Source: Pirellulaceae bacterium (GTDB lineage Bacteria > Planctomycetota > Planctomycetia > Pirellulales > Pirellulaceae). From it: a stretch of 64,000 nt of DNA. The stretch is from assembly GCA_019636385.1 (NCBI GenBank), contig JAHBXT010000001.1:806001-870000 (forward strand), in the 5' to 3' direction. Shown in pieces: positions 1-64,000 of the stretch (its first letter is position 1; each line of letters starts with the position of its first letter). Under the pieces are notes generated by a model, which saw only the letters and a list, made by a program, of their open reading frames with translations, was not told the DNA's origin and searched no databases. Both the position numbers and the translations under genes were made by a program.

Positions 1-14
1 AAAGGCGGTGGGCG

Positions 15-656
15 ATGACTGAGCAAGAAATTATCTCGGAAGTTCGTTCAATCGCAAAAGCTATGGCAATTCCGCGAGTTCTTTCAGGCGTTGTATCGTT
101 GAGTCTCAAGTACAGAGTGAGGCAACTGTTGATTAAGGCAGGCGTTCCGTTCGGACCGTGGAGCGATGGTAGGCAGTACTTAACAAAGCCAGGAACCATC
201 ATGTTCAACGGCAGTCCTGTAGCTACTCAAGTCCACAGGGCGGTTGTAGACGATTACGCTGTCGAGCTTTGCAACGCAATTGTTCAGCACTTGCAGTTAG
301 TGGATTGGGATTTACTGAGTGCAGCAATTCCAGAGTATTCGAATTGGACACCAGAGCAGGCCGAAGAGGCGCTCAGCCATGCGGCTAATGTCTTGCCAAA
401 ATTGGTTGATGAACTGGAAGCCTACTCGCAGGGAGCTTTGGCGAAGCCAGAAGGCGCTATCGAGGAGACTGAACGCAAGGAACGTGGTCTTGAGCTGTGG
501 AATAGCTCTCCGGCAGTGCAGTGGTCCGACGTTGCCGTAGCCCTTGACGGAACACCTGAGACAAAAAAGGCGGTCACTGAAGAAATCAAGCGATATGCCA
601 AGGCGAATAAACGATCCATTCGAAAGGCTAAACCAGGTGCCAAAAAGAGAAAATAA
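15..656 (+). CDS. Hypothetical protein with Lys/Arg-rich tail
   Basis: 213 residues, not recognised. The start has a purine-rich GGCGGTGGGCG stretch just upstream. The N-terminal half is mixed alpha/beta in appearance and soluble. Residues about 110-160 are rich in Glu and Ala and probably helical. The last 25 residues are strongly basic (many Lys and Arg, ending KPGAKKRK), which would suit nucleic-acid binding. No signal peptide or membrane segment. It is the leftmost complete gene and is followed by an intergenic region with GGAACG repeats, so it probably ends a transcription unit that begins to the left. Confidence 0.6.
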   Translation: MTEQEIISEVRSIAKAMAIPRVLSGVVSLSLKYRVRQLLIKAGVPFGPWSDGRQYLTKPGTIMFNGSPVATQVHRAVVDDYAVELCNAIVQHLQLVDWDLLSAAIPEYSNWTPEQAEEALSHAANVLPKLVDELEAYSQGALAKPEGAIEETERKERGLELWNSSPAVQWSDVAVALDGTPETKKAVTEEIKRYAKANKRSIRKAKPGAKKRK

Positions 657-658
657 AG

Positions 659-693
659 GGAACGAATAGGAACGAAAGGAACGTTCTATTCGT
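659..693. repeat. GGAACG direct repeats overlapping an inverted repeat
   Basis: Three GGAACG units start at about 659, 669 and 678 (spacing 10 and 9 nt). The same stretch forms an inverted repeat: ACGAATAGGAACG (662-674) against CGTTCTATTCGT (682-693), complementary apart from one bulged base. It lies 80 nt upstream of the HTH gene at 772. It could be an operator for that HTH protein, a terminator stem for the preceding gene (there is no clean T tract) or an initiator-binding site. Function is inferred only. Confidence 0.45.
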
Positions 694-771
694 GTATATT
701 TTCACTCTCAAATACCCCTTCTAAGATTCGTTTGTGGTCAAACCAACAACGAAATTTAGGAGGGGTTTCTA

Positions 772-1023
772 GTGAAAGTCGGACAGTATCAAAGTCCACC
801 AGAAATAGCGAAGCAACTGCGGGTCAGTTGTGACCGAGTTCTGCACTGGATCAATACCGGCAAACTGAAGGCCGTGAATCTATCCGAGGGTCACGAGCGA
901 CCACGCTGGAAGGTGTCGCCCGATGACCTGAGCTGCTTTCTGAAGACTCGCAGCAACCTAGCAGATATTTCTCCAGCGACAGAGCGTCGCGTGACAATCA
1001 AGCCGCGCCGGCAGCACGTCTAG
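772..1023 (+). CDS. Excisionase/MerR-type helix-turn-helix DNA-binding protein
   Basis: 83 residues. Translation starts at GTG 772, fixed by a strong Shine-Dalgarno run TTAGGAGGGG at 756-765. Residues 7-60 (SPPEIAKQL ... VLHWINTGKLKAV ... RWKVSPDDLSCFL) match the pattern of the short winged HTH family used by excisionases and phage regulators: an HTH, a wing reading 'G.L.A', then an Arg-rich strand and closing helix. The C-terminal 20 residues are basic. In integrative elements such proteins serve as recombination directionality factors or as repressors; which one this is cannot be read from the sequence. It is followed by a terminator-like hairpin, so it may be transcribed on its own. Confidence 0.75.
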   Translation: MKVGQYQSPPEIAKQLRVSCDRVLHWINTGKLKAVNLSEGHERPRWKVSPDDLSCFLKTRSNLADISPATERRVTIKPRRQHV

Positions 1024-1032
1024 AAAACGCGA

Positions 1033-1071
1033 ACGCCTCGGTTCGTGGCCGAGGCGTCGCAAGGGTTTTTT
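1033..1071 (+). terminator. Intrinsic terminator or attenuator
   Basis: Perfect 9-bp stem ACGCCTCGG (1033-1041) / CCGAGGCGT (1049-1057) with a 7-nt loop, followed after 8 nt by six T residues (1066-1071). It lies between the HTH gene and the TOPRIM gene. The gap between stem and T tract is longer than ideal, so partial read-through into the replication genes is plausible. Confidence 0.6.
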
Positions 1072-1093
1072 CTCCCAGCAAGGAGCGCTTCTA

Positions 1094-1993
1094 ATGGTAA
1101 TGGAAACATCCGCAAAAGGCAAGAAATCATCTTATGCCCCTAGACGCATAAAACGTCCTAGGAAAACAAAAGTTGAGATGACCAGCCTTCGCCAAGGCAT
1201 CTATGATTTGGCAAAGGAATTTCAGCCTCTCACGGTTCGGCAGCTATTCTATCGAGCGGTCGCAGCTAATTTGATCGACAAAACGCAGAAGGCTTACAAC
1301 CAAGATATTGTGCGGTTGGTTGGACTGATGCGCGAAGAAGGGCGGTTACCTTTTGAATGGGTCATCGACAACACTCGTTGGATGCGGAAGCCTAGGACGT
1401 ATGGCAGCCTGGAAAGCATGCTCTACCACTCGCAACGTACCTATCGTCGAGCGATTTGGGACGATCAAAATGCTTACGTTGAAATTTGGTGTGAGTCCGA
1501 TTCGATAGCAGGCGTTCTCTACGATGTAACCCAAGAATTTGACGTGCCCCTAATGCCATGCAGCGGGCAGCCCTCGAAATCATTCTTGCACAGCGCGGCC
1601 GAAAACATCGCCATCCAAGACAAGCCTTGTTTTCTGTACTATTTTGGCGATTACGACAAAGCAGGAATGGACATTTCTAAAAGAATCGCAAGGGATTTTA
1701 AGCGATATCTTCCCAGTGGTTGCGAGTGGCATTTTGAACGAGTGGCATTGAACAAAGAGCAGATTCGTGAGTTCAATTTGCCGACACGACCGCCAAAGGA
1801 TCGTAGAGGCGGATTCACAGAAACGGTGGAGCTGGAAGCGATGACAACACAGCAGTTGCACACAATCTGCCGTGCTTGCATCGAACAGCATATCAACCCT
1901 CATACGCTTTCAGCTACCAAGCTGGTTGAAATGTCGGAGCGCCAAACACTTGCACAGATTATTGAAAACTTGGAGGCAGGGCGCGATGAATAG
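1094..1993 (+). CDS. Topo mini-A-like (Spo11/TopoVI-A-related) TOPRIM protein
   Basis: 299 residues, start ATG 1094 preceded by AAGGAG at 1080-1085. A Lys/Arg-rich N-terminus (to about residue 28) is followed by a winged-helix-like segment with LTVRQLFYRAV, where Tyr53 sits where the catalytic Tyr of the 5Y-CAP domain is expected. A TOPRIM fold follows: Glu134 in WCESD and the DxD pair Asp186/Asp188 in YFGDYDKAG. ELEAM near residue 246 fits the C-terminal strand of the same fold. Spo11/TopoVI-A proteins are about 350-400 residues, so this is a short form. No ATPase (B) subunit gene is near, which matches the mini-A group known from bacterial mobile elements. Cleavage or relaxation activity is inferred. 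It heads the replication block. Confidence 0.75.
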   Translation: MVMETSAKGKKSSYAPRRIKRPRKTKVEMTSLRQGIYDLAKEFQPLTVRQLFYRAVAANLIDKTQKAYNQDIVRLVGLMREEGRLPFEWVIDNTRWMRKPRTYGSLESMLYHSQRTYRRAIWDDQNAYVEIWCESDSIAGVLYDVTQEFDVPLMPCSGQPSKSFLHSAAENIAIQDKPCFLYYFGDYDKAGMDISKRIARDFKRYLPSGCEWHFERVALNKEQIREFNLPTRPPKDRRGGFTETVELEAMTTQQLHTICRACIEQHINPHTLSATKLVEMSERQTLAQIIENLEAGRDE

Positions 1994-2138
1994 TCTCCAA
2001 CCAGATCGGTACCAAGTTTTAGAAGCCTTGCAGGCAACAGCAGAATTTACCAGTCGGCGCGGTGTAACTGATGGCAATTTGATTGCGTCCTATTTTGAAC
2101 TGATTCTTGAGGCAATTGTCCGAGGACTGACAGAATGA
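1986..2138 (+). CDS. Small protein of unknown function (50 aa)
   Basis: 50 residues starting at ATG 1986, with GGAGG about 8 nt upstream inside the end of the preceding gene. It overlaps that gene by 8 nt and the next one by 4 nt (ATGA), which argues for translational coupling and for a real gene despite its size. The sequence is mostly helical, with an acidic, hydrophobic C-terminal helix (ASYFELILEAIVRGL). No motif recognised. A start further upstream in the same frame exists but would overlap the TOPRIM gene extensively. Confidence 0.55.
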   Translation: MNSLQPDRYQVLEALQATAEFTSRRGVTDGNLIASYFELILEAIVRGLTE

Positions 2139-2842
2139 TGAATAACGGATTCATTCAATTACCCCGAAAGACAATCAACAAGCTGCGGGGACTAGGTGCT
2201 GAGTATCTCGATTTGTACGTTGCGATACTGGCGGCAGTGAACTACATGCCTGACGAGTTCCAAGGAGTCAAGATTCAGCCAGGGCAAATGGTGTTTTCTT
2301 GGCGCAATATTGCCGAGCGACTGTATCCATTGCACACGCCAGCTATCAACACTGTCAGATCGCGAATATCGCGACTTGAGAAGGCAGGATTGATCGAGAC
2401 GAAACCTATCTTCAGGTTTGATACTTCGATGCCGATTGCCACCCTCTTGGCTGTATCAAATTTTGATACGCGGTCTGATACGCGCCCTGATACGCGCTCT
2501 GATACAGAATTAATAAGGGGAGAGAAGGGGAAAGAAAGTACAGTTGCGCAAGCGCAACCAAGCGAGCAGTTCGAGGATTTTTGGAAAGCATATCCGCCTA
2601 GGAATGGCCGCAGACTTGAGAAGCAAAAAGCGCTCCAGCAATTCAGCCGCCTGAAGCCTGCCGACATACCGCTGGTCATGAAGGCCGTACAGTCATACGC
2701 AATCGCAGACGTATTACCTAAGGACGCATTCCGTTGGTTGAGAGATTCTTGGAGAGAGTGGTTGCAGGAACCATCGACCAATGGCAGCGCAACCAAGCCA
2801 CCACCCAAGCCAGCACAACGAGGTGCATCATGGATCGACTAA
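2135..2842 (+). CDS. Phage-type replication initiator / replisome organizer
   Basis: 235 residues, start ATG 2135 with GAGGAC about 8 nt upstream. Residues 1-110 look like a winged-helix DNA-binding domain (NIAERLYP ... INTVRSRISRLEKAGLIETK). Residues 111-125 are a repetitive linker of S/P-D-T-R units. Residues 145-210 match the conserved tail of phage O-like replication proteins (FWKAYPPRNGRRLEKQKALQQF followed later by FRWLRDSWREW). A Pro-rich end follows. The downstream DnaB-type helicase gene overlaps by 13 nt, so initiator and helicase are coupled, as in lambdoid O-P or initiator-DnaB modules. The linker-coding DNA is itself an iteron-like array. Role as origin-binding helicase recruiter is inferred from context and tail motif. 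Confidence 0.6.
   Translation: MMNNGFIQLPRKTINKLRGLGAEYLDLYVAILAAVNYMPDEFQGVKIQPGQMVFSWRNIAERLYPLHTPAINTVRSRISRLEKAGLIETKPIFRFDTSMPIATLLAVSNFDTRSDTRPDTRSDTELIRGEKGKESTVAQAQPSEQFEDFWKAYPPRNGRRLEKQKALQQFSRLKPADIPLVMKAVQSYAIADVLPKDAFRWLRDSWREWLQEPSTNGSATKPPPKPAQRGASWID
2417..2511. repeat. Iteron-like TGATAC array inside the initiator gene (candidate origin)
   Basis: Four 12-nt direct units start at 2464, 2476, 2488 and 2500: TGATACGCGGTC, TGATACGCGCCC, TGATACGCGCTC, TGATACAGAATT. A further TTTGATAC lies at 2417-2424. GTATCAAA (2453-2460) and TTTGATAC (2462-2469) form a perfect palindrome with one central T. An A-rich stretch (AGAATTAATAA) follows at 2506. The layout recalls origins embedded in phage initiator genes. 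The repeat may instead merely reflect a repetitive protein linker. Confidence 0.55.
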
Positions 2843-4137
2843 ATTGCCACGACCAGTCCGTCAGCTACAACGAGCGTAGCTTGCTGGCGGGCATTCTGAC
2901 CGGGCGAGTTCGATTCGAAGATGTTGATGGCGTTTGTCAGCCCGACGACTTCATCGACGACGACAATGCGTCCTTGTTCGCTTGTTTACGTGATATCGCA
3001 ATGTCAGGCCTTCCGTTGGCTTTGAGCGCCATACAGGCGGAACTGCATTCTCGTGGCTTGCTAGTGGGATTCGGTGGCGCGGATGGCTTGAGGTTGCTGC
3101 ACTCCGAGGGGCGCGTCAGTTGGCAGGCAGCGGCTTATCATGCGCAGCAGGTGGCGCAAGCTGGACGACGGCGCAGGCTGCGTGCCATGTTGCTTGAGGC
3201 AGCGGCGGATTGCGATTCCGACAGGCCAGCCGATGAGATTGTGCGCGGCATAGAGTCGCAAGTTCGCGACTTGGAGCCAGTGCGGTCCGACGATTACTAC
3301 AGCGCGGGACAAGCAGCGTCAGCGGCGCTTCAAGAGATCGAGTCTGCCAGAGCTTCGGGAACACAGCTTGGCCTGATGAGTGGTTTGCGCGACCTGGACG
3401 CGCATATCGGCGGCTTCAGGCCAGGGCAAATGGTTGTGCTGGCGGCGCGGCCGTCAATCGGGAAATCGTGCGTAGGCGCCGAGATTGCGCAGCGAGTTGC
3501 AGAGGCAGGCCGGCGCGTTCTGTTCGCAAATTTGGAAATGAGTAAGTCCGAAATGGGGACACGCTTCCTCAGTCGTCTATCGGGGATACCGAGTAACCTT
3601 CTGCGATCACCATGCACGCTTGACGATTCTGACCTTGCACGACTACGACGCGCTAACGAGCGAATGGCGGATTCGCATTTGATTCTCTGGGGCGGCGCTG
3701 GTCGCAGTATCGGCCAGCTATCGAGTGCAGCCAGGCGATTCCATGGTCGAGCGCCGATATCTCTGTTGGTGGTCGACTACTTGGGCCTAATCGCTGGCGG
3801 CGATGGCAAGAGTCGCTATGAGCAGGTCAGCACGGTCTCGCAGAAGGTTAAGTCGCTGGCTATGGAGCTAGAGCTACCGGTGCTGGCGATGTGCCAGTTG
3901 AATCGCGACAGTGAAAAAAACAATCGCGAGCCATGCTTAGCAGACTTGCGAGACAGCGGCGCGATAGAGCAGGACGCAGATATTTGTATCTTCATCGTGA
4001 GGCAGCGAGATAGCGAAAAATGCGTATTGAAGATTGCCAAATTCCGAAACGGTCAGCTTGGCAGCGTGCCAGTGCGGTTCGAGGGACAGTTCAGTCGCGT
4101 CACCGATGTAGCCAAGGAGCAGACATGGCGAGGATAA
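2830..4137 (+). CDS. dnaB: DnaB-type replicative helicase
   Basis: 435 residues from ATG 2830 (GAGGTG upstream). A DnaB-like N-terminal domain (residues 12-110, NERSLLAGIL) is followed by a linker helix and a RecA-like motor: Walker A ARPSIGKS at 206-213, Walker B LLVVDYLGLI at 312-321, then CQLNRDSE and ADLRDSGAIEQDAD at 356-384, which fit motifs H3 and H4. DnaB is normally about 450-470 residues, so this is near full length. It would unwind DNA as a hexameric ring at the element's fork. It overlaps the initiator by 13 nt and the next gene by 13 nt. GC-rich sequence compared with the upstream element genes hints at a separate origin of this module. Confidence 0.9.
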   Translation: MDRLNCHDQSVSYNERSLLAGILTGRVRFEDVDGVCQPDDFIDDDNASLFACLRDIAMSGLPLALSAIQAELHSRGLLVGFGGADGLRLLHSEGRVSWQAAAYHAQQVAQAGRRRRLRAMLLEAAADCDSDRPADEIVRGIESQVRDLEPVRSDDYYSAGQAASAALQEIESARASGTQLGLMSGLRDLDAHIGGFRPGQMVVLAARPSIGKSCVGAEIAQRVAEAGRRVLFANLEMSKSEMGTRFLSRLSGIPSNLLRSPCTLDDSDLARLRRANERMADSHLILWGGAGRSIGQLSSAARRFHGRAPISLLVVDYLGLIAGGDGKSRYEQVSTVSQKVKSLAMELELPVLAMCQLNRDSEKNNREPCLADLRDSGAIEQDADICIFIVRQRDSEKCVLKIAKFRNGQLGSVPVRFEGQFSRVTDVAKEQTWRG

Positions 4138-4421
4138 AACCGAAGCGAATCGCAGCAGCGGCGTGCAGACAATGCCAACGTCGATCGTACTGGCTGGCCG
4201 ACGGTGCGCGTTGTAGTGCGTGCGTGGCGCAGGCGAGATCACAACAGCGTGCCACCCCTGCCAAGCGAAACGTCGAAGACCGGTCGAAAATGTTGAAACG
4301 CTGCCCGGTGCGCAGGTGTCCCGAATGCGGCGGGAAGTACGACGCGTGGCCGCCAGGCTCCAAGATTTGCTTCGAGTGCGTGATTGAGCGGCATAAGGAG
4401 GCGTGCGTGGATGGCCAGTGA
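4125..4421 (+). CDS. Small four-CxxC zinc-ribbon protein
   Basis: 98 residues from ATG 4125, with AAGGAG just upstream and a 13-nt overlap with the helicase gene. It has four paired-cysteine motifs: CRQC and CSAC in the N-terminal half, CPEC and CFEC in the C-terminal half, giving two probable zinc-binding ribbons about 15-20 residues long each. Between them lies a basic stretch (ARSQQRATPAKRNVEDR). Small proteins of this kind in phages and plasmids are often transcription or replication accessory factors. Nothing narrows the role here. Confidence 0.6.
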   Translation: MARIKPKRIAAAACRQCQRRSYWLADGARCSACVAQARSQQRATPAKRNVEDRSKMLKRCPVRRCPECGGKYDAWPPGSKICFECVIERHKEACVDGQ

Positions 4422-4599
4422 AAAATGGGCGGATGTTCCAATCCGGTTTATCGAGAGGCCACGTTGCCCACATTGCGGCAGCGGGGACAGGCCGATTATT
4501 GTCCGCAGCCAATCCGAGAGCGACGGTTCAGTTACCCGGCGTTGCGTTTGCCGGTCATGCAGTCGGCGATTTTTGCTTGTCATCGAAGACCAGGAATAA
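4411..4599 (+). CDS. Small zinc-finger protein (Mu Com-like pattern)
   Basis: 62 residues from ATG 4411, with AAGGAGG at 4396-4402; it overlaps the preceding zinc-ribbon gene by 11 nt. One cysteine pair CPHC is followed about 25 residues later by CVCRSC, with a run of Arg and Phe after it (SCSRRFLLV), a treble-clef or rubredoxin-like knuckle. The pattern CPxC ... CRSCxRxF is like short phage zinc fingers such as Mu Com. Probably nucleic-acid binding; the partner is not known. Confidence 0.55.
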   Translation: MASEKWADVPIRFIERPRCPHCGSGDRPIIVRSQSESDGSVTRRCVCRSCSRRFLLVIEDQE

Positions 4600-4604
4600 C
4601 GTGT

Positions 4605-4619
4605 TGCCAAAATTTGGCA
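4605..4619. promoter_or_regulatory. 15-bp perfect palindrome
   Basis: TGCCAAA (4605-4611) and TTTGGCA (4613-4619) around a central A, just after the stop of the zinc-finger gene and 45 nt before the gene at 4665. There is no T tract, so an operator is as likely as a terminator. Same 1-nt-centre geometry as three other palindromes in the element. Confidence 0.4.
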
Positions 4620-4664
4620 GATTGGATTTTGGGTTCGGTATCATTCACGAAAGGAGTTTGATTC

Positions 4665-5102
4665 ATGTTCCAAAAACTAAAAGCGATTCTAGGTATCCCA
4701 CCACAGCCAGCTGAGGCAAAAACGGTTGGACCACAGATTCCTACGGTTCGAGGTGATTTACCGATGTACATTCCGGAGTCTCAGCTACCGGAGGGTGATG
4801 GCGAAGTGTTCACTCCGTGGCGGGTGGATGTTCGTGGCAAGTTGTGGTACAAGCGGCTGTCGAATGACCGGCCAGACAGCACCACCGCCACCCACGCGAT
4901 TCGTGCAATCGCAGACGATGGCTGGTCCGATCCGTTGTCACCCGATGACCCCGCGGAGCTATTCCCGAAGTTCCTTGACAGTGACGGCGTCGAAAAAATC
5001 AACGTCGATCTCTGCCGGCGCAATGCTGCGGCTCGGATTCTCGCAAGAGATTTTGCAAAGCGGGAAGAAATTTTGGAGGGTTGCGACGATGACGACGAAT
5101 GA
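4665..5102 (+). CDS. Hypothetical acidic protein
   Basis: 145 residues from ATG 4665, with AAAGGAG 9 nt upstream. Not recognised. It has a Pro-rich N-terminal third, a central segment (WRVDVRGKLWYKRL ... TATHAIRAIADDGWSDP) and a helical C-terminal part ending in a run of Asp. No signal peptide, membrane segment or metal motif. The last 14 nt overlap the next gene, so the two are probably coupled. Confidence 0.55.
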   Translation: MFQKLKAILGIPPQPAEAKTVGPQIPTVRGDLPMYIPESQLPEGDGEVFTPWRVDVRGKLWYKRLSNDRPDSTTATHAIRAIADDGWSDPLSPDDPAELFPKFLDSDGVEKINVDLCRRNAAARILARDFAKREEILEGCDDDDE

Positions 5103-5646
5103 GAGATGGCGGCTGGCTGTCCACGAAAGCGCCCACGCGGTTGCAGCGGTTTTACTCGGTGGAAAATGCACTGGGGTACTGGTTAAACAATCCTGCGGTG
5201 TCGCCTTCGTATCCCAGTTATGCGTTGACCGCGATGCACTTTGCTACGCAGCAGGACCAGCAGCGGAATCTCTTGCCACCGAATTTGACCCACCTAGCGA
5301 AATTGAACGGACGGCGGACGAGCTAACAAATACGCAGCTACCTACATCGACCGATGAGCATTTTCGACGCCACTGTGCTTTCGCCGATTTTGATGAGTTG
5401 CCGAGGGGGTTGCAGCAGGACTGTCAGCATGTCGCTAGGTGGTGTGTGACCGGCCATGAAGAAAACCCACACATTTGGGCGAACAGATATTTTTATTTGC
5501 AACGGCGAGCAACGGATTTTGTTGAGCAAAACAAAGAGGCAATCATTGCGGTTGCTGAATCGTTGTACCGCCAGACGGCGTTGAGTGGTGATGAAATTTC
5601 GAAAATTCTAACGGAGGTTTTACATGATGTTGCGTTACTCGGATGA
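5089..5646 (+). CDS. Stand-alone HExxH protein, FtsH-peptidase (M41)-like
   Basis: 185 residues from ATG 5089; the ribosome site GGAGGG lies about 10 nt upstream, inside the preceding gene, which decides this start over one far upstream. The N-terminus has WRLAVHESAHAVAA with the zinc motif H12-E13-x-x-H16, then an 'AAGPAAESL' segment and an acidic 'EIERTADEL' segment. This order resembles the M41 peptidase domain of FtsH (HEAGHA, then GGRAAEEL, then an acidic third-ligand region), but the AAA+ motor and membrane anchor are absent. A protease role is inferred; it could act on host or phage proteins or be a non-catalytic relative. It overlaps both neighbours. Confidence 0.6.
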   Translation: MTTNERWRLAVHESAHAVAAVLLGGKCTGVLVKQSCGVAFVSQLCVDRDALCYAAGPAAESLATEFDPPSEIERTADELTNTQLPTSTDEHFRRHCAFADFDELPRGLQQDCQHVARWCVTGHEENPHIWANRYFYLQRRATDFVEQNKEAIIAVAESLYRQTALSGDEISKILTEVLHDVALLG

Positions 5647-6313
5647 CGTTGAGCGACGGTCGGCACATCGAAGCGAAATAAAAAAACGGATTCGCGAGTC
5701 CGAGATTGCGGCCTTGCGTTACCAGGATTTGCAGAGCATTATCCGCCAATTGGATGCCGATAGCGATCGGGCGGCGAGCGAGCACGAGGCGGCAGCGTCC
5801 GCCATCCAAGCGGAGCTTAGCCAGTTGCACTTGGATTTACTTTCCGGCAAGCCAGCGGCAGACGTTTCCAAGCGACGGGCGGAGCTTTTAGCTGAGCTTA
5901 CTGAGCTTAATCGAAAATTGGAAACCCGTTGCCAGTCAAACAAGCTTTCAAAGGAAAGCCTTGAGCGCCAAGCATCGACGCTGTACGGCGCGAGCCTGGA
6001 ACGAACGAATTTGGAAAATCGTTTGGTTGGAATTTGCAGCGATGAGACTCGAAGGAAACGGCAACGCAACAAGTTTCTGCAACAGGCACTGGCAGGCGCG
6101 ATTGGTGTTTGTGCTGAGTCGATCAAGCCGCTTGTGCACAACGCGCAAGTCTTCGAATTGAACGAAGCAAATGGATTTGGGCGCGATGATGCCGCGGACG
6201 ACACTCGCGAAAAACTGGATGACTGGCAACATGCACTCGGAGAAATCCAATCACGTCAGGCAGATTTGCAGCGTGAGTCAGATCGTTTGCGGCAAGCGGC
6301 ACTGGATGAGTAA
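5624..6313 (+). CDS. Coiled-coil protein of unknown function
   Basis: 229 residues from ATG 5624, with ACGGAGG 8 nt upstream; overlaps the HExxH gene by 23 nt. Residues 10-130 and 195-229 are rich in Glu, Arg, Leu, Ala and Gln with heptad-like spacing, so long coiled coils are likely (for example AELLAELTELNRKLETR). A short middle segment (about 150-185) has a different, partly hydrophobic make-up. No enzymatic motif. It closes the overlapping block and is followed at once by a strong hairpin. Scaffold or structural role is only a guess. Confidence 0.6.
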   Translation: MMLRYSDDVERRSAHRSEIKKRIRESEIAALRYQDLQSIIRQLDADSDRAASEHEAAASAIQAELSQLHLDLLSGKPAADVSKRRAELLAELTELNRKLETRCQSNKLSKESLERQASTLYGASLERTNLENRLVGICSDETRRKRQRNKFLQQALAGAIGVCAESIKPLVHNAQVFELNEANGFGRDDAADDTREKLDDWQHALGEIQSRQADLQRESDRLRQAALDE

Positions 6314-6314
6314 T

Positions 6315-6343
6315 AACTGTAGCTTTTCTCCTAAGCTACAGTT
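6315..6343 (+). terminator. Strong stem-loop after the coiled-coil gene
   Basis: Perfect 11-bp inverted repeat AACTGTAGCTT (6315-6325) / AAGCTACAGTT (6333-6343) with a 7-nt loop TTCTCCT, starting 2 nt after a stop codon. No T tract follows, so it may end or stabilise the upstream message rather than act as a textbook intrinsic terminator. Confidence 0.5.
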
Positions 6344-6356
6344 GGATGAGCGTGGA

Positions 6357-6387
6357 GGGTGGCCAGTTAGAACCCGGCTGGTCACCC
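6357..6387. other. Second hairpin in a structured intergenic region
   Basis: GGGTGGCCAG (6357-6366) pairs with CTGGTCACCC (6378-6387) with one G-U pair. Further right CACCCTCC (6399-6406) can compete for GGAGGGTG on the left side, so two alternative folds are possible. The interval 6314-6508 has no convincing gene. It may hold a leader, a small RNA or a protein-binding site. Confidence 0.35.
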
Positions 6388-6508
6388 GAAGCGTTTCACC
6401 CTCCCCCCGGGCTTGGGTCCTTCCGGCGACTTTTCAGGTGCTCCGCAATTCCGCAGCCCGCGCATTGGCAGATACAGTGACAGCCTACCTTCCGAAAATC
6501 GAGATCAC

Positions 6509-7303
6509 ATGAGTAAGCGACTTCACAACCGCCTGGACCGCCTGGAAAAGCCAGCTGGACCCGACTTGAGCCAGTCCGATCGGTTGTTATTGGTGTCGAT
6601 TCTGGGCAGGCGAGACGCATTATTCTGGCCGTGGCGCTGGCAGATTGGCATACAGCCACCCATGACGGAGATTCGGCGTAGGCAGCGTGAGTACCTATCG
6701 GGCGTGAGTGGCGTTGCTGTTCACGCTGATGGCAAGCGCCAATGGAAAAACTCGCATTCGGCACGTCAGCGGTTGATCGGCGCTAAGATGGTCACAGCGA
6801 CCCATTCCAGTGGTCAGGTTACTTCGATGTTCTTGACGCCACTGGGTGAAGCCTACGCCAGATCGCTGGTTGGCGGATTGGAAACAGTAGAATCAGCGTT
6901 GCCAGTCATCCAAGCGCTAAGAATGCTATCGGAAGCAACCTCAGTAGCGGCTGTGCGTGAGTCGGTGCTATTCAATCGTGATTGCGTAGGCAATCCTGAA
7001 GACTGGTCGCACTTGACCGAGTTGGTGTTGCCATTCTTGACCAGCGGCATGGTCACCTGCCATTCAGATACCCAGGGGCGGATTGCATACACTCCCCAAG
7101 AGGTTGAGCCACCAGCGGCTATTGCGGTTGATGTTGCAGTCGATCCCGAAGCAGACCGAGTTTACTTCGATGGCTACGAGTCCGAACGCAACGCATTAGA
7201 GACCGCTGAGCCGCGCGGCCCGACCGAGGTTTTCATTCCACTGCCAGCTACTGGTTGGGGATGGCCATGCTATTATCCTGGATGCCTAGATGAAGAAATC
7301 TAA
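6509..7303 (+). CDS. Hypothetical protein
   Basis: 264 residues from ATG 6509 (MSKRLHNRLDRLEKP). The frame is open from further upstream, but the region before 6509 is highly structured, and the basic, helical MSKRL..RLDRLE opening is typical of a true N-terminus; the ribosome site is weak. Residues 45-130 look like a winged-helix unit (RQREYLSGVSG ... RQRLIGAKMVTATHSSGQVTSMFLTPLGEAYA). The C-terminal part contains Val/Ala-rich strands and ends in WGWPCYYPGC. Not recognised. It overlaps the next gene by 14 nt. Confidence 0.55.
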   Translation: MSKRLHNRLDRLEKPAGPDLSQSDRLLLVSILGRRDALFWPWRWQIGIQPPMTEIRRRQREYLSGVSGVAVHADGKRQWKNSHSARQRLIGAKMVTATHSSGQVTSMFLTPLGEAYARSLVGGLETVESALPVIQALRMLSEATSVAAVRESVLFNRDCVGNPEDWSHLTELVLPFLTSGMVTCHSDTQGRIAYTPQEVEPPAAIAVDVAVDPEADRVYFDGYESERNALETAEPRGPTEVFIPLPATGWGWPCYYPGCLDEEI

Positions 7304-7649
7304 GTTTGTGCAAGTTCTGGCGGCAGCGGTGGCCAGCGGTTCATCGGTCAAGGATGCTGCGGCAGTTGCTGGCTGTGCTGAGTCCACAGCGTATAGCGTG
7401 AGTTGTACGGCTGAATTTAGGGCTGAGGTAACCAGGCTGAAAACAGCGGCAGTGGACAACGCTGTTTGTGTGTTGACTGCCAATGCAGCGGCGGCGTCAC
7501 AAGCGCTAGTTAAACTTCTATCGAGCGACGATGAAAAGATTGTCTTAGCGGCTGCGGGCAAGTTGCTGGCCGTAATCGGGCCGCTGCAAGAGTTGGCTGA
7601 ACTGAGGGTCCGCATTGAGCAACTTGAGCAGTCCAGAGCCGCCGCCTAA
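7290..7649 (+). CDS. HTH protein, possible small-terminase-like or regulator
   Basis: 119 residues from ATG 7290. Residues 8-40 form a homeodomain-like HTH (AAAVASGSSVKDAAAVAGCAES), followed by an Ala/Leu-rich helical segment (LTANAAAASQALVKLL ... KIVLAAAGKLLAVIG) and a C-terminal coiled-coil helix (LAELRVRIEQLEQS). HTH plus oligomerising helix is the architecture of phage small terminase subunits, but no large subunit gene follows, so a DNA-binding regulator is equally possible. Last plus-strand gene of the element. Confidence 0.5.
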   Translation: MKKSKFVQVLAAAVASGSSVKDAAAVAGCAESTAYSVSCTAEFRAEVTRLKTAAVDNAVCVLTANAAAASQALVKLLSSDDEKIVLAAAGKLLAVIGPLQELAELRVRIEQLEQSRAAA

Positions 7650-7719
7650 CGCACTGGGGCGACGCCGAATGCTTGGCGATGTTTCGGCAGGCAATGAAGG
7701 GCGTCAACCAGCACGACAT

Positions 7720-7742
7720 GCCCAGTGATATTATCACTGGGC
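7720..7742. other. 23-bp perfect palindrome between convergent genes
   Basis: GCCCAGTGATA (7720-7730) and TATCACTGGGC (7732-7742) around one central T. It lies in the 203-nt gap between the convergent genes ending at 7649 and 7853, where a bidirectional terminator would fit, although neither side has a T tract. The gap also holds an open frame of 38 codons (7679-7795) that I do not call as a gene. Confidence 0.45.
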
Positions 7743-7852
7743 AGAAGTCGAAGACCGGCAACAGCAAGGCCAATTCATGCCGACCGGCATTTTGAACGAG
7801 GTTTTCCTAAAACTTGGTCGGCTGAACGGGAGAAATCGGCTCTAAGCATTAT

Positions 7853-8503
7853 TTAAGGATCTGGGCTTCCAGCAGTTCCAACTTGCTCCTCTTCAAGGTA
7901 AACATGCGGAATAAGAACAGGTTGTCGAAGCCCTTCGCGCTGGCCTTGAGAAATCACAGCCCACTCCACATCAACGACCTTCATAGTGGAGCCATTCTCG
8001 GGTGTGAGCAGTTCGCCAATTCTTGGTACAGATGGAGCATAGCATCCATGAAGTCTCTTGTGAGTTATTTCTGAGCAGTCCACTAATTCGATGTAATGTA
8101 ATGAACCAAGCCAATCCATGCTCCGGTCAGGTGCGTGAGTGGCAAAGTGAGAGCCAGAAGAGGTAAGTTTTTTTGTTCCAACAGAAAATCTACCCTGCAA
8201 TATACAAAGGTGGATAACTTGCCCGGCAGTAGTATCATCGAGTCCATCACGATAAAGCCTGTCTTTTATTGCCAGTCCGTCATCGGCGTCTAATCGGCCC
8301 ATCTCAACATCTTCAATTATGTCTTCCACTTTCCGTTGAGTTTCACAACTAATTCCGAATGAATCTGCCTCCTGTTTGAGCATAGACTCGAATCCGTGAA
8401 GCAGTCCATACATTCGAGCAGCCGAAACCGATTCACCTGCGGCCCATCGTTGTAGACGTAATACCTCTGCGAGAACTACTGCGTTTGGTACCAGAGTTGT
8501 CAT
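7853..8503 (-). CDS. Hypothetical protein, only minus-strand gene of the element
   Basis: 216 residues from ATG 8503. Not recognised. The N-terminal half (1-100) is helical, with an acidic stretch (KVEDIIEDVEMGRLDADDGLAIKD) and a segment YGLLHGFESML; the C-terminal half looks like a small beta barrel (PSVPRIGELLTPENGSTMKVVDVEWAV ... VLIPHVYLEEE). No membrane segment. A 19-bp palindrome lies 40 nt upstream of the start, where an operator would be. Its isolated, opposite orientation near the attachment site is where elements often keep a regulator or cargo gene. Confidence 0.55.
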   Translation of the reverse strand: MTTLVPNAVVLAEVLRLQRWAAGESVSAARMYGLLHGFESMLKQEADSFGISCETQRKVEDIIEDVEMGRLDADDGLAIKDRLYRDGLDDTTAGQVIHLCILQGRFSVGTKKLTSSGSHFATHAPDRSMDWLGSLHYIELVDCSEITHKRLHGCYAPSVPRIGELLTPENGSTMKVVDVEWAVISQGQREGLRQPVLIPHVYLEEEQVGTAGSPDP

Positions 8504-8542
8504 GGGTTCGTTTTGCTCCTGGACAGGTTCAGTTATTCACAA

Positions 8543-8561
8543 CAGTTGTAGTCTACAACTG
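8543..8561. promoter_or_regulatory. 19-bp palindrome, operator-like
   Basis: CAGTTGTAG (8543-8551) and CTACAACTG (8553-8561) around a central T, 40 nt upstream of the minus-strand gene starting at 8503 and about 95 nt from the tRNA break. The position fits an operator, or a recombination-protein site near the element end. Confidence 0.45.
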
Positions 8562-8652
8562 CTAAGGGTGAAAAACGGGGGTTTTCGGGGAGTGGAGATT
8601 ATCGCAAACCCAAGGAAAACAAGGTTTTCTTAGAGGGTGTCGAATACGCCTT

Positions 8653-8696
8653 AGGATTTTCAAAACCGGTGCAATCGACCACTCTGCCACCCATCC
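8653..8696 (-). tRNA. Partial tRNA-Ser(UGA), 5' half only, likely attachment site
   Basis: Read on the minus strand from 8696: acceptor strand GGATGGG, TG, a D-arm GCAGAGTGGTCGATTGC and the anticodon-arm start ACCGGTTTTGAAAA with anticodon TGA (8662-8660). This is the pattern of a bacterial type II tRNA-Ser. From 8656 leftward the sequence no longer pairs with the anticodon stem, and there is no GGTTCGAATCC T-arm and no CCCATCC acceptor strand within 90 nt, so the gene is cut at the anticodon arm. Inference: crossover within the anticodon loop during integration, with the other tRNA half at the left end of the element. Confidence 0.75.
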
Positions 8697-8940
8697 GATT
8701 CAGCTTCGGCCAACTTGCGAGCCGACGTTCACAACTGAAAAACTTGCTGCGCACGGCGCTGTCGGCCGCATAGCCAGCCTGTGGGGCCGACATTTTATAG
8801 AGTGTTGCCCAAACAATCGAGCCCCAAGAGGCAGCTGGACCGGGACAGTTTTTCGGTTTGCAACGCCGGGCACTAGCCTAATCCGCCGCGTTAGCGAGGT
8901 ACTGATCAAACTTTTGCTGGCAGGTGCAGTAGGCTGACGG
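8697..8940. other. Intergenic region upstream of the tRNA-Ser fragment
   Basis: No gene is supported. On the minus strand a TATAAAAT box (around 8796-8803) lies about 100 nt before the tRNA 5' end and could be part of a promoter, but no good -35 element is seen at the right spacing. Confidence 0.3.
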
Positions 8941-10068
8941 CTATTTCCCGAAGGCCTGCGCCAAATCAGCGATCAAGTCATCGACATGTTCAACACCGAC
9001 GCTCAGCCGCAGCAACGAGTCAGTAATTCCAATCCGCTGACGTTCGGCAGCCGTCAGTCGCGCGTGCGAAGTCTGCGCAGGGGCACAGATCAATGTCTCT
9101 ACTCCCCCGAGGCTGACTGCGGGTCGAATGAGCTGAAGCCGCAACAAAAACTGGGTCGCATCAACCTCCGGCGACAGCTCGAATGACATCATTGCTCCAA
9201 AACCGGTCATTTGCTCTCGAGCAATCTGATGACCTGGGAAATTGGCCAGGCCCGGATAGTTGACTCGTCGGATGGTTGGCTGACCAGCGAGATACTCGGC
9301 GACATGCTGTGCGTTTCGCGTCTGCCGCTCGACTCGCAACGCCAGCGTCTTCAAACTGCGTTCTAACAGATGGCAGGTCAGCGCATTGACATTGCCACCC
9401 AACGTACAAGCGACTGCTTGAATCTGAACAACCAACTGAGAGCTAGCCAGCACTACTCCGCAACTGAGGTCACTGTGCCCGCCCAGATACTTGGTGCCGC
9501 TGTGTACCACGATATCAATGCCCAAGCCACCCGGTGTCTGGTTGATAGGACTGGCAAAGGTGTTATCGGCGATAGTGGTAATCGACCGCTGCCGCGCGAT
9601 TTGGGCTACGCGACGCAAGTCGATGACATCCAAAAGCGGATTGGTCGGGGATTCCACGACGATGGCGGAGGTCTGGGCGGTAATGGCGCTCTCAACCGCC
9701 GCTGCATCTGTGGGCACAAATGAACACTGCACGCCCAGTCCAGCTAACGTTTGTGAGGCGAGAGCGTGGGTGCCGCCGTACACCGAATCCAACACGACCA
9801 AATGACTGCCGGCTTTAACCTGAGACAGGATGGCAGCGGTCATAGCAGCCATGCCAGAGCTGAACAGCAATCCATCTTGCATGCCTTCGAGCGCGCACAG
9901 CTTGTGGACTACCGCGCGCTGATTGGGGGTATTGAAGTGCCGCGGATAGAGCATCTCGGCTCGATCGATGTATTCAAAGGCTGATGATGCAAAAATCGGA
10001 GTATTGACCCCGCCCACCGCCGCATCGCGATACGTGCCAGCGTGAACACAGCTTGTCTCTTTTTTCAT
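8941..10068 (-). CDS. Cys/Met-metabolism PLP enzyme (cystathionine gamma-synthase/lyase family)
   Basis: 375 residues from ATG 10068, the usual family length; a longer reading from 10140 would overlap the neighbouring gene. Fold-type I PLP enzyme: SSGMAAMTAA (70-79) for phosphate binding, Tyr97 in DSVYGGT, Asp168 in IADNTFASP, and Schiff-base Lys193 in SGTKYLGGHSD. The usual YSR...NPT substrate loop reads YPRHFNTPN (41-49), a small deviation. The family covers cystathionine synthase, cystathionine lyase and methionine gamma-lyase; the sequence does not decide among them. Cytosolic. It is last in a minus-strand run, 23 nt after the decarboxylase-like gene. Confidence 0.85.
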   Translation of the reverse strand: MKKETSCVHAGTYRDAAVGGVNTPIFASSAFEYIDRAEMLYPRHFNTPNQRAVVHKLCALEGMQDGLLFSSGMAAMTAAILSQVKAGSHLVVLDSVYGGTHALASQTLAGLGVQCSFVPTDAAAVESAITAQTSAIVVESPTNPLLDVIDLRRVAQIARQRSITTIADNTFASPINQTPGGLGIDIVVHSGTKYLGGHSDLSCGVVLASSQLVVQIQAVACTLGGNVNALTCHLLERSLKTLALRVERQTRNAQHVAEYLAGQPTIRRVNYPGLANFPGHQIAREQMTGFGAMMSFELSPEVDATQFLLRLQLIRPAVSLGGVETLICAPAQTSHARLTAAERQRIGITDSLLRLSVGVEHVDDLIADLAQAFGK

Positions 10069-10091
10069 AGTTGATGCACTACTCTGTCGAT

Positions 10092-10769
10092 TTACGCAGA
10101 CACTGGAAAATGCATGGTGAAGGGCTGGACTTTGAGACATGCCAGCGGTTTGACTTGGCTAACGTCTGGAAATTGCTGGCTGTCTACGTGCAGCTCCGTC
10201 ACCCGGGCTAACCGCCCCCAACCCAAGCCGCGCGGATTAACGCGGTAGGCAACTCCGGACAATTCCTGGTACAACTTGATCGGCAGCAATCGAGTCGTCA
10301 CCGGGAATGGTGGTCCGCTGTGTTTGACCTGGCAATAGAAAACAGGACGGTCGGCTGGACCAACCAACAACGAGTCGGTTTTTCCGGCAACGCGCCACTG
10401 CATGGGAAGCGTCGATTTGGGAATGCCCCAGTTGTAACGACCGTTGTCCGTGCTGGCTGGCGAGTCCACAAAAATGCGAGTTATCGACTGGCAACCATGC
10501 GGCTCGAACTTACCGGGAATGATCAGCAGTTCGCGGTAGGGTCCGACTGGCGACTGGTGATAATTGACCAGCATCACGTAGCCCAAGCCACCGCGAAACT
10601 GTCCGCGCTGCCGCTGATCCAACCAACCGTTCTCTTCAACCCATTGGCGACTGAACTTGTAAATCAGAATGATACCTTCGCCGGTCAGCTTCCAGGGTGC
10701 CGGTCGATGCTCCGGTGGCCGGGCCGGGCCGCACGATGCGGTGGATGCAGCAGGATCGGTGGCCGACAT
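10092..10769 (-). CDS. Acetoacetate-decarboxylase-like protein
   Basis: 225 residues from ATG 10769, chosen because GAGGGAG lies 8 nt upstream; the frame is open for another 45 codons. Residues 28-90 (LTGEGIILIYKF ... GGLGYVMLVNYHQSPVGPYRELLIIPG) and WGIPKS (114-119) match the ADC fold, where a lysine in a 'GxPK' loop forms the Schiff base; here that is Lys118. The family includes enzymes with quite different aldol or decarboxylation chemistry, so a ketone-forming decarboxylase is only one option. It lies between an amidohydrolase (56 nt upstream) and the trans-sulfuration enzyme. Confidence 0.7.
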   Translation of the reverse strand: MSATDPAASTASCGPARPPEHRPAPWKLTGEGIILIYKFSRQWVEENGWLDQRQRGQFRGGLGYVMLVNYHQSPVGPYRELLIIPGKFEPHGCQSITRIFVDSPASTDNGRYNWGIPKSTLPMQWRVAGKTDSLLVGPADRPVFYCQVKHSGPPFPVTTRLLPIKLYQELSGVAYRVNPRGLGWGRLARVTELHVDSQQFPDVSQVKPLACLKVQPFTMHFPVSA

Positions 10770-10825
10770 CGTGGTCTCCCTCGTCAAATAGGCCGATTTC
10801 GTGATGTTGATAATCGCGGAGGGTC

Positions 10826-12568
10826 TCAATAAAGATGTTTCCCCTTCAGGAAACACCCGTAGCGCTGCGAACCAAATTGCTGGGCGAATGCGCCATCTTC
10901 CCAAGCTATGCGGCCGCCGATCATGACCAATTTGACGACCTCATCGTTGCGGTTGACCAGGCGCTGGGTGCCGCCTAAAAAGTCTGCGTAGTGGTACTCG
11001 TGCACGCTATCATCCAGCCGGTCGAAGTCGATAACTACAATATCGGCCCGGCTTCCCTCTTGGATGACTCCCGCGTCGATGTGGAAGAAGTCGGCGTTTT
11101 CTTTGGTCAGCCGCCAGATCAGTTTTTCGTAGCTCATGAAAGGATCGCCGCGCTCGTGAGCGTCCTTCAAGTACTTGATCGACCGCAGCGGAAAATTGTA
11201 CAGCGCCAGGTTGTCAATGTGCGCTCCCGAATCAGCGAAGCCGAAAATGGCGTTGGGGTTGGTGTACAGCTTCTTGTAACGCAGTGGATCGTGATTGCCA
11301 ATCGTTGTCTTCCACTCAATTTGCGAATCCATATCAACCACGATATCCAGGAAAGCATCCACCGGGTGCTGATTACGCTGCCGAGCGATTTCTAGAAAGG
11401 ACTTGCCGATCCAAGACTTGTCCGGTGCATCCGTGACGAAGGCGTCGCCAAAATCCTTTTGCCAGATTTTCGGTGCCAGTCGATTGGCGTAATGTCGCTT
11501 GAACTGTTGACGATACTTGGGGTCTTTCAGGGTCGCATCACGTTGCTGGCGATCGCGGGCTAGATGGCGTGCCAGCTGCCCAGTGGGGAACTCTTCAAAG
11601 ATCACCAGGTCCATGCCCTTGGCGTATACCGTAAATGGCACGGGCAGCGCCTGCATGCGAAAATCGGCGCGCAGCACTTTGTTGAAGAAGGTGGCAATAG
11701 CGCTCAGCAGACTCAAGATATACGGGTCGCCCTTGAGGTCCATCATGGCTACCATCGAAGTCCGCAACCGCTTGCGCCAAAAGAACGCTGAGCTTTGCGT
11801 CATGTACCATAAGGCCGCTACGCGACTGACCAAGTTGGGCACGCCCTGCAAATGCCCGTCGCGGCGCCGAGCCACTGCGGTGAGCGCTCCACGTTCCCGG
11901 CGATTGGCGTAGGCTGCGGGCAGGAGCTTGGACCAATGACGGCCATCCATCTTGTCCCAAGGATTATGCTGCATCGAAATGCCGATGAAGCCGGCGTCCA
12001 TCGACTCTTCCAAATAACCCACCATCTGCTGAATTTCAGCCGGCGTGGCCGACTGCTTGGGGTCGAGCGATCGATCGATACCCATGGCGCGAGCACGTAT
12101 ATCAGAATGCCCCAGGAATGAAACATAGTTTGGACCTACCGGCAGCGTGTGCATGTGATCCAGCCAGCCGCGCGTATCGTTCCAACGCTTCTGATCATGC
12201 AAGATCGGCAGCAACACATCGCGCGGGAAAGCCTCTACGCGAGTAAACATGTCACAGCAGTCTTCGACATTGGAATAGATAAAGGACAGCGAACATGATC
12301 CCAGCATCACTGTCGTTACACCGTGGCGCACCGATTCGCTGAGCGAGGGAGCGACCAATACCTCGCCATCGTAGTGCGTATGATTGTCGATGAACCCTGG
12401 CACGACCCACTTGCCGGCAGCCTCAACGACCTTGGTGTCTGGCCCGACCTCAATCGCGCGCTCGGAGATGGCCGTCACCCGGCCTTGTTGTACCAACACA
12501 TCGGCCATGCGGGATGGTCGATCGTGCCCGGAGAACACGCGTCCACCGCGAATTAAGATGTCTGACAC
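10826..12568 (-). CDS. N-acyl-D-amino-acid deacylase-type amidohydrolase
   Basis: 580 residues from GTG 12568 (AAAGAGAGG upstream). Amidohydrolase family 3 organisation: N-terminal small beta domain (ILIRGGRVFSG), metal site NHTH with His63 and His65, Cys92 in LGSCSLSF (D-aminoacylases have a bridging Cys here), LGHSDIR near 153, and FADSGAH with the catalytic Asp near residue 450; a final beta strand domain closes it (ADIVVIDFD). These enzymes hydrolyse N-acyl amides of D-amino acids, and relatives act on other N-acyl compounds. No signal peptide. The neighbouring PLP enzymes and transporter suggest it removes an acyl group from an imported substrate. Confidence 0.85.
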   Translation of the reverse strand: MSDILIRGGRVFSGHDRPSRMADVLVQQGRVTAISERAIEVGPDTKVVEAAGKWVVPGFIDNHTHYDGEVLVAPSLSESVRHGVTTVMLGSCSLSFIYSNVEDCCDMFTRVEAFPRDVLLPILHDQKRWNDTRGWLDHMHTLPVGPNYVSFLGHSDIRARAMGIDRSLDPKQSATPAEIQQMVGYLEESMDAGFIGISMQHNPWDKMDGRHWSKLLPAAYANRRERGALTAVARRRDGHLQGVPNLVSRVAALWYMTQSSAFFWRKRLRTSMVAMMDLKGDPYILSLLSAIATFFNKVLRADFRMQALPVPFTVYAKGMDLVIFEEFPTGQLARHLARDRQQRDATLKDPKYRQQFKRHYANRLAPKIWQKDFGDAFVTDAPDKSWIGKSFLEIARQRNQHPVDAFLDIVVDMDSQIEWKTTIGNHDPLRYKKLYTNPNAIFGFADSGAHIDNLALYNFPLRSIKYLKDAHERGDPFMSYEKLIWRLTKENADFFHIDAGVIQEGSRADIVVIDFDRLDDSVHEYHYADFLGGTQRLVNRNDEVVKLVMIGGRIAWEDGAFAQQFGSQRYGCFLKGKHLY

Positions 12569-12609
12569 GGTCGAGGCCTCTCTTTAGGCTAAGTGCCTTA
12601 AAACTTCAT

Positions 12610-13218
12610 TCATCCTCGGGATTTTGCGTTAGCTGCCAGACCAAAGCAAATCAACGACGCTGCTAAAAGGTAGTGGAACACATCGATTCTCAAGGCTGGG
12701 CTGGACAGATATCCACCGGACCAAACGGCCGCTGCGGATAGAACCAGAGCCGCCAGCAAAAACGCGCCAATCGCTTGCTTGCCCATAACGCAGGCGGCTA
12801 GGCCGCAAGCCAGCACGCTGACCATTGCCACCAATTGCATCGATCCGCGCAGGGAATCGGCGACTCCTGTCACGACCAGGGCCAACATCACCAAGCCAGC
12901 TACCAAGAAAGCGTAGACCGTTACCTTCTGCGGCGGCCCGCGAGAAATCAGGCCGTAGCTGCCCAGCATCAATCCGCATGAACCCAGCGTGGCGACGACT
13001 TGTTGCAAGCGATTGGAAATATCAACCATGTTTTCATGCACACCAGCAAACCGCAGAGCACCAAACAGCGCTGCCAGGGCGACAGGCACCAAAAACACTC
13101 CCCACAGCGTTGCCATCTGCACGCCCAACCTCGGAAAGTACCGGACAAAGGAGTACGCGCCTGAAGCGGCCAGCACCAAATCGGAGATCACATGGGAAAG
13201 CTGCACAGTGCGGCTCAC
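12610..13218 (-). CDS. Small polytopic membrane protein, about seven segments
   Basis: 202 residues from GTG 13218, sharing one nucleotide with the stop of the upstream lyase gene. Almost entirely hydrophobic, with six or seven predicted helices. Conserved-looking polar residues sit at the membrane ends: His9 and Asp13 in SHVISDL of the first helix and FHYLLA in the last. A Ser/His/Asp-in-first and His-in-last pattern is loosely like the CREST group (alkaline ceramidase, PAQR), but a full HxxxH motif is missing, so I do not assign it. Tight coupling to the sphingosine-phosphate-lyase-like gene suggests the same pathway. Confidence 0.7.
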   Translation of the reverse strand: MSRTVQLSHVISDLVLAASGAYSFVRYFPRLGVQMATLWGVFLVPVALAALFGALRFAGVHENMVDISNRLQQVVATLGSCGLMLGSYGLISRGPPQKVTVYAFLVAGLVMLALVVTGVADSLRGSMQLVAMVSVLACGLAACVMGKQAIGAFLLAALVLSAAAVWSGGYLSSPALRIDVFHYLLAASLICFGLAANAKSRG

Positions 13219-14648
13219 TATACGTACAGGTCGTTAAAAAAATTGATCAGGAATTGATTGCACACCGCCGGAGGCAGCGCGTCGAGCACCTCGTTGATAA
13301 AGGCCATTTCCGTAGGTAGCTCAGTACCCACCAAGCCCGCTTGGGCGGCTAACTGCCCGAAGGCCGCCATAGGATCGGGACTGCCGAGCGCCTCGGCGAC
13401 TCGCTGGCGAATGGCTGCTGGGTCGATTGTGTCGGTCGTGTGCACTATCTGCACGCAGTCGCGGAGGTCGGCTAACATTGCATCGACATTGTGCACCGTT
13501 CCATAGTTTACCGAAATGTGCAGGTTGCGCGGCACTGGCGGTGCGGAAAACTGGGGCTGTAAAAACCAGCCGCGTTTGGCCATCTGGTCGGCCAATACAT
13601 AAACATTAACGCTGTCCGAAGCAAAGGAAAACATGCACATCGCTGGTTCTCCTAGGACTCGCAGTCCCGGGATCGCATTGATGCCGGCAATCATTTTCTG
13701 CGTGGCCTCCTGTACGCTGCGGACGATCTGCCGATAGCCTTGGTTGCCCAAAAAATTCAGCAGTGCCCAAGCACCGGCCATCGGCCCGCCACTCTTGCTG
13801 CTGAGCACGGTCGTATTGATCAACGTGTAGCAGGTGGTTTCCGTACAAGCGAACAACTGGTAACGGCGCATCTCACGACTGCGGTACATGATGACCGAGC
13901 AGCCTTTGGCGGCGTAGCCATATTTATGCAAGTCTGTTGAGATCGAAGTCACGCCGGGTACAGAAAAATCGAAGTCGCGGACATCATAACCCAGTTGCCG
14001 CATGTACGACAAATGGAGACCACCCACGCAGGCATCGACGTGCAATGGCAAGTCATGCTCCAGCCCGATCTGGCCGATTTCAGCAATGGGATCGATTACC
14101 CCCTGAGAATAGCTGGGAGCCGAAGCGACCATCAACACCGAGTTATCGGAAATCGCAGCCCGCATGTCCTGCGGGCGAACCTGATAGGTGGCTGGGTCCA
14201 CTTCAACCATCACCGGCTTGACATTCAGATAATGCGCCGCCTTGTGGAAGGCACCATGCGCGGATCGCGGTAAAATCATCTCCGGCTGACTAATATGCGG
14301 ACGCTTGTCGCGAGCCATGTCGCGGGCTGTTTTTACGGCCAGCATAATGCTTTCCGTTCCACCGGTCGTCAAATGCCCCACTGCGTCGTGATCGCCGCGC
14401 AGGAGGGTAATTAACGCTCGCACCACATCGGTCTCCAACTTGAGCATCGATGGAAAGACGGACGGGTCCAATCCATTTTCGGTTAGAAAGGAGAGGTAGG
14501 CCGAGCGAGTGACTTCTTCAGAATCGTCTCCCGACTTATAGACATAGCAAAACACCTTGCCGCCGCGCCAGTCCATGTCCCTGGATTTGAACGCCTGCAG
14601 CGTGGCCATTACTTCTTCTTTGCTGCGACCAATTTCCGGTATGATCAT
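13218..14648 (-). CDS. Sphingosine-1-phosphate-lyase-like PLP enzyme
   Basis: 476 residues from ATG 14648. Group II decarboxylase fold (PLP type I): TGGTESIMLA (95-104), Ser129-Ala-His131 in LPRSAHGAFHKAA, Asp205 in HVDACVGG, and Schiff-base Lys242 in STDLHKYGYAAKG. HGAFHKAA, SAPSYSQGVIDPI and DLHKYGYAAKGCS are close to the signature loops of eukaryotic S1P lyase, more than to glutamate or aromatic decarboxylases. The N-terminal membrane anchor of the eukaryotic enzyme is absent, as in soluble bacterial homologues. Expected reaction: retro-aldol cleavage of a phosphorylated sphingoid base or related amino alcohol. The next gene starts within its stop codon. Confidence 0.85.
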   Translation of the reverse strand: MIIPEIGRSKEEVMATLQAFKSRDMDWRGGKVFCYVYKSGDDSEEVTRSAYLSFLTENGLDPSVFPSMLKLETDVVRALITLLRGDHDAVGHLTTGGTESIMLAVKTARDMARDKRPHISQPEMILPRSAHGAFHKAAHYLNVKPVMVEVDPATYQVRPQDMRAAISDNSVLMVASAPSYSQGVIDPIAEIGQIGLEHDLPLHVDACVGGLHLSYMRQLGYDVRDFDFSVPGVTSISTDLHKYGYAAKGCSVIMYRSREMRRYQLFACTETTCYTLINTTVLSSKSGGPMAGAWALLNFLGNQGYRQIVRSVQEATQKMIAGINAIPGLRVLGEPAMCMFSFASDSVNVYVLADQMAKRGWFLQPQFSAPPVPRNLHISVNYGTVHNVDAMLADLRDCVQIVHTTDTIDPAAIRQRVAEALGSPDPMAAFGQLAAQAGLVGTELPTEMAFINEVLDALPPAVCNQFLINFFNDLYV

Positions 14649-14919
14649 GCGATGTCTTTCAGATTGAGTTTGCAAAACTTTATCGTGTTTTGCTCGAATT
14701 CTACCTGCGCCGGGCAACCAGCGTAACTGGTGGGCTGGTGCGAGGTGAATCTCATTGCCTTGGACAGGTCTTTGCGGTGATCTGCGTCCTTTTGTTCTGA
14801 CCGTTCAGACCCGTGGTGGGCCGGGGAGACGCAAAGCATTTTCCGCCCGCACATCCTGGCATTCATCGAAAGAATTGGAAGTGAGAGTACCAATCCAGAC
14901 TGGCCTCGCATGTCCCACG
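14649..14919. other. 271-nt gap between symporter and lyase genes
   Basis: No supported gene. The gap is long for this otherwise tight cluster, so a separate promoter for the lyase/membrane-protein pair may lie here; I see no clear -35/-10 pair. Confidence 0.3.
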
Positions 14920-16239
14920 CTACAAATCGCGGGACGGCTTGCGCCCCAGTGGATAACGCCACATGCAGTAGGCCATCACCAGCGACGCTAGGATCGTGGT
15001 GCCGCCGATCAAAAAGCGAATGCCAAGAATGGCGGTGGGTGATTGCAGGCTTTGACCTTCGATGTATCCCGACACTGGCAACACGCAGGCAAACAGGATT
15101 CCGTAAATGGGAAACGACAGCTTGGCTATGCCGGCGTTCATGCCGAAGAAAATGCCGTCACGGCGATAGCCATGCTCGCGCCGAGCATCTTCGTCGATCA
15201 CTTCGGTAATCACCGGATAGGGCATGATCATTGATCCAGCCAGTCCAGGGGCGGTCAGCAGCGTACCGGCCAGTCCGGTGTAGAAGTCGCTGGCCAGCAT
15301 CATCATCAACAAACCCGGAATGAACACCAGAGAAGCCAGTATCCAGCTCAGGCGATATCCCAGTCGATGCACGATGGGACGCCACACAAACAAACAGGGA
15401 ATGGCCATCACGATCGCCAAGCCGAGCAACACGGCCTCCGCGTCCCCTGGGCCTAGTTCTAACCCCCAGATCGAAATCGGCGACTGAATATCAATGGCAT
15501 ACTTGCGCCAAAAGGGCAGCATGGCAGCCAGTGTCAACCAGATGTATTCTTTGGCAATCGCGGCTCCCAGATACCACCGAAATGCAATTGACGACAAGGC
15601 GATCCGCAGGCCAGACAATAAACCAACTTGTGTCTCGGCATGATCCAGAGGTCGCTCGCGAACTCCAACAACAGAGACCAAGTAGCCCACCGAAACCAGT
15701 CCACCCATGGACGCGCCCATCCACACGTAGCCTACATTCTCAGCCAAGATGGGAGCCAGAATAAACGATGCCAACAGGGCAACGGTAGCGATGATTTCGC
15801 GGACCATTGCCAAATCAACACGCTGACGCACCGTCGGGGCTACTTCGACAAACAGCGAGTTGTAACAGATCAACAACAAGCTATACAACGTGTCGAAGAT
15901 GAACAGAATCGCCAGGAAATAGGCGGCTAACACCCAAGGCGGCTGCTGCACCGGAGTCCACAGCAAAAAGAAGGACAGCCCCAACGGAATCGCTCCGAAC
16001 AACACATAGGGGATGCGGCGACCATAGCGGCTGCGAGTGCGGTCGGTCAGTTGTCCCATCAGGGGATCATTGACCATGTTCCACAGCCCAAAGATGGTCC
16101 ACAGCGTGCCGGCCGTGGCAGCACTCAGGCCGAGTACATCCACGTAATAGAACTGGACGCGATTGCTAAAGACGTTGTACGCAATCGTGTTGGCAAAATT
16201 GCCCATCGAGTAGCGTAGGTACTTCAGCAATTGGTTCAT
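14920..16239 (-). CDS. GPH/MelB-type cation symporter (MFS-like)
   Basis: 439 residues, 12 hydrophobic segments. The N-terminus (KYLRYSMGNFANTIAYNVFS) and the first cytoplasmic loop (NDPLMGQLTDRTRSRYGRRIPYV) carry the hallmark NDPxxGxxxDxTxxxxGRRRPY of the glycoside-pentoside-hexuronide:cation symporter family, known from MelB. Substrates in the family are sugars and sugar-like compounds; the surrounding amide and amine enzymes point rather to an amino compound or glycoside thereof. Inner membrane. It starts 6 nt after the transaminase gene's stop, so the two are co-transcribed. Confidence 0.85.
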   Translation of the reverse strand: MNQLLKYLRYSMGNFANTIAYNVFSNRVQFYYVDVLGLSAATAGTLWTIFGLWNMVNDPLMGQLTDRTRSRYGRRIPYVLFGAIPLGLSFFLLWTPVQQPPWVLAAYFLAILFIFDTLYSLLLICYNSLFVEVAPTVRQRVDLAMVREIIATVALLASFILAPILAENVGYVWMGASMGGLVSVGYLVSVVGVRERPLDHAETQVGLLSGLRIALSSIAFRWYLGAAIAKEYIWLTLAAMLPFWRKYAIDIQSPISIWGLELGPGDAEAVLLGLAIVMAIPCLFVWRPIVHRLGYRLSWILASLVFIPGLLMMMLASDFYTGLAGTLLTAPGLAGSMIMPYPVITEVIDEDARREHGYRRDGIFFGMNAGIAKLSFPIYGILFACVLPVSGYIEGQSLQSPTAILGIRFLIGGTTILASLVMAYCMWRYPLGRKPSRDL

Positions 16240-16245
16240 ACGCCA

Positions 16246-17634
16246 CTAGCTCAACAATCCTTGTGAGGCCAGTTGTCGTGCCACGTCGTCCAATGATTCC
16301 TTGAGCGCACCGACTAGCGTTTCGATCTCTTGGAGCGTAAAAATCAGCGACGGTGAGATGGCCAGGGCGTTTGGCACAGGGCGCACTACCACACCGCGAC
16401 GCAGCATCTGCTTGTAGACCTGAACTTGCGCGGCGACCGTCGGATCGAAGGATTCCTTAGTGGACTTGTTGGCTACCAGTTCGATGCCGGCCACCATGCC
16501 CAGACCGCGAACTTCACCGACCAAGGGATGGTCAGTGAATTCTTCGCGCAACCGCCGCTGCAGTTGAGCGCCAACGGTTTGCGCGCGCTCAATCAGATTC
16601 TCACTCTCTAAAATATCTAAGTTGGCCAGCGCCGCTGCGGCGGACGCCGGGTGCGATGAATAGGTAAATCCATGGCTAAACGGAGTCGGGGCGCGCTGCA
16701 GGACCTGCCAAATCTCTTGGCTGACCAGCGATGCAGACATGGGCTGATAGCCGCTGGTAAGCCCTTTGGCCAATGTCATCATGTCAGGAGCCAAGTCGAA
16801 ATGCGTCGAGCCGAACCAACTTCCTAACCGGCCAAAACCGCAGATGACTTCGTCGGCAATGAACAACACTTCATACTTGCGCAGCACCGGAACAATCGCT
16901 TCGAAATACCCTTCCGGCGGCACCAACACGCCGCTGGCACCCATCACCGGCTCAGCGAAAAACGCAGCCACCGTTTCTGGACCTTGGCGAAGAATCAGTT
17001 GCTCTAATTCCTCTGCCAGATATGCGGAAAACTCAAGCTCGGTCATGCCGGGCTGCGCGTAGCGGTAGTGGTTAGGTGTGGTGACCAGTAGAAAGCGATC
17101 GATGTCCAGTGGCACGTCAAAACCCGTGTACAAATGGGGCAGGCCGCTCAAGCTGCAGGTGGCCAAGGTGGTACCGTGATAGCCACCCCGTCGCGCGATG
17201 AGCTTTTTCTTTTGTGGTCGACCGAGCAAATTGTTGTACAGCCAAATGATCTTGATATTCGTATCGTTGGCATCCGACCCCGATAATCCGAAGAACACTC
17301 TTGAAAGCGGCTCAGGAGCGATTTGCAGCAGGCGGTCCGCCAGCACGATCGATGGCTGATTGGCCATTGCCAAGAATGAATGAAAGTAACTTAACTGCTC
17401 GATCTGTTCGGCAACGGCCTGAGCTATCTCGGTACGCCCATAACCTACGTTCATGCACCACAAACCGGCCAGAGCGTCTAGATACTCTTTGCCAGTATGG
17501 TCGGTAAGGCGCGTGCCCTGACCGCGCATCATTACCAGCGGGCCAGTTTGCTGGTGGTCAGACAGGTTCGTGAACGGGTGAAGTTGGCTGTGCTTGTCCA
17601 ACTCCACCAAATCGGTGTAGTCGTGAATGTCCAT
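16246..17634 (-). CDS. Class III omega-transaminase
   Basis: 462 residues from ATG 17634, the normal length; an open extension of 72 codons upstream lacks family features. GLWCMNVGYGR (58-67) with Trp59 is the typical substrate-site loop of omega-amino-acid/amine:pyruvate transaminases. PLP site: SGSDAND (118-124), YHGTT (152-156), Asp261 in IADEVICGFGR, Schiff-base Lys290 in TLAKGLTSGY. The enzyme moves an amino group from an amine or omega-amino acid to pyruvate or a keto acid. Coupled to the symporter gene, so it probably acts on the transported compound or its breakdown product. Confidence 0.88.
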   Translation of the reverse strand: MDIHDYTDLVELDKHSQLHPFTNLSDHQQTGPLVMMRGQGTRLTDHTGKEYLDALAGLWCMNVGYGRTEIAQAVAEQIEQLSYFHSFLAMANQPSIVLADRLLQIAPEPLSRVFFGLSGSDANDTNIKIIWLYNNLLGRPQKKKLIARRGGYHGTTLATCSLSGLPHLYTGFDVPLDIDRFLLVTTPNHYRYAQPGMTELEFSAYLAEELEQLILRQGPETVAAFFAEPVMGASGVLVPPEGYFEAIVPVLRKYEVLFIADEVICGFGRLGSWFGSTHFDLAPDMMTLAKGLTSGYQPMSASLVSQEIWQVLQRAPTPFSHGFTYSSHPASAAAALANLDILESENLIERAQTVGAQLQRRLREEFTDHPLVGEVRGLGMVAGIELVANKSTKESFDPTVAAQVQVYKQMLRRGVVVRPVPNALAISPSLIFTLQEIETLVGALKESLDDVARQLASQGLLS

Positions 17635-17729
17635 GGCGAGAGTTTGGCTACAGGTCGTGGCGTAAAGGTAAGGAATGATGGTGTCGGGAGCGAGGGTTAC
17701 AGCAGACACGCGGTGCGATACCCGCGCGG

Positions 17730-18452
17730 TTAAACACCCTGAGCCACGTACTGATAGACGCCCAGGAAATGGCAGGTGGAAGCGGCTACGACGCAGGTGT
17801 GCCAAGCAGCGTGGAGATATTTGATCTTCTTGTCGTTGATCAGCAGCCACACGCCTAACACATACAGACTACCTCCCACCAGCATCCACACCAGCAGCCC
17901 GCCCGGTACCCTGCCGATCAAGCCAAGCGAAGGCAACCAACCCAGCATGAGATAGCTGACTGTGCTCATTGAATTAACGCGATGGTGCGCGATCACCTTG
18001 GCATGGAAGCCGACGGCCGCCGCAATCCAAATCGCCATGAGCAGCCAGGATCGCACCGACGGCGCAGAATAAGCCCAGATCATCGGCGTGTAGGTGCCCG
18101 AAATCATGACATAAATCAACCCTTGATCCCATGCGCGCAGATGACGCAGCAAACGCGGGTGGTGTATCCAATGGTGCGACAAGGCCGATGCCACAAACAC
18201 CGCCACCGAAGAAAACACGAAGGCCAAGCAACACAGTTTTGTCATCAGCGGTTGGCCAACAGCACCACGCGCCATAATCACGGCCCCCAATATCCCGACC
18301 AAGGCCGCGACAGCATGAGTCAGTGCATTGGCCCACTCCTCACCGTGCAGCACAGGTGCCGGACCATGTCGATCCAGCCCGCGCTGAACGGACACTTGTC
18401 GATCGTTGGATGCTTGTTGATCGTGTCGGCTAATGTTTAGATTGGATTGCAT
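17730..18452 (-). CDS. Hemolysin III / PAQR family membrane protein
   Basis: 240 residues. After a polar N-terminus of about 35 residues come seven hydrophobic segments. Family signatures: EWANALTHAVAA near 39-50, SALSHHWIHH near the second/third helix, DQGLIYVMISGTYTP, and the last-helix HAAWHTCVVAASTCHF. The conserved Ser, Asp and three His make up the zinc site of the PAQR/CREST group, to which ceramidase-like hydrolysis has been attributed in eukaryotic members. The bacterial role is not settled. It is 95 nt upstream of the transaminase gene and may head the cluster. Confidence 0.88.
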   Translation of the reverse strand: MQSNLNISRHDQQASNDRQVSVQRGLDRHGPAPVLHGEEWANALTHAVAALVGILGAVIMARGAVGQPLMTKLCCLAFVFSSVAVFVASALSHHWIHHPRLLRHLRAWDQGLIYVMISGTYTPMIWAYSAPSVRSWLLMAIWIAAAVGFHAKVIAHHRVNSMSTVSYLMLGWLPSLGLIGRVPGGLLVWMLVGGSLYVLGVWLLINDKKIKYLHAAWHTCVVAASTCHFLGVYQYVAQGV

Positions 18453-18561
18453 CTTGGGATTTCACCCTGTACGAAGGTCCAGTGGGATACCATCATACCT
18501 GAAGCGCTCTTATTTACTATTCGGAATTGGCTACGGCAAAATGTAGCAACTGTATTGGAAA

Positions 18562-20631
18562 TCAATCGCGGAACTGCAAATTTGGATAGCAGCATTTCAC
18601 CAAAACTACCTGCTGGTCAGGACTTAACTGAATTTCAGTTTGGCTAACTCCGGTGGGGGTGGTCGGAGTCAGCGGTCTGAGCCACTGTAGCCAATAATCC
18701 TGCAGATCTTTACCTTGGCTGGGCAGTACAAATAGCCCGGCAGACTGCCGATAAACCGCGGGACTCGTCAGCCACACAGTTTGCGAGTCAATTAGGGCCA
18801 CTACCACACCGTATTCGAATTCTAACTCTTTCAGCACGGCAGCCAACCGGCGTTTGTAGGTCACGCTGCTGATGGCGGTGTGAGGCCCCAGGCCCGTTTC
18901 GGCCAGAGCTGGCCAATCTACCCAACAGTTTATTTCAGCTTGAGTACAGATCAAATTCAGAAAACTGGCCAGCGGACGTTGCGCGACATTCTTTTCGGTC
19001 AGCTCGCGCTCTAGACCGGGTAATAGCTTGGCGGTGGTCAGCGGAGCTTGCAGTATATTTGGTTCGTACTGCGACAGTTGGCTCGGCTTGCGCGATAGGC
19101 TACGCCAATTCTCCAAGAGACGGAGGGCCGCAAACCAGTCTCGTACATCGCACTTGCCTGCTTCGCACACCAGTTCACCAGCGACCACGGCCATTGCGCC
19201 CTTAAGCCCAGGCAATAGTCGCTCCAGCGCGGTCACTAACCAGTCATGCTCATCGGGCTGGGGCAGCAGGTCTTCAATGGTCATTTGCCAGGGAAGCCGC
19301 TGGGCGTCGGGCGCGGGTGCATACAGTCGCCAAAAGCGGTTCTCAATAGCTTGAATCTTTAGACCTGCCGCCAAAGCCAGTTGCTCGGCAGCCTTATCGG
19401 CCATCACAGATTGCAGTCGCAGATCAATCGTGGCGTTGCGATCCAGACCTGCCGCAGAGAGCGATTGTAAATCGACGACCGTGGGAATGCCGGTTACCAA
19501 ACTCCACACGTTCGCGGCCCGCGACAAACTGACCTTGTCCAGCCGTAGTCCACGCAATTCGCGCTGACTAGCGACAACATGCAAATCCACCGGTGGCAGC
19601 GACCGGTCGACGCGCTGGCTACTGAGACCGAGTTCTTCTGCCGTAACGGGCGCTCGATCTGGAACAACCAATTGCTGGGGAATCGTGATCTCCATGGGTT
19701 GGCCAATCAAGTTGTACAACTCCTGCAATCGCTTCGGCAACTCTACCTTGGGTTGCTCAACCGCAATTGCACCGCCAGCAGCATTAGGTGGCTCAGCGTC
19801 TGGTAGGGCGTCGTTAACCACAGGATCCAAAGGCGGCTGCAGGCTGGGTTCGGACGGCGCGGAATCGACGTCACTTGCATCCTGAACTGTATCTGCTGAC
19901 GGCGGATCGTTGACGACAATCGAGTCTTCTTCAGTACTGGGCTCGTCGACAGCCGTGGCATTGACTTCGTTTTCGGCTGCAAGGGAACGAGGGTCTGGTT
20001 CGATTTCAGAGTCAGCATCAGTCTCGGGGTTGGATGTGGCGGCAGGAAGCCGCTGCTCAAGCAACGCCTGAGCTACTGGGACGTCAGAAGGGGTTGGGGT
20101 GCCATACCAGCGCAAGAACACGATAAACAGCGCTGCCGCAGCGACCAAACTGGTGGCTCCCAAAAATCCGACCAGAACGAACTGGCGCGTTCGATTTGTA
20201 TGCGGGCTGGTCCAACTGTCCGTGGGATTCGCGCGGCTGGGAATATTCCAGCTCGAACTGCTCCCATAAAAATCTGGTGAGACCGCCTCAGCTGGTTCGA
20301 AAGGATCGGCAGGTTGCAGTGCGACAAACCTATCCGGGACTGCATCCTGACCTGTATCAGACTGCTCGACAGCTGGCGTCTCGTGGGAAGGCATGGCAAC
20401 TGGATGGGACAGCAGATCTTCCTGCGTCATGGCCACAGAATCGACCGGTGGTCTCGTTCCGGGCTGGACATGCACTTGCTGAGGTGCTGAGATCTGCACG
20501 ATCGAGCCACATTTCGGACAATTCGCCAATTGGCCAACCAGCTCCGCACGCCGCACGCGAATTCGGCTTTGGCAAGTCGCACAAACGATGGTGAAAGCGT
20601 CCACACCCACTCCTGGACCAGCAGATACCAC
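18562..20631 (-). CDS. Planctomycete zinc-ribbon membrane protein with secretin-N-like domain
   Basis: 689 residues from GTG 20631; no better start is seen. N-terminal zinc ribbon with CATC (18-21) and CPKC (38-41), then a long Ser/Pro/Asp/Glu-rich stretch. One membrane helix near residues 150-170 (VLVGFLGATSLVAAAALFIV) is followed by another acidic disordered region to about 280. The C-terminal 350 residues are folded; near 350-440 (LHVVASQRELRGLRLDKVSLSRAAN ... DKAAEQLALAAGLKI) they resemble the STN/secretin short domain. Zinc ribbon plus one helix plus extracytoplasmic domain is common in planctomycetes. Function unknown. Confidence 0.7.
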   Translation of the reverse strand: MVSAGPGVGVDAFTIVCATCQSRIRVRRAELVGQLANCPKCGSIVQISAPQQVHVQPGTRPPVDSVAMTQEDLLSHPVAMPSHETPAVEQSDTGQDAVPDRFVALQPADPFEPAEAVSPDFYGSSSSWNIPSRANPTDSWTSPHTNRTRQFVLVGFLGATSLVAAAALFIVFLRWYGTPTPSDVPVAQALLEQRLPAATSNPETDADSEIEPDPRSLAAENEVNATAVDEPSTEEDSIVVNDPPSADTVQDASDVDSAPSEPSLQPPLDPVVNDALPDAEPPNAAGGAIAVEQPKVELPKRLQELYNLIGQPMEITIPQQLVVPDRAPVTAEELGLSSQRVDRSLPPVDLHVVASQRELRGLRLDKVSLSRAANVWSLVTGIPTVVDLQSLSAAGLDRNATIDLRLQSVMADKAAEQLALAAGLKIQAIENRFWRLYAPAPDAQRLPWQMTIEDLLPQPDEHDWLVTALERLLPGLKGAMAVVAGELVCEAGKCDVRDWFAALRLLENWRSLSRKPSQLSQYEPNILQAPLTTAKLLPGLERELTEKNVAQRPLASFLNLICTQAEINCWVDWPALAETGLGPHTAISSVTYKRRLAAVLKELEFEYGVVVALIDSQTVWLTSPAVYRQSAGLFVLPSQGKDLQDYWLQWLRPLTPTTPTGVSQTEIQLSPDQQVVLVKCCYPNLQFRD

Positions 20632-20762
20632 AGTCGAACCCGCGCAAGCTTACAGTAGTGCGTGCGTGTTCATACTAGACTGGCAACATAACTTGCGCTG
20701 GCCGCTATATCATTCTATCGTCTGCAGCTTGATAGACCATTCGGCGCGAGGCCCATGCGACT

Positions 20763-21464
20763 TTAGCGTTTAATGGGCAAGAAATCACTCAAGGTTTTAG
20801 CGATCGATCCAGCAGGTTCGGGAACATCTTGCCCTTGCATGTAGTCCTTCCACGCCTGGAGATCCCCTTCGTAGTCGCGCCCCGTCATTTTCCTCAGGCT
20901 TTGAACCGTATGGTATTGGATCGCCGGATTGCGATCGTCCAGCAACCGGGTCAACGTTTGGCGGACCTCTTCAGAATCGAAGGCGGACAGACTTTCAATG
21001 GCCGTCTGCCTGACGTTGACACCCTCGTTGGAATTGTTCACCAGTGTTAGCAACATGTCCTTAGCGGCATCACCACCCACGTCACGCCAAGCTTGACAGG
21101 CCACCAGGCGGACCTTCTCCGATTTATCTGTTGAAGCCATGTTCAGAGCTCGCAGCGTCGACTCGCCGGGAATCTTCGCGATAATGCGAACCGCTTCGGC
21201 ACGCATTTCCGCACTGGGATCGTGGGCAATCAGCTGTTCCAACCTACCGGACCACTCGGCCTGCTGTTCGGGAGACATGGAAGCTATTGAGCTGCTCAGC
21301 AGCTTCAATTCATTCTGTCGTTGCACAAAAGTCGTGCCCAATTTCTGATCGCGTTTCCATTCCGCACGATAGTATGGATTAGCGCGTTTCATTTGGTACA
21401 GGATGCCATCATGGCAGCCTGTGGTTGCGACAAGAAGTACTGCGATAAGCAAGCGACTATGCAT
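20763..21464 (-). CDS. HEAT-repeat lipoprotein
   Basis: 233 residues from ATG 21464, which gives a clean lipoprotein leader (MHSRLLIAVLLVATTGC, cysteine at 17). A longer reading from 21497 would put residues before it. Residues 55-205 consist of four or five helical HEAT-like repeats (for example MRAEAVRIIAKIP, VRLVACQAWRDVGG, VRQTAIESLSAF, IQYHTVQSLRKM). HEAT repeats are protein-protein interaction scaffolds. A lipid anchor places it at the membrane facing the periplasm-like space. Partner unknown. Confidence 0.8.
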   Translation of the reverse strand: MHSRLLIAVLLVATTGCHDGILYQMKRANPYYRAEWKRDQKLGTTFVQRQNELKLLSSSIASMSPEQQAEWSGRLEQLIAHDPSAEMRAEAVRIIAKIPGESTLRALNMASTDKSEKVRLVACQAWRDVGGDAAKDMLLTLVNNSNEGVNVRQTAIESLSAFDSEEVRQTLTRLLDDRNPAIQYHTVQSLRKMTGRDYEGDLQAWKDYMQGQDVPEPAGSIAKTLSDFLPIKR

Positions 21465-22051
21465 AGTATTTGTCTGAACGATTTCACGACTCGCCAAGTG
21501 CGCGATCTCTTAACCCGCTGTTTTAGCACGGGGCTCTGATCGCCCCTCACTCACGCGGCGGGTTGTGCCTTACGCTATCAACGGCGATCTTGAAGGCCAT
21601 GTCAACGCCGGACCTTATCAAAACTCAGGACCCGCAACTATAGCAACCTCAACGCCAGCCAGACGAAAATCACCCTAATGTAGGGCGTGTACGGTAGGCC
21701 GATAAACTGGCGAGCATAGCTTGGATGCAAAAATGGACGCCCCTTTCGAGTCGCACCTGAGCCAAGCCGCCCCAGAATCACCCCACCGGTAGCAATGAAT
21801 GCAATTCACCTAATTGATTGTCGAGTGGGACAAGCTGGGCCGTTGTCAATGTTGGAGAATTCCTAAAAGCTGAAGGGCAGCGTCTGAAAATCTTGAATCT
21901 GCCTGATTCCGTCCCGTGCCAGCCCACCATCAGGATGAATGCAAGTGAGCGAGAACGGTTCCTTTTTAAATGCTACACGCGTCGCGAAAACAGCTACAAT
22001 GACTCAATGGCAACCGTGTGTCCATCGTTTCTAGCCCAAGGAGCATCGACG
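21465..22051. other. 587-nt intergenic region between divergent genes
   Basis: Separates the minus-strand HEAT lipoprotein from the plus-strand dioxygenase. The dioxygenase frame is open back to 21818, but leader and ribosome-site evidence place its start at 22052. Promoters for both directions must lie here; none stands out, and I see no hairpin or repeat. Confidence 0.4.
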
Positions 22052-22783
22052 ATGAAAATTGACCAAGTGCTGGCTGCTGGCATCTGCGGATCTGAGAGCT
22101 TGCATCGACGTCGATGGCTTACGATGGCGGGAGCTACTGCGAGTCTGTTCGCAGCCGGGGCGTTCGCCCAGGAGCTGGCGGAGACGCCAAAATTCACCGA
22201 AGGTCCGTTTTATCCCGATCGGTTACCGCTGGATACCGACAATGATCTGTTGTTGCTGAACGACTCGATCACGCCTGCGATCGGCCAGATAACGCACCTG
22301 ACCGGAAGGGTACTCAGTAACAGCGGCTCTCCAATTCGCAACGCCTTCGTAGAAATCTGGCAGTGCGATCAAAATGGAGCTTACTTGCACAGCGGCACCA
22401 GCAACAAGGACCGGCGCGACCTAAATTTTCAGGGCTACGGACGCTTTTTGACGGACTCGAAGGGACAGTATTATTTCCGCACAATCAAGCCTGTAGCGTA
22501 TCCTGGTCGAACGCCGCATATCCATGTGGCGGTCAGTCAGCACGGTCAGCGGATCCTCACCACACAAATGTTCGTCAGCGGCTACGAACAGAACTTGAAG
22601 GACGGCCTGTATCGGTCGATCAAAGACGATCAGGCTCGCAAAAACGTGACCATTGACTTTACACCCATCGCCGATTCAAAGATTCAAGAGTTGTCAGCTC
22701 ATTTCGAAATCGTTCTCGGAGCCACCCCAGTCGAATCTGCCGATGGTCAGCTTCTTGGATTGCCGCAGCGGTCTAAAGGCTAA
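22052..22783 (+). CDS. Tat-exported intradiol ring-cleavage dioxygenase
   Basis: 243 residues from ATG 22052, with AAGGAG about 11 nt upstream. A twin-arginine leader (HRRRWLTMAGATASLFAAGAFAQ pattern, residues 18-40) is followed by the intradiol dioxygenase fold: TEGPFYP (49-55), LTGRVL, EIWQCDQNGAY (101-111). The four non-haem Fe(III) ligands are all present: Tyr129 in FQGYGR, Tyr150, His156 and His158 in AYPGRTPHIHV. Catechol/protocatechuate dioxygenases are usually cytoplasmic; an exported form suggests attack on extracellular or periplasmic aromatics. No aromatic pathway genes are next to it. Confidence 0.88.
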   Translation: MKIDQVLAAGICGSESLHRRRWLTMAGATASLFAAGAFAQELAETPKFTEGPFYPDRLPLDTDNDLLLLNDSITPAIGQITHLTGRVLSNSGSPIRNAFVEIWQCDQNGAYLHSGTSNKDRRDLNFQGYGRFLTDSKGQYYFRTIKPVAYPGRTPHIHVAVSQHGQRILTTQMFVSGYEQNLKDGLYRSIKDDQARKNVTIDFTPIADSKIQELSAHFEIVLGATPVESADGQLLGLPQRSKG

Positions 22784-23047
22784 ACGCGATAATCAAACCC
22801 GGCTTGGTGACCCATGTTTTCGAGGATACGCTACCCCGTCCGTCGGTGTACTGTGGTGGCCGATGTGACTCCGACAGGGAACGGTCAGCACCAGCGATCT
22901 ATTTTTCTCTGAAACACCGGCAGCAGTCGAACCGTTAAGGTCGCGCGGACGGGGGCGAGCTGGTATACTGGGTAAAGCCGCAAAATTCATCCCCACCGGA
23001 GCAGCCAAGATGCGACTCCGGCTACGCGACCATGTTGGGCTGTTCAG

Positions 23048-26000
23048 ATGAGATTTCAATTCAGGATTGCCTTGTTTTTTTGGCCAGTCAGCATTCTTGG
23101 CGCTGTGTTTTGGTCGAGCCTAAGTGGTGCCCGGGCTGAAGAACCGGAGATTCAGTTTAGCCGCGACATTCGGCCGATCTTGAGCGCGGCGTGTTTTAAG
23201 TGTCACGGCTTTGATCAGGCGACGCGGCAAGCCGAACTGCGTTTGGATACGGCGCAGACGGCTGCGACCGTGCTTGATGCCGAGCAGCCGCTGGAAAGCG
23301 AATTCTGGAAGCGCGTTACCAGCAGCGATCCAGAGGCCGTGATGCCGCCGGCCGACCAACAGCGACAATTGACCGATGAAGAAAAGAGTCTGCTGCAGCG
23401 CTGGCTTGCAGCCGGGGCCAAGTATCAAGGCCATTGGTCGCTGGAGCCCATCGCCAAACCAGCCCCCCCCGCCACCGATCAGCGCTGGCCAGCCTGGCAA
23501 TCCAATCCAGTCGATCGTTTCGTGCTGACAACGCAACTGGGCAGTGGTACCCATCCGCTGGAGGAAGCTTCCCGCGAAACATTGATACGTCGCGTTGCTC
23601 TAACGCTGACTGGCCTGCCGCCTACTCTCCAGGAGCTGGATACCTATTTGAGTGATTCGTCCTCCGACGCTTACCAGCGGATGGTCGATCGCTATTTGGA
23701 TTCGCCACACTACGGCGAAGAGATGGCTCGACATTGGTTGGACGTTGCCCGCTACGGCGATACGCACGGCTTGCACTTGGACAACGTACGTCAAATCTGG
23801 GCTTATCGCGATTGGGTCGTACAGGCCTTCAACAGCAATCTGCCGTTTGATCAATTCACTATTCAACAGTTAGCAGGTGATCTGCTGCCAGAGCCTTCTC
23901 AAGGTCAGATGATTGCCAGTGGGTTTAATCGCTGCAACGTAACCACGGGTGAAGGTGGTGCCATCGATGACGAGTTTCGATTTCGGTACGCCGTCGATCG
24001 CGCAACGACCACGTTTCAGGCGTGGATGGGAATCACCGGTGGCTGCGCTGTCTGTCACGATCACAAGTATGATCCGATATCCATGCGAGATTTCTATTCT
24101 TTGTATGCGTTTTTTTACTCGATGTCAGATCCTCCCATGGACGGCAACATCGAGTTTACACCTCCCTACTTATCGCTGGCGACTGCCGAGCAAAAGGCGG
24201 AGCTGGAGCGGCTGCGTTTGGCGATCGAAGCGGCTGACAGCGAATTGCAACGACACGCCGCCGATGCAGCCAGCCAGTGGGAAAGCTGGCAAGCCGCGCG
24301 CGCCCAGGCGCCGGTGAGGCCTGTGTACGATGTATGGCTGGATGACAATTTGCCGTTGGGTTCCTCAGGCAGTAACACATCCCGCAATGCTGAACATTGG
24401 GTTTCCGCTGAGGAGCTAGCTCCGCCCTTGGGTAATCGCAGTCTGGTAATGTCGTATGGTGACTTACATGATCAGAAGATCAATGGTGGCCTGGTTCCGC
24501 GAGTCATACCTCAGAATCCGCTATTGGAATTTTGGATTCGCGTGGACGATCTGCATCCGCCACGGGCCGTGATGATTGAATTGGTCACCCAGCGCGGCTC
24601 GCGGCGCTACGCTATGGGGGATGTGTCCGCACTGGGGAAAGGGACGTTTAATGATGATAACAATGTACGGCTAAGCGACCTGCCGGCCTCGGGTCGCTGG
24701 ACGCGCATTGAAGTCGGTGCTGAGCAACTGAATATCGAGCCGGGCACGACCATCCAGTCGATTACGTTGGCTCAGTTTGGTGGCATTGTATGGTGGGATG
24801 CCGTGGGCATTCGCGGCAGTGGACCAGCGGAGGACGATCCGCGCCACCAGTTGTCCGCCTGGCTAAACTTCGTAAAGGGCAAGGATGTTCCGGTTGTTCC
24901 AGGGCCTGTTGCAGAGGCCCTCAAGCGACCGCCCAAGAAAGCCGATCCACCGTCTGGTGACGGCAAACTTGTGGAGTCCGATGGCGACAGCCAAGGAATC
25001 GAATTTCAGATTCGCACGCAGTTCATCAAGCACATCGCCCGTGATGTTCCCAGCCACGTGGCTCGGGCTCGAGCCACGTGGCAGCGGCTGAACGAAGCTC
25101 GTCGATCGCTAGAAAGTGCCATCCCAGGCACCATCATCTCTGGCGAGTTGGCTGAGCCCCTGCAAGCGCACATTATGCTGCGTGGACAGTACAACCAACC
25201 TGGCGACCCGGTACAGCCAGGCACTCCAGGCTGTATGCCTCCGATGGGCGAGACGGCTCAGGCGCGACGGCTGACGCGACTGGATTTGGCACAATGGCTG
25301 ATGCGCGACGATCACCCGCTGACAGCCCGCGTAACCGTCAATCGCTTTTGGCAACAGGTATTTGGGACTGGACTGGTCAGCACCTCCGACGATTTCGGGA
25401 TGCAGGGCGCAGCACCTTCGCATCCGCAGTTGCTCGATTGGCTGGCTGCCGATTTTCGCGATAGCCATTGGGATGTCAAACGGCTGATGCGAACGCTGGT
25501 CCTGTCTGCGACCTTTCGACAATCGTCCAGCGCCGATGCGGTTCGCTGGCAACAAGACCCCGACAATCGCTGGTTGGCCCGTGGCCCGCGCGTGCGACTT
25601 GAGGCGGAGCAGATTCGCGATTTGTCGTTGGCGGCCAGTGGACTGATCAATTTGAAGCTGGGCGGACCGGGCTTTTTGACCTACCAGCCACCGAATATTT
25701 GGGAGCCGGTGGGATATGCCAACAGCAATACTCGCTATTACCTACGTGATCGCGGCAACGACATCTATCGCCGCAGCTTATACGCGTTTGTCAAACGCAC
25801 CGCGCCACCACCATTCATGGCGAATTTCGATGCACCCAGCCGCGAAATGTTTTGTACCCGCCGGCAGCGCAGTAACACACCGCTACAGGCATTGCAACTC
25901 ATGAACGATGTGCAGCATGTCGAGGCCGCTCGGCAACTGGCAACTCGCGTACTGCAGTATGCTGCGCCGCAGACCGCTGACCGGATCGACATGATGTTTC

Positions 26001-26224
26001 GCCTCGCACTGGCTCGATTTCCCGACGAGCGCGAGCAAGCTGAACTGGCACAGTTGTTGGCTGAGTTCGAACAGCGGTTTGCGGAGCACCCGCCACAGGC
26101 GGCTGAGTTGATTCACTTTGGACAAGCTGCTCCGCCTGAACATTTGCCGGCCACGCAATTGGCATCGTATACCCTGTTGGCCAATTTGATTTTTAATTTG
26201 GACGAGACGGTGACTCGCAATTGA
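23048..26224 (+). CDS. PSCyt1/DUF1549/DUF1553 planctomycete cytochrome protein
   Basis: 1058 residues from ATG 23048. Signal peptide 1-31 (cut near ARA). CxxCH haem motif CFKCH (49-53) in the PSCyt1 domain; DUF1549 from about 155 ([10 protein letters not shown]) includes [16 protein letters not shown] and a second CxxCH, CAVCH, in [15 protein letters not shown]. Residues 435-600 are an inserted domain like a lectin or carbohydrate-binding fold. DUF1553 lies from about 735 ([24 protein letters not shown]) to the end. Such proteins are abundant in planctomycetes and almost always precede a DUF1501 gene, as here (108 nt). A role in exported polymer or glycan breakdown is often proposed. Confidence 0.92.
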
Positions 26225-26332
26225 CGCTGCCAATGGCGAAACGGCACACAAGTTGACTGCGGTGTGCGTTCAGCAGTTGCCAGAGTCGCGATAGCAATTA
26301 TCCGTTTTCATTGACTTGAGATAGATTCAGCT

Positions 26333-27811
26333 ATGGACCCAAGACTTGAACACCAGTTGTGGCTGACGCGCCGTCAGTTTTTTGCCGGTAGTGGCCTACG
26401 CTTAGGGGCAGCAGCGTTGGCGGCGGCTGGACTCCGGTCGCGTATCGGCCAGGCCGAACAACTGCCTGCGTCGGCAGGGCGCATGAATCCGCCACTGCCC
26501 GGATTACCTCACTTTGCGCCACGGGCGAAAGCGGTGATCTACCTACACATGAATGGCGGCCCCTCGCAACTGGACACTTGGGACTACAAACCGGGCTTGG
26601 ACGAGCAATTCGACAAAGACCTGCCGGACTCCATCCGTTTGGGGCAGCGAATAACGACCATGACCAGCGGTCAGAAACGGCTGCCAGTGGCACCAAGCAA
26701 ATTCAAGTTTACTCAACACGGACAGTGCGGTCGTTGGGTCAGCGAGTTATTGCCCTACACGGCACAGTGTGTGGATGATATCGCACTGGTCAAGTCAGTG
26801 CATACCAATGCCATCAATCACGATCCGGCGTGTACGTTCGTAATGACTGGTAGCGAGGTGCCGGGCAAAGCTAGTCTGGGCAGTTGGCTCGCCTATGGCC
26901 TGGGTAGCGAAAGTAACGATCTACCCGCCTTTGTGGTCTTGACGCCCAGCTGGTCTTCACGAGCGGCAGCTCAAGCTCTGTTTACGCGCATGTGGAGCAG
27001 CGGCTTTCTGCCTACGCGATTCAACGGTGTGGCGCTGCGTAGCGCTGGCGATCCCGTGTTGTATTTGCCTAATCCTCCGGGAGTGGATAGTCAGCATCGC
27101 CGCCGCATGTTGGATTCCTTGGCACGGCTGAACCAATACCGCTTCGAGGAGATTGGCGATCCAGAAATTCAGACGCGAATTGCGCAATATGAGATGGCTT
27201 TTCGGATGCAGCATAGCGTACCGGAGCTTACCAACTTCGCAGACGAATCGGCTGAAACACTAGAGATGTACGGGCCCGATGTGAACCGTCCGGGATCATT
27301 TGCAGCTAGCACGCTGCTGGCTCGGCGATTGATCGAACGCGGAGTGCGCATCGTCCAGCTCTTGCATCGCGGCTGGGATCAACACGGCGACATTGCCGGC
27401 GATCTACCACTACAATGTCGCGACGTGGATCAGCCATCAGCAGCTCTACTGCGAGACCTCAAACAACGCGGCTTGCTCGATTCAACCTTGGTAGTGTGGG
27501 GCGGTGAATTCGGTAGGACAGTTTACTGCCAAGGTGGCCTGAGCCGCGAGAATTATGGTCGCGACCATCACCCACGATGTTTTCCGATTTGGTTGGCCGG
27601 TGGTGGTATTAAAGGTGGCACGGAAGTTGGTCAGACCGATGACTTCAGCTACAACATCGCTCACCGACCCGTGCATGTGAACGATCTTAACGCCACCATC
27701 TTGCATTGTTTGGGAATCGACCATGAACGACTCAACTATTCTTTCCAAGGCTTAGATCAACGACTAACCGGCGTTGAACCCACTAGTCCCGTGAACGAGA
27801 TTCTGGCATAG
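26333..27811 (+). CDS. Tat-exported DUF1501 protein (sulfatase-like fold)
   Basis: 492 residues from ATG 26333. Twin-arginine leader [11 protein letters not shown] at 11-21 with an Ala/Leu-rich h-region. DUF1501 signatures: [20 protein letters not shown] (near 64-83), [25 protein letters not shown], then WGGEFGRT and [23 protein letters not shown] near the C-terminus. DUF1501 belongs to the alkaline-phosphatase/sulfatase superfamily by fold. Pairs with the PSCyt1/DUF1553 protein directly upstream, the characteristic planctomycete two-gene unit. Confidence 0.92.
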
Positions 27812-27871
27812 GCAGTTGGCGAGCCAACTGTTTGACAATCAACGTTTAACCAGCCTGAATCGGGAGATCAT

Positions 27872-28891
27872 GTGGCTGCGACGCAAGTACTAGTAACAGG
27901 GTATGGCGGATTTTTGGGAGCTGCCATCTGCCGCCAATTGTTGGCACGAGGCATGGCGGTGCGCGGTCTGGCTCGTGGTGATTATCCCGAGCTTCGAGGG
28001 CTGGGGGTGCAGACTTTGCGTGGCGACGTTGCCAATCCCAGCGACTGCGCTGCCGCTTGCCGAGGCTGCGACGTGGTTGTACATACCGCAGCCAAGGCCG
28101 GGGTCTGGGGACGGTGGGAAGACTACTACCAAACCAATACAGCGGCTACACAAGTACTGCTTGGTACCGCAATCGAGCAGGGAGTTCACGCCTTTGTCTA
28201 TACCAGCAGCCCCAGTGTCACATTCGATGGCCGTCATCAGTCCGGCGCTGACGAGACCGAGCCTTATCCACAACGGTGGTTATGTCACTATCCACAAACC
28301 AAGGCGCTGGCGGAACAGGCGGTCACGGCAGCGGCAGAGCAAGGCAAGGTGATGGCCTGTTCATTGCGACCGCATTTGATTTGGGGTCAAGGTGACCCGC
28401 ATTTATTTCCACGAGTCATCCAGCGAGCCATCAGCGGACGGCTCATGCGCGTAGGTAGCGGGCAAAATCTGATCGATGTCGTGCACGTCGACAACGCGGC
28501 TCGCGCGCATCTGCTGGCCATGGATCGACTGCTAGACAACGATCAACGACTGAACGGTCAGCGTTTGTTCATCACCGACGGACAGCCTGTTGCTTGTTGG
28601 GAGTGGATTTCGCACATACTAACTACTGCCGGACTGCCCGTCCCTAAACGCAGCATTTCCTTTAGAACTGCCTATCGCTTGGGGGCGATATTCGAGGGAG
28701 TCTTTCGCGCGCTCCGGCGCACATCGGAGCCGCCCATGACCCGGTTTGTGGCAGCGCAATTGGCTTTGGATCATTACTTCAACATCGATCAAGCCCGCAC
28801 GCTATTGGGCTATCAACCTAGCATCGATAGGTCAGCAGAGTTCTCGCGTTGCGCCGATTGGCTGCATAGCTTAGCCATGCGCCCAGTCTAA
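27872..28891 (+). CDS. NAD(P)-dependent epimerase/3beta-hydroxysteroid dehydrogenase family protein
   Basis: 339 residues from GTG 27872 (GGGAG upstream; the ATG two bases earlier is out of frame). Extended short-chain dehydrogenase: nucleotide-binding TGYGGFLG (9-16), Ser113 in TSSPSV, catalytic Tyr140 and Lys144 in CHYPQTKALAEQ. LRPHLIWGQGDPHLFPRVI and the downstream NLIDVVHVDNAARAH are typical of the 3beta-HSD/OleD-like subgroup rather than sugar epimerases. Substrate could be a sterol-like or beta-keto/hydroxy acid. It stands alone on the plus strand, converging with a desaturase gene 131 nt away. Confidence 0.85.
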   Translation: MAATQVLVTGYGGFLGAAICRQLLARGMAVRGLARGDYPELRGLGVQTLRGDVANPSDCAAACRGCDVVVHTAAKAGVWGRWEDYYQTNTAATQVLLGTAIEQGVHAFVYTSSPSVTFDGRHQSGADETEPYPQRWLCHYPQTKALAEQAVTAAAEQGKVMACSLRPHLIWGQGDPHLFPRVIQRAISGRLMRVGSGQNLIDVVHVDNAARAHLLAMDRLLDNDQRLNGQRLFITDGQPVACWEWISHILTTAGLPVPKRSISFRTAYRLGAIFEGVFRALRRTSEPPMTRFVAAQLALDHYFNIDQARTLLGYQPSIDRSAEFSRCADWLHSLAMRPV

Positions 28892-29022
28892 CGATTGCTG
28901 CAGCAGACCTCAACAGCGACAAATCTGCTGGCACTGGACAGACAGTTCCTGTGAGCCAAGCGAGCTCATGTGCGCAACTGTTCCTGTGCGACGCTGGTGC
29001 AATCATCGACTGTCGGGCTTGA

Positions 29023-30027
29023 CTACGCCCGCTCGCCGCGATTGCGATAATCGACAACATCCCAGGCGGTGCCGAGCAATTTCATGAGACGAATTGTCAG
29101 AAACGTGACATCAAATTCCCACCAGCGGTGGCCGTGTTTAGCCATGCGCGGGTGTGCATGGTGGTTGTTGTGCCAGCCCTCGCCGTATGTCAACAGAGCT
29201 ACCCACCAGTTATTGCGACTGTCATCACGAGTTTGGTAGTTGCGATAGCCCCACATGTGGCTGGCGCTGTTGACCAACCAAGTCGAATGCAGCACAAACA
29301 CCATGCGCACGGCAACACCCCAAACCAACCAACTGACAGCCAGAGACCAGCCGCCCACCGCATAACCGGCAGCCATGACAACCAGCGACAGCCCAATGTT
29401 TAGCGGTAAAAACAGATAGTTCAGTGAGCGAATATAGCGGTCCTGGTACAGGTCTGGAGCCCACTTGCGATAGAACTCGCTTGCATCTCGTCCACCTACG
29501 CGATAGGCAAGCCAAAACACGTGACTCCACCAACCACCATCGTGTGGTGAGTGCGGATCGCCTTCTTGATCGCTACGAGCATGATGCAGTCGGTGATTGG
29601 CTACCCATTGCAAGGGTGGGCCTTCACCGGCCAAACAACCAATTGTGGCGATCGTACGACGCATCCACTTTTGGGTATTGAAGCTGGCATGAGTCAGCAA
29701 GCGATGGAACCCCAAACAAATTCCAATGCCGCCACAAATCCAGTGCATGACAAAGACTACGGCTAATGCCGACCAAGTGAACGTCCAAGGCGCTGCGATT
29801 GCGCCCAAATGCACAGCCGTTAGCCAAATAACCGCTTCCCAATTCACGTTGTTCCGCTGCACTGTGTGGGCTTTGCCTGATGTCCACTTGAGCGACTTCG
29901 AAGCCTCAGTCGGCGAACCGCCTGAGAGTAGTTCGGACACATCTTTTTCATTGACGGGCTGGACGGCTGGGCCGGCGACAGCGTGATAGCGACGTTGTGA
30001 GCGACTGCGGCTATTTTTGTGAGACAT
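29023..30027 (-). CDS. Delta-9-type membrane fatty-acid desaturase
   Basis: 334 residues from ATG 30027, with AGGTAA 7-8 nt upstream. After a polar N-terminus of about 60 residues there are two hydrophobic hairpins and the three His boxes that bind the di-iron centre: HRLLTH (108-113), HRLHH (145-149) and, near residue 285, HNNHH. WxxNHRxHHxxxDxxxDPHS is typical of acyl-CoA/acyl-lipid Delta9 desaturases. It introduces a double bond into fatty acyl chains in the membrane. The N-terminal extension is longer than in most bacterial forms. Convergent with the epimerase-family gene. Confidence 0.9.
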   Translation of the reverse strand: MSHKNSRSRSQRRYHAVAGPAVQPVNEKDVSELLSGGSPTEASKSLKWTSGKAHTVQRNNVNWEAVIWLTAVHLGAIAAPWTFTWSALAVVFVMHWICGGIGICLGFHRLLTHASFNTQKWMRRTIATIGCLAGEGPPLQWVANHRLHHARSDQEGDPHSPHDGGWWSHVFWLAYRVGGRDASEFYRKWAPDLYQDRYIRSLNYLFLPLNIGLSLVVMAAGYAVGGWSLAVSWLVWGVAVRMVFVLHSTWLVNSASHMWGYRNYQTRDDSRNNWWVALLTYGEGWHNNHHAHPRMAKHGHRWWEFDVTFLTIRLMKLLGTAWDVVDYRNRGERA

Positions 30028-30242
30028 CTTCAATTACCTGAATTGCGTACTGGCCTGGAACCTTAGCGTTGGCCGGTAGCCATCGAACATCCAAGCTGTC
30101 CAATTCTTTCCAATGCGGGCCCGTCCGTCCAGCTTGATTTTCGATTTTCTAGTGTTCCCAATGAGCTTTGACCGGTATTAACCGCGCTTTTTCATCACAA
30201 TCGACGAAGTTGGTGGAGTGATGGCAAATCAGCGCACCCTGT

Positions 30243-32693
30243 TCAATCCAGTCTAAACGCGCTCAATTGGTCGTCACTGGCAATAATCAATAGCAGTCGA
30301 TCACCGGAGGGTAGCAAGGCCACTCCTGAAGCGACCGGCTTAGGTCGAAAGTGATCTGTCCAGCTGGCATCGCTACGAAATAGGTGAATTATGCCGCTGC
30401 TGTCCAACAATGCCCACACGGCGGCACCAGTTTGTGGCGCTGACGCACAGGCCAATTGAGGCTTGGCTCGTTCGCTTAACAATGCAATCGGCAGGTAATG
30501 CTGCCACTGTTGCTGAAGCCGATGATCGAGCAAGAACGCTGCCGGCAGTTCCTGACCTAGCGATCCGATTGCCAGAGTCAGATTGCCGTCGCTGCCTGGG
30601 TGGCTGAGCCATGGCCCGTTACGCGGAGCAAACGTCAATCGCCTGATGGGAGCTTCCGCCGCGGAGCTTTGGGGCGGATTGGCGAAATGCAACGATTGGA
30701 CCGTACCATCCGCTAATGCAACGCAGCCGTTGACGTCGCGGGCCTCTGCTCCAGCAGCGGTTGAATAATTCAGAATGGCTATTGGCTCCAGCGATACGTC
30801 GGCACTGAGCTGCTGGCGATTCTCGGGGTCTAGCAACAGAATCTTGTTGTTGGTCGTGATCACCGCTAAGCGAGGCGATTTAGAGCCTTGAACACTTAGC
30901 CACTGTAGGTCGCGAGCCCGCGAGCCCGCAGGCAGGTCAAACGTCGTGGATTGCTTCGTCTTACACTGAAGAACTTCGACGCGATCGAGGCTTTCGGTGG
31001 TCCAGGCGCAATACCGATTACCACTGGCTGGCAACAAGCGCCCGCGCTCCGTTGTCGTTGAAGTCCAGCCGGTATCCCATGTCGCCAACGTTTGCAACTG
31101 TGCGTCCAACTGATACAAGGTTCCATCGGCCAGTAGTAACCAAGGTGATTGTCCGGCGTCTTGGGCCAAACAAGCAATGCGGCCGTGATACGATTGACTG
31201 GCTACAGGGGTCAATTGCATATTCCCAGGCGGGTACGAGTCGGGCAGTGTGGGCTGAGTCGCCAGGCGATCTGATGCCGCAGCCATCGCCAACTCGGCTT
31301 GAAATCGGAGCTGCGAGTGAGCGTTGGCTTGTCGCATCTGTTCAGCCATATCTGTCCCGCGCACAATTCGCTCAAGTATCGGTGCCAGTGCATGATCGAG
31401 CAGTGGATCGGTACGAACCTGGCGTAGTTGCAATCGGCTGTCGGCATCCAACACAATCACCGTCGGGGCTTCTTCAATCTGAAACAGATCGCGGCCAGCC
31501 GCCTCGCGGTCAACGACCAGTCGGCCAGGCAATTGCCACTGCTGTTGAAGTTCGGCAAAGCTCATATTCGCGGGTGGTTGAGGTTCTGCCCACACCGAAA
31601 CAACCTCAAGGTCGCGTTCTCCAATTCCGAGTGACTTGAGTTCTGCGATGGCCAATTGCACTTGCTGTGCGGCAGCTCGACAGCCAGGATGATCGGCTAA
31701 CCAAATCAATACGGTCGCCTTGCGCGGCTCGGTTGGCATCGAACTGTAGCCTATGTTTCCGTGGTGATCGCGCAAGCGAAACGCTGGAGAACTCACCCCC
31801 AGTCCGCGCACATCCCACTCGGGCGGCTCGGGCACGAATCGACTCAGGCGAATACGATCAGAGTGCTGAGGCACTTGAAAAGTTTTCCAATTCACCCCTT
31901 GATTGATCCGTATGCCGGCCAGATCGATGGTCAGTCGCACCTGACTGACTCGACTGTTGGAAAGTATCTCACTCGGCAAGCTCTCCGATGGCAGCTCCAG
32001 ACGTCGAATCAACAGACTGTCGCAAACGATCCACATTTTGTACGTCTGGGAACGCTGGTGGATTTCAATGCGATAGCACTCCTGCCCATCGATCAGTTCG
32101 GTCCCACGCAGCGCAACGTTTGACTGATTGCCAACCAGTGCTTCCAACGGCCGATCGCCGAACAGTAAATCAAGCTGTGGCGGCCAGCCTGCTAGGCCGG
32201 ACGCCAAGGCGGAAGCCACTAGCGGCTCGTCTAGCAACCAAGACAGTTCTGCGGGTGTAGACCGACGGCGGCTCAAGATCTGCCCAGCGACCTCCGGATG
32301 ATTCTCGCCAAGCGTCAAATGCCAGCGATCTGACTGGGTGGGCCCCGCAGTTACGGTGTAGGCGCGCAGACCGATCGAGCCACCCTTCTCCCAAGCCACA
32401 CTCAGTGGTGCATGGTCTACCGCCGGAGTGCCATCGTAATGGTAATGCAGTTCAACTCGAGCTTGATCTTGATAGCTGCGCAGCGAACGGTAGCTATGCA
32501 CGGTTTGTTCAAGAATCTCTCGCGGTGTGACTGGTTTGCTGACCAAGCGACCCGTGGTATGCGATGCTTCTCTAGGCTGAACTGCCGCTTGAGGACGGCT
32601 AGTGTCGCAACCTACCACGAACCACAGTACCCAGTTGAGTGCCACCAGTGCCGACAATCGTTGACAGGTCGAATATCTGAGTCGATGAAACAT
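30243..32693 (-). CDS. Lipoprotein with LolA/DUF2092-like, thioredoxin-like and beta-propeller parts
   Basis: 816 residues from ATG 32693, giving a leader that ends in FVVGC (cysteine 29). Residues 45-290 look like the outer-membrane-lipoprotein-carrier type fold (YRSLRSYQDQARVELHY ... GQECYRIEIHQRSQTYKMWI). Residues 300-440 resemble a peroxiredoxin/thioredoxin domain (FRLRDHHGNIG ... VLIWLADHPGCRAA ... DLFQIEEAPTVIVLD) that has lost the CxxC pair. The remaining 350 residues are repetitive beta, probably a beta-propeller. The order is known from planctomycete proteins. Membrane-anchored and extracytoplasmic; role unknown. Confidence 0.65.
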   Translation of the reverse strand: MFHRLRYSTCQRLSALVALNWVLWFVVGCDTSRPQAAVQPREASHTTGRLVSKPVTPREILEQTVHSYRSLRSYQDQARVELHYHYDGTPAVDHAPLSVAWEKGGSIGLRAYTVTAGPTQSDRWHLTLGENHPEVAGQILSRRRSTPAELSWLLDEPLVASALASGLAGWPPQLDLLFGDRPLEALVGNQSNVALRGTELIDGQECYRIEIHQRSQTYKMWIVCDSLLIRRLELPSESLPSEILSNSRVSQVRLTIDLAGIRINQGVNWKTFQVPQHSDRIRLSRFVPEPPEWDVRGLGVSSPAFRLRDHHGNIGYSSMPTEPRKATVLIWLADHPGCRAAAQQVQLAIAELKSLGIGERDLEVVSVWAEPQPPANMSFAELQQQWQLPGRLVVDREAAGRDLFQIEEAPTVIVLDADSRLQLRQVRTDPLLDHALAPILERIVRGTDMAEQMRQANAHSQLRFQAELAMAAASDRLATQPTLPDSYPPGNMQLTPVASQSYHGRIACLAQDAGQSPWLLLADGTLYQLDAQLQTLATWDTGWTSTTTERGRLLPASGNRYCAWTTESLDRVEVLQCKTKQSTTFDLPAGSRARDLQWLSVQGSKSPRLAVITTNNKILLLDPENRQQLSADVSLEPIAILNYSTAAGAEARDVNGCVALADGTVQSLHFANPPQSSAAEAPIRRLTFAPRNGPWLSHPGSDGNLTLAIGSLGQELPAAFLLDHRLQQQWQHYLPIALLSERAKPQLACASAPQTGAAVWALLDSSGIIHLFRSDASWTDHFRPKPVASGVALLPSGDRLLLIIASDDQLSAFRLD

Positions 32694-32871
32694 GCGACAA
32701 TTTTCGGCGGAATAAGCGAGCCAAACCGACAGCTGAGTCGGCAATTACGTGGTCGAACTGATAAACTGATAAAGTCTTAGCAAAGTCGTTGCGATGGCGG
32801 CAATGCTTGATCTGTAACGGTTAGCAGATCATACGACTCCACCACGCGACATCAGAAGTTGAATCGCCAAT

Positions 32872-34071
32872 ATGGAACCTTCAGCGGTAGAACTTTTGCC
32901 TCTCCGATTTGGATCGCAGCACTGGGAAATTCACGGCCAGCGGGTTGCTAGCATTCAGCGAAATGCCACTCCTGTGAGCGACCTGGCGGATGCCGTGGAT
33001 CAGGCGTTATCGCAGCCGCTCGATTTTCCGGCGCTCGACCAAGCAGTTGTCTCGGGCGACACAGTAGCTCTAGCCGTCGATCCGGCCACGTCGGCTTCAT
33101 CTGCCGTCATTCCTCAGATCGCGCGTTGGTTGATTGAGCACGGTACTGAGCCTCAGAATCTTTCGATCGTTCTGTCCGCAGACGATAGCCGAAAGGATGC
33201 GATACAAGAAGGCTTGGACAGGCTGGGATTGTCTGGTGTGGATTTGCATCCGCATGACCCCGACGATCCGCAGAGCATCAGCTATGTAGCCGCCAATGAC
33301 GCAGCCGAAGCCATCTACGTTCAGCGCAGATTAGTAGACGCCGATGTGGTCATCCCGATCAGTTGCGCCCGGTCGATGCGGACCATCGACTATCTGGGAG
33401 CCTTTGGAATCTACCCATTGTTCTCCAATCGTCAGACATTGGGACATTTCTTGAATTACGAAGCTCTATCGCAGCCAGCGCAACGAATGCGGTTACAACA
33501 GCAAGCCGACCAGGCCGCTTGGTGGCTAGGCATCCTGTGTGGCATTCAAGTCATCCCCGCCGCTAACGACAGTGTGGCCACCTTGCTGTGTGGCAGCCCG
33601 GCAGCGCTTGAATCTGCTGCACAAACGACCTTAGCCCGCCTGGAGAGTGCTCATGCAGAAGCGACCAGCAGTGAACTGGTTATTGCCGTTGTTGACGGTT
33701 GCCAACAAGATTGGCCGCATGCGGCCCGCGCGCTGCACAATGCAGCCCAAAGGTGCTCAGTCGGGGGCTCGATTGTGCTATGTACCGACTTGCGGCAGAA
33801 GCCAGGCGCGGCTCTGCAACGCTTGAGTGCCGGACAATCCGATCCACAGCAGATACTGAGCAGGTTAGCCCGCGACAATGCCAACGACGCCTTGGCCGCT
33901 AGCATCGTATGTGACATGGCTCGCGATCACCATGTCTATCTAGTATCCCGATTACCTCGTCACGCCATTGAAAACATCGGGCTGGCGCATTTAGAACAGC
34001 CGAGCCAATTAAACCACCTGATCCAACAACACGAGCGCTGTCTGGTCATCTATTCAGCCCAGCATCCCTAA
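32872..34071 (+). CDS. LarA/DUF2088-like protein lacking key catalytic residues
   Basis: 399 residues from ATG 32872. The fold pattern matches lactate racemase LarA and relatives: VALAVDPATS (65-74), a strand and Asp-rich loop HPHDPDDPQ (126-134), then AIYVQRRLVDADVVIPISC (147-165). LarA has DxTRP, a His in the next loop, and PH...GGxK whose Lys holds the nickel-pincer cofactor. Here the Arg of DxTRP is absent (DPATS), and the segment that should hold His and Lys reads CARSMRTIDYLGAFG without either. It is therefore probably not a racemase. No lar cofactor genes nearby. Confidence 0.65.
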   Translation: MEPSAVELLPLRFGSQHWEIHGQRVASIQRNATPVSDLADAVDQALSQPLDFPALDQAVVSGDTVALAVDPATSASSAVIPQIARWLIEHGTEPQNLSIVLSADDSRKDAIQEGLDRLGLSGVDLHPHDPDDPQSISYVAANDAAEAIYVQRRLVDADVVIPISCARSMRTIDYLGAFGIYPLFSNRQTLGHFLNYEALSQPAQRMRLQQQADQAAWWLGILCGIQVIPAANDSVATLLCGSPAALESAAQTTLARLESAHAEATSSELVIAVVDGCQQDWPHAARALHNAAQRCSVGGSIVLCTDLRQKPGAALQRLSAGQSDPQQILSRLARDNANDALAASIVCDMARDHHVYLVSRLPRHAIENIGLAHLEQPSQLNHLIQQHERCLVIYSAQHP

Positions 34072-34093
34072 TGCAATTAGTCGGTCGCCTCCC

Positions 34094-35305
34094 CTAGGCA
34101 ACTTGCTGGACAAGGCGGTCGACCACCGCGCGGGCGATGTCGAATGAGGCAGTAGCCGCCGGACTGGGCGCATTGCAAACGTGAAGCAGATTACCTTGCC
34201 CGACCCACAGAAAATCATCTACCAGATTTCCATCGGCTGTGATTGCTTGAGCCCGCACCCCAGAACGACAGGGAACCAGGTCCGACGGGCGTAATTCGGG
34301 TATCATGCGCTGCAACGCGTGAACAAACGCAGATTTGAATAACGACCGTTTGATCTCGCCGAGTCCAGTCCGCCAATGCCGTCGCGCCAGTCGCTGAAAG
34401 CCTTGATATCGCAAGGCCTGCCAGAGTTCGCTTGGGTGCATGGTTCTCCAGTTGTAACCTTCGCGTGCCAGGGCCAATACCGCGTTTGGACCACACTCGA
34501 CGGCTCCACTGGTCATCCGCGTAAAGTGCACTCCCAAGAATGGAAAGTTGGGATCCGGCACCGGATAGATTAAATTGCGACACAACGCGGCTCGTTCCGA
34601 CCGCAGTTGATAATACTCGCCGCGAAACGGAACAATTTGCGCTGGCGGCTCGAGACCGGATATCCGTACCAATTGATCGCTGTACAGGCCACCGCAATTG
34701 ATCATGCTGCCCGCAACGAATCTGCGTCCATCGTTCAGTGAAATTTCAACTTGCTGAGGAGATGAACGAATACCAGTTACCGGCTGTCCCAGCTCCAGCT
34801 GGCCACCGTCGCTGACAAACCGTTCAGCCAATCTTCGACACACTGCCGGATAATCTACGATTCCAGCCTGCGGAACATGGATAGCAGCAATGCCTGAAGC
34901 GTGTGGTTCCAACTGTCGTATCTCGTAGGCGTCGATTTGCCGGCAGTCGATATTGTTTTCATGACCGCGCTGCAGAATGTTCGCCAGACGCTCCACTTCC
35001 CGGTCGTCCGTGGCCACGATGATCTTGCCGCACAGTTCGTAAGAAATCGACTGTTCGTCGCAGAACCGCTGCATGGCCAGCTTGCCTTGGCGACAGGAAA
35101 TCGCGCGCACCGAGCCTGGTCGATAGTAGATCCCCGAATGCAGCACACCCGAATTGCGACCCGACTGATGTCGAGCCACTGCGGACTCCTTTTCAACCAA
35201 CAAAATGCGGGCATCACAGAATCGCATCCTCAACTCGTGGACCGTGGCCAATCCTACAATGCCGCCTCCCACTACGGCAAAATCAAAGCTGCATTGGTCT
35301 GTCAT
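34094..35305 (-). CDS. lhgO: L-2-hydroxyglutarate oxidase
   Basis: 403 residues from ATG 35305, a normal family length. FAD-dependent DAO fold: FAVVGGGIVGLATVHELR (9-26), then RHQSGRNSGVLHSGIYYRPGS (42-62), a near-perfect LhgO/YgaF signature, and VDYPAVCRRLAERF; near the C-terminus PCRSGVRAQAI and DFLWVGQGNLLHVCNAPSPAATAS. The enzyme oxidises L-2-hydroxyglutarate to 2-oxoglutarate, passing electrons to the membrane quinone pool. Monocistronic, converging with the LarA-like gene; both act on 2-hydroxyacids by family, though that link is only suggestive. Confidence 0.92.
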   Translation of the reverse strand: MTDQCSFDFAVVGGGIVGLATVHELRMRFCDARILLVEKESAVARHQSGRNSGVLHSGIYYRPGSVRAISCRQGKLAMQRFCDEQSISYELCGKIIVATDDREVERLANILQRGHENNIDCRQIDAYEIRQLEPHASGIAAIHVPQAGIVDYPAVCRRLAERFVSDGGQLELGQPVTGIRSSPQQVEISLNDGRRFVAGSMINCGGLYSDQLVRISGLEPPAQIVPFRGEYYQLRSERAALCRNLIYPVPDPNFPFLGVHFTRMTSGAVECGPNAVLALAREGYNWRTMHPSELWQALRYQGFQRLARRHWRTGLGEIKRSLFKSAFVHALQRMIPELRPSDLVPCRSGVRAQAITADGNLVDDFLWVGQGNLLHVCNAPSPAATASFDIARAVVDRLVQQVA

Positions 35306-35349
35306 CGAATCAGTTCGTAGGTTAACCAGCCTCCCTACCAACCGAACCG

Positions 35350-36933
35350 TTAGAATCGGCGCCGCAACAGGACCAGACTGCGGTCGGCGAGTGATGGTTG
35401 GCAGCCACGATGCATAGGCAACTGTCTGGCCAGATGATCGACAATGGCTTCGGCAGATTCATCATACATGCGCTGGATCAATTCCAACAGACTGCTCTGC
35501 GTAAATCCCCCATGCAACAGTCCTGCCAACACATCGTGCGAAGCCATGACCAGCATCTCCCCGCCCTGTAATCGAACGGTCGGCGAAATGAACGTCGTAT
35601 CGGGTTGTTGGCCGAGCAATGTTGGTGTCCCTGTCAACATCCGATAGCCTTGTGACTGCACTAGAAACGTCTGCACCGTTCCCGACAATCCGCAGCGAAC
35701 TTGTCCCGATTCGGTATCTAACTGCAGATAGCCCAATGAACCGCGCCAATCACCATCTTCAGTGGCCCACAGCAGGTCATTGGCCTTGCGGAGTACCTGC
35801 TTGGGCTCATGCTGTACATTCCAACAGGTTTCCACAATTGTTTGCAGCGTGGTAGCCACCAGGGCACCGCCGGTGCCGGTTAGCTCGGCGTCGCCCAGCA
35901 CGGCGATGATCTGCCCGTACCGATTGAGGGTCCAACTGTGAAAATTTCCGCCTAGCGAGTCGCCCTGAAAGGTCCATCCGGCGACTTCATAGTCCGCGTG
36001 CAGCGGTTGACGATCCGGCAGCCGTGTGGACTGCAGCAATCCGGCCTGTTCGACTCCGCGACTGACGGCGCGCGTCCGTAGCACTTCATCAGCCAGCAAG
36101 CTGCGCTCGATGTCCACCAGTATTTTGTCGGCGGCCGATTTGGCTGTATCGATATCCGCAGACGTAAAATCGCGCACGTGTTGACTCCACAGCCACAGCG
36201 TACCCTGAGGCGTTGACGGACAACCGATGGGCAGACACAAGGCGGCCTTATAGTCTTCAGGGCAGTTCCAGCTTTGCGCTAGATCCGTGTTCTCCAGTAG
36301 TACGGCGTTGCCCAGCAACGCCTCCAAGTCGGCAAGCGCTCCACGAAGTGGACGAGCTGGTTTGGAAAGCGCACTTGTGGACAATCCCCAGCAGCTGCGC
36401 ATTTTGAGCAAACTGGTGTTCTCGTCCAAGATATACACGGCCGCCGCATCGCTGCCCGTCTGTTGAACTGCGCGCTGCAATGACTCTCTCAATTTGGCAG
36501 CCAACAGATCGGCCTCGTCTGCACGAATGTTGACTCCCACAGCACTGGCCAGTTGGGCCTCTTGTCGCTGAATGGTCGCTTCGGACAGTTCAACACTGCG
36601 CACCAGAGCGTCAATGCGCTCCAGCAGTTCCCAAGCCGCCTGCTGACTGGTTACCGCAAAATCTTCGGAGACATCCAGTGCCCCATCCAGCGGTTCATCC
36701 AGTACCAGTCGCATCCGCTGCTGTAAGGGAATAGGCGATTCTGCTGCCAAATGCGACAAGACTGTGTTGTGTGGTGGAGCCACCGCTGGGCAAACCCTCC
36801 AGCCCGTCGCCAACGTAAAAGCCTGGAACAAGCTTGGCAAGCTGACAGCTTGTTGCGGCGACTTTGCTGGCCGACGCGAGTCCGCTTCGTCGCCAACATG
36901 CAGTTTCAGATAGGACGGAAAACTATTGGTCAC
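35350..36933 (-). CDS. GAF-domain PP2C/SpoIIE-type phosphatase
   Basis: 527 residues from GTG 36933 (AGGAA upstream). N-terminal 95 residues not recognised; a short coiled coil near 100-130 is followed by a GAF domain at about 135-275 (AAVYILDEN ... AALCLPIG ... GTLWLWS ... FTSADIDTAKSAADKI). The C-terminal 210 residues match the PP2C/SpoIIE fold (DYEVAGWTFQGDSLGGNFHSW ... GQIIAVLGDAELTGTGGALVATTLQ), in which the usual D.G.G metal motif of GDxxDhhxG is partly changed (AELTGTGGA). Typically such proteins dephosphorylate anti-sigma-antagonist proteins. No STAS or anti-sigma gene is adjacent. Confidence 0.82.
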   Translation of the reverse strand: MTNSFPSYLKLHVGDEADSRRPAKSPQQAVSLPSLFQAFTLATGWRVCPAVAPPHNTVLSHLAAESPIPLQQRMRLVLDEPLDGALDVSEDFAVTSQQAAWELLERIDALVRSVELSEATIQRQEAQLASAVGVNIRADEADLLAAKLRESLQRAVQQTGSDAAAVYILDENTSLLKMRSCWGLSTSALSKPARPLRGALADLEALLGNAVLLENTDLAQSWNCPEDYKAALCLPIGCPSTPQGTLWLWSQHVRDFTSADIDTAKSAADKILVDIERSLLADEVLRTRAVSRGVEQAGLLQSTRLPDRQPLHADYEVAGWTFQGDSLGGNFHSWTLNRYGQIIAVLGDAELTGTGGALVATTLQTIVETCWNVQHEPKQVLRKANDLLWATEDGDWRGSLGYLQLDTESGQVRCGLSGTVQTFLVQSQGYRMLTGTPTLLGQQPDTTFISPTVRLQGGEMLVMASHDVLAGLLHGGFTQSSLLELIQRMYDESAEAIVDHLARQLPMHRGCQPSLADRSLVLLRRRF

Positions 36934-37280
36934 GATGAATTCCTGGGTTGTTTCACGTCTTCCTAGCGGTCATGGTAGATCATACTCTAGCCACGCCACC
37001 ACGGACGGTCAGCCATCCACGTGGTGGCAGAGCCAGTCCAGCTCCTAGAATATCGGCGGCAAGCCAGCATTAGGGCCGAACAAATCTGCAATTGACCGCT
37101 ATTCGCGCTCAGCGGGCTGGCAGTCTGTAGGGGCTAAAGCGCATGGTCCGCAGGTAACGCTCGATTCGCAGGTGGTTGGTCTAGAGTTCTGAAATAAAAC
37201 CTGCTACTGGATGTCATGCCAATCGGATTTTCGTAATGCTCGCGTTACACGATCTCTCGATGTGGAAGGAGGCGGAGCGG
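36934..37280. other. 347-nt intergenic region between divergent genes
   Basis: Separates the minus-strand phosphatase gene and the plus-strand HEAT protein. No gene, hairpin or repeat is convincing. Promoters for both directions are expected here but none can be pinned down. Confidence 0.35.
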
Positions 37281-37742
37281 ATGGCTATTTCGGATTCACA
37301 TAACCTTTCAATCGAACAGCTTCGGCAGTTGCAGTCCGACCCTCAGGCCACCGCTGCTCAATTGCTGGCGGTGCTGGAATCTTTATCAAGCAGTGATGAA
37401 GAGGTCCGAGCATGGGCGACGGATTGTTTGCAGGTGTTGGAAAGCATCAGCGATCAGCAAGCGTCCGAGGTCGTGTGCTTGTGTAAACATCCGGACGATA
37501 CCGTCGTCAGTTGGGCCTGCCGTATGTTGAGCAAGGCGAAAAACGTAGCCAGCTTTGAAGTACCGCTGGTTGAAGTTCTCAGCAACCACCCCAGCCTTGG
37601 TGCCAGACAATCGGCAGCCGCAGCGTTGGCTGCGGCCACTGGCGCATCAGCCCAAACTCGATTGGCACTCGCAGAGGCCGCCACCAGCCAAGACCCTCGT
37701 TTACGACGCTTAGCGACACAGGCTTTAAACGAACTGACCTGA
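37281..37742 (+). CDS. HEAT-repeat protein
   Basis: 153 residues from ATG 37281, selected by the strong GAAGGAGG 8 nt upstream; the frame is open further upstream. Residues 10-150 form about four HEAT-like helical pairs (SSSDEEVRAWATDCLQVL, PDDTVVSWACRMLSKAK, HPSLGARQSAAAALAAAT, QDPRLRRLATQALNEL). No leader, so cytosolic. Scaffold or regulatory partner of unknown proteins. It is 64 nt upstream of the endonuclease-like lipoprotein gene. Confidence 0.75.
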   Translation: MAISDSHNLSIEQLRQLQSDPQATAAQLLAVLESLSSSDEEVRAWATDCLQVLESISDQQASEVVCLCKHPDDTVVSWACRMLSKAKNVASFEVPLVEVLSNHPSLGARQSAAAALAAATGASAQTRLALAEAATSQDPRLRRLATQALNELT

Positions 37743-37806
37743 AGAGAACCGAAGACTCCGACATGGCCAGTCGAAGGATTGAATTGGCCGAGTCGCAACC
37801 CAAAGC

Positions 37807-38796
37807 ATGGAGGCGCTGGCGGTGAAGTCGATACCATTCTATCCACTGATCGTCATATTATTGATTGGCCTGGGCAGCTATTTGGGCTGTGATCCCAACG
37901 ATGTGGTGACGTCGGTCACTCCGGCCAGCCACACCACTAGCTCGACGGTTGTTCATGCGACCTCGTTACCCCCGCGCACGACCAACACGATTCTGATGGG
38001 TAGCTTTAATATCCAGCGACTTGGCCCAAGCAAGATGCGCGATGAAACGACCATGAATCGGCTGGCAGAGATCGTTCGCCAGTTCGACATCTTGGCGATC
38101 CAGGAAATCACAGATAGCTCAGGACAAGTACTACCTGCTTTGATCCAGCGAGTCAATCAAAACGGTGCCCAGTATGAATTTGCCATCAGTCCACGCGTAG
38201 GTCGCGAGGCATCCGGTTACTACGAACAATATGCGTTCGTATTCGATAGCCAACGCATCATGGGAGGCCAGCAGTACTGCTACCTGGTTCAAGACCAGCA
38301 GGACTACCTGCATCGCGAGCCTTTTGTTGGTCGCTTTGCGACGCGTGTGAACAGGCCATTCACGTTTACATTGATTAACGTACACACCGATCCAGATGAA
38401 TTGAACACCGAGCTGGATGCATTGGCTCGTCTATTGATCGAAATACGCAACTACGAATCTCCGGAAGACGATATCATCTTACTGGGCGATTTAAATGAAA
38501 AACCTGAAAAGCTGCGTGGCCTGCAGCAGATTCCTGGTCTAACTGCTGTCCTCAACGTGCCTACCAATACGCGACAAAACAGATCACTCGATAACTTTCT
38601 GCTCGATCCGCGCATGACCGCAGAGATTACCGGAAGAGCCGGGACTGTTGACTTGCAACAAATGTTTGGGATTAACCTGGACGAAGCTCTGCGTCTTTCT
38701 GATCACCTTCCCATTTGGGCAGAGTTCGCCAATAGCGAAGGCACCGCTCGCCCACCCGCGCAAACCGCTTCGCAAACCACGATTTTTCAGCGCTAG
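37807..38796 (+). CDS. Exported endonuclease/exonuclease/phosphatase (DNase I-like) lipoprotein
   Basis: 329 residues from ATG 37807. Lipoprotein leader ending LGSYLGC (cysteine 28). The EEP fold follows: GSFNIQRLG with Asn (about residue 63), ILAIQEIT with metal-binding Glu near 98, LINVHTDPDE with catalytic His near 198, ILLGDLNEKPE near 228, and LSDHLPIWAEF with the terminal His near 300. All active-site residues of the Mg-dependent DNase I/phosphoesterase superfamily are in place. Substrate (nucleic acid, phospholipid or phosphosugar) cannot be read from sequence. Membrane-anchored, facing out of the cytoplasm. Confidence 0.85.
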   Translation: MEALAVKSIPFYPLIVILLIGLGSYLGCDPNDVVTSVTPASHTTSSTVVHATSLPPRTTNTILMGSFNIQRLGPSKMRDETTMNRLAEIVRQFDILAIQEITDSSGQVLPALIQRVNQNGAQYEFAISPRVGREASGYYEQYAFVFDSQRIMGGQQYCYLVQDQQDYLHREPFVGRFATRVNRPFTFTLINVHTDPDELNTELDALARLLIEIRNYESPEDDIILLGDLNEKPEKLRGLQQIPGLTAVLNVPTNTRQNRSLDNFLLDPRMTAEITGRAGTVDLQQMFGINLDEALRLSDHLPIWAEFANSEGTARPPAQTASQTTIFQR

Positions 38797-38948
38797 AGTC
38801 GATCCTGGTCGGCTGGTGCTTGCATTCTTGGTGGGACACCATCGCCGCCAGCCCGGTGAAGACAAATCGACGAACTGTGGACTACAATAGGCAGACACTT
38901 GCCCTGATCTTGTTTGTCGCCTTACTTTGCTGTGTGACTCGGCCACCG

Positions 38949-40472
38949 ATGTTCGTTCCTTTGCGCAATTTCTTAACCCATTGGATTTCCAGGTGCGCGC
39001 TGGTATGCGCGTTCGCAAGCCCAGGGGTGGGGCAACCACCCCCCGACTCGCCCACAGCGGATCGACCGCAACGACCTGACCCGCTATCTGAAACGCTAGA
39101 GCGAGTGTACGTCATCGACATCAACCGCCCCATCGATGGTTTATTCGATTGGTACTTGAACAACCGCTTGACACGGGCCCGCAACCACCAAGCTGACCTG
39201 GTGCTGATTCGCTTGACGACCCCCGGTGGCGATTTGGAATTATCGCTCTCAGCTGCTCGCAAACTGCGAGAGATCGACTGGGCTACCATTGCAATTTGGA
39301 TTCCCGAAGAGGCGATCAGTGGAGGCGCCATCATGGCCTTGGGAGCGGATGTGGTTTACATGCGCAAGTCGGCCATCTTGGGCGACGCGGGACCAATTAT
39401 GTTTGGACCGGGGGGACAGTTCGTACACGCAGAAGAGAAAATCGTCAGCTATACGTCTACGGCAGTTCGCGAACTTGCCACCAGCTCCGGACGTCCAGCC
39501 GCCATCGCAGAAGCCATGGTGAATCGCAAGTTGAAGGTTTATCCAGCAACAGACAAGACGACTGGCCAGACATCTTTTCTGACTGAACAGGAAACGCAGC
39601 GCGACGAGGTCCGCGAGAGGTTCGATATCGGTGACGCGATTCCCGAAGCCGGCCACGACCTGTTCTTGACAGTAGGAGCTGAGCGAGCCCAACAATTAGA
39701 ACTTTGCGACGCTGTATTTGAATCTGAGACGGAACTACTAAAACAATTGACTTCACAGCCCATCACCACCACGACACTGGACTGGAAAGACACACTGGTC
39801 TACATCCTCAATCGTCCCTGGTTCACCGGCCTGCTGCTGATTATGGGACTGATCGGACTATACTGGGAAATTACTTCGCCGGGTCTGGGTCTGCCAGGGG
39901 TGGTCGCCATTGCATGCTTTGGGATTTTCTTCTGGAGCCATTTTTTGGGAGGCACTGCGGGTTGGTTAGAGGTGACACTGTTTGCACTCGGAGTTGGTCT
40001 GCTGCTCTTAGAGTTGTTTGTTGTGCCTGGATTTGGCGTCTTCGGAATCTCTGGATTGGCAATGATCGCCCTGGCGCTGGTCATGGCGACTCAGGATGTC
40101 CTGGTGCCCTCGACTCAAGAACAGTGGCGGCAATTTCAAGTCAATGGCTTGTCCGTGCTGACCGCATTTGCAATTCTCGCGACCATAATCGTCGTGCAGG
40201 TGATGGTCTTCGATACCATCCCGGGACTCAAGCGATTTCAACTGCAACCCGAGGAGGTGCAGGGCACGACTAATTCCCCTGTGGAAACATTGTATGATGG
40301 CCTGAATATCGGCCAACGCGGCGTCAGCCAGTCGGACTTGCGCCCGTCAGGCAAAGTTGCTTTTGGAGAGAAAATCTTAGATGTGTTAACCGAGGGCGAC
40401 TACGTCGAACGTGGAACCGAGGTTTATATACTGCGCATCGAAGGCAATATTGTTACCGTCAGGCGATGCTGA
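38949..40472 (+). CDS. NfeD-family membrane serine protease-like protein
   Basis: 507 residues from ATG 38949 (start uncertain: a GTG at 38877 or a TTG at 38820 would add a hydrophobic stretch). The N-terminal part resembles ClpP: LIRLTTPGGDLELSLSAARKL, then EEAISGGAIMALGADVVYM, whose Ser takes the nucleophile position. The C-terminal 200 residues have four membrane segments (LLLIMGLIGLYWEI, VVAIACFGIFFWS, LFALGVGLLLLELFVVPG, GLAMIALALVMA) and end in an OB-like NfeD domain (GQRGVSQSDLRPSGKVAF). NfeD1b-type enzymes pair with stomatins; none is in this window. Confidence 0.85.
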   Translation: MFVPLRNFLTHWISRCALVCAFASPGVGQPPPDSPTADRPQRPDPLSETLERVYVIDINRPIDGLFDWYLNNRLTRARNHQADLVLIRLTTPGGDLELSLSAARKLREIDWATIAIWIPEEAISGGAIMALGADVVYMRKSAILGDAGPIMFGPGGQFVHAEEKIVSYTSTAVRELATSSGRPAAIAEAMVNRKLKVYPATDKTTGQTSFLTEQETQRDEVRERFDIGDAIPEAGHDLFLTVGAERAQQLELCDAVFESETELLKQLTSQPITTTTLDWKDTLVYILNRPWFTGLLLIMGLIGLYWEITSPGLGLPGVVAIACFGIFFWSHFLGGTAGWLEVTLFALGVGLLLLELFVVPGFGVFGISGLAMIALALVMATQDVLVPSTQEQWRQFQVNGLSVLTAFAILATIIVVQVMVFDTIPGLKRFQLQPEEVQGTTNSPVETLYDGLNIGQRGVSQSDLRPSGKVAFGEKILDVLTEGDYVERGTEVYILRIEGNIVTVRRC

Positions 40473-40481
40473 ATCAGAATT

Positions 40482-42494
40482 ATGCGGATGAACAGGTTGC
40501 ATCACGATACGCGACAGACCGCTAGCGCCTTGCGGCTAACTTGGCATGCGACCGGGTTGATGTTTGGATTGTTCATTGCGAGTTGGATTTCGTGCAATGT
40601 ACGGCTCATGGCGCAGTACCAGACACCACAGCCAGCGCCGCTGCCTCCCGGCTACGCCAGCTCGCATGATTCTACTCCTGCATATACTACGCTAACTCTG
40701 TCAACGGACTCACGATCGCGCGACTATTCTCACAGCGCGATAGAATTGGGCAGACTAGCCACTGTGGGATATGACGATCTGGCCCGATACCGTCCCTACA
40801 CCGAACTGGGAGGCAACTATCGCCAACCCTGCGCCATCGCTGCCTTGGGCGAAAGTCAAGCATTGATACCGACCAAGCTGACCGGCGAGCTGTATTTGCT
40901 GAATACTGACGACCTGAGTTTGGAGGTCGTGCTGAACGCCCCCCAGCGACAGTTTACTACAATCGCCGTGTTGGGGCCAAACCACTGCGCACTCGGCGAT
41001 ACACGGAATCATCAGATCGTTATTTTTCAGCGTGATCAGCCGCAATGGCGCGAAGTGTCCGCATTAGCCACGCCAGGACATCCTCATTCTTTGGTCTGGC
41101 TGCCTCAGTCGCAGATGCTACTGGTCAGTGGCCAGTGGTCACAACGGCTATACCGCTTTCAAGCGTCAGATGCCGACTTTAGCCAATGGAGCGAACTGCC
41201 ACATAGCGATCTAACGTTCTGTGGCGGTGCGATGGCCTGGATACAAGAGCAACAATGTCTGCTGGTGATGGACGCCTTTGGTGGCGACTATCAAGTTATA
41301 GACGGCAGCGATCTGTCTGTAGCCTGGCCCACGATTCATCAGGCTCAATTGTACGAACACAACGTGGCTCATGTGTTGATGCTGGAACATGAACGACAAC
41401 TGATCTATCCCATGCAGTTGCTGAACCCCGAGACGCATTCGATTCAAGGCGAAATCACTTGGGGAAACGTGCTCAGTAACAATCTGCGCGTGTTGGATAT
41501 TGAGCAGACATTAGAGCACAAAGGCACCGCCATCTACGAGCGCAGTCGCCTGCTGTCACTCGGTGAAGTCGGCGATGGAGCGGGCGACCCAACCAGCATT
41601 TGCTTGTCAGCTCAGGGCACATTGGCGGTGACCTTGGGTGGCACGGATCGCGTGGCCATCGGCCAGCTAACTGGTGGCGAATGGACCCGCCTTGCGGTTG
41701 GATTGCGGCCAGTGGCGGCGCTGTTCACAGCCAAAGGCGACCGTCTAGTTGTTGTTAATCAGTTCAGCGATAGCTTGTCGATCGTACAGCCAGCTACCGG
41801 TCAAGTTCGCGATTTGCCGCTCGGGCCGCTACGCGAGCCAACTCTGGCCGAGCGCGGTGAACGGCTGTTCTTTCATTCGCGACTTTCGCACGATGGCTGG
41901 ATGAGTTGTCACAGCTGCCATAGCCATGGGCATACCAACGGGCAGTTGAACGACAACCTCAGCGATGGAACATTGGGGACTCCTAAGCGGATCGTGAGCC
42001 TCCTAGGGCAAGCTGAAACTGCGCCGTACGGATGGCAAGGCAATTTCGCCACGCTGGAACAGCAAATACTCAGCTCGCTGCAATCGACTATGTCCAGCGA
42101 TTATCCAATCTCGCGCGACATGGTAGACGCGCTGGCGGCCTACGTCCGCAGCCTGCCCCCTCCGCCTGGAGTCAGCTCAGCTCGCGGGGACATCCATCAG
42201 ACAGTGCAGCAGTTCGGGCAAGTATTGTTTGAGCAATTGAACTGCACAACCTGCCATGCCGGCCAGCGATTTACGAGCAGCGATTCGTATGACGTTGATT
42301 TGACCGACGAGCGTCAGGCCACTCTCTTCAATCCACCCAGCCTGATCGGCGTCAGCCAGCGCACCAGCGGATTGCTGCACGACGGTCGCGCCGAATCAGT
42401 GGAAGTCCTACTGAATACCTACCATCATCAATTGCCGCGACCCTTGGAGAGCGCTGAACTTCAGGCGCTGATCGTTTACTTGCAGTCGCTGTAA
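40482..42494 (+). CDS. Exported beta-propeller / di-haem peroxidase-like protein
   Basis: 670 residues from ATG 40482, only 9 nt after the NfeD gene. N-terminal hydrophobic leader to about 45. Residues 95-440 form a repetitive beta-propeller-like region (QALIPTKLTGELYLLN, ALFTAKGDRLVVVNQFSDSL). The C-terminal 220 residues have two haem sites: CHSCH near 478 and CTTCH near 588, plus DGRAESVEVLLNTYHH, as in cytochrome c peroxidase/MauG-type proteins. The first CxxCH is unusual in that its inner residues include His. An electron-transfer oxidase role outside the cytoplasm is inferred. Confidence 0.82.
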   Translation: MRMNRLHHDTRQTASALRLTWHATGLMFGLFIASWISCNVRLMAQYQTPQPAPLPPGYASSHDSTPAYTTLTLSTDSRSRDYSHSAIELGRLATVGYDDLARYRPYTELGGNYRQPCAIAALGESQALIPTKLTGELYLLNTDDLSLEVVLNAPQRQFTTIAVLGPNHCALGDTRNHQIVIFQRDQPQWREVSALATPGHPHSLVWLPQSQMLLVSGQWSQRLYRFQASDADFSQWSELPHSDLTFCGGAMAWIQEQQCLLVMDAFGGDYQVIDGSDLSVAWPTIHQAQLYEHNVAHVLMLEHERQLIYPMQLLNPETHSIQGEITWGNVLSNNLRVLDIEQTLEHKGTAIYERSRLLSLGEVGDGAGDPTSICLSAQGTLAVTLGGTDRVAIGQLTGGEWTRLAVGLRPVAALFTAKGDRLVVVNQFSDSLSIVQPATGQVRDLPLGPLREPTLAERGERLFFHSRLSHDGWMSCHSCHSHGHTNGQLNDNLSDGTLGTPKRIVSLLGQAETAPYGWQGNFATLEQQILSSLQSTMSSDYPISRDMVDALAAYVRSLPPPPGVSSARGDIHQTVQQFGQVLFEQLNCTTCHAGQRFTSSDSYDVDLTDERQATLFNPPSLIGVSQRTSGLLHDGRAESVEVLLNTYHHQLPRPLESAELQALIVYLQSL

Positions 42495-42520
42495 CTGGCA
42501 TTTACCAGAAGGATTTCGTC

Positions 42521-43768
42521 ATGAAACATTTCGTTTGGCAATTGATCTTCATCCGTCGTCTGGTAACGGCTTACGCCAGTTGTTACTCAAGCAACTGGTG
42601 GCCAGGCAAATCGTCCGCCAACAATATTTGTCGCAATTCACATACCACTGGACTAACAGTACAGGTTGCAACTGTCTCGCTAGTCCCACCCTACCAGTCG
42701 CGTGAAAGTCTGTGTCGTCATTTGGTTGCCACGCCTTTTCTATTGATACTATCGTTAGTCACGGCAGCGCGGGCTGCTGAAACAGAGTCGACCGATAACC
42801 GAGTTCAGCCTGCTGGTCGTCCAATTGTGATCGCACATCGTGGCGCGAGCGGCTATCTGCCTGAACATACATTGGTTGCCAAAGCTGCGGCGCACGCCAT
42901 GGGCGCCGATTACTTGGAGCAGGATGTGGTGCTGTCCAAAGATGACGTCCCTGTTGTACTGCACGACATTTACATCGACACAGTTACCGATGTCGCCCAA
43001 CAGTTTCCTGATCGACACCGCCAGGACGGTCGGTTCTATGCGTTGGACTTCACGGTCCAGGAGCTAAAACAGCTGAGCGTAACAGAGCGAGTTGAACTGA
43101 AGACCGGCAAGGCGGTTTTTCCAAATCGATTCCCAGCGCGTCCAACGACGCTGCAACTATGTACGCTGGACGAAGAATTGGAATTTATCGCTGGCCTCAA
43201 CCGCAGTACTGGGCGCGAGGCGGGCATCTATCCAGAGATTAAGAATCCGTACTGGCATCACCAGCAGGGACGCGACCTGAGCCGCGCGGTCTTAGAAGTG
43301 CTGACTAAGCATGGGTACAGCACCAAACAGCATGCGTGTTGGCTGCAATGCTTTGAATTCCAAGAGATCAAACGCTTGCGAAGTGAACTCGGTTGGCAAG
43401 GTCGCTTGGTGCAATTGCTGGTCAGTCGCGGCAAGAATGTGGACGGCACCGACTACCGTTATTTGTTATCGGATGAAGGATTAACTGAGTTGTCGCAGTG
43501 GGTCGACGGGATTGGCCCGGAGGTCTCCAGCTTCATACAGGGCAACAGTCCACAGACTCGGCAAATTACATCGCTCGTCGCGCAGGCCCATCGACAGGGC
43601 CTGCAAGTTCATCCCTACACTTTGCGACAGGACGCGCTGCCCAGGTGCGCTGCATCGCTGGACGATCTGCATCGAGCGATCTTTGTAGACGCCAAGGCAG
43701 ACGGCGTCTTTTCCGATTTCCCTGACAAGACAGCCGAGTTTGTCAAACAATTGGCTACAGATAAGTAG
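42521..43768 (+). CDS. glpQ: Exported glycerophosphodiester phosphodiesterase (GlpQ-type)
   Basis: 415 residues from ATG 42521, with AGAAGGAT upstream. A long N-terminus before the leader (hydrophobic stretch FLLILSLVTAARA about residues 73-86) is unusual and may mean a later start. GDPD TIM-barrel motifs: IAHRGASGYLPEHT (His and Arg of the catalytic pair), GADYLEQDVVLSKDDVPVVLHD (metal ligands Glu and Asp plus catalytic His), YPEIKNPYWH, WLQCFEFQEIKRL. The length and central insert match periplasmic GlpQ. It hydrolyses glycerophosphodiesters to glycerol-3-phosphate and an alcohol. Confidence 0.92.
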   Translation: MKHFVWQLIFIRRLVTAYASCYSSNWWPGKSSANNICRNSHTTGLTVQVATVSLVPPYQSRESLCRHLVATPFLLILSLVTAARAAETESTDNRVQPAGRPIVIAHRGASGYLPEHTLVAKAAAHAMGADYLEQDVVLSKDDVPVVLHDIYIDTVTDVAQQFPDRHRQDGRFYALDFTVQELKQLSVTERVELKTGKAVFPNRFPARPTTLQLCTLDEELEFIAGLNRSTGREAGIYPEIKNPYWHHQQGRDLSRAVLEVLTKHGYSTKQHACWLQCFEFQEIKRLRSELGWQGRLVQLLVSRGKNVDGTDYRYLLSDEGLTELSQWVDGIGPEVSSFIQGNSPQTRQITSLVAQAHRQGLQVHPYTLRQDALPRCAASLDDLHRAIFVDAKADGVFSDFPDKTAEFVKQLATDK

Positions 43769-44352
43769 TTCTGAATGGCTCTGGGAATTATCGTTCGCTT
43801 ACCGCGAGAACGACGGTAACCACCACTTGGCCGCAGGCCTGTGTTGATGGACATGACTCGCTACGCAACGTAGAGGGTATTGAATCCCCCCCTTGGGAAC
43901 GCCTATCGAAAAAGCGACCTTGGTCGAATATCAGTGCAAAATGTTGACTCAAGATTCTTGGGCATTAGAATCCCAGTCGCAGTGGTGGTGCATTATTTAT
44001 TGAATGCACGTCAGGAAGCGTGGGTTCGTCCAGCGAGCGGTCGATCGCTGGGAATCGTTCTAACGAGCGCTGACGGAAAGTGTCTGAAGGTGGGCTCTGT
44101 TCATGAAACGCATTTTGCTGGCCTTCGAGTCCGTTACCCTGGTATGCTTGAGGGCTTCGTCAATGCGGGGCCAAGACACTGCATCTTAACCGCCAATATT
44201 CTGTTGTGCTTCCAAGCGCCCAGAGGATGTGACTTCGTTCAGAGCGCAGACCACATTGTCGCGATAAGGCCAAGCTTTGGGCTGCTCAGAATTGACTTCG
44301 ACGTCATGCCTAACCGCTCAGCGCCACGTCCAGCCAGCCTTGCGCGTCCTAT
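43769..44352. other. 584-nt region without a confident gene
   Basis: Lies between the convergent GlpQ and thioesterase genes. A plus-strand frame of 163 codons is open from TTG 43880 to 44371, but it lacks a ribosome site, has no recognised domain and runs into the thioesterase gene, so I do not call it. No repeat or RNA gene recognised. Confidence 0.35.
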
Positions 44353-44805
44353 TCACTTTAGCATGGGCTGATCTGCCAGCGCGATCATGCTGGCCTGCAT
44401 TACCGCAATGTCGCTGTGTCGATCTCCCTTGGTAGCGTAAACTTGCCCCTGACAGACGGTCACAGTCCGCCCCGATTTGACGACCTGTCCAACCGCCACG
44501 AAAGTTTGGCCCTGCGCGGGGTTCAGAAAGTTGACTTTGTATTCTATCGTCAGCACATCATATCCGGGTGGCATCAGCGTCAGCGCTGCGTAGCCGCATG
44601 CACTGTCGACAACGCTGGTGATGGCTCCAGCATGTGTAAAGCCATGTTGCTGTGACCAGCGAGCATCAAACGGCAATTCGATGGTGACTTGGCCAGGCTC
44701 CACTCGCAGAAGCTGAGCTCCCAACGACTTCATCATTTGCTGTCGCGCAAAGCTGGCTCGGACCAGAGAGTCGAAGTTCGGATTGCGTACCTGAAAGGAA
44801 TTCAC
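44353..44805 (-). CDS. PaaI-type hotdog thioesterase
   Basis: 150 residues from GTG 44805, with CGGAGGA 7 nt upstream. Single hotdog domain: the helix segment QQHGFTHAGAITSVVDSACGYAA (about residues 50-72) has the HGG-like turn and an Asp (Asp67) at the catalytic position of PaaI thioesterases, followed by strands TIEYKVNFLNPAQGQTFVAVG and GRTVTVCQGQVYA. Hydrolyses acyl- or aryl-acyl-CoA thioesters in the cytosol. Alone between two unrelated genes; the specific acyl substrate is unknown. Confidence 0.88.
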   Translation of the reverse strand: MNSFQVRNPNFDSLVRASFARQQMMKSLGAQLLRVEPGQVTIELPFDARWSQQHGFTHAGAITSVVDSACGYAALTLMPPGYDVLTIEYKVNFLNPAQGQTFVAVGQVVKSGRTVTVCQGQVYATKGDRHSDIAVMQASMIALADQPMLK

Positions 44806-44887
44806 GGTTATCCTCCGAACCCAATTGCCATAATGTATTTGGCGTGTTGCGAAGGCGATTGCAGCTTCCGAATGAGCTTACAAAAGG

Positions 44888-45736
44888 TTATTTGAAATGC
44901 TTGGCGACTTGTTGCTTCATGAAGGCCAGGCCTTGGCGGGCTAACTGAAGTTCATCGTCAAACATGCGTCGCCATATTTTGGTGGCGGCGGCCAATTCAG
45001 GCAGCGCAAGACCGAAAGCCTCGATTACCAGCCAACCGTCGTAGCCAATTTGGGCTAGACCACTGAAGTTGGCCTCCCAGTTTACGTTGCCTGCGCCCGG
45101 AGTGCTGCGATCATTTTCACTGATATGCACGTGGCACAGCACATCGCGTATTTGCTCGAGGGTAGCGCGAATATCTTTTTCTTCGATGTTGCTATGGAAG
45201 GTATCGTACATGATCCGGCAGGCCGGATGATTGACCTCCCGGGCCAGTCGCGCCGCATCGGCGTGTGCATTTAGAAAATAGCATTCAAAACGATTGAGTG
45301 CCTCCACGCCCAAAGTCACACCCACCATACCTGCATGTTCGGCTACCGCCCGCATGCTGTCGACACCCCATTTCCATTCGTCGGCCGTGGGGCCAGCCCC
45401 TGAAAAATGCCCGATGGCCGAGTGGTAAGGCCCTACCAGATTCTCAGCGCCCAACGCTGCGCAACAGTCCAGCGCTCGTTTGTTGAGTTCGACACCTTTA
45501 GACCGGACGCTTGCATCGGCGCTGATCGGATTGTCATCCAGGTTGCGTACGGTGACAGCCGTGCAGCCCAGTCCCAAATCCTTGAGTCGCCGTCCCCATG
45601 ACGCGTAGTCTAAGTCGAGGTTGAACAGCGGAATTTCGATACCGTCGTAACCCATGTCCTTGATGGCTTGAATTGTGGGCAGCAAGCTATCGTTGATTTC
45701 GCCGCCCCACAGGAGCAAGTTCATTCCGTATTTCAC
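44888..45736 (-). CDS. Sugar-phosphate-isomerase-like TIM-barrel epimerase
   Basis: 282 residues from GTG 45736: GGAGAAG lies 9-10 nt upstream, and VKYGMNLLLWGG is the typical opening of D-tagatose/D-psicose 3-epimerase-like proteins. Metal site: Glu near 155 in TLGVEALNRFE, Asp near 188 in IMYDTFHSN, His near 214 in HVHISEND, Glu near 248 in VIEAFG. Those positions fit the AP-endonuclease-2-like TIM barrel with a divalent metal. It interconverts ketoses, or epimerises polyols or sugar acids; specificity unresolved. Cytosolic and monocistronic. Confidence 0.88.
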   Translation of the reverse strand: MKYGMNLLLWGGEINDSLLPTIQAIKDMGYDGIEIPLFNLDLDYASWGRRLKDLGLGCTAVTVRNLDDNPISADASVRSKGVELNKRALDCCAALGAENLVGPYHSAIGHFSGAGPTADEWKWGVDSMRAVAEHAGMVGVTLGVEALNRFECYFLNAHADAARLAREVNHPACRIMYDTFHSNIEEKDIRATLEQIRDVLCHVHISENDRSTPGAGNVNWEANFSGLAQIGYDGWLVIEAFGLALPELAAATKIWRRMFDDELQLARQGLAFMKQQVAKHFK

Positions 45737-45908
45737 TATGTCTTCTCCGGTGAATGTCAAATCTTTTGAATTGGATTGCCGTTCAGCGGCCCCATCCGCC
45801 TGGCGAATTCCTAGTCTAGCCATCTTTCGGCCTACACGATAGGCGACGACCGTGAGGGAACCCGAATCGCAAGAGTTCTCAGCGTATCCCCCAGTCCGTA
45901 AGATGTCG

Positions 45909-45914
45909 TATAAT
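45909..45914 (+). promoter_or_regulatory. Possible -10 box upstream of the MazG-like gene
   Basis: TATAAT at 45909-45914, about 105 nt upstream of the ATG at 46020 and in a 283-nt intergenic gap between divergent genes. No -35 consensus at 17 nt, so only weak evidence. Confidence 0.25.
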
Positions 45915-46019
45915 GAAGCTGGTCAATAGCGGTAGCCGCTTACGCCACACACTGATCACGCAGTTGGTGGGCCTAGAATTCGAGTGAACGGAAACAAAAA
46001 ACTCACGGAGAATGTATTG

Positions 46020-46364
46020 ATGGCCGAACAAATGCAGTCCTCGCAGCCAATTGCTCATGGGGATGTTTCGCTGACCGACTTCCAGGCCAAGATCAAGGCC
46101 ATGTATTTCGAAAAGGATGTCCAGCGCGGCGTGGATGGGACCTTCATGTGGCTGATGGAAGAGGTAGGTGAACTGGCCAGCGCGCTTCGCGAGGGAACGC
46201 CGCAAGAGTTGAGCGGTGAATTTGCCGATGTGCTGGCGTGGCTGGCTACTATCGCCAATGTGGCTGGCATTGACCTTGGAGAGGCGGTACGAAAGAAGTA
46301 TGGTGACGGTTGTCCCGGCTGCGGTCGTCTGGTTTGCGTGTGCCCGATGGACGAGAAACCCTAA
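46020..46364 (+). CDS. MazG-like nucleotide pyrophosphohydrolase with Cys-rich tail
   Basis: 114 residues from ATG 46020 (ACGGAG about 10 nt upstream; a GTG at 45984 is also possible). One MazG helical domain: WLMEEVGELASALREG contains the Glu-Glu-x-x-Glu metal site, and EFADVLAWLATIANVAGIDLGEAVRKKY the Glu-x-x-Asp half. The C-terminus ends with CPGCGRLVCVCP, a compact four-cysteine group likely to bind a metal. MazG-type enzymes hydrolyse abnormal or excess NTPs/dNTPs. Probably a cytosolic dimer. Confidence 0.85.
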   Translation: MAEQMQSSQPIAHGDVSLTDFQAKIKAMYFEKDVQRGVDGTFMWLMEEVGELASALREGTPQELSGEFADVLAWLATIANVAGIDLGEAVRKKYGDGCPGCGRLVCVCPMDEKP

Positions 46365-46550
46365 TCCTCAATGAATGCGCTGGTTGTCCTTAAGCCTGGG
46401 GACCGGAAGAATATGCCAGTGGTCAGCGACACCAGGCGGGGGAATTCCAGCTGTCTGGCCGTCTGGCAACTGTAGCCACCAATATGCCGCCGAACAAGTA
46501 ACCCCGGCGCGGCAGTTAGATTTGAACTAGTTCATGTGAGTCTTCAATTC

Positions 46551-47612
46551 ATGGCTAACTTGTATGATCGTCGCCGATGGCTTAAGCGATCCGCCACAGC
46601 CAGTTTCGCTACGACGCTGGCGCTACACGGACGAACTATGGCTCACGCCAATGCGCGGCGGCTGGATCCTGCCTTTGAGCAGAGCATCCGTTCGGGCCTG
46701 GATTATCTAGCCAGGACGCAGAGCACCAGTGGACAGTGGAGTTCTATGGCTTATCCAACAGCCATCACGGCGCTGGCGGGCACGGCGCTGATCTGTTCTG
46801 GATCGACGACCACTCAGGGGCCCTACGCCAAACAGATCGCGCGCTGCACTGATTTTCTGTTGTCGAAATGCCGCGACAACGGCTTGATTGGCGATCCGAT
46901 TACCGACAATCGATATACCTACGGACACGGGTTTGCCATGTTGATGCTCAGCCAGGTGTTGGGCGAAGAGGGTTACGAAGATCGCCGCCAGGAGTTGCTT
47001 CAGAAGCTTAACTTGGCAGTTCAATTCTGTTGCAACGCTCAGACGGACGCTGGTGGCTGGGGTTATGTGAGCGCCAAGGATGGCGCCAATTACGATGAGG
47101 GCTCGACTACGATAACTCAGGTGCAGGGCTTGCGCGGCTGTCGCAACGCCGGCATTGCCGTGCCTGCCGACGCCATTGAACGCGCCAAGCGATACATCTA
47201 TCGCTGCATGAATGCCGATGGCGGCATTAGCTACTCCAGTAAGCAGATGGGCACGTCGCGCCCGGCCATTACGGCCGCAGCGCTGGCGGCGCTGTATAAT
47301 GCGGGCGACTACGACGGCGAGAACGTGCCGAAGATGATGAAACACGCTCGGGATGCACTGCACGACGAGCTTGCCGATCAAGGCGCTGCCTTTGGACACT
47401 GGCATTACACTTATTTATACTACAGCCAAGTCGTCTATCGGCAAGGTGACGAGCAGTGGCTGCCGTTTCGCGATCGACTCTATCGCCGCATTGTCAGCGA
47501 ACAGAAGTCGGACGGGCACTGGGATGGCCAGATTAGCCCCGTATACATCACCGCATGCAGCCTGATTATGTTGCAATTGGATCGCGGGCTACTGCCTATC
47601 TATCAGCGATAA
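46551..47612 (+). CDS. Squalene-cyclase/prenyltransferase-repeat protein with Tat-like leader
   Basis: 353 residues from ATG 46551 (an in-frame GTG at 46536 precedes it). N-terminal DRRRWLKRSATASFATTLAL looks like a twin-arginine leader, so it is probably exported. The body is an alpha/alpha barrel built from terpene-cyclase-type repeats: SGLDYLARTQSTSGQW, CRDNGLIGD, CCNAQTDAGGWGY, RCMNADGGISYSS, EQKSDGHWDGQ (QxxDGxW-like QW motifs). No DxDD cyclase motif is visible, so terpene cyclisation is unlikely. Such exported proteins are frequent in planctomycetes; role unknown. Confidence 0.8.
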   Translation: MANLYDRRRWLKRSATASFATTLALHGRTMAHANARRLDPAFEQSIRSGLDYLARTQSTSGQWSSMAYPTAITALAGTALICSGSTTTQGPYAKQIARCTDFLLSKCRDNGLIGDPITDNRYTYGHGFAMLMLSQVLGEEGYEDRRQELLQKLNLAVQFCCNAQTDAGGWGYVSAKDGANYDEGSTTITQVQGLRGCRNAGIAVPADAIERAKRYIYRCMNADGGISYSSKQMGTSRPAITAAALAALYNAGDYDGENVPKMMKHARDALHDELADQGAAFGHWHYTYLYYSQVVYRQGDEQWLPFRDRLYRRIVSEQKSDGHWDGQISPVYITACSLIMLQLDRGLLPIYQR

Positions 47613-47682
47613 CTTGCGGAGTTACTACCAGGCTGCACTGGCCCAGGGCGTCCTATCCTACCAATCGCGTGAATCGTAGCCA

Positions 47683-49296
47683 TCAATCTTTACCGTAGTG
47701 CTTGACCTGCTCCCAGAATTCCTCGAACGCGCCAGACTCGTGGAAGGCGGGGCTGTTGTCCAGGTCGTGACATTCCATGCACTTGGCCTCTGCGCGATCC
47801 AGCGGCAAGATCATTTCTTCGCGCAATTGCTGGAGCAACTCGGCCGAGGCTTCGATATCGCCGTTTTCAGCGGCAACGTGAGCGGAACCGGGACCGTGGC
47901 AGTTCTCGCAACCACTGCCCAGCAAATGTTCTGATCGTTCAAGGCTGACATAGCCCGATTCGTAGGGAAAGAATTTTTGTGGGTTCCAGCCAGTCACATG
48001 GCAACTGATACACTCTGGGTCAAAATGTCGCGCGATTCCGCCGCGATCGTTGTTGGCGGCCACGATCGAGTCGGTGGCATGAACGTGCGGGCTGTTTTTC
48101 CAGATGTCAAAGGCGGTCGTATGACATTCGCCGCAAGCTTGCGAGCCGACAAACTGTCGTCCCGAAGGATGCGCTGCCGGCGACAATCCCAAACCGCTCA
48201 ATCCAGCTTCTTTCAAGCGGCCTTGATATTCTGCGAACACTTCAAGCATGCGCGGTGAGTCTTTGAACTGGGATGAAATGGCGATTCTCTGATAGCGGAC
48301 CGGCTGCTGGGCATCGCCGAACAGACCAATGATGCCGCCATACATGCCCTTGGTGCCTACTTGGACCATCAGCGACTTGGTACCTTCGATACTCTCCGGA
48401 TTCAACGTGGGCTCACCGTAGCCTCCAGCGGTAACAACCAGGTCGATACCTGGCACGGCCTGAGCCCAGCGTGAGCTTTCCTCCAACGATGCGTGAGCCA
48501 GCACTACGATGTAATCACAGCCCTGAGACTTCAGTTCCGGCACTACCTGCTGCAGGCTAGTAGTCGGATCGCTAAATTCCACCTCATCGCTCTTGATTTC
48601 CGCTTCATACTGTGCGCCCATCAGCGCTGTTACGCCGATCTTGCGTCCGCCTGCCTCAATCACTTTGAAGGCCGGAAAGAAATCTGGCAACAATACCACA
48701 ACATTGGCACAAATAAATGGTCGCGGGCTATTGCCTTCGCTGCCAGCCACTTGAATCAAATCAACTTTGGACAGTTTCAAATCATCCACGCCTAGCGCCA
48801 CAGCGCCGTAACCCATTTGCTGCAAAGCTCGCGCCGTAACCTCGAACTTGATTAGCGGTTGAACGCCTACGCGTCGCACTTGATTGCCAACGTCCAGCGG
48901 TACGACTTGCCAGCCACGATCACGCAACTGCCCCAGCAGCGTATCGCGTCGAATCAGTCCCCCTTTTTGCATCTCTAACCCGGTACAACCACAGGGTTCG
49001 ATATAGCCGTGTTGCTGTCCCGATAGATACAGAACCACTTGCGGCTGTGGCCAATCATCGGCAATTTTTTGGTTGCGCTCGGCTTCCGTTGCCACGACGC
49101 CAGCCGTGGTTGCGCCTGGAGTCGGTAAAGATTTCGGTAAAGATTCTTGTGGTGCGGGCGACACCGGCGGAGTTGTTGGTTGGCTGTCTTGGGAAACCGG
49201 AGCCTGGCGACTGCAGGAGGCAGTTATGATTGCCAACCATGCCACAACCACAGCTCGAGCAAGACAGTTTACGCTCGTCGATTGACTCCCCAACAT
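47683..49296 (-). CDS. Multihaem cytochrome c lipoprotein with 5'-nucleotidase-like domain
   Basis: 537 residues from ATG 49296. Lipoprotein leader ending TASC (cysteine about 28), then a Pro-rich linker. Residues 80-365 resemble a metallophosphatase/5'-nucleotidase fold (LSGQQHGYIEPCGCTGLEMQKGGLIRR ... VVLAHASLEE ... DLVVTAGGYGEP) although the classic GDH and NHD motifs are not clear. The C-terminal part is cytochrome c554-like with four CxxCH sites: CGECH (385), CISCH (427), CENCH (462), CMECH (505). Known as a planctomycete-type fusion. Electron transfer at the cell surface is inferred. Confidence 0.82.
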   Translation of the reverse strand: MLGSQSTSVNCLARAVVVAWLAIITASCSRQAPVSQDSQPTTPPVSPAPQESLPKSLPTPGATTAGVVATEAERNQKIADDWPQPQVVLYLSGQQHGYIEPCGCTGLEMQKGGLIRRDTLLGQLRDRGWQVVPLDVGNQVRRVGVQPLIKFEVTARALQQMGYGAVALGVDDLKLSKVDLIQVAGSEGNSPRPFICANVVVLLPDFFPAFKVIEAGGRKIGVTALMGAQYEAEIKSDEVEFSDPTTSLQQVVPELKSQGCDYIVVLAHASLEESSRWAQAVPGIDLVVTAGGYGEPTLNPESIEGTKSLMVQVGTKGMYGGIIGLFGDAQQPVRYQRIAISSQFKDSPRMLEVFAEYQGRLKEAGLSGLGLSPAAHPSGRQFVGSQACGECHTTAFDIWKNSPHVHATDSIVAANNDRGGIARHFDPECISCHVTGWNPQKFFPYESGYVSLERSEHLLGSGCENCHGPGSAHVAAENGDIEASAELLQQLREEMILPLDRAEAKCMECHDLDNSPAFHESGAFEEFWEQVKHYGKD

Positions 49297-49410
49297 GCTG
49301 GCTTCTCCACCCTGAGATGCACTAGACAATCCAAGAGCACGGCAAAAACGCCTCGCACTCCGGCAAATGCTAGCATACGCTTGTTCGAACTGGTTGCGCC
49401 CGCAGCCGGG

Positions 49411-50592
49411 CTACTTGGTAACGACCAACGCCACGCGAATCAGCAGCTCGGTAAGCTTGCTGGAGTTGGAGCGAATTACCACTCTAGCACATGATTGCTT
49501 GTCGTTGCCAGGATAATAAGCTTCTGGGGCATCTTTGGGAACCTCGAAGTTGATCGGAATCATGATTCGGCCCGCATCAGTTTTCTTTTCGCCGACCTGC
49601 ACCTTAAGCGATTTCTGAGCATCCAGCTGGTCAACCGTGAACTGCAGGTCCTCTGGTAGATCACCGCGCATCACCAGCCACAGCGACGTGGTAAATCCCT
49701 GTTTGGCCGAAACGGTGCCGATTTTCAGCAGGTTCAGGTCTGATACAAAGTAGGATCCACCGATGATGGTAACGTCGCTCACGGCCCGTCCATACACCTC
49801 CAAGTCGGGCACCGTGATTTCCTGATGGAGACTGGTACGGACCTGAACTCTGGCGGAGACTAAGCCCAGCGGTACGCCGGGAGCGACTTTCAATTCTCCC
49901 TTGTAGGCGCGCGCAGCCCTGAGATGTCCAGTGTGCTCCGCGACAGGAACCTCTTCAAAGCTCAGCGAATAATACTTACTGGTTGATGAGTCCGACCACT
50001 CCAGGTCCGTCACTTCCACATCAGCATCCGTATAACTGTAGACCATGAACTGCTTAGACAATCCGGTGTAGGACAAGAAATCTCCCAAGTCGATACGATC
50101 TGGTTCGTAGACAAAGCTGTCGATAATTCGGCCTTCCACTTTCAAGCTGAATTCGGTTTTGGTGGGGTCGTTCGTCCTGAACGTAGCCGATTGCGCAAAT
50201 TGAGGCGTGGCCACTTGTGCTCGCCAAGTCAACGTAATAGTTGTCTCTTCGCCGGGTTGAAGTACGTTGTTGTTCAGTGTGCCCACCGTACACTTGCAGG
50301 TCGACCCTGTTTGCTCCAGTGTCATGGGACCAGTGCCCACGTTGCGGACAACAAAGTCGTGGCTCATCGATCCACCGTGTTGCATTTGACCGAATTGAAA
50401 GCTATCGCCACCCGGCAATGCTAACTTAGCAACCCCAGGATTCTTCACCGGCGCATGGTCCGAAGTCTGGCTGGCAGAGGTGGACCCAATAAAGAATTCT
50501 GTGGTACCTCGAGTTCTCCAGTGAGCCTGAAGGTTTCCCAGAGCGAACCCCAGCACTGTCGCGATCAATAGCGTTGCAAGTATCCGAATCAT
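49411..50592 (-). CDS. DUF1573 protein with N-terminal membrane anchor
   Basis: 393 residues from ATG 50592. Leader or anchor helix IRILATLLIATVLGFALG. Near residues 65-115 the DUF1573 signature is present: FQFGQMQHGGSMSHDFVVRNVGTGPMTLEQTGSTCKCT, with the paired Cys in STCKCT. The remaining 250 residues are beta-sandwich-like repeats (SVRFRT, VEGRIIDSF). DUF1573 proteins are Ig-like extracytoplasmic modules, common in planctomycetes and Bacteroidetes. Next to a multihaem cytochrome on the same strand (114 nt), so possibly part of one exported unit. Confidence 0.82.
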   Translation of the reverse strand: MIRILATLLIATVLGFALGNLQAHWRTRGTTEFFIGSTSASQTSDHAPVKNPGVAKLALPGGDSFQFGQMQHGGSMSHDFVVRNVGTGPMTLEQTGSTCKCTVGTLNNNVLQPGEETTITLTWRAQVATPQFAQSATFRTNDPTKTEFSLKVEGRIIDSFVYEPDRIDLGDFLSYTGLSKQFMVYSYTDADVEVTDLEWSDSSTSKYYSLSFEEVPVAEHTGHLRAARAYKGELKVAPGVPLGLVSARVQVRTSLHQEITVPDLEVYGRAVSDVTIIGGSYFVSDLNLLKIGTVSAKQGFTTSLWLVMRGDLPEDLQFTVDQLDAQKSLKVQVGEKKTDAGRIMIPINFEVPKDAPEAYYPGNDKQSCARVVIRSNSSKLTELLIRVALVVTK

Positions 50593-50733
50593 CACTTATT
50601 CCGAAGACAAGAAGTACCGTAGCTACGATCGCCAGAACGCGGTCAGCAATTCTCTACCTTCTGACGAAGGCAGCTACATCGAAAATGCCCACAACACCAA
50701 TGTACCACAGCGCAGAACAAACTCCAGGAATCC

Positions 50734-51282
50734 TCACGACTTCTCAGGCTGCCCCTGGATGATCTGTTTAAGACGTTCGCGCACCCGACTAAAAAACCGC
50801 TGATAATCTTCTCGCAAGTAATCTGGATAAGTCCAGGGACGGCTTTGCCAGCCGGCTACATAGTACAGACATTCCTCTGCATAGATGCCGTTGCGTAGAT
50901 AAATGCGGTGGGCTCGGTCCTTGGCTGAAGCCAGCACTAGTTTGCTGAGTGTTAAATAACCGGGATCAATGTTGACGGGTCGTGGCTGTGGATATTTGCC
51001 GCTGCTGGCCAACTGACTTTCCCATGCGTTAGATTGCAGTTTGCAGTCAGCCAAATTGGTGGGATCCCACAGGCGGTCTAACACCACGAATTGCTTCAAT
51101 AGCGGCTGCCCCATTTCGACCGCGTAGTAGCCGGTTTCCACATGCTCGAACACCGGACTCGTTAACCCAACTGTGCCCCAACGCTGTTGGATATTGTCGC
51201 CAGCCCACTCCAAAACTTGGCGATGGCAACTAAAAATTGCGGCCAGCAAGAGAGCGGGAGGAGCGGGTTTAGGTTGCGCCAT
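50734..51282 (-). CDS. DUF4416 family protein
   Basis: 182 residues from ATG 51282. Matches the DUF4416 pattern over nearly its whole length: TGYYAVEMGQPLLKQFVVLD, then VNIDPGYLTLSKLVLASAKDRAHRIYLRNGIYAE and RPWTYPDYLREDYQRFF. Function of the family is not established; it is cytosolic by sequence. It sits 24 nt downstream of prolyl-tRNA synthetase and is probably co-transcribed with it. Confidence 0.85.
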   Translation of the reverse strand: MAQPKPAPPALLLAAIFSCHRQVLEWAGDNIQQRWGTVGLTSPVFEHVETGYYAVEMGQPLLKQFVVLDRLWDPTNLADCKLQSNAWESQLASSGKYPQPRPVNIDPGYLTLSKLVLASAKDRAHRIYLRNGIYAEECLYYVAGWQSRPWTYPDYLREDYQRFFSRVRERLKQIIQGQPEKS

Positions 51283-51306
51283 AGTCGCCGAGCGAATTGC
51301 TGGTGA

Positions 51307-52821
51307 TTAATAGGCCTTGGCGAACACCGCTAACCGGTGGGCCGGCTTGCCAGTTAAAAAGCACGTACCTGGATGATTATTCTCCAGCGGCATGCAGCGG
51401 ATGGTGACTTTTAATTCGTCCAGTAGCGGTTGCACGTCGGCTTCGCTGGCGAAATGGCACAATGCAAAGCCGCCATGAATCTCATTGGCTTCAGAGGATT
51501 GCGGAGTAAAGAATTCACGAAACTGTCTCTCGGTCGTAACCTGCACGGTATTTTGAGTGCGCAACAATTGGGCTCGCGTGAACAGGTTAGTTTGTATTTC
51601 GTCCAACAAGCTGATAACGGTGGCCACTAATTCTGCGCGCGGCACGCTTCGCTGCTGGCCGGTGTCACGGCGTGCGAGGAACACTGCGTTTTGAGCAATA
51701 TCCTTAACACCCACTTCCATTCTCAATGGTACGCCACGCTTGACGTGATACCATTTTTTTTCACCGCCGCGCAGGTCGCGGTCGTCGATGTGGATTTCCA
51801 GAGCGCGGCCTGCATAGGCCAATCCCGACAATTCGGCTTTTAATTGTTGGCAATATTCCAACACTTCGATGCGCGACTGATTATCACGGTAAATGGGTAT
51901 AATCACGGCGTGCGCAGGCGCTAGTTTGGGTGGCATGATCATGCCATCGTCATCGGCGTGTGTCATAATTAGCGCGCCGATTAGCCGTGTACTAACGCCC
52001 CACGATGTGGTCCATGCATAGGCCAATTCACCGTTGGCGTCCTGAAAACGAATCTCTTGAGCCCTTGAAAAATTCTGCCCCAAAAAGTGGCTGGTGCCAG
52101 CCTGCAGCGCCTTGCGGTCTTGCATCATGGCTTCGATCGACAGCGTCATATCGGCCCCTGGAAAGCGTTCGCCGGCCGTCTTCTCACCTTGAATGACCGG
52201 CACAGCCATCCAGTTCTCGGCGAAATCCGCATAAACTTTCAACATGCGGTGGGTTTCTTCCAATGCCTCTTGCTCGGTTGCGTGGACAGTGTGTCCCTCT
52301 TGCCATAAAAACTCGGCAGTCCGCAAGAACAGTCGTGTGCGCATTTCCCAACGGACGACGTTGGCCCATTGGTTGATCAGAATTGGCAAGTCACGATAGC
52401 TCTGGACCCATCGGGCATACATGGCACCGATAATCGTCTCACTGGTGGGGCGCACGATCAACGGTTCCTCCAGCGGACCAGCCGGCCTCAGCCCGCCGGT
52501 ATCCGGATCGGGCTCCAGACGATGGTGAGTCACCACGGCGCACTCCTTGGCAAAACCTTCGACGTGCTCGGCCTCCTTTTCTAGAAAGCTCATCGGAATG
52601 AACAGCGGAAAATAGGCGTTCTGATGTCCCGTGTCCTTGAACATTTTATCCAAGGCCCGCTGCATATTCTCCCACAACGAGTACCCCCAAGGTTTGATAA
52701 CCATGCAGCCGCGCACTGGCGATGTCTCCGCTAAGTCGGCATGCTTGATAACCTGTTGATACCACTCTGGATAATCTTGTTTGCGAGTTGGCGAAATGGC
52801 CGAGACGGGAGCTTTGTTCAT
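51307..52821 (-). CDS. proS: Prolyl-tRNA synthetase, eukaryote/archaeal-like form
   Basis: 504 residues from ATG 52821. Class II synthetase: motif 1 region CMVIKPWGYSLWENMQRALD, motif 2 VVRWEMRTRLFLRTAEFLWQEGHT, motif 3 TSWGVSTRLIGALIMTHADD, then an anticodon-binding domain (VIIPIYR) and a C-terminal zinc-domain-like end terminating in KAY. The absence of the YbaK-like editing insert and the KAY end mark the type 3 (ProS short) form found in archaea, eukaryotes and some bacteria. Charges tRNA-Pro with proline in the cytosol. Confidence 0.95.
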   Translation of the reverse strand: MNKAPVSAISPTRKQDYPEWYQQVIKHADLAETSPVRGCMVIKPWGYSLWENMQRALDKMFKDTGHQNAYFPLFIPMSFLEKEAEHVEGFAKECAVVTHHRLEPDPDTGGLRPAGPLEEPLIVRPTSETIIGAMYARWVQSYRDLPILINQWANVVRWEMRTRLFLRTAEFLWQEGHTVHATEQEALEETHRMLKVYADFAENWMAVPVIQGEKTAGERFPGADMTLSIEAMMQDRKALQAGTSHFLGQNFSRAQEIRFQDANGELAYAWTTSWGVSTRLIGALIMTHADDDGMIMPPKLAPAHAVIIPIYRDNQSRIEVLEYCQQLKAELSGLAYAGRALEIHIDDRDLRGGEKKWYHVKRGVPLRMEVGVKDIAQNAVFLARRDTGQQRSVPRAELVATVISLLDEIQTNLFTRAQLLRTQNTVQVTTERQFREFFTPQSSEANEIHGGFALCHFASEADVQPLLDELKVTIRCMPLENNHPGTCFLTGKPAHRLAVFAKAY

Positions 52822-52985
52822 GACCGATCTTGAAAAAGAGTTGTCCTGGGACTACGCAGCGGCCTGCGCAAGACGCCATGATACCTCAGGGGGTCGATTT
52901 CGACAGTCCCAAGTCCCGGTCAGTGAGAGTTCCCGCCAGCGTATGGAGTCCCATATACTGGCGAATGCAGCTACAACAGGTCGCT

Positions 52986-54200
52986 TTAGTCCAATTGCCG
53001 ATTACGAAAGGCTTCAGCCAACGACGTGTTCATGTCGACCGTCCAGCGTTTGCCTTCAGACTCCAGTTCAACAAAGTCCTCCTTGGCGTTGATCTGGATA
53101 ACCTTGGCTGAGACTGAGCCGATCTTGATGTCGGCACCCTCGTAAATATCGATGCTCAACCCTTCGGCGCGCGAGCGAATCCATCCCTGAGCACCGGTGC
53201 GACCTCGAACAATGCCTGTCAAATAGGCTTGCTGTGCAGGATCCAGGGTCGGTGCTGGTTGAGGCTGTGCCGGTGGCTCAACCGAACTGATGGACAACGT
53301 CATTTCGGCCTGACGTCTGGGCCAGCCATCATCGACCGCGCGGACCACTATCTTGTGGTCCGCCTTGGTGGTTGGCTGCCAGCGAAGCTGACCGTTTTGA
53401 TAGGTCATACCCTCTGGGAGTGCGGCTACGTCGGTCACAAGCTCGAACGCAACAGCGTTCCCCTCAGGGTCTGAGGCCTGCAACGCCAACTGCCACGCTT
53501 GCCCGATCACCGGCTTATGGCTGGAAGCTGTTTGAAAGACCGGCGGTTGATTCTGTGGTGCAAACGGATTGCGCTGTAGTATCTGGCTCTTGTACTGGTC
53601 GATCGTCAACGCCAAACGCCCCGACGACTCTAGCGAAGGCGATAGCTGTGGATTGGCGTCGGCCAGCGCCATGGCTTGAGATTGCAAGGTCACCGCTACC
53701 TGACGAAAGTCTTTCAACGGTGTGACCTTTAGCAAATTGATGCGGTGCAGATAGTCGCGATCGTAGTATTTTCCTAATAGATCGACTAACTGCTCCAAGC
53801 TGCATTTGCCATCCAGCGTAAAGGTATAGCCGATGTATGCCTCTTTGGTAACCAGCGTCTGGTTCTTAGGCACAACACGCTCGGGAGTTCCCGTTGCCGT
53901 AACCTTGATTTGGCTCAAGCCCGATTGTTCAGCCAGCTCGTACAACCAATCTTTGTATTGCTGCTGTGCGGCTTCAGAATTGCCGGGCAACGATTTGTTG
54001 GCGAGCTTGGTCAATGCATTGGAGGCCCTCTGACCTGCGCTGATTGTTCGCTCCAGCGCTTCCAATTGTGCGGCGGCTGCATCCGCCCGATCCTCTTTCT
54101 GAACTAAGACGGAGCGCATCTTGCCTAAGCCATAATTGGCACCGATGGCGGCAAACAGCATGCCAACCACAATTGCCAGAATTCGTTCGCGCTGCGTCAT
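52986..54200 (-). CDS. gspM: T2SS inner-membrane protein: PilO, Ig/cadherin-like insert, PilP/GspC-like tail
   Basis: 404 residues from ATG 54200, 1 nt after the PilM-PilN gene. Residues 9-26 are a membrane helix; a coiled coil (38-65) and a PilO/GspM-like ferredoxin domain (about 75-185) follow. Residues 215-310 are an Ig/cadherin-type fold (QNQPPVF ... LQASDPEGNAVAFEL ... PEGMTYQNGQLRWQPT ... VVRAVDDG), not usual in this family. Residues 325-404 (YLTGIVRGRTGAQGWIRS ... YEGADIKIGSVSAKVIQINAKEDFVELES) resemble the PilP/GspC homology region that contacts the secretin. So one chain joins the PilO and PilP roles. Last gene of the operon. Confidence 0.75.
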   Translation of the reverse strand: MTQRERILAIVVGMLFAAIGANYGLGKMRSVLVQKEDRADAAAAQLEALERTISAGQRASNALTKLANKSLPGNSEAAQQQYKDWLYELAEQSGLSQIKVTATGTPERVVPKNQTLVTKEAYIGYTFTLDGKCSLEQLVDLLGKYYDRDYLHRINLLKVTPLKDFRQVAVTLQSQAMALADANPQLSPSLESSGRLALTIDQYKSQILQRNPFAPQNQPPVFQTASSHKPVIGQAWQLALQASDPEGNAVAFELVTDVAALPEGMTYQNGQLRWQPTTKADHKIVVRAVDDGWPRRQAEMTLSISSVEPPAQPQPAPTLDPAQQAYLTGIVRGRTGAQGWIRSRAEGLSIDIYEGADIKIGSVSAKVIQINAKEDFVELESEGKRWTVDMNTSLAEAFRNRQLD

Positions 54201-54201
54201 G

Positions 54202-55893
54202 TTACTGCTGGCCCTGATTCTTGGTGGTCACATCGCGAGTGCCGTCAATGATGCTTTCCCCAGACGGAATCTGATCGTCCGGCTGCACATCGAGCTGTTG
54301 CTGGTTCGATACCGGTTGGACCTCTTGCTTGGCATCCTCGGGTACTTCGGGGGGGGTCTTGCCTGTTACCTGAATGACCACACTTTCGCTCCAGCGGTAG
54401 CCATCTTCGGAATTCTCAAGCTGATTGGCTCCCTTGCCACTGACGATATGATGCGGACTGCGAATCGAATTGGCAAAGGCGGTGATTGAAGCAGAGCTAT
54501 CGGCCTGGATGTCAAGTGTGATCGATGCCCGGCCATCGCGAACCGTAAACTCGGGTCTTCCAAGCTTGACTTGACTGGCTGGCGGCATGCGGCGAGCAAT
54601 GTAGGCCATCTCGTCCAACCAGTTTGGCGAGCTATCCAGAAACTCTTCTACCGTCCGATAAACGATCAACTTGGCGTCAGAGGCTGCGCCCAATTCGGTC
54701 TTGTCAGCAATCTGCTGTTGATAATCAGCGAATTCAGCGTTCAAACTTCTTATTCGTAGAGAATACCAACCCAATCCCAGGATCAATACCGCAGCGGCAG
54801 CTCCTGCGGCTAGCACCCAGGTGCGAGTATTGCGTTGCTTGGGCGGGCGACGCTTGGGGTGTTTGAAGTCAATTACGCTGTTGGGGTCAGCGGACTCGAG
54901 CGATAACGCACCGGCCATGGCCGCTAAACGCGATGCCGCCAGTTGAACCAAATCACCATCGGCTTTGGTCAGCAGCGACTCCGGATGATAACAGTCAGTT
55001 GCAGTACCGGTGGCTTGGCTGACCGGATCAACCAGCGCCTTAGCCACGTCCTCGGCGGCCACCAGCAGGACCGACTCCAGCGATTGGCCGGCCAGCTCGT
55101 TGGACGCAGCCAACAAACTACGACGAACCTCGCCTTGTAGAGCCACAGCACACTGGTCGGCTTGGGTTGGCAGTTTAGTAGAACGCACCTGAACTACACG
55201 GCCCTCGCGGAGTAGCGATAATTCAGCAACGCCATCCGCAACGCTGACAATCATCGAACATCCAGTCGTGGATACGCGCCGCGTTTGCATAGCTAGTCGA
55301 GCCATTTCCAGTGGCCGCAGTGCGATGTGTGCGATCTGCAATCCGGCGGCTGAACATGCCGATTCAATTTCGGCGATTTGGCTGGGCGGCATCGTGGCGA
55401 TCAACGCGGTTTGTGATTCCAGTCCTGCCGAGCTGGGGAGCATCATAAAATCGACGCACCAGGCTTCAGTCAGGCCACTGAATTGCCGTTGAGCCTGAAA
55501 GCGAACGATGTCCGGTAATTCGTCGGCTTCAACGCGCGGAATCTGCACGGTGCGCAGTTCGACCAATTCGCGAGCTACCAAAACCGTCACGTCGCCTTTG
55601 ATGTGCGATTGCTGCGCGGCGTTGATCACCGCTTGTCGCGGGCTTATGGACTTCAAGTCGGACTGAGGCCCCATGGGCTGCCACGAAACATCTTGCAAAC
55701 TGACTGTTGAATCAACCTGACGTCCCCGAGCCAACAGTACCGAATTCTTCTGCCAGTCGAGAATGGCCGCACGGCCAGAGCGGCCTCTTGTGCCGGCCGT
55801 AGACGGACGCTGGCCGCCCACTGTCTGATTCCACAGTCCTTTCAATTGCTTCAGTTGGATCGCGGCCAGTTGCTTCTTCATGGACTCTAACAT
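54202..55893 (-). CDS. gspL: PilM-PilN fusion in the GspL position
   Basis: 563 residues from ATG 55893 (or ATG 55881, four codons later). Residues 45-340 form an actin-like PilM/GspL cytoplasmic domain (RAAILDWQKNSVLLARG ... IPRVEADELPDIVRFQAQRQFSGL ... MIVSVADGVAELSLLREGRVV). One membrane helix follows at about 353-372 (RTWVLAAGAAAAVLILGLGWYSL), then a PilN-like coiled coil and ferredoxin domain (RIRSLNAEFADYQQQIADK ... PNWLDEMAYIARRMPPASQVK). A Glu/Gln-rich tail ends it. Type IV pilus PilM and PilN are separate proteins; here they are one chain, as in GspL. Gap to gspK is 121 nt. Confidence 0.75.
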   Translation of the reverse strand: MLESMKKQLAAIQLKQLKGLWNQTVGGQRPSTAGTRGRSGRAAILDWQKNSVLLARGRQVDSTVSLQDVSWQPMGPQSDLKSISPRQAVINAAQQSHIKGDVTVLVARELVELRTVQIPRVEADELPDIVRFQAQRQFSGLTEAWCVDFMMLPSSAGLESQTALIATMPPSQIAEIESACSAAGLQIAHIALRPLEMARLAMQTRRVSTTGCSMIVSVADGVAELSLLREGRVVQVRSTKLPTQADQCAVALQGEVRRSLLAASNELAGQSLESVLLVAAEDVAKALVDPVSQATGTATDCYHPESLLTKADGDLVQLAASRLAAMAGALSLESADPNSVIDFKHPKRRPPKQRNTRTWVLAAGAAAAVLILGLGWYSLRIRSLNAEFADYQQQIADKTELGAASDAKLIVYRTVEEFLDSSPNWLDEMAYIARRMPPASQVKLGRPEFTVRDGRASITLDIQADSSASITAFANSIRSPHHIVSGKGANQLENSEDGYRWSESVVIQVTGKTPPEVPEDAKQEVQPVSNQQQLDVQPDDQIPSGESIIDGTRDVTTKNQGQQ

Positions 55894-56014
55894 TCTTCGC
55901 TGGTTGATTCTGAAACCACTGGGCGAGCCAGGAGTATCGCGCCCCTCGCTCAGCGCTCTTATTTTAGTTGCTGCTCTGAAAAATCCTAATTCTTGTGGCT
56001 CAACGACCTGTTGG

Positions 56015-57949
56015 CTAGCGAGCGAACATGCCGGTTGTGAGGGCTGCATCGGGGCGTCGCCCCAGCACGTCGATGCTAAAGCCGCGGCCGAGATGGTCCA
56101 TGCGTCTGAAGAATCGTAATTCGGGCGTTTGACCAGCCGCGTTAATAACTGTCTCAATTCGCGAGAACGAAGCCGTACCTTCGATGTATCCCACCACTTG
56201 GGCCCGAAAAACATCGCCGCTGCAAGTAATCAGCGGATGCAAGGCGCGCATTTGATCAATTGTCAAATAGCCTTCTTCCAGCAACCAAGTCTCGAACTGG
56301 CGTGACGGGCTGTTGCTGCCGTCGCTGCGAGCTGCCAGGACCTGGTTCACTAAGTCGTCGTCAAATCCGGGCAGACAGCGCAACAATTCGCGCGGGCATT
56401 CCATAATGTTCAGCCGTCCCTGAATCGTCGGATTCTCAATGGTCGTCAGCTTGTCCATCAAAATGGGCAACGACTCGGACCATTGGCTGGGCTCGGTACC
56501 GAACGGCGATTGATAGATCTGGCGATTAGACCCATCGCCAGACCGTACTAGGCCAATCAGCAGGTCCAGGACTTGTCGAATTTGTACTTGCCCCTGACTG
56601 GATAAGTCAAAATTGGACAGATTCTCAACGGTCCAAGTACTGGTCGGTGTCAATTGATCGGCAGCGGCGGCAAGTTCTGCTGCGGCATCACCAGTCTCCG
56701 CTTGATCTTCTTCCAGCGGAATGCCGGTGGACATGGAGGCGAGTGTCTGCAAGGGGCTTTTTGCCGTCGTGGGAGGACTACCACTCAGCCGATAGGCCAC
56801 AATGAAACTGGCCCAGGTCTCATTGCCCAGAGCATCGCTCAAATCTGTGTATAACTGCTGAAGGTCAGAAGAATTTAGATTGATGCGTGGCTGACCGTCC
56901 TGCGTCGTATTGCGCTCTTCGGAGTGCAGCGTCAAATAGGCGGCCAGCCCCAGCGGCGGTGGAGGAATGTAATCAGGACTGAGCGCCGCCGCGTTGATTT
57001 GCCCAGGCAACGCTCCCGGTTGTCGACCAAGGCTCATCATCTGCTGCTCGCCAAAGTCCAACACTCCGTTACGATTCTCGTCATATCCATACAACAATTG
57101 AGGTGTCACGCCCCGGACCAACAACAATTGTTCGATTGACTCTAGCGGTCCATTGGCCGGTTGGTAAGCGGGTTGTAACGTGGCATAGTAATCGGCTTCT
57201 GCACCGGAGGTGCGAACCTCGTCGTCGCTGTCCAACCAATCCAAAATCGCGTCCGCAATATCGGCGGTCATACCGGGCAGCGATCGGAGCATGGCCACCG
57301 CTGCACTAACCCCCAATCCACCGGCTGGCGATCGACTACTACTCAGACCCAGCGAGGCCAACCCCTCGGCATCCATTGCCTCGGTATCAAACCGGCCATA
57401 GCCGACTGATTCCAACACTTGCTCTAAATGAAGAACCATATTTAAGTTCAACTTGGCTGATTCGTTTTGCAATCCGTACCGCAACCCGCTGTAAGACCCG
57501 TCATCATCCAACGCCGGAGCAACCAAGCTGTAATTGCCGCGCCGTTGAGGCGAGGCATCCGGCAGAACATTGCGGGCTTGGAAGCTAAAGTTGTTCCAGG
57601 TGCCCCCTAAAGCCAAACGCTGTGCGTGAGGATAAGACAAAAACAGGCGCGCCGCCTGGGCTCCCGATTCAGCGCACATTCGAGATTGCAGTTGGCCGCC
57701 AGATATATGCGCCGTCTCATTGGAAATCAACATTGCTCTCGAAAAGTTGAGCATGGCTAGCGTGGCCAATACGATCACCATCGTCACCAACACCAACAAA
57801 AACGCCGGCCGACTGCGGCTGAAGCGGCGTCTGGTCAGCCACTGCAATTGAGTGGAAAATGATCTACGCCGCAGAGTTGCCTGCCGCCGGTGGCCAACTC
57901 GAGTCCACGCACATTTGACACCTTGAACAGTAGTGCTTGATCGGTTCAT
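56015..57949 (-). CDS. gspK: Type II secretion minor pseudopilin GspK
   Basis: 644 residues from ATG 57949, overlapping gspJ by 4 nt. After a basic N-terminus of about 48 residues comes the pseudopilin helix PAFLLVLVTMVIVLATLAMLNFSRAM; the position before it has no clear Gly-Phe cleavage site. GspK-type helical domain with helix-hairpin-helix pieces (RSLPGMTADIADAILDWLDSDDEVRTSGAEADYY). The length is well above the usual 300-350, because of an extended C-terminal region with repeated helix-turn units (LRCLPGFDDDLVNQVLAARS). GspK caps the pseudopilus tip. Confidence 0.82.
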   Translation of the reverse strand: MNRSSTTVQGVKCAWTRVGHRRQATLRRRSFSTQLQWLTRRRFSRSRPAFLLVLVTMVIVLATLAMLNFSRAMLISNETAHISGGQLQSRMCAESGAQAARLFLSYPHAQRLALGGTWNNFSFQARNVLPDASPQRRGNYSLVAPALDDDGSYSGLRYGLQNESAKLNLNMVLHLEQVLESVGYGRFDTEAMDAEGLASLGLSSSRSPAGGLGVSAAVAMLRSLPGMTADIADAILDWLDSDDEVRTSGAEADYYATLQPAYQPANGPLESIEQLLLVRGVTPQLLYGYDENRNGVLDFGEQQMMSLGRQPGALPGQINAAALSPDYIPPPPLGLAAYLTLHSEERNTTQDGQPRINLNSSDLQQLYTDLSDALGNETWASFIVAYRLSGSPPTTAKSPLQTLASMSTGIPLEEDQAETGDAAAELAAAADQLTPTSTWTVENLSNFDLSSQGQVQIRQVLDLLIGLVRSGDGSNRQIYQSPFGTEPSQWSESLPILMDKLTTIENPTIQGRLNIMECPRELLRCLPGFDDDLVNQVLAARSDGSNSPSRQFETWLLEEGYLTIDQMRALHPLITCSGDVFRAQVVGYIEGTASFSRIETVINAAGQTPELRFFRRMDHLGRGFSIDVLGRRPDAALTTGMFAR

Positions 57950-59061
57950 AATCCCAACGCCTCCCCGCTGACAGCGTTGTCGGTCGCTGATACACCCATC
58001 TGCCCCGCGCCAGTTTGCAGCTGAGCACCGGGTATGGCGACCACCAGTTCGTAGATCTCAACCCTGGCTTGTTGTAATTCAGCACGGCTGATGCCCATCA
58101 GTGAGATGCCTGGTTGGACCAATGGTGGCTGGCCTTCGGAGATGGTGGTAATTCCCAGGGTAATCTGAACCAACCTTGGCAGGCCTTGGAGAGCAGAATC
58201 CCATTGCATGGTCCATTGAGTACCATCGAAATAGCTGAACTGCACGGCGACGACTTCCGGCGCTATCAGATCGCCGGTCGTCATCAACTGATTCGTAAAA
58301 CCCTTTGACGTCGCAAAACTGGTGATTGCTCGATCCAGTTGCCGTCGAATCAACCCACCATTGGAACCACCGGTCGCCCCCATGCCGACGCCGCTACTGA
58401 CTTGGAGCATCGAATCTTGCACCCCCAGCGCGGTTGCCGCCTGAACGAAATAACTGACACGCTTGATATCGGCGGCGCGGTCGGTAAGCGTTATCAGTGA
58501 CGCCATTGGCTGCAAGTATTCGTCGGCCCGCGGAATTCGGCTAACATCCAACGACAACTCGTTCTGATTACCATAGATTCCGGGTGGCATCGCCATAGTC
58601 AAATCCACTGACTGGCCGGCACCAGCCGATTGCGATCCGGTCGAGTTGCTGGCTGCGTCGGTTTGTTCTGCCATACTCCCCGAGGCACTCAACACCGCCG
58701 CCGATCCGGGAACGGATTCGTACATGTGCGTCAGTATCGAGGGGCTGACAGGCTGCTGCACCACGACGGCGCGAATGTCATCAGCGATCATCTGCAGGAT
58801 ACTTCGTGCCAGTTGCTTGTTGCGAACTTCCTGACCGCGTGTAGAAAACGATCGGGCATACAGACTCATCACTGAGCCAATCAGTGCCGTAGCCACTACA
58901 ATCAACGAGAGCGACAACATCAGCTCCAGCAACGTAAATGCCTTTCGCTGACGAAAACCTGGCTGGCGTGCTAGACTGCCCCACGACTTGCCCATGCTGA
59001 TTAGTCTGCAGCACGCTGATCTGCAGCGGGCCGGCGATGGCGAATTAACGAGGCTCCTCAT
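57946..59061 (-). CDS. gspJ: Type II secretion minor pseudopilin GspJ-like
   Basis: 371 residues from ATG 59061, overlapping both gspI and gspK by 4 nt (ATGA). Prepilin-type motif RKAFTLLELMLSLSLIVVATALIGSVM at about 40-66; the usual Gly before Phe is Ala here. After the helix comes a long domain with Thr/Ser/Gly-rich strands. Longer than typical GspJ (about 200), because of an extra region after residue 130. The long prepilin leader (about 40 residues) may mean the true start is further inside, but gene overlap favours this one. Confidence 0.78.
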   Translation of the reverse strand: MRSLVNSPSPARCRSACCRLISMGKSWGSLARQPGFRQRKAFTLLELMLSLSLIVVATALIGSVMSLYARSFSTRGQEVRNKQLARSILQMIADDIRAVVVQQPVSPSILTHMYESVPGSAAVLSASGSMAEQTDAASNSTGSQSAGAGQSVDLTMAMPPGIYGNQNELSLDVSRIPRADEYLQPMASLITLTDRAADIKRVSYFVQAATALGVQDSMLQVSSGVGMGATGGSNGGLIRRQLDRAITSFATSKGFTNQLMTTGDLIAPEVVAVQFSYFDGTQWTMQWDSALQGLPRLVQITLGITTISEGQPPLVQPGISLMGISRAELQQARVEIYELVVAIPGAQLQTGAGQMGVSATDNAVSGEALGL

Positions 59062-59582
59062 GGAAGGCCTCCTAGGCTCCCAATCGCAGCCGGATTAGAT
59101 GGAGTGTCTAAACCTAAATTCGGATCGACGATCCAGCGCTGAATCAACAGATCGGGTTGATTACTCAGGGATTGATCGAGCCTAACTTGCTGTACGGCGA
59201 CTTGTATGCCGACCATGCCTGGGACTTCCGCGCCAACGCTCTGCACCTGATACAACCACTGCGTGCCAGCGGCCATCGACAGCCCGCTGGTCATTGAACT
59301 AGGCGGAATGTAACTTGACCACGATGAAGTTTGAGCGGGGATGATACCCGCCACGATCTGATTCATCACGCTCTCAGCCACGATTTCAGCCTGAGTGAGC
59401 GATTCGGCGCGCAACGCGTTCTCGGTCGCCAGTTGCATCGACTGAGCCAGATAGGCGGTTGCCACAGCTAGTACCGCCAAGGACAGCACGACCTCCAGCA
59501 GCGAAACGGCTCGGCGCATTTGTGGGCCGACCGCCGAGAACCGGTCAGCGCAACGATTGCGAACGTGACTAGTGTGCACCAT
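59058..59582 (-). CDS. gspI: Type II secretion minor pseudopilin GspI-like
   Basis: 174 residues from ATG 59582. Prepilin motif MRRAVSLLEVVLSLAVLAVATAYLAQSM near residue 23 with Glu at +5 and a hydrophobic helix; the usual GFTLxE has become AVSLLE. Then ENALRAESLTQAEIVAESVMNQIVAG fits the helical part of GspI. It overlaps gspJ by 4 nt and follows gspH after 6 nt. GspI nucleates assembly of the pseudopilus tip with J and K. Confidence 0.78.
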   Translation of the reverse strand: MVHTSHVRNRCADRFSAVGPQMRRAVSLLEVVLSLAVLAVATAYLAQSMQLATENALRAESLTQAEIVAESVMNQIVAGIIPAQTSSWSSYIPPSSMTSGLSMAAGTQWLYQVQSVGAEVPGMVGIQVAVQQVRLDQSLSNQPDLLIQRWIVDPNLGLDTPSNPAAIGSLGGLP

Positions 59583-59588
59583 GGTTGC

Positions 59589-60266
59589 TTATCGCCTCGA
59601 TTGTTCAAGACGAGTAACCTCCAGCGTACGCAGGTGTCCGGTAAGTCCACGCATCTGAATGCCACCGACCTCGCCAACGGTACTTTGCAGCAACAATTCA
59701 GCGGTGCTGGTTGTGCCGTCGGGATAAAAAACCACCACGGGCTGGGTCGCGTCAGCGGCTGCGAGCGATCCATCTTGCGCGGCTATAAAGGCACGGGTGT
59801 CATTAGCTACCTGGCACTTCAGAAAGGTCATTGATGAATCGAGCTGTTTAACCGCCACTTGTTGGCCGTCAGATGCGGCGGCTGTGCTACCCCAGTTGTC
59901 TATGGCTGTCTGAACTTGGGCACCACCAATATTCAGCGTTGCACCGTCGCCGACGCGATTGATGTCGTCGTGCTGAATCCACGGCTCAACCTGGTAAGTT
60001 CCGCTGCCCAGCTGACAGCGAAACACCTGTGCTTGACCGGTGCGTAAGGCGGTCAATCGCGCACCCTCCCATGCCAATCGTACTTCGTCCACAGCACCTC
60101 GCAGCTTTTGACGTTGCATTACCCCATCCACCAGTGGCGTTGCGATCGAGCCAATCATGACTACAATCGCCAACACCAGCATCAGCTCGACCAATGTAAA
60201 GGCTTGACGCACCGGCGGCGCAGTGGCGAGCTGTGGCGATTGAAGTTGGTCGGTAGCCCAGCGCAT
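59589..60266 (-). CDS. gspH: Type II secretion minor pseudopilin GspH-like
   Basis: 225 residues from ATG 60266, with GAGGT upstream. Prepilin motif VRQAFTLVELMLVLAIVVMIGSIATP at residues 20-45 with Glu at +5. The following domain is beta-rich, with LRGAVDEVRLAWEGARLTALRTGQAQVFRCQL, which is typical of GspH/FimT. 15 nt after gspG. It is the minor pseudopilin that joins the tip to the GspG fibre. Confidence 0.8.
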   Translation of the reverse strand: MRWATDQLQSPQLATAPPVRQAFTLVELMLVLAIVVMIGSIATPLVDGVMQRQKLRGAVDEVRLAWEGARLTALRTGQAQVFRCQLGSGTYQVEPWIQHDDINRVGDGATLNIGGAQVQTAIDNWGSTAAASDGQQVAVKQLDSSMTFLKCQVANDTRAFIAAQDGSLAAADATQPVVVFYPDGTTSTAELLLQSTVGEVGGIQMRGLTGHLRTLEVTRLEQSRR

Positions 60267-60281
60267 CAATGGAAGACCTCA

Positions 60282-60689
60282 TTAGCCCAGAATGTCGTCG
60301 TCGCTCTGCACGCCATCTGGACCGAAGCTGCGAATCTCGTAGGAAGTACCGCTAACTTTGTAGACATAAGGATTCCCCCATGGGTCCATGCCGACTGGCT
60401 CTGTAATAAACTGCATCCATTTGCCGGGGTCTGACAGATTCCCCGGTTGCTGGTACAGAGCGTTCAGATCTGGCGGCAAGGAATTCAACTCGATCCTGTA
60501 ATAATCGACTGCACCTTTGAGTACGTTGATTTTTGCTTTGGCGGTTCGTTCATTGGCGCGCTGCGAGAACGTGCCCAAATTAGTGATCGCAATGCCCGCG
60601 ATAGCGGCAATAATTACTAACACCAGCATTACTTCCACCAGCGTGAAGGCTGAGCGGCGATTACGAATATTGCGAGTTCTGCGGTTCAT
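60282..60689 (-). CDS. gspG: Type II secretion major pseudopilin GspG
   Basis: 135 residues from ATG 60689, with AAGGAGA 7 nt upstream, the best ribosome site of the operon. Prepilin motif RRSAFTLVEVMLVLVIIAAIAGIAITN at 11-37; Ala precedes the Phe where Gly is typical. The rest is close to GspG: AKAKINVLKGAVDYYRIELNSLPPDLNALYQ, WGNPYVYKV and a C-terminal acidic GPDGVQSDDDI that fits the calcium-binding loop. Major subunit of the pseudopilus, processed by GspO. Confidence 0.92.
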   Translation of the reverse strand: MNRRTRNIRNRRSAFTLVEVMLVLVIIAAIAGIAITNLGTFSQRANERTAKAKINVLKGAVDYYRIELNSLPPDLNALYQQPGNLSDPGKWMQFITEPVGMDPWGNPYVYKVSGTSYEIRSFGPDGVQSDDDILG

Positions 60690-60714
60690 GATTTTCTCCT
60701 TGTGGGTTGCAGGA

Positions 60715-60729
60715 TCTGCCAGCGGCAGA
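60715..60729 (-). other. Small stem-loop upstream of gspG
   Basis: TCTGCC and GGCAGA around a 3-nt loop, 26 nt upstream of the gspG start codon, in the 111-nt gap between gspF and gspG. It could be an mRNA 5' stabilising or processing structure that raises GspG output. Only weak evidence. Confidence 0.3.
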
Positions 60730-60800
60730 CGCGTTTTGCAGGGTTAAATTTCGATGCTTGACGGATGAGGATGTGCTGTAAGCAGAGTCTCTGGCCTATT

Positions 60801-62000
60801 CTAGACGGTACTGGAGCTATTAAGTAGCGGCACCATCAGGGCCAATACGATGAAAAACACCACACTGGCCATGACCAGCAACATAATTGGCTCCAACATG
60901 CGGACCAAGATGTCCAGTCGCCGAAAGGTAGTGCGTTCTAAGCTGTCCGAAATTTGCACCATTACTTTTTCAAGCGTATTGGACTCTTCGGCAACCGAAA
61001 TCATCTCGACCACTTGCTTCGGAAAATGTCCTGACGCAGCCAGTGGTGCAGCCAGCTTCTGACCAGCGGTTATGTTTTCGCTAGCCTGCACAACAGACTG
61101 CGCCAAAACCCGATTTCCAGCAGCCTGACCGCTAATCTCCAACGATTTTAGAATCGGTACTCCGTTACGCAGCAGCGTTCCCAGCACGCGGCAGAATCGA
61201 GCAACCGCCAGATTCAAGAAGACCGATCCAAATAAAGGCACTTTGATCTTGGTTTTATCTAGCCAGTACTTGCCCGAGTCGGTTCGCAGGAATTGAATGG
61301 CCGAGACAACGGCGATTACGGTCAAACCGACTACGACCCACCAGAAACTCTGCAAGAATCGGCTGAAGCCGAGCAACATATCGGTGGCTGCGGGCAATTC
61401 ACCTTTGGCTCGTAAAGTGCCAAACAACGGCTCGAACTTGGGAACAAACACGATGATCAAAACGGTAACCACGGCCGTGCCCACGACGGCCAAGAAAACC
61501 GGGTAAGCCAGAGCACCCGCAGCGCGGCCTTTGAGGTCTTCTTGTTGTTCCGTGAAAGCTGCCACACGTTCCAGTGAATCCTCTAAGAATCCGCCTTCGT
61601 TGCCTGCACGCACCATATTGACTGCCATGTCGTTAAACACCCGCGGGTAGCGGGCCATAGCGGTCGGTAGCGGTTCACCATCTTCGACTTTAGCACGAAT
61701 TTCCTCTAAGACAGATTTCAGTGCTGGCTTGGCGGTTTGGTTGGCAAGCACGGTCAAACTTCGCAACAACGGCACTCCGGATCGCAGCAGCGCGGCCAGT
61801 TGATTGTACGTATTGGCCATCACCTGACCGCTGACGCGCTTGTTGCTGAGCGCCCCCAAAGTCTGGCTGACTTTAATCTCGACGGGCAGCAAGTTCTCGC
61901 TGTCTAACTGCAACAGTACATCCTGTTGCGAGTTGGCTTGAATCGTGCCAGTCTTCTTTTGGCCGCGCAGGTCGCGGGCTACATAGGCATACTCAGGCAA
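60801..62000 (-). CDS. gspF: Type II secretion inner-membrane platform protein GspF
   Basis: 399 residues from TTG 62000, with AGGGGG 7 nt upstream; this gives LPEYAYVARD, the normal GspF opening, whereas ATG 62048 would overlap gspE much more. Two T2SSF repeats: LAALLRSGVPLLRSLTVLANQT and CRVLGTLLRNGVPILKSLEISGQAAGN, with three membrane helices (AVVGTAVVTVLIIVFVP, FWWVVVGLTVIAVVSAI, MLLVMASVVFFIVLALMVP). It overlaps gspE by 8 nt. It forms the cytoplasmic-membrane base, in contact with the GspE ATPase. Confidence 0.92.
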   Translation of the reverse strand: MPEYAYVARDLRGQKKTGTIQANSQQDVLLQLDSENLLPVEIKVSQTLGALSNKRVSGQVMANTYNQLAALLRSGVPLLRSLTVLANQTAKPALKSVLEEIRAKVEDGEPLPTAMARYPRVFNDMAVNMVRAGNEGGFLEDSLERVAAFTEQQEDLKGRAAGALAYPVFLAVVGTAVVTVLIIVFVPKFEPLFGTLRAKGELPAATDMLLGFSRFLQSFWWVVVGLTVIAVVSAIQFLRTDSGKYWLDKTKIKVPLFGSVFLNLAVARFCRVLGTLLRNGVPILKSLEISGQAAGNRVLAQSVVQASENITAGQKLAAPLAASGHFPKQVVEMISVAEESNTLEKVMVQISDSLERTTFRRLDILVRMLEPIMLLVMASVVFFIVLALMVPLLNSSSTV

Positions 62001-63693
62001 GGCGATCCCCCTTGGTGACGCGCAACACTTCGTCGATCGTTGTGTCACCTAAAATGGCCTTGTCCCACGCATCCATACGCAAGGTACGCATTCCCGATTT
62101 GAGTGCGCACTGCTTGATTTCCCAAGTGCTGACGCGCTCGTGCGCCAACTCGCGAATTTCTTCGTTGGTAATCAACAATTCGTAAATTCCCATCCGACCA
62201 ACATAGCCCACGTTGCGACAGGCGCGACAACCCACGCTACGATACAACGGCTTGCCATCCAGCAATTCCCACGGAAAATCGTTAGGCAAATCAACATGCT
62301 GCGGCGTGTAGGCTTGTTTGCAGTTGTTACACAAGCGTCGCAACAGACGCTGCGCCATGATGGCTTCCACCGTACTCGAAACCAGAAAGGGCTCGATGCC
62401 CATATCGACAATACGCGTGAACGCGCCAGCGGCATCGTTGGTGTGCAGAGTGCTAAACACCAAGTGCCCCGTCAGTGAAGCTTGTATCGCATTCTCGGCA
62501 GTTTCCTGATCGCGAATTTCTCCGATCAACACCACATCGGGATCATGACGCAAAATGCTGCGCAGTGAGGCGGCGAAAGTCAAACCAATCTTAGCGTGCA
62601 CCTGAATCTGATTGATGCCGTCCAGTTGATACTCGACCGGATCTTCAGTGGTGATGATCTTGGTTTCGGGGCTGCGAATTTCGAGCAAGGAACTGTACAG
62701 CGTGGTTGTCTTTCCAGAACCCGTGGGACCAGTCACCAAAATAATGCCGTGTGGCAATCGAATCAGTTGGCGGTACAAGCTATAGGAATGTGCATCCATG
62801 CCCAACCCTTGCAGGTCGAACTTCATCGCCCCCTTGTCCAGAATACGCAGCACCAGGCTTTCGCCATGAATCATAGGAATGACGGACACGCGTATGTCAA
62901 TTTCGCGCCCGTGAACCTTCAACTTAATACGGCCGTCCTGTGGCAAGCGTTTTTCGGCGATGTTCAACCGCGACATGATCTTCAAGCGGCTGATGATGGC
63001 CGATTGAAAGCGACTGATCTCTGGCGGAACTGGTTGATCATGCAGGATGCCGTCAATGCGATAGCGAATAACCAAACCGGCAGATTGCGACTCGATGTGC
63101 ACGTCGCTGGAGCGCGAGTCGATGGCTTCGATCAAGATTTCGTTGACTAAGCGAACGACCGAGGCCTCCTGGGCCATCTCGCTTAATTCACTACCATCAG
63201 TTTCAATGCTATCCAGCAGTTCGATATCGCCTTGCTCTTCGCGCGCGGCCATCAAGCCTTCAACGGTCTCCGAACCGACGCCCAGATGCTTCTTGGTCAG
63301 CTTGGCGATCTCCGCCTTCTCGGCCACCACCGGGATGATCGTCAGTCCCGTCGCGGCGCTAGCTTCGTCCAAAGCATAGACGTCCAGCGGATTGGCGGTT
63401 GCCAAAGTCAGCGACCCGTTATGGCGCTCCAGAGGAAACAGAGCATGACGATAGATTAGCTTTTGAGGAAAGCTTTTAATCAGCTCTAAATCGACTTCCA
63501 CGTTGCGGAGATCGACGAACTGCATGCCCAGTGCGCCGCCAAGCGCGCGCAGCGCCGCCTCTTCGGCGACCCAGCCTTGCTCGACCGCCGCTTCCAACAA
63601 CACGATGCCGCTGCGCTGTTCGGCGCGCAGCCGATCAACCTGTTCGGCTTGCAGCAAGCCCTGTTGTACTAAAATGTCACCCGTTTCCAGCAT
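61993..63693 (-). CDS. gspE: Type II secretion ATPase GspE
   Basis: 566 residues from ATG 63693, full length. N-terminal MshEN-like domain (LVQQGLLQAEQVDRLRAEQ ... MQFVDLRNVEVDLELIKSFP). Walker A GPTGSGKT at about 322-329, Walker B LIGEIRD near 387-393, Asp-box YRIDGILHD, His-box STLHTNDAAG near 408. C-terminal zinc motif CNNC near 455 and CRAC near 488. All the parts of an active PulE/GspE hexameric ATPase that powers pseudopilus assembly. First complete gene of the operon here. Confidence 0.95.
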   Translation of the reverse strand: MLETGDILVQQGLLQAEQVDRLRAEQRSGIVLLEAAVEQGWVAEEAALRALGGALGMQFVDLRNVEVDLELIKSFPQKLIYRHALFPLERHNGSLTLATANPLDVYALDEASAATGLTIIPVVAEKAEIAKLTKKHLGVGSETVEGLMAAREEQGDIELLDSIETDGSELSEMAQEASVVRLVNEILIEAIDSRSSDVHIESQSAGLVIRYRIDGILHDQPVPPEISRFQSAIISRLKIMSRLNIAEKRLPQDGRIKLKVHGREIDIRVSVIPMIHGESLVLRILDKGAMKFDLQGLGMDAHSYSLYRQLIRLPHGIILVTGPTGSGKTTTLYSSLLEIRSPETKIITTEDPVEYQLDGINQIQVHAKIGLTFAASLRSILRHDPDVVLIGEIRDQETAENAIQASLTGHLVFSTLHTNDAAGAFTRIVDMGIEPFLVSSTVEAIMAQRLLRRLCNNCKQAYTPQHVDLPNDFPWELLDGKPLYRSVGCRACRNVGYVGRMGIYELLITNEEIRELAHERVSTWEIKQCALKSGMRTLRMDAWDKAILGDTTIDEVLRVTKGDRLA

Positions 63694-63737
63694 TGTTCGC
63701 CTGTCGCCTCTCAGCGCCTGGTAGTTTGACTAGCCAA

Positions 63738-64000
63738 TTAATTCCCGCCGCGCCGATTTCCACCCGTTCCACTGGAGGTGCCACGGTTGGTACCACGATT
63801 GGTACCACCGCCGCCCGCTCCAGTACGACCACTACCCAGGTTGCCTCCGCCGCCGCCACCTCGCAACATCTGCATAAAGAATTCGGCCCGTCGCCGCGCC
63901 GCGTCGGGATCAAATTGCCCTGCTGAACCGCTAGTCGAACCGGATGGCCGCGATGCCGATGAGGAAGAACCCGACGGACCGCCGGAAACCGTCGTCTGAG
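63738..64000 (-). CDS. Gene fragment, C-terminal 87 codons, Gly/Asn/Ser-rich end
   Basis: Open reading to the window edge on the minus strand, stop at 63738. The visible part reads a Ser/Gly-rich linker, then FDPDAARRRAEFFMQMLRGGGG, and a tail of Gly, Asn, Thr and Arg with repeated GTNRGT. The stop lies 45 nt upstream of the gspE start, so it is probably the gene before gspE in the same operon; in many T2SS operons that is gspD (secretin), but the fragment shows no secretin sequence. Low complexity, so identity cannot be settled. Confidence 0.5.
   Translation of the reverse strand, partial: QTTVSGGPSGSSSSASRPSGSTSGSAGQFDPDAARRRAEFFMQMLRGGGGGGNLGSGRTGAGGGGTNRGTNRGTSSGTGGNRRGGN

Follow-up and report, generated by a model that had tools for sequence, protein, structure and literature searches.

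An origin of replication placed inside an initiator gene is a design that is already known, since the ori of phage lambda lies in the middle of gene O and includes an AT-rich tract with purine asymmetry (PMC5043065; PMC7466680), oriL of the Bacillus phage SPP1 sits in gene 38 (PMC6316719), and the rep boxes of the plasmid pSK41 are found centrally in rep, where the origin-coded middle of the protein is a dispensable linker (PMC5703833). Here we describe a probable locus of this kind in 64,000 nt of DNA from a Pirellulaceae bacterium. This stretch is called the window; all positions refer to it, and negative ones lie upstream of its first nucleotide.

The initiator gene of a 10.1-kb integrative element very probably contains the element's replication origin, in the segment from 2453 to about 2543. 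The assignment is based on sequence, namely on the position of the segment, its repeat structure, constraint at the DNA level, the co-variation of palindrome and iterons and the order of the genes. From these we infer that the initiator binds, that the DNA melts and the helicase is loaded, and that the element replicates once excised.

The element integrated at tRNA-Ser

The 10.1-kb element is delimited by perfect 44-bp direct repeats. The right repeat (8657..8700) is identical to the left one at -1432..-1389 (L010:18568-18611), which lies inside and just beyond a tRNA-Ser(TGA) gene. The element is inserted in the 5' half and anticodon loop of this gene and not at its 3' end; the region upstream of the tRNA gene is therefore now derived from the element.

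All recognised genes around the array are on the + strand. A tyrosine integrase gene (PHROG integrase, 1.1e-37) starts at -1184 and its 3' end occupies 1..18 of the window. It is followed by a small HTH gene resembling an excisionase or regulator (772..1023; HTH_17 at 4.8e-5, below cutoff; PHROG excisionase, 0.0012) and, upstream of the initiator gene, by a topoisomerase-VI-A/DUF2399-like gene (1094..1993; PHROG DNA topoisomerase, 2.6e-45; DUF2399 just under cutoff). The sequence-only reading had placed the array gene directly before a DnaB-type gene, and the replicative helicase gene (2830..4137; Pfam DnaB_C 7.8e-65, DnaB N 9.2e-9) indeed overlaps the stop of the initiator gene. Several further ORFs have no family assignment. 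One of them, at about 5080-5646, contains a HESAHAVAAVLLGG motif and resembles FtsH-type metallopeptidases; the frame tested had no PHROG match. A 119-aa ORF (7290-7649) shows a weak likeness to a terminase small subunit (phrog_641, E 0.043), which, if real, would suit a satellite that depends on packaging. A search of window 1-12000 with Rfam returned no RNA family.

Capsid, portal, tail or lysis genes were not recognised in the 10.1-kb element; because it has no recognisable structural genes we call this island at tRNA-Ser satellite-like, and we claim no helper for it. A relative of it, found in a different genome, shows a similar order of genes, and its integrase and 3'-end genes are related as well. 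A related element of about 10 kb in G088 (L014:5999-16001) is bounded by a 40-bp repeat in tRNA-Val and carries integrase, initiator and DnaB genes. It also has a gene in which head protease and major capsid protein are fused (10861-12918; phrog_4523, 1.2e-54), and no tail or terminase gene was recognised among its ORFs that were scanned; possibly it is a capsid-forming satellite. In the DNA examined for L013, L015 and L016 no attachment repeats were detected.

It is conceivable that the array is a former origin and that the element has become defective, a remnant which no longer excises or replicates. The lack of recognisable capsid, tail or lysis genes and the several ORFs without assignment would agree with such a history. 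However, the reading frames of integrase, initiator and DnaB are uninterrupted, the two 44-bp attachment repeats do not differ, and the same module occurs in the small tRNA-integrated element of G088. We therefore consider a loss of function unlikely.

The repeat array inside the initiator gene

The gene at 2135..2842 (+ strand) encodes a protein of 235 aa, which was assigned from PHROG matches, an AlphaFold model and fold matches in the PDB. The earlier suggestion that the array sits inside a probable replication initiator is in good agreement with the PHROG replication initiation families that the product matches: replication initiation protein (phrog_270, 1.8e-8), DnaD-like helicase loader (phrog_2514, 8.7e-8) and phrog_186 (2.8e-6). 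Each match covers either the N-terminal domain or the protein from its centre towards the C-terminus. The protein is composed of an N-terminal winged-helix domain (aa 11-107), a disordered linker (about aa 108-140) and a C-terminal helical domain (aa 142-210). In the AlphaFold model the pLDDT is >90 in the winged-helix domain and <50 for residues 114-139; the C-terminal helical part is moderately confident. The best named matches among viral structure models were replisome organizers. In the PDB the best full-domain matches were the N-terminal domains of plasmid Rep proteins (4pql/4pt7; Z 8.8-8.9 over 95 residues), with other winged-helix proteins scoring almost as high. The initiator had no match to Pfam Phage_rep_O (HTH_24 at 0.02, below cutoff, was the only Pfam hit), to Pfam RepA_N or in NCBIfam, and it has no features that mark it as an AAA+ protein. 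A profile search of PDB sequences gave nothing meaningful, and single-protein pattern scans of viral and genome contigs returned no close relatives.

The observation of a repeat array in this gene was confirmed. As had been read, five direct copies of TGATAC (+ strand; 2419, 2464, 2476, 2488 and 2500) and an inverted one (2453-2458) fall within 95 bp, and the three units at 2464, 2476 and 2488 follow each other at exactly 12 nt and all read TGATACGCG. The adjoining palindrome is also perfect; it comprises 17 nt at 2453..2469, GTATCAAATTTTGATAC, or GTATCAAA-T-TTTGATAC. Its half-sites equal the iteron core and its right arm is part of the first 12-nt repeat. Both direct reading and Tandem Repeats Finder place the iteron array at 2464..2505 (+ strand), where TGATACGCGNNC recurs every 12 nt in 3.5 copies; with period 12 and a score of 70 it is the top entry among the 20 that the program gave for the window. 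The 12-nt phase applies to the units from 2464 onward, but not to the outlying TTTGATAC copy (2417..2424, + strand), whose hexamer at 2419 is 45 nt off and out of phase. The last copy, at 2500, contains TGATAC but reads TGATACAGA, without GCG.

Such a cluster is not expected by chance. In 100 first-order random sequences of 64 kb the maximum was 2 hexamers per 95-bp span, compared with 6 in the window, and when the array peptide was recoded synonymously with the element's own codon usage, 6 hexamers appeared in 0 of 50,000 trials (P about 2e-5). The two-unit pattern TGATACGCGNNCTGATAC has three occurrences in the 5.69-Mb genome, every one of them in this array.

The A-rich stretch reported next to the array was recovered as well. 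The A-richest 45-nt segment of the gene overlaps the end of the array, beginning 10 nt before it (about 2498-2542), and the purine-richest segment begins 1 nt further. The resulting tract (2498..2543, + strand), A-rich and asymmetric in its purines, is a candidate DNA unwinding element; its purines exceed those obtained by synonymous recoding (p=0.004). Array and tract encode the disordered linker (about aa 108-140).

Palindrome and direct repeats together would also fit a repressor, and binding by itself makes no origin. The array could then be a site at which the initiator or another regulator acts in autoregulation or transcription control, with the origin elsewhere. We regard this as quite improbable, because the array lies in mid-gene and not at a promoter, no promoter-like excess was found near it, the purine tract adjoins it, the part of the element within the window has no second TGATAC cluster, and lambda and SPP1 are precedents. 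A DnaA-assisted design for the probable origin has no support, as window 1-8208 contains no match to the DnaA box TTATCCACA with at most one mismatch. At 28264-28296, well outside the element, a perfect TTATCCACA is accompanied by CTATCCACA on its strand, at a distance of 24 nt.

Arrays in related initiators

Relatives of the initiator were gathered by genome search across family, class and phylum. L050 and L029 were left out as poor matches; in L008 and L009 the likeness to the window protein is confined to the C-terminal part, and they are weak cases. The relatives are partly non-independent, since L033-L035 are near copies of each other, as are L047 and L048.

In nearly all close relatives an array is found at the same linker position, but it is built from other units. 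The unit types include TGATAC, TGGTAC, TGACAC, TGATGC, GTACCA and GACAACC, with periods of 12 or 11/22 nt, and the linker peptides read DTHLDTHP (L002), GTVPGTVP (L003), DTPADTRT (L004), DTIADTIA (L006), DADSNAES (L007) and GVPxxVP (L024). We judged the repeats against shuffles of codon order, with p at most 0.02 taken as significant; the annotated iterons of lambda O, a positive control, were detected weakly (p=0.02). The sequence-only reading had held that homologues without repeats would speak against an origin. A significant repeat was present in 33 of 41 initiators, compared with 0 of 18 control genes, and was absent in eight (L005, L027, L028, L040, L045, L049, VanLee and Olaya), two of which, L005 and L040, have weak repeats at the expected place; these eight bear out the objection in part. 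The lag was 11, 12, 22, 23 or 24 in 30 of the 33 significant cases. Mid-gene repeats at lag 11, 12, 22 or 23 also occur in most of 46 non-redundant phage initiators from IMG/VR, a count made without a per-gene null. The lag-12 signal of phage Lagaffe was rejected as an array; it is probably a repetitive helix.

Conservation at synonymous positions had been proposed as a check on the origin, and codon pairs for the same residue at lag 4 were identical in 60 of 68 cases vs 26 expected. A clear period of 11 or 22 nt, at which successive copies are read in different frames, was found in nine relatives (L025, L037, L038, L039, L042, L043, L044, L051 and L053); the periods 11, 12, 22 and 23 are all near one or two helical turns. 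The repeat might instead be a four-codon tandem duplication that was selected or tolerated only for the length of a peptide linker, as the in-frame 12-nt period in the window and the predicted disorder of the encoded residues would allow, but this is very improbable, since the 11- and 22-nt periods change frame and therefore cannot be explained in this way in those nine arrays, third positions are conserved, the peptides are wholly different while the architecture stays, and palindrome and purine tract are left unexplained. Origin and linker expansion had both been left possible by the sequence-only reading; the relatives largely settle the choice in favour of the origin, with the position kept while unit, peptide and period vary. 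The comparison, which covers dozens of relatives, shows that it is the DNA, and not the encoded peptide, for which the repeats are maintained.

The palindromes vary together with the iterons. Palindromes with cores matching their iterons are present in L004, L005, L006, L007 and L033-L035, and the pairs of half-site and core are GTATCA/TGATAC in the window and L005, GTGTCA/TGACAC in L006 and L033-L035, and GCATCA/TGATGC in L007. A single domain that reads both would account for this joint change. Among 43 initiators of Lactobacillus phages the array is common to pairs that are alike in the N-terminal half, and not to pairs alike only in the C-terminal half. In 178 pairs with like C-terminal and unlike N-terminal halves about 5% of the array 7-mers are in common, whereas L063 and L111, whose N-terminal halves are 80% identical and whose C-terminal halves are unrelated, have 51% of them in common, in AAGTGTCCATC units. 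The co-inheritance supports recognition of the array by the N-terminal half without proving it; because the array and the N-terminal domain are neighbours, physical linkage could also give joint inheritance.

In 23 of 30 genes, compared with 2.7 expected, the A-richest 45-nt segment begins between -20 and +45 nt from the end of the array. Arginine is encoded by AGA/AGG in 28 of 32 cases in the tract and in 34 of 211 elsewhere in the same genes (p=1.6e-15). Part of the tract could be driven by the protein, since in several relatives the Lys/Arg/Asn-rich peptide is enough to account for its purine excess. A nearly identical post-array tract, ACAAGAATGNNAAGAATGA, is present in the phylum-level relatives L043, L044 and L051 and in Lactobacillus phage Lc-Nu (L057); this likeness could reflect a common unwinding element or a common peptide. 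The three-base steps TAG-AAG-AAG that follow the array in relatives are reminiscent of DnaA-trio motifs.

The candidate origin and described systems

The following mechanism would be consistent with this arrangement. The N-terminal winged-helix domain may bind both the palindrome and the 12-nt iterons, which follow one another at roughly each helical turn. Strain from this complex would melt the adjoining purine- and A-rich tract, and the C-terminal domain, with DnaB from the next gene, would then be placed on the exposed strand.

Whether one rule applies to winged-helix phage-type initiators of several bacterial phyla seems to us an evenly balanced question. According to such a rule, the origin dictates the linker after the domain (iterons of 11, 12, 22 or 23 nt, at helical-turn spacing, then a purine-rich unwinding tract), and domain and array move as one replaceable module, so that each gene displays its own recognition site. 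A limited search of the open-access literature found no statement of this helical-turn rule. Because the DNA-binding domain and its probable sites are in one gene, each such gene would be a natural record of protein-DNA recognition; if the rule is true, a catalogue of them would make thousands of naturally paired proteins and sites available for work on winged-helix specificity. Repeats phased at 11/12 nt and followed by a purine tract inside an initiator gene would be a simple origin test for uncharacterised phages and islands. For the satellite-like element described here, which is unstudied and comes from a bacterial group with few genetic tools, the probable origin is narrowed to about 90 bp, and these would be a direct start for replicating plasmids in that group.

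The element resembles phage-inducible chromosomal islands, which are likewise small integrase-replication elements with a specific att site and no structural genes; their origins, however, are found on the 3' side of the initiator gene and consist of an AT-rich region between two sets of iterons, whereas the window array is inside the gene (PMC6092414). For a terminase small subunit, another mark of such islands, the element offers the weak candidate at 7290-7649. RepA_N replicons such as pSK41 have a winged-helix N-terminal domain, possibly of similar fold (4pql/4pt7), that binds boxes inside its own gene, but pSK41 is a plasmid and not an integrative element, its Rep contacts the host primase, and Pfam RepA_N is not matched by the window initiator. 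SPP1 oriL also combines direct repeats and an AT-rich unwinding element in the gene of the origin-binding protein, with a DnaB-type helicase in the replication module. It differs by its additional origin and by a loader that is a protein of its own, gp39; the likeness is drawn from the published description.

The likeness to the O-P genes of lambda, which had been noted from the sequence, stands for the anatomy but not for the proteins: the initiator has no match to lambda O in Pfam (Phage_rep_O), and the next gene encodes DnaB and not a P-type loader. In both loci iterons in mid-gene are directly followed, after the last iteron, by an A-rich purine-asymmetric tract, and a gene for a replication partner comes next; the segment of O that is richest in A and in purines sets in over the last 10 nt of iteron 4, an offset that the window gene shares. 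The iterons of lambda are inverted repeats of 18-19 bp at a spacing of 20-24 bp, which bind O dimers, while the window has contiguous 12-nt direct repeats and one palindrome. The novelty lies in this member of a known design, whose contiguous 12-nt iterons are unusually tight, and in the comparative case for a widespread architecture.
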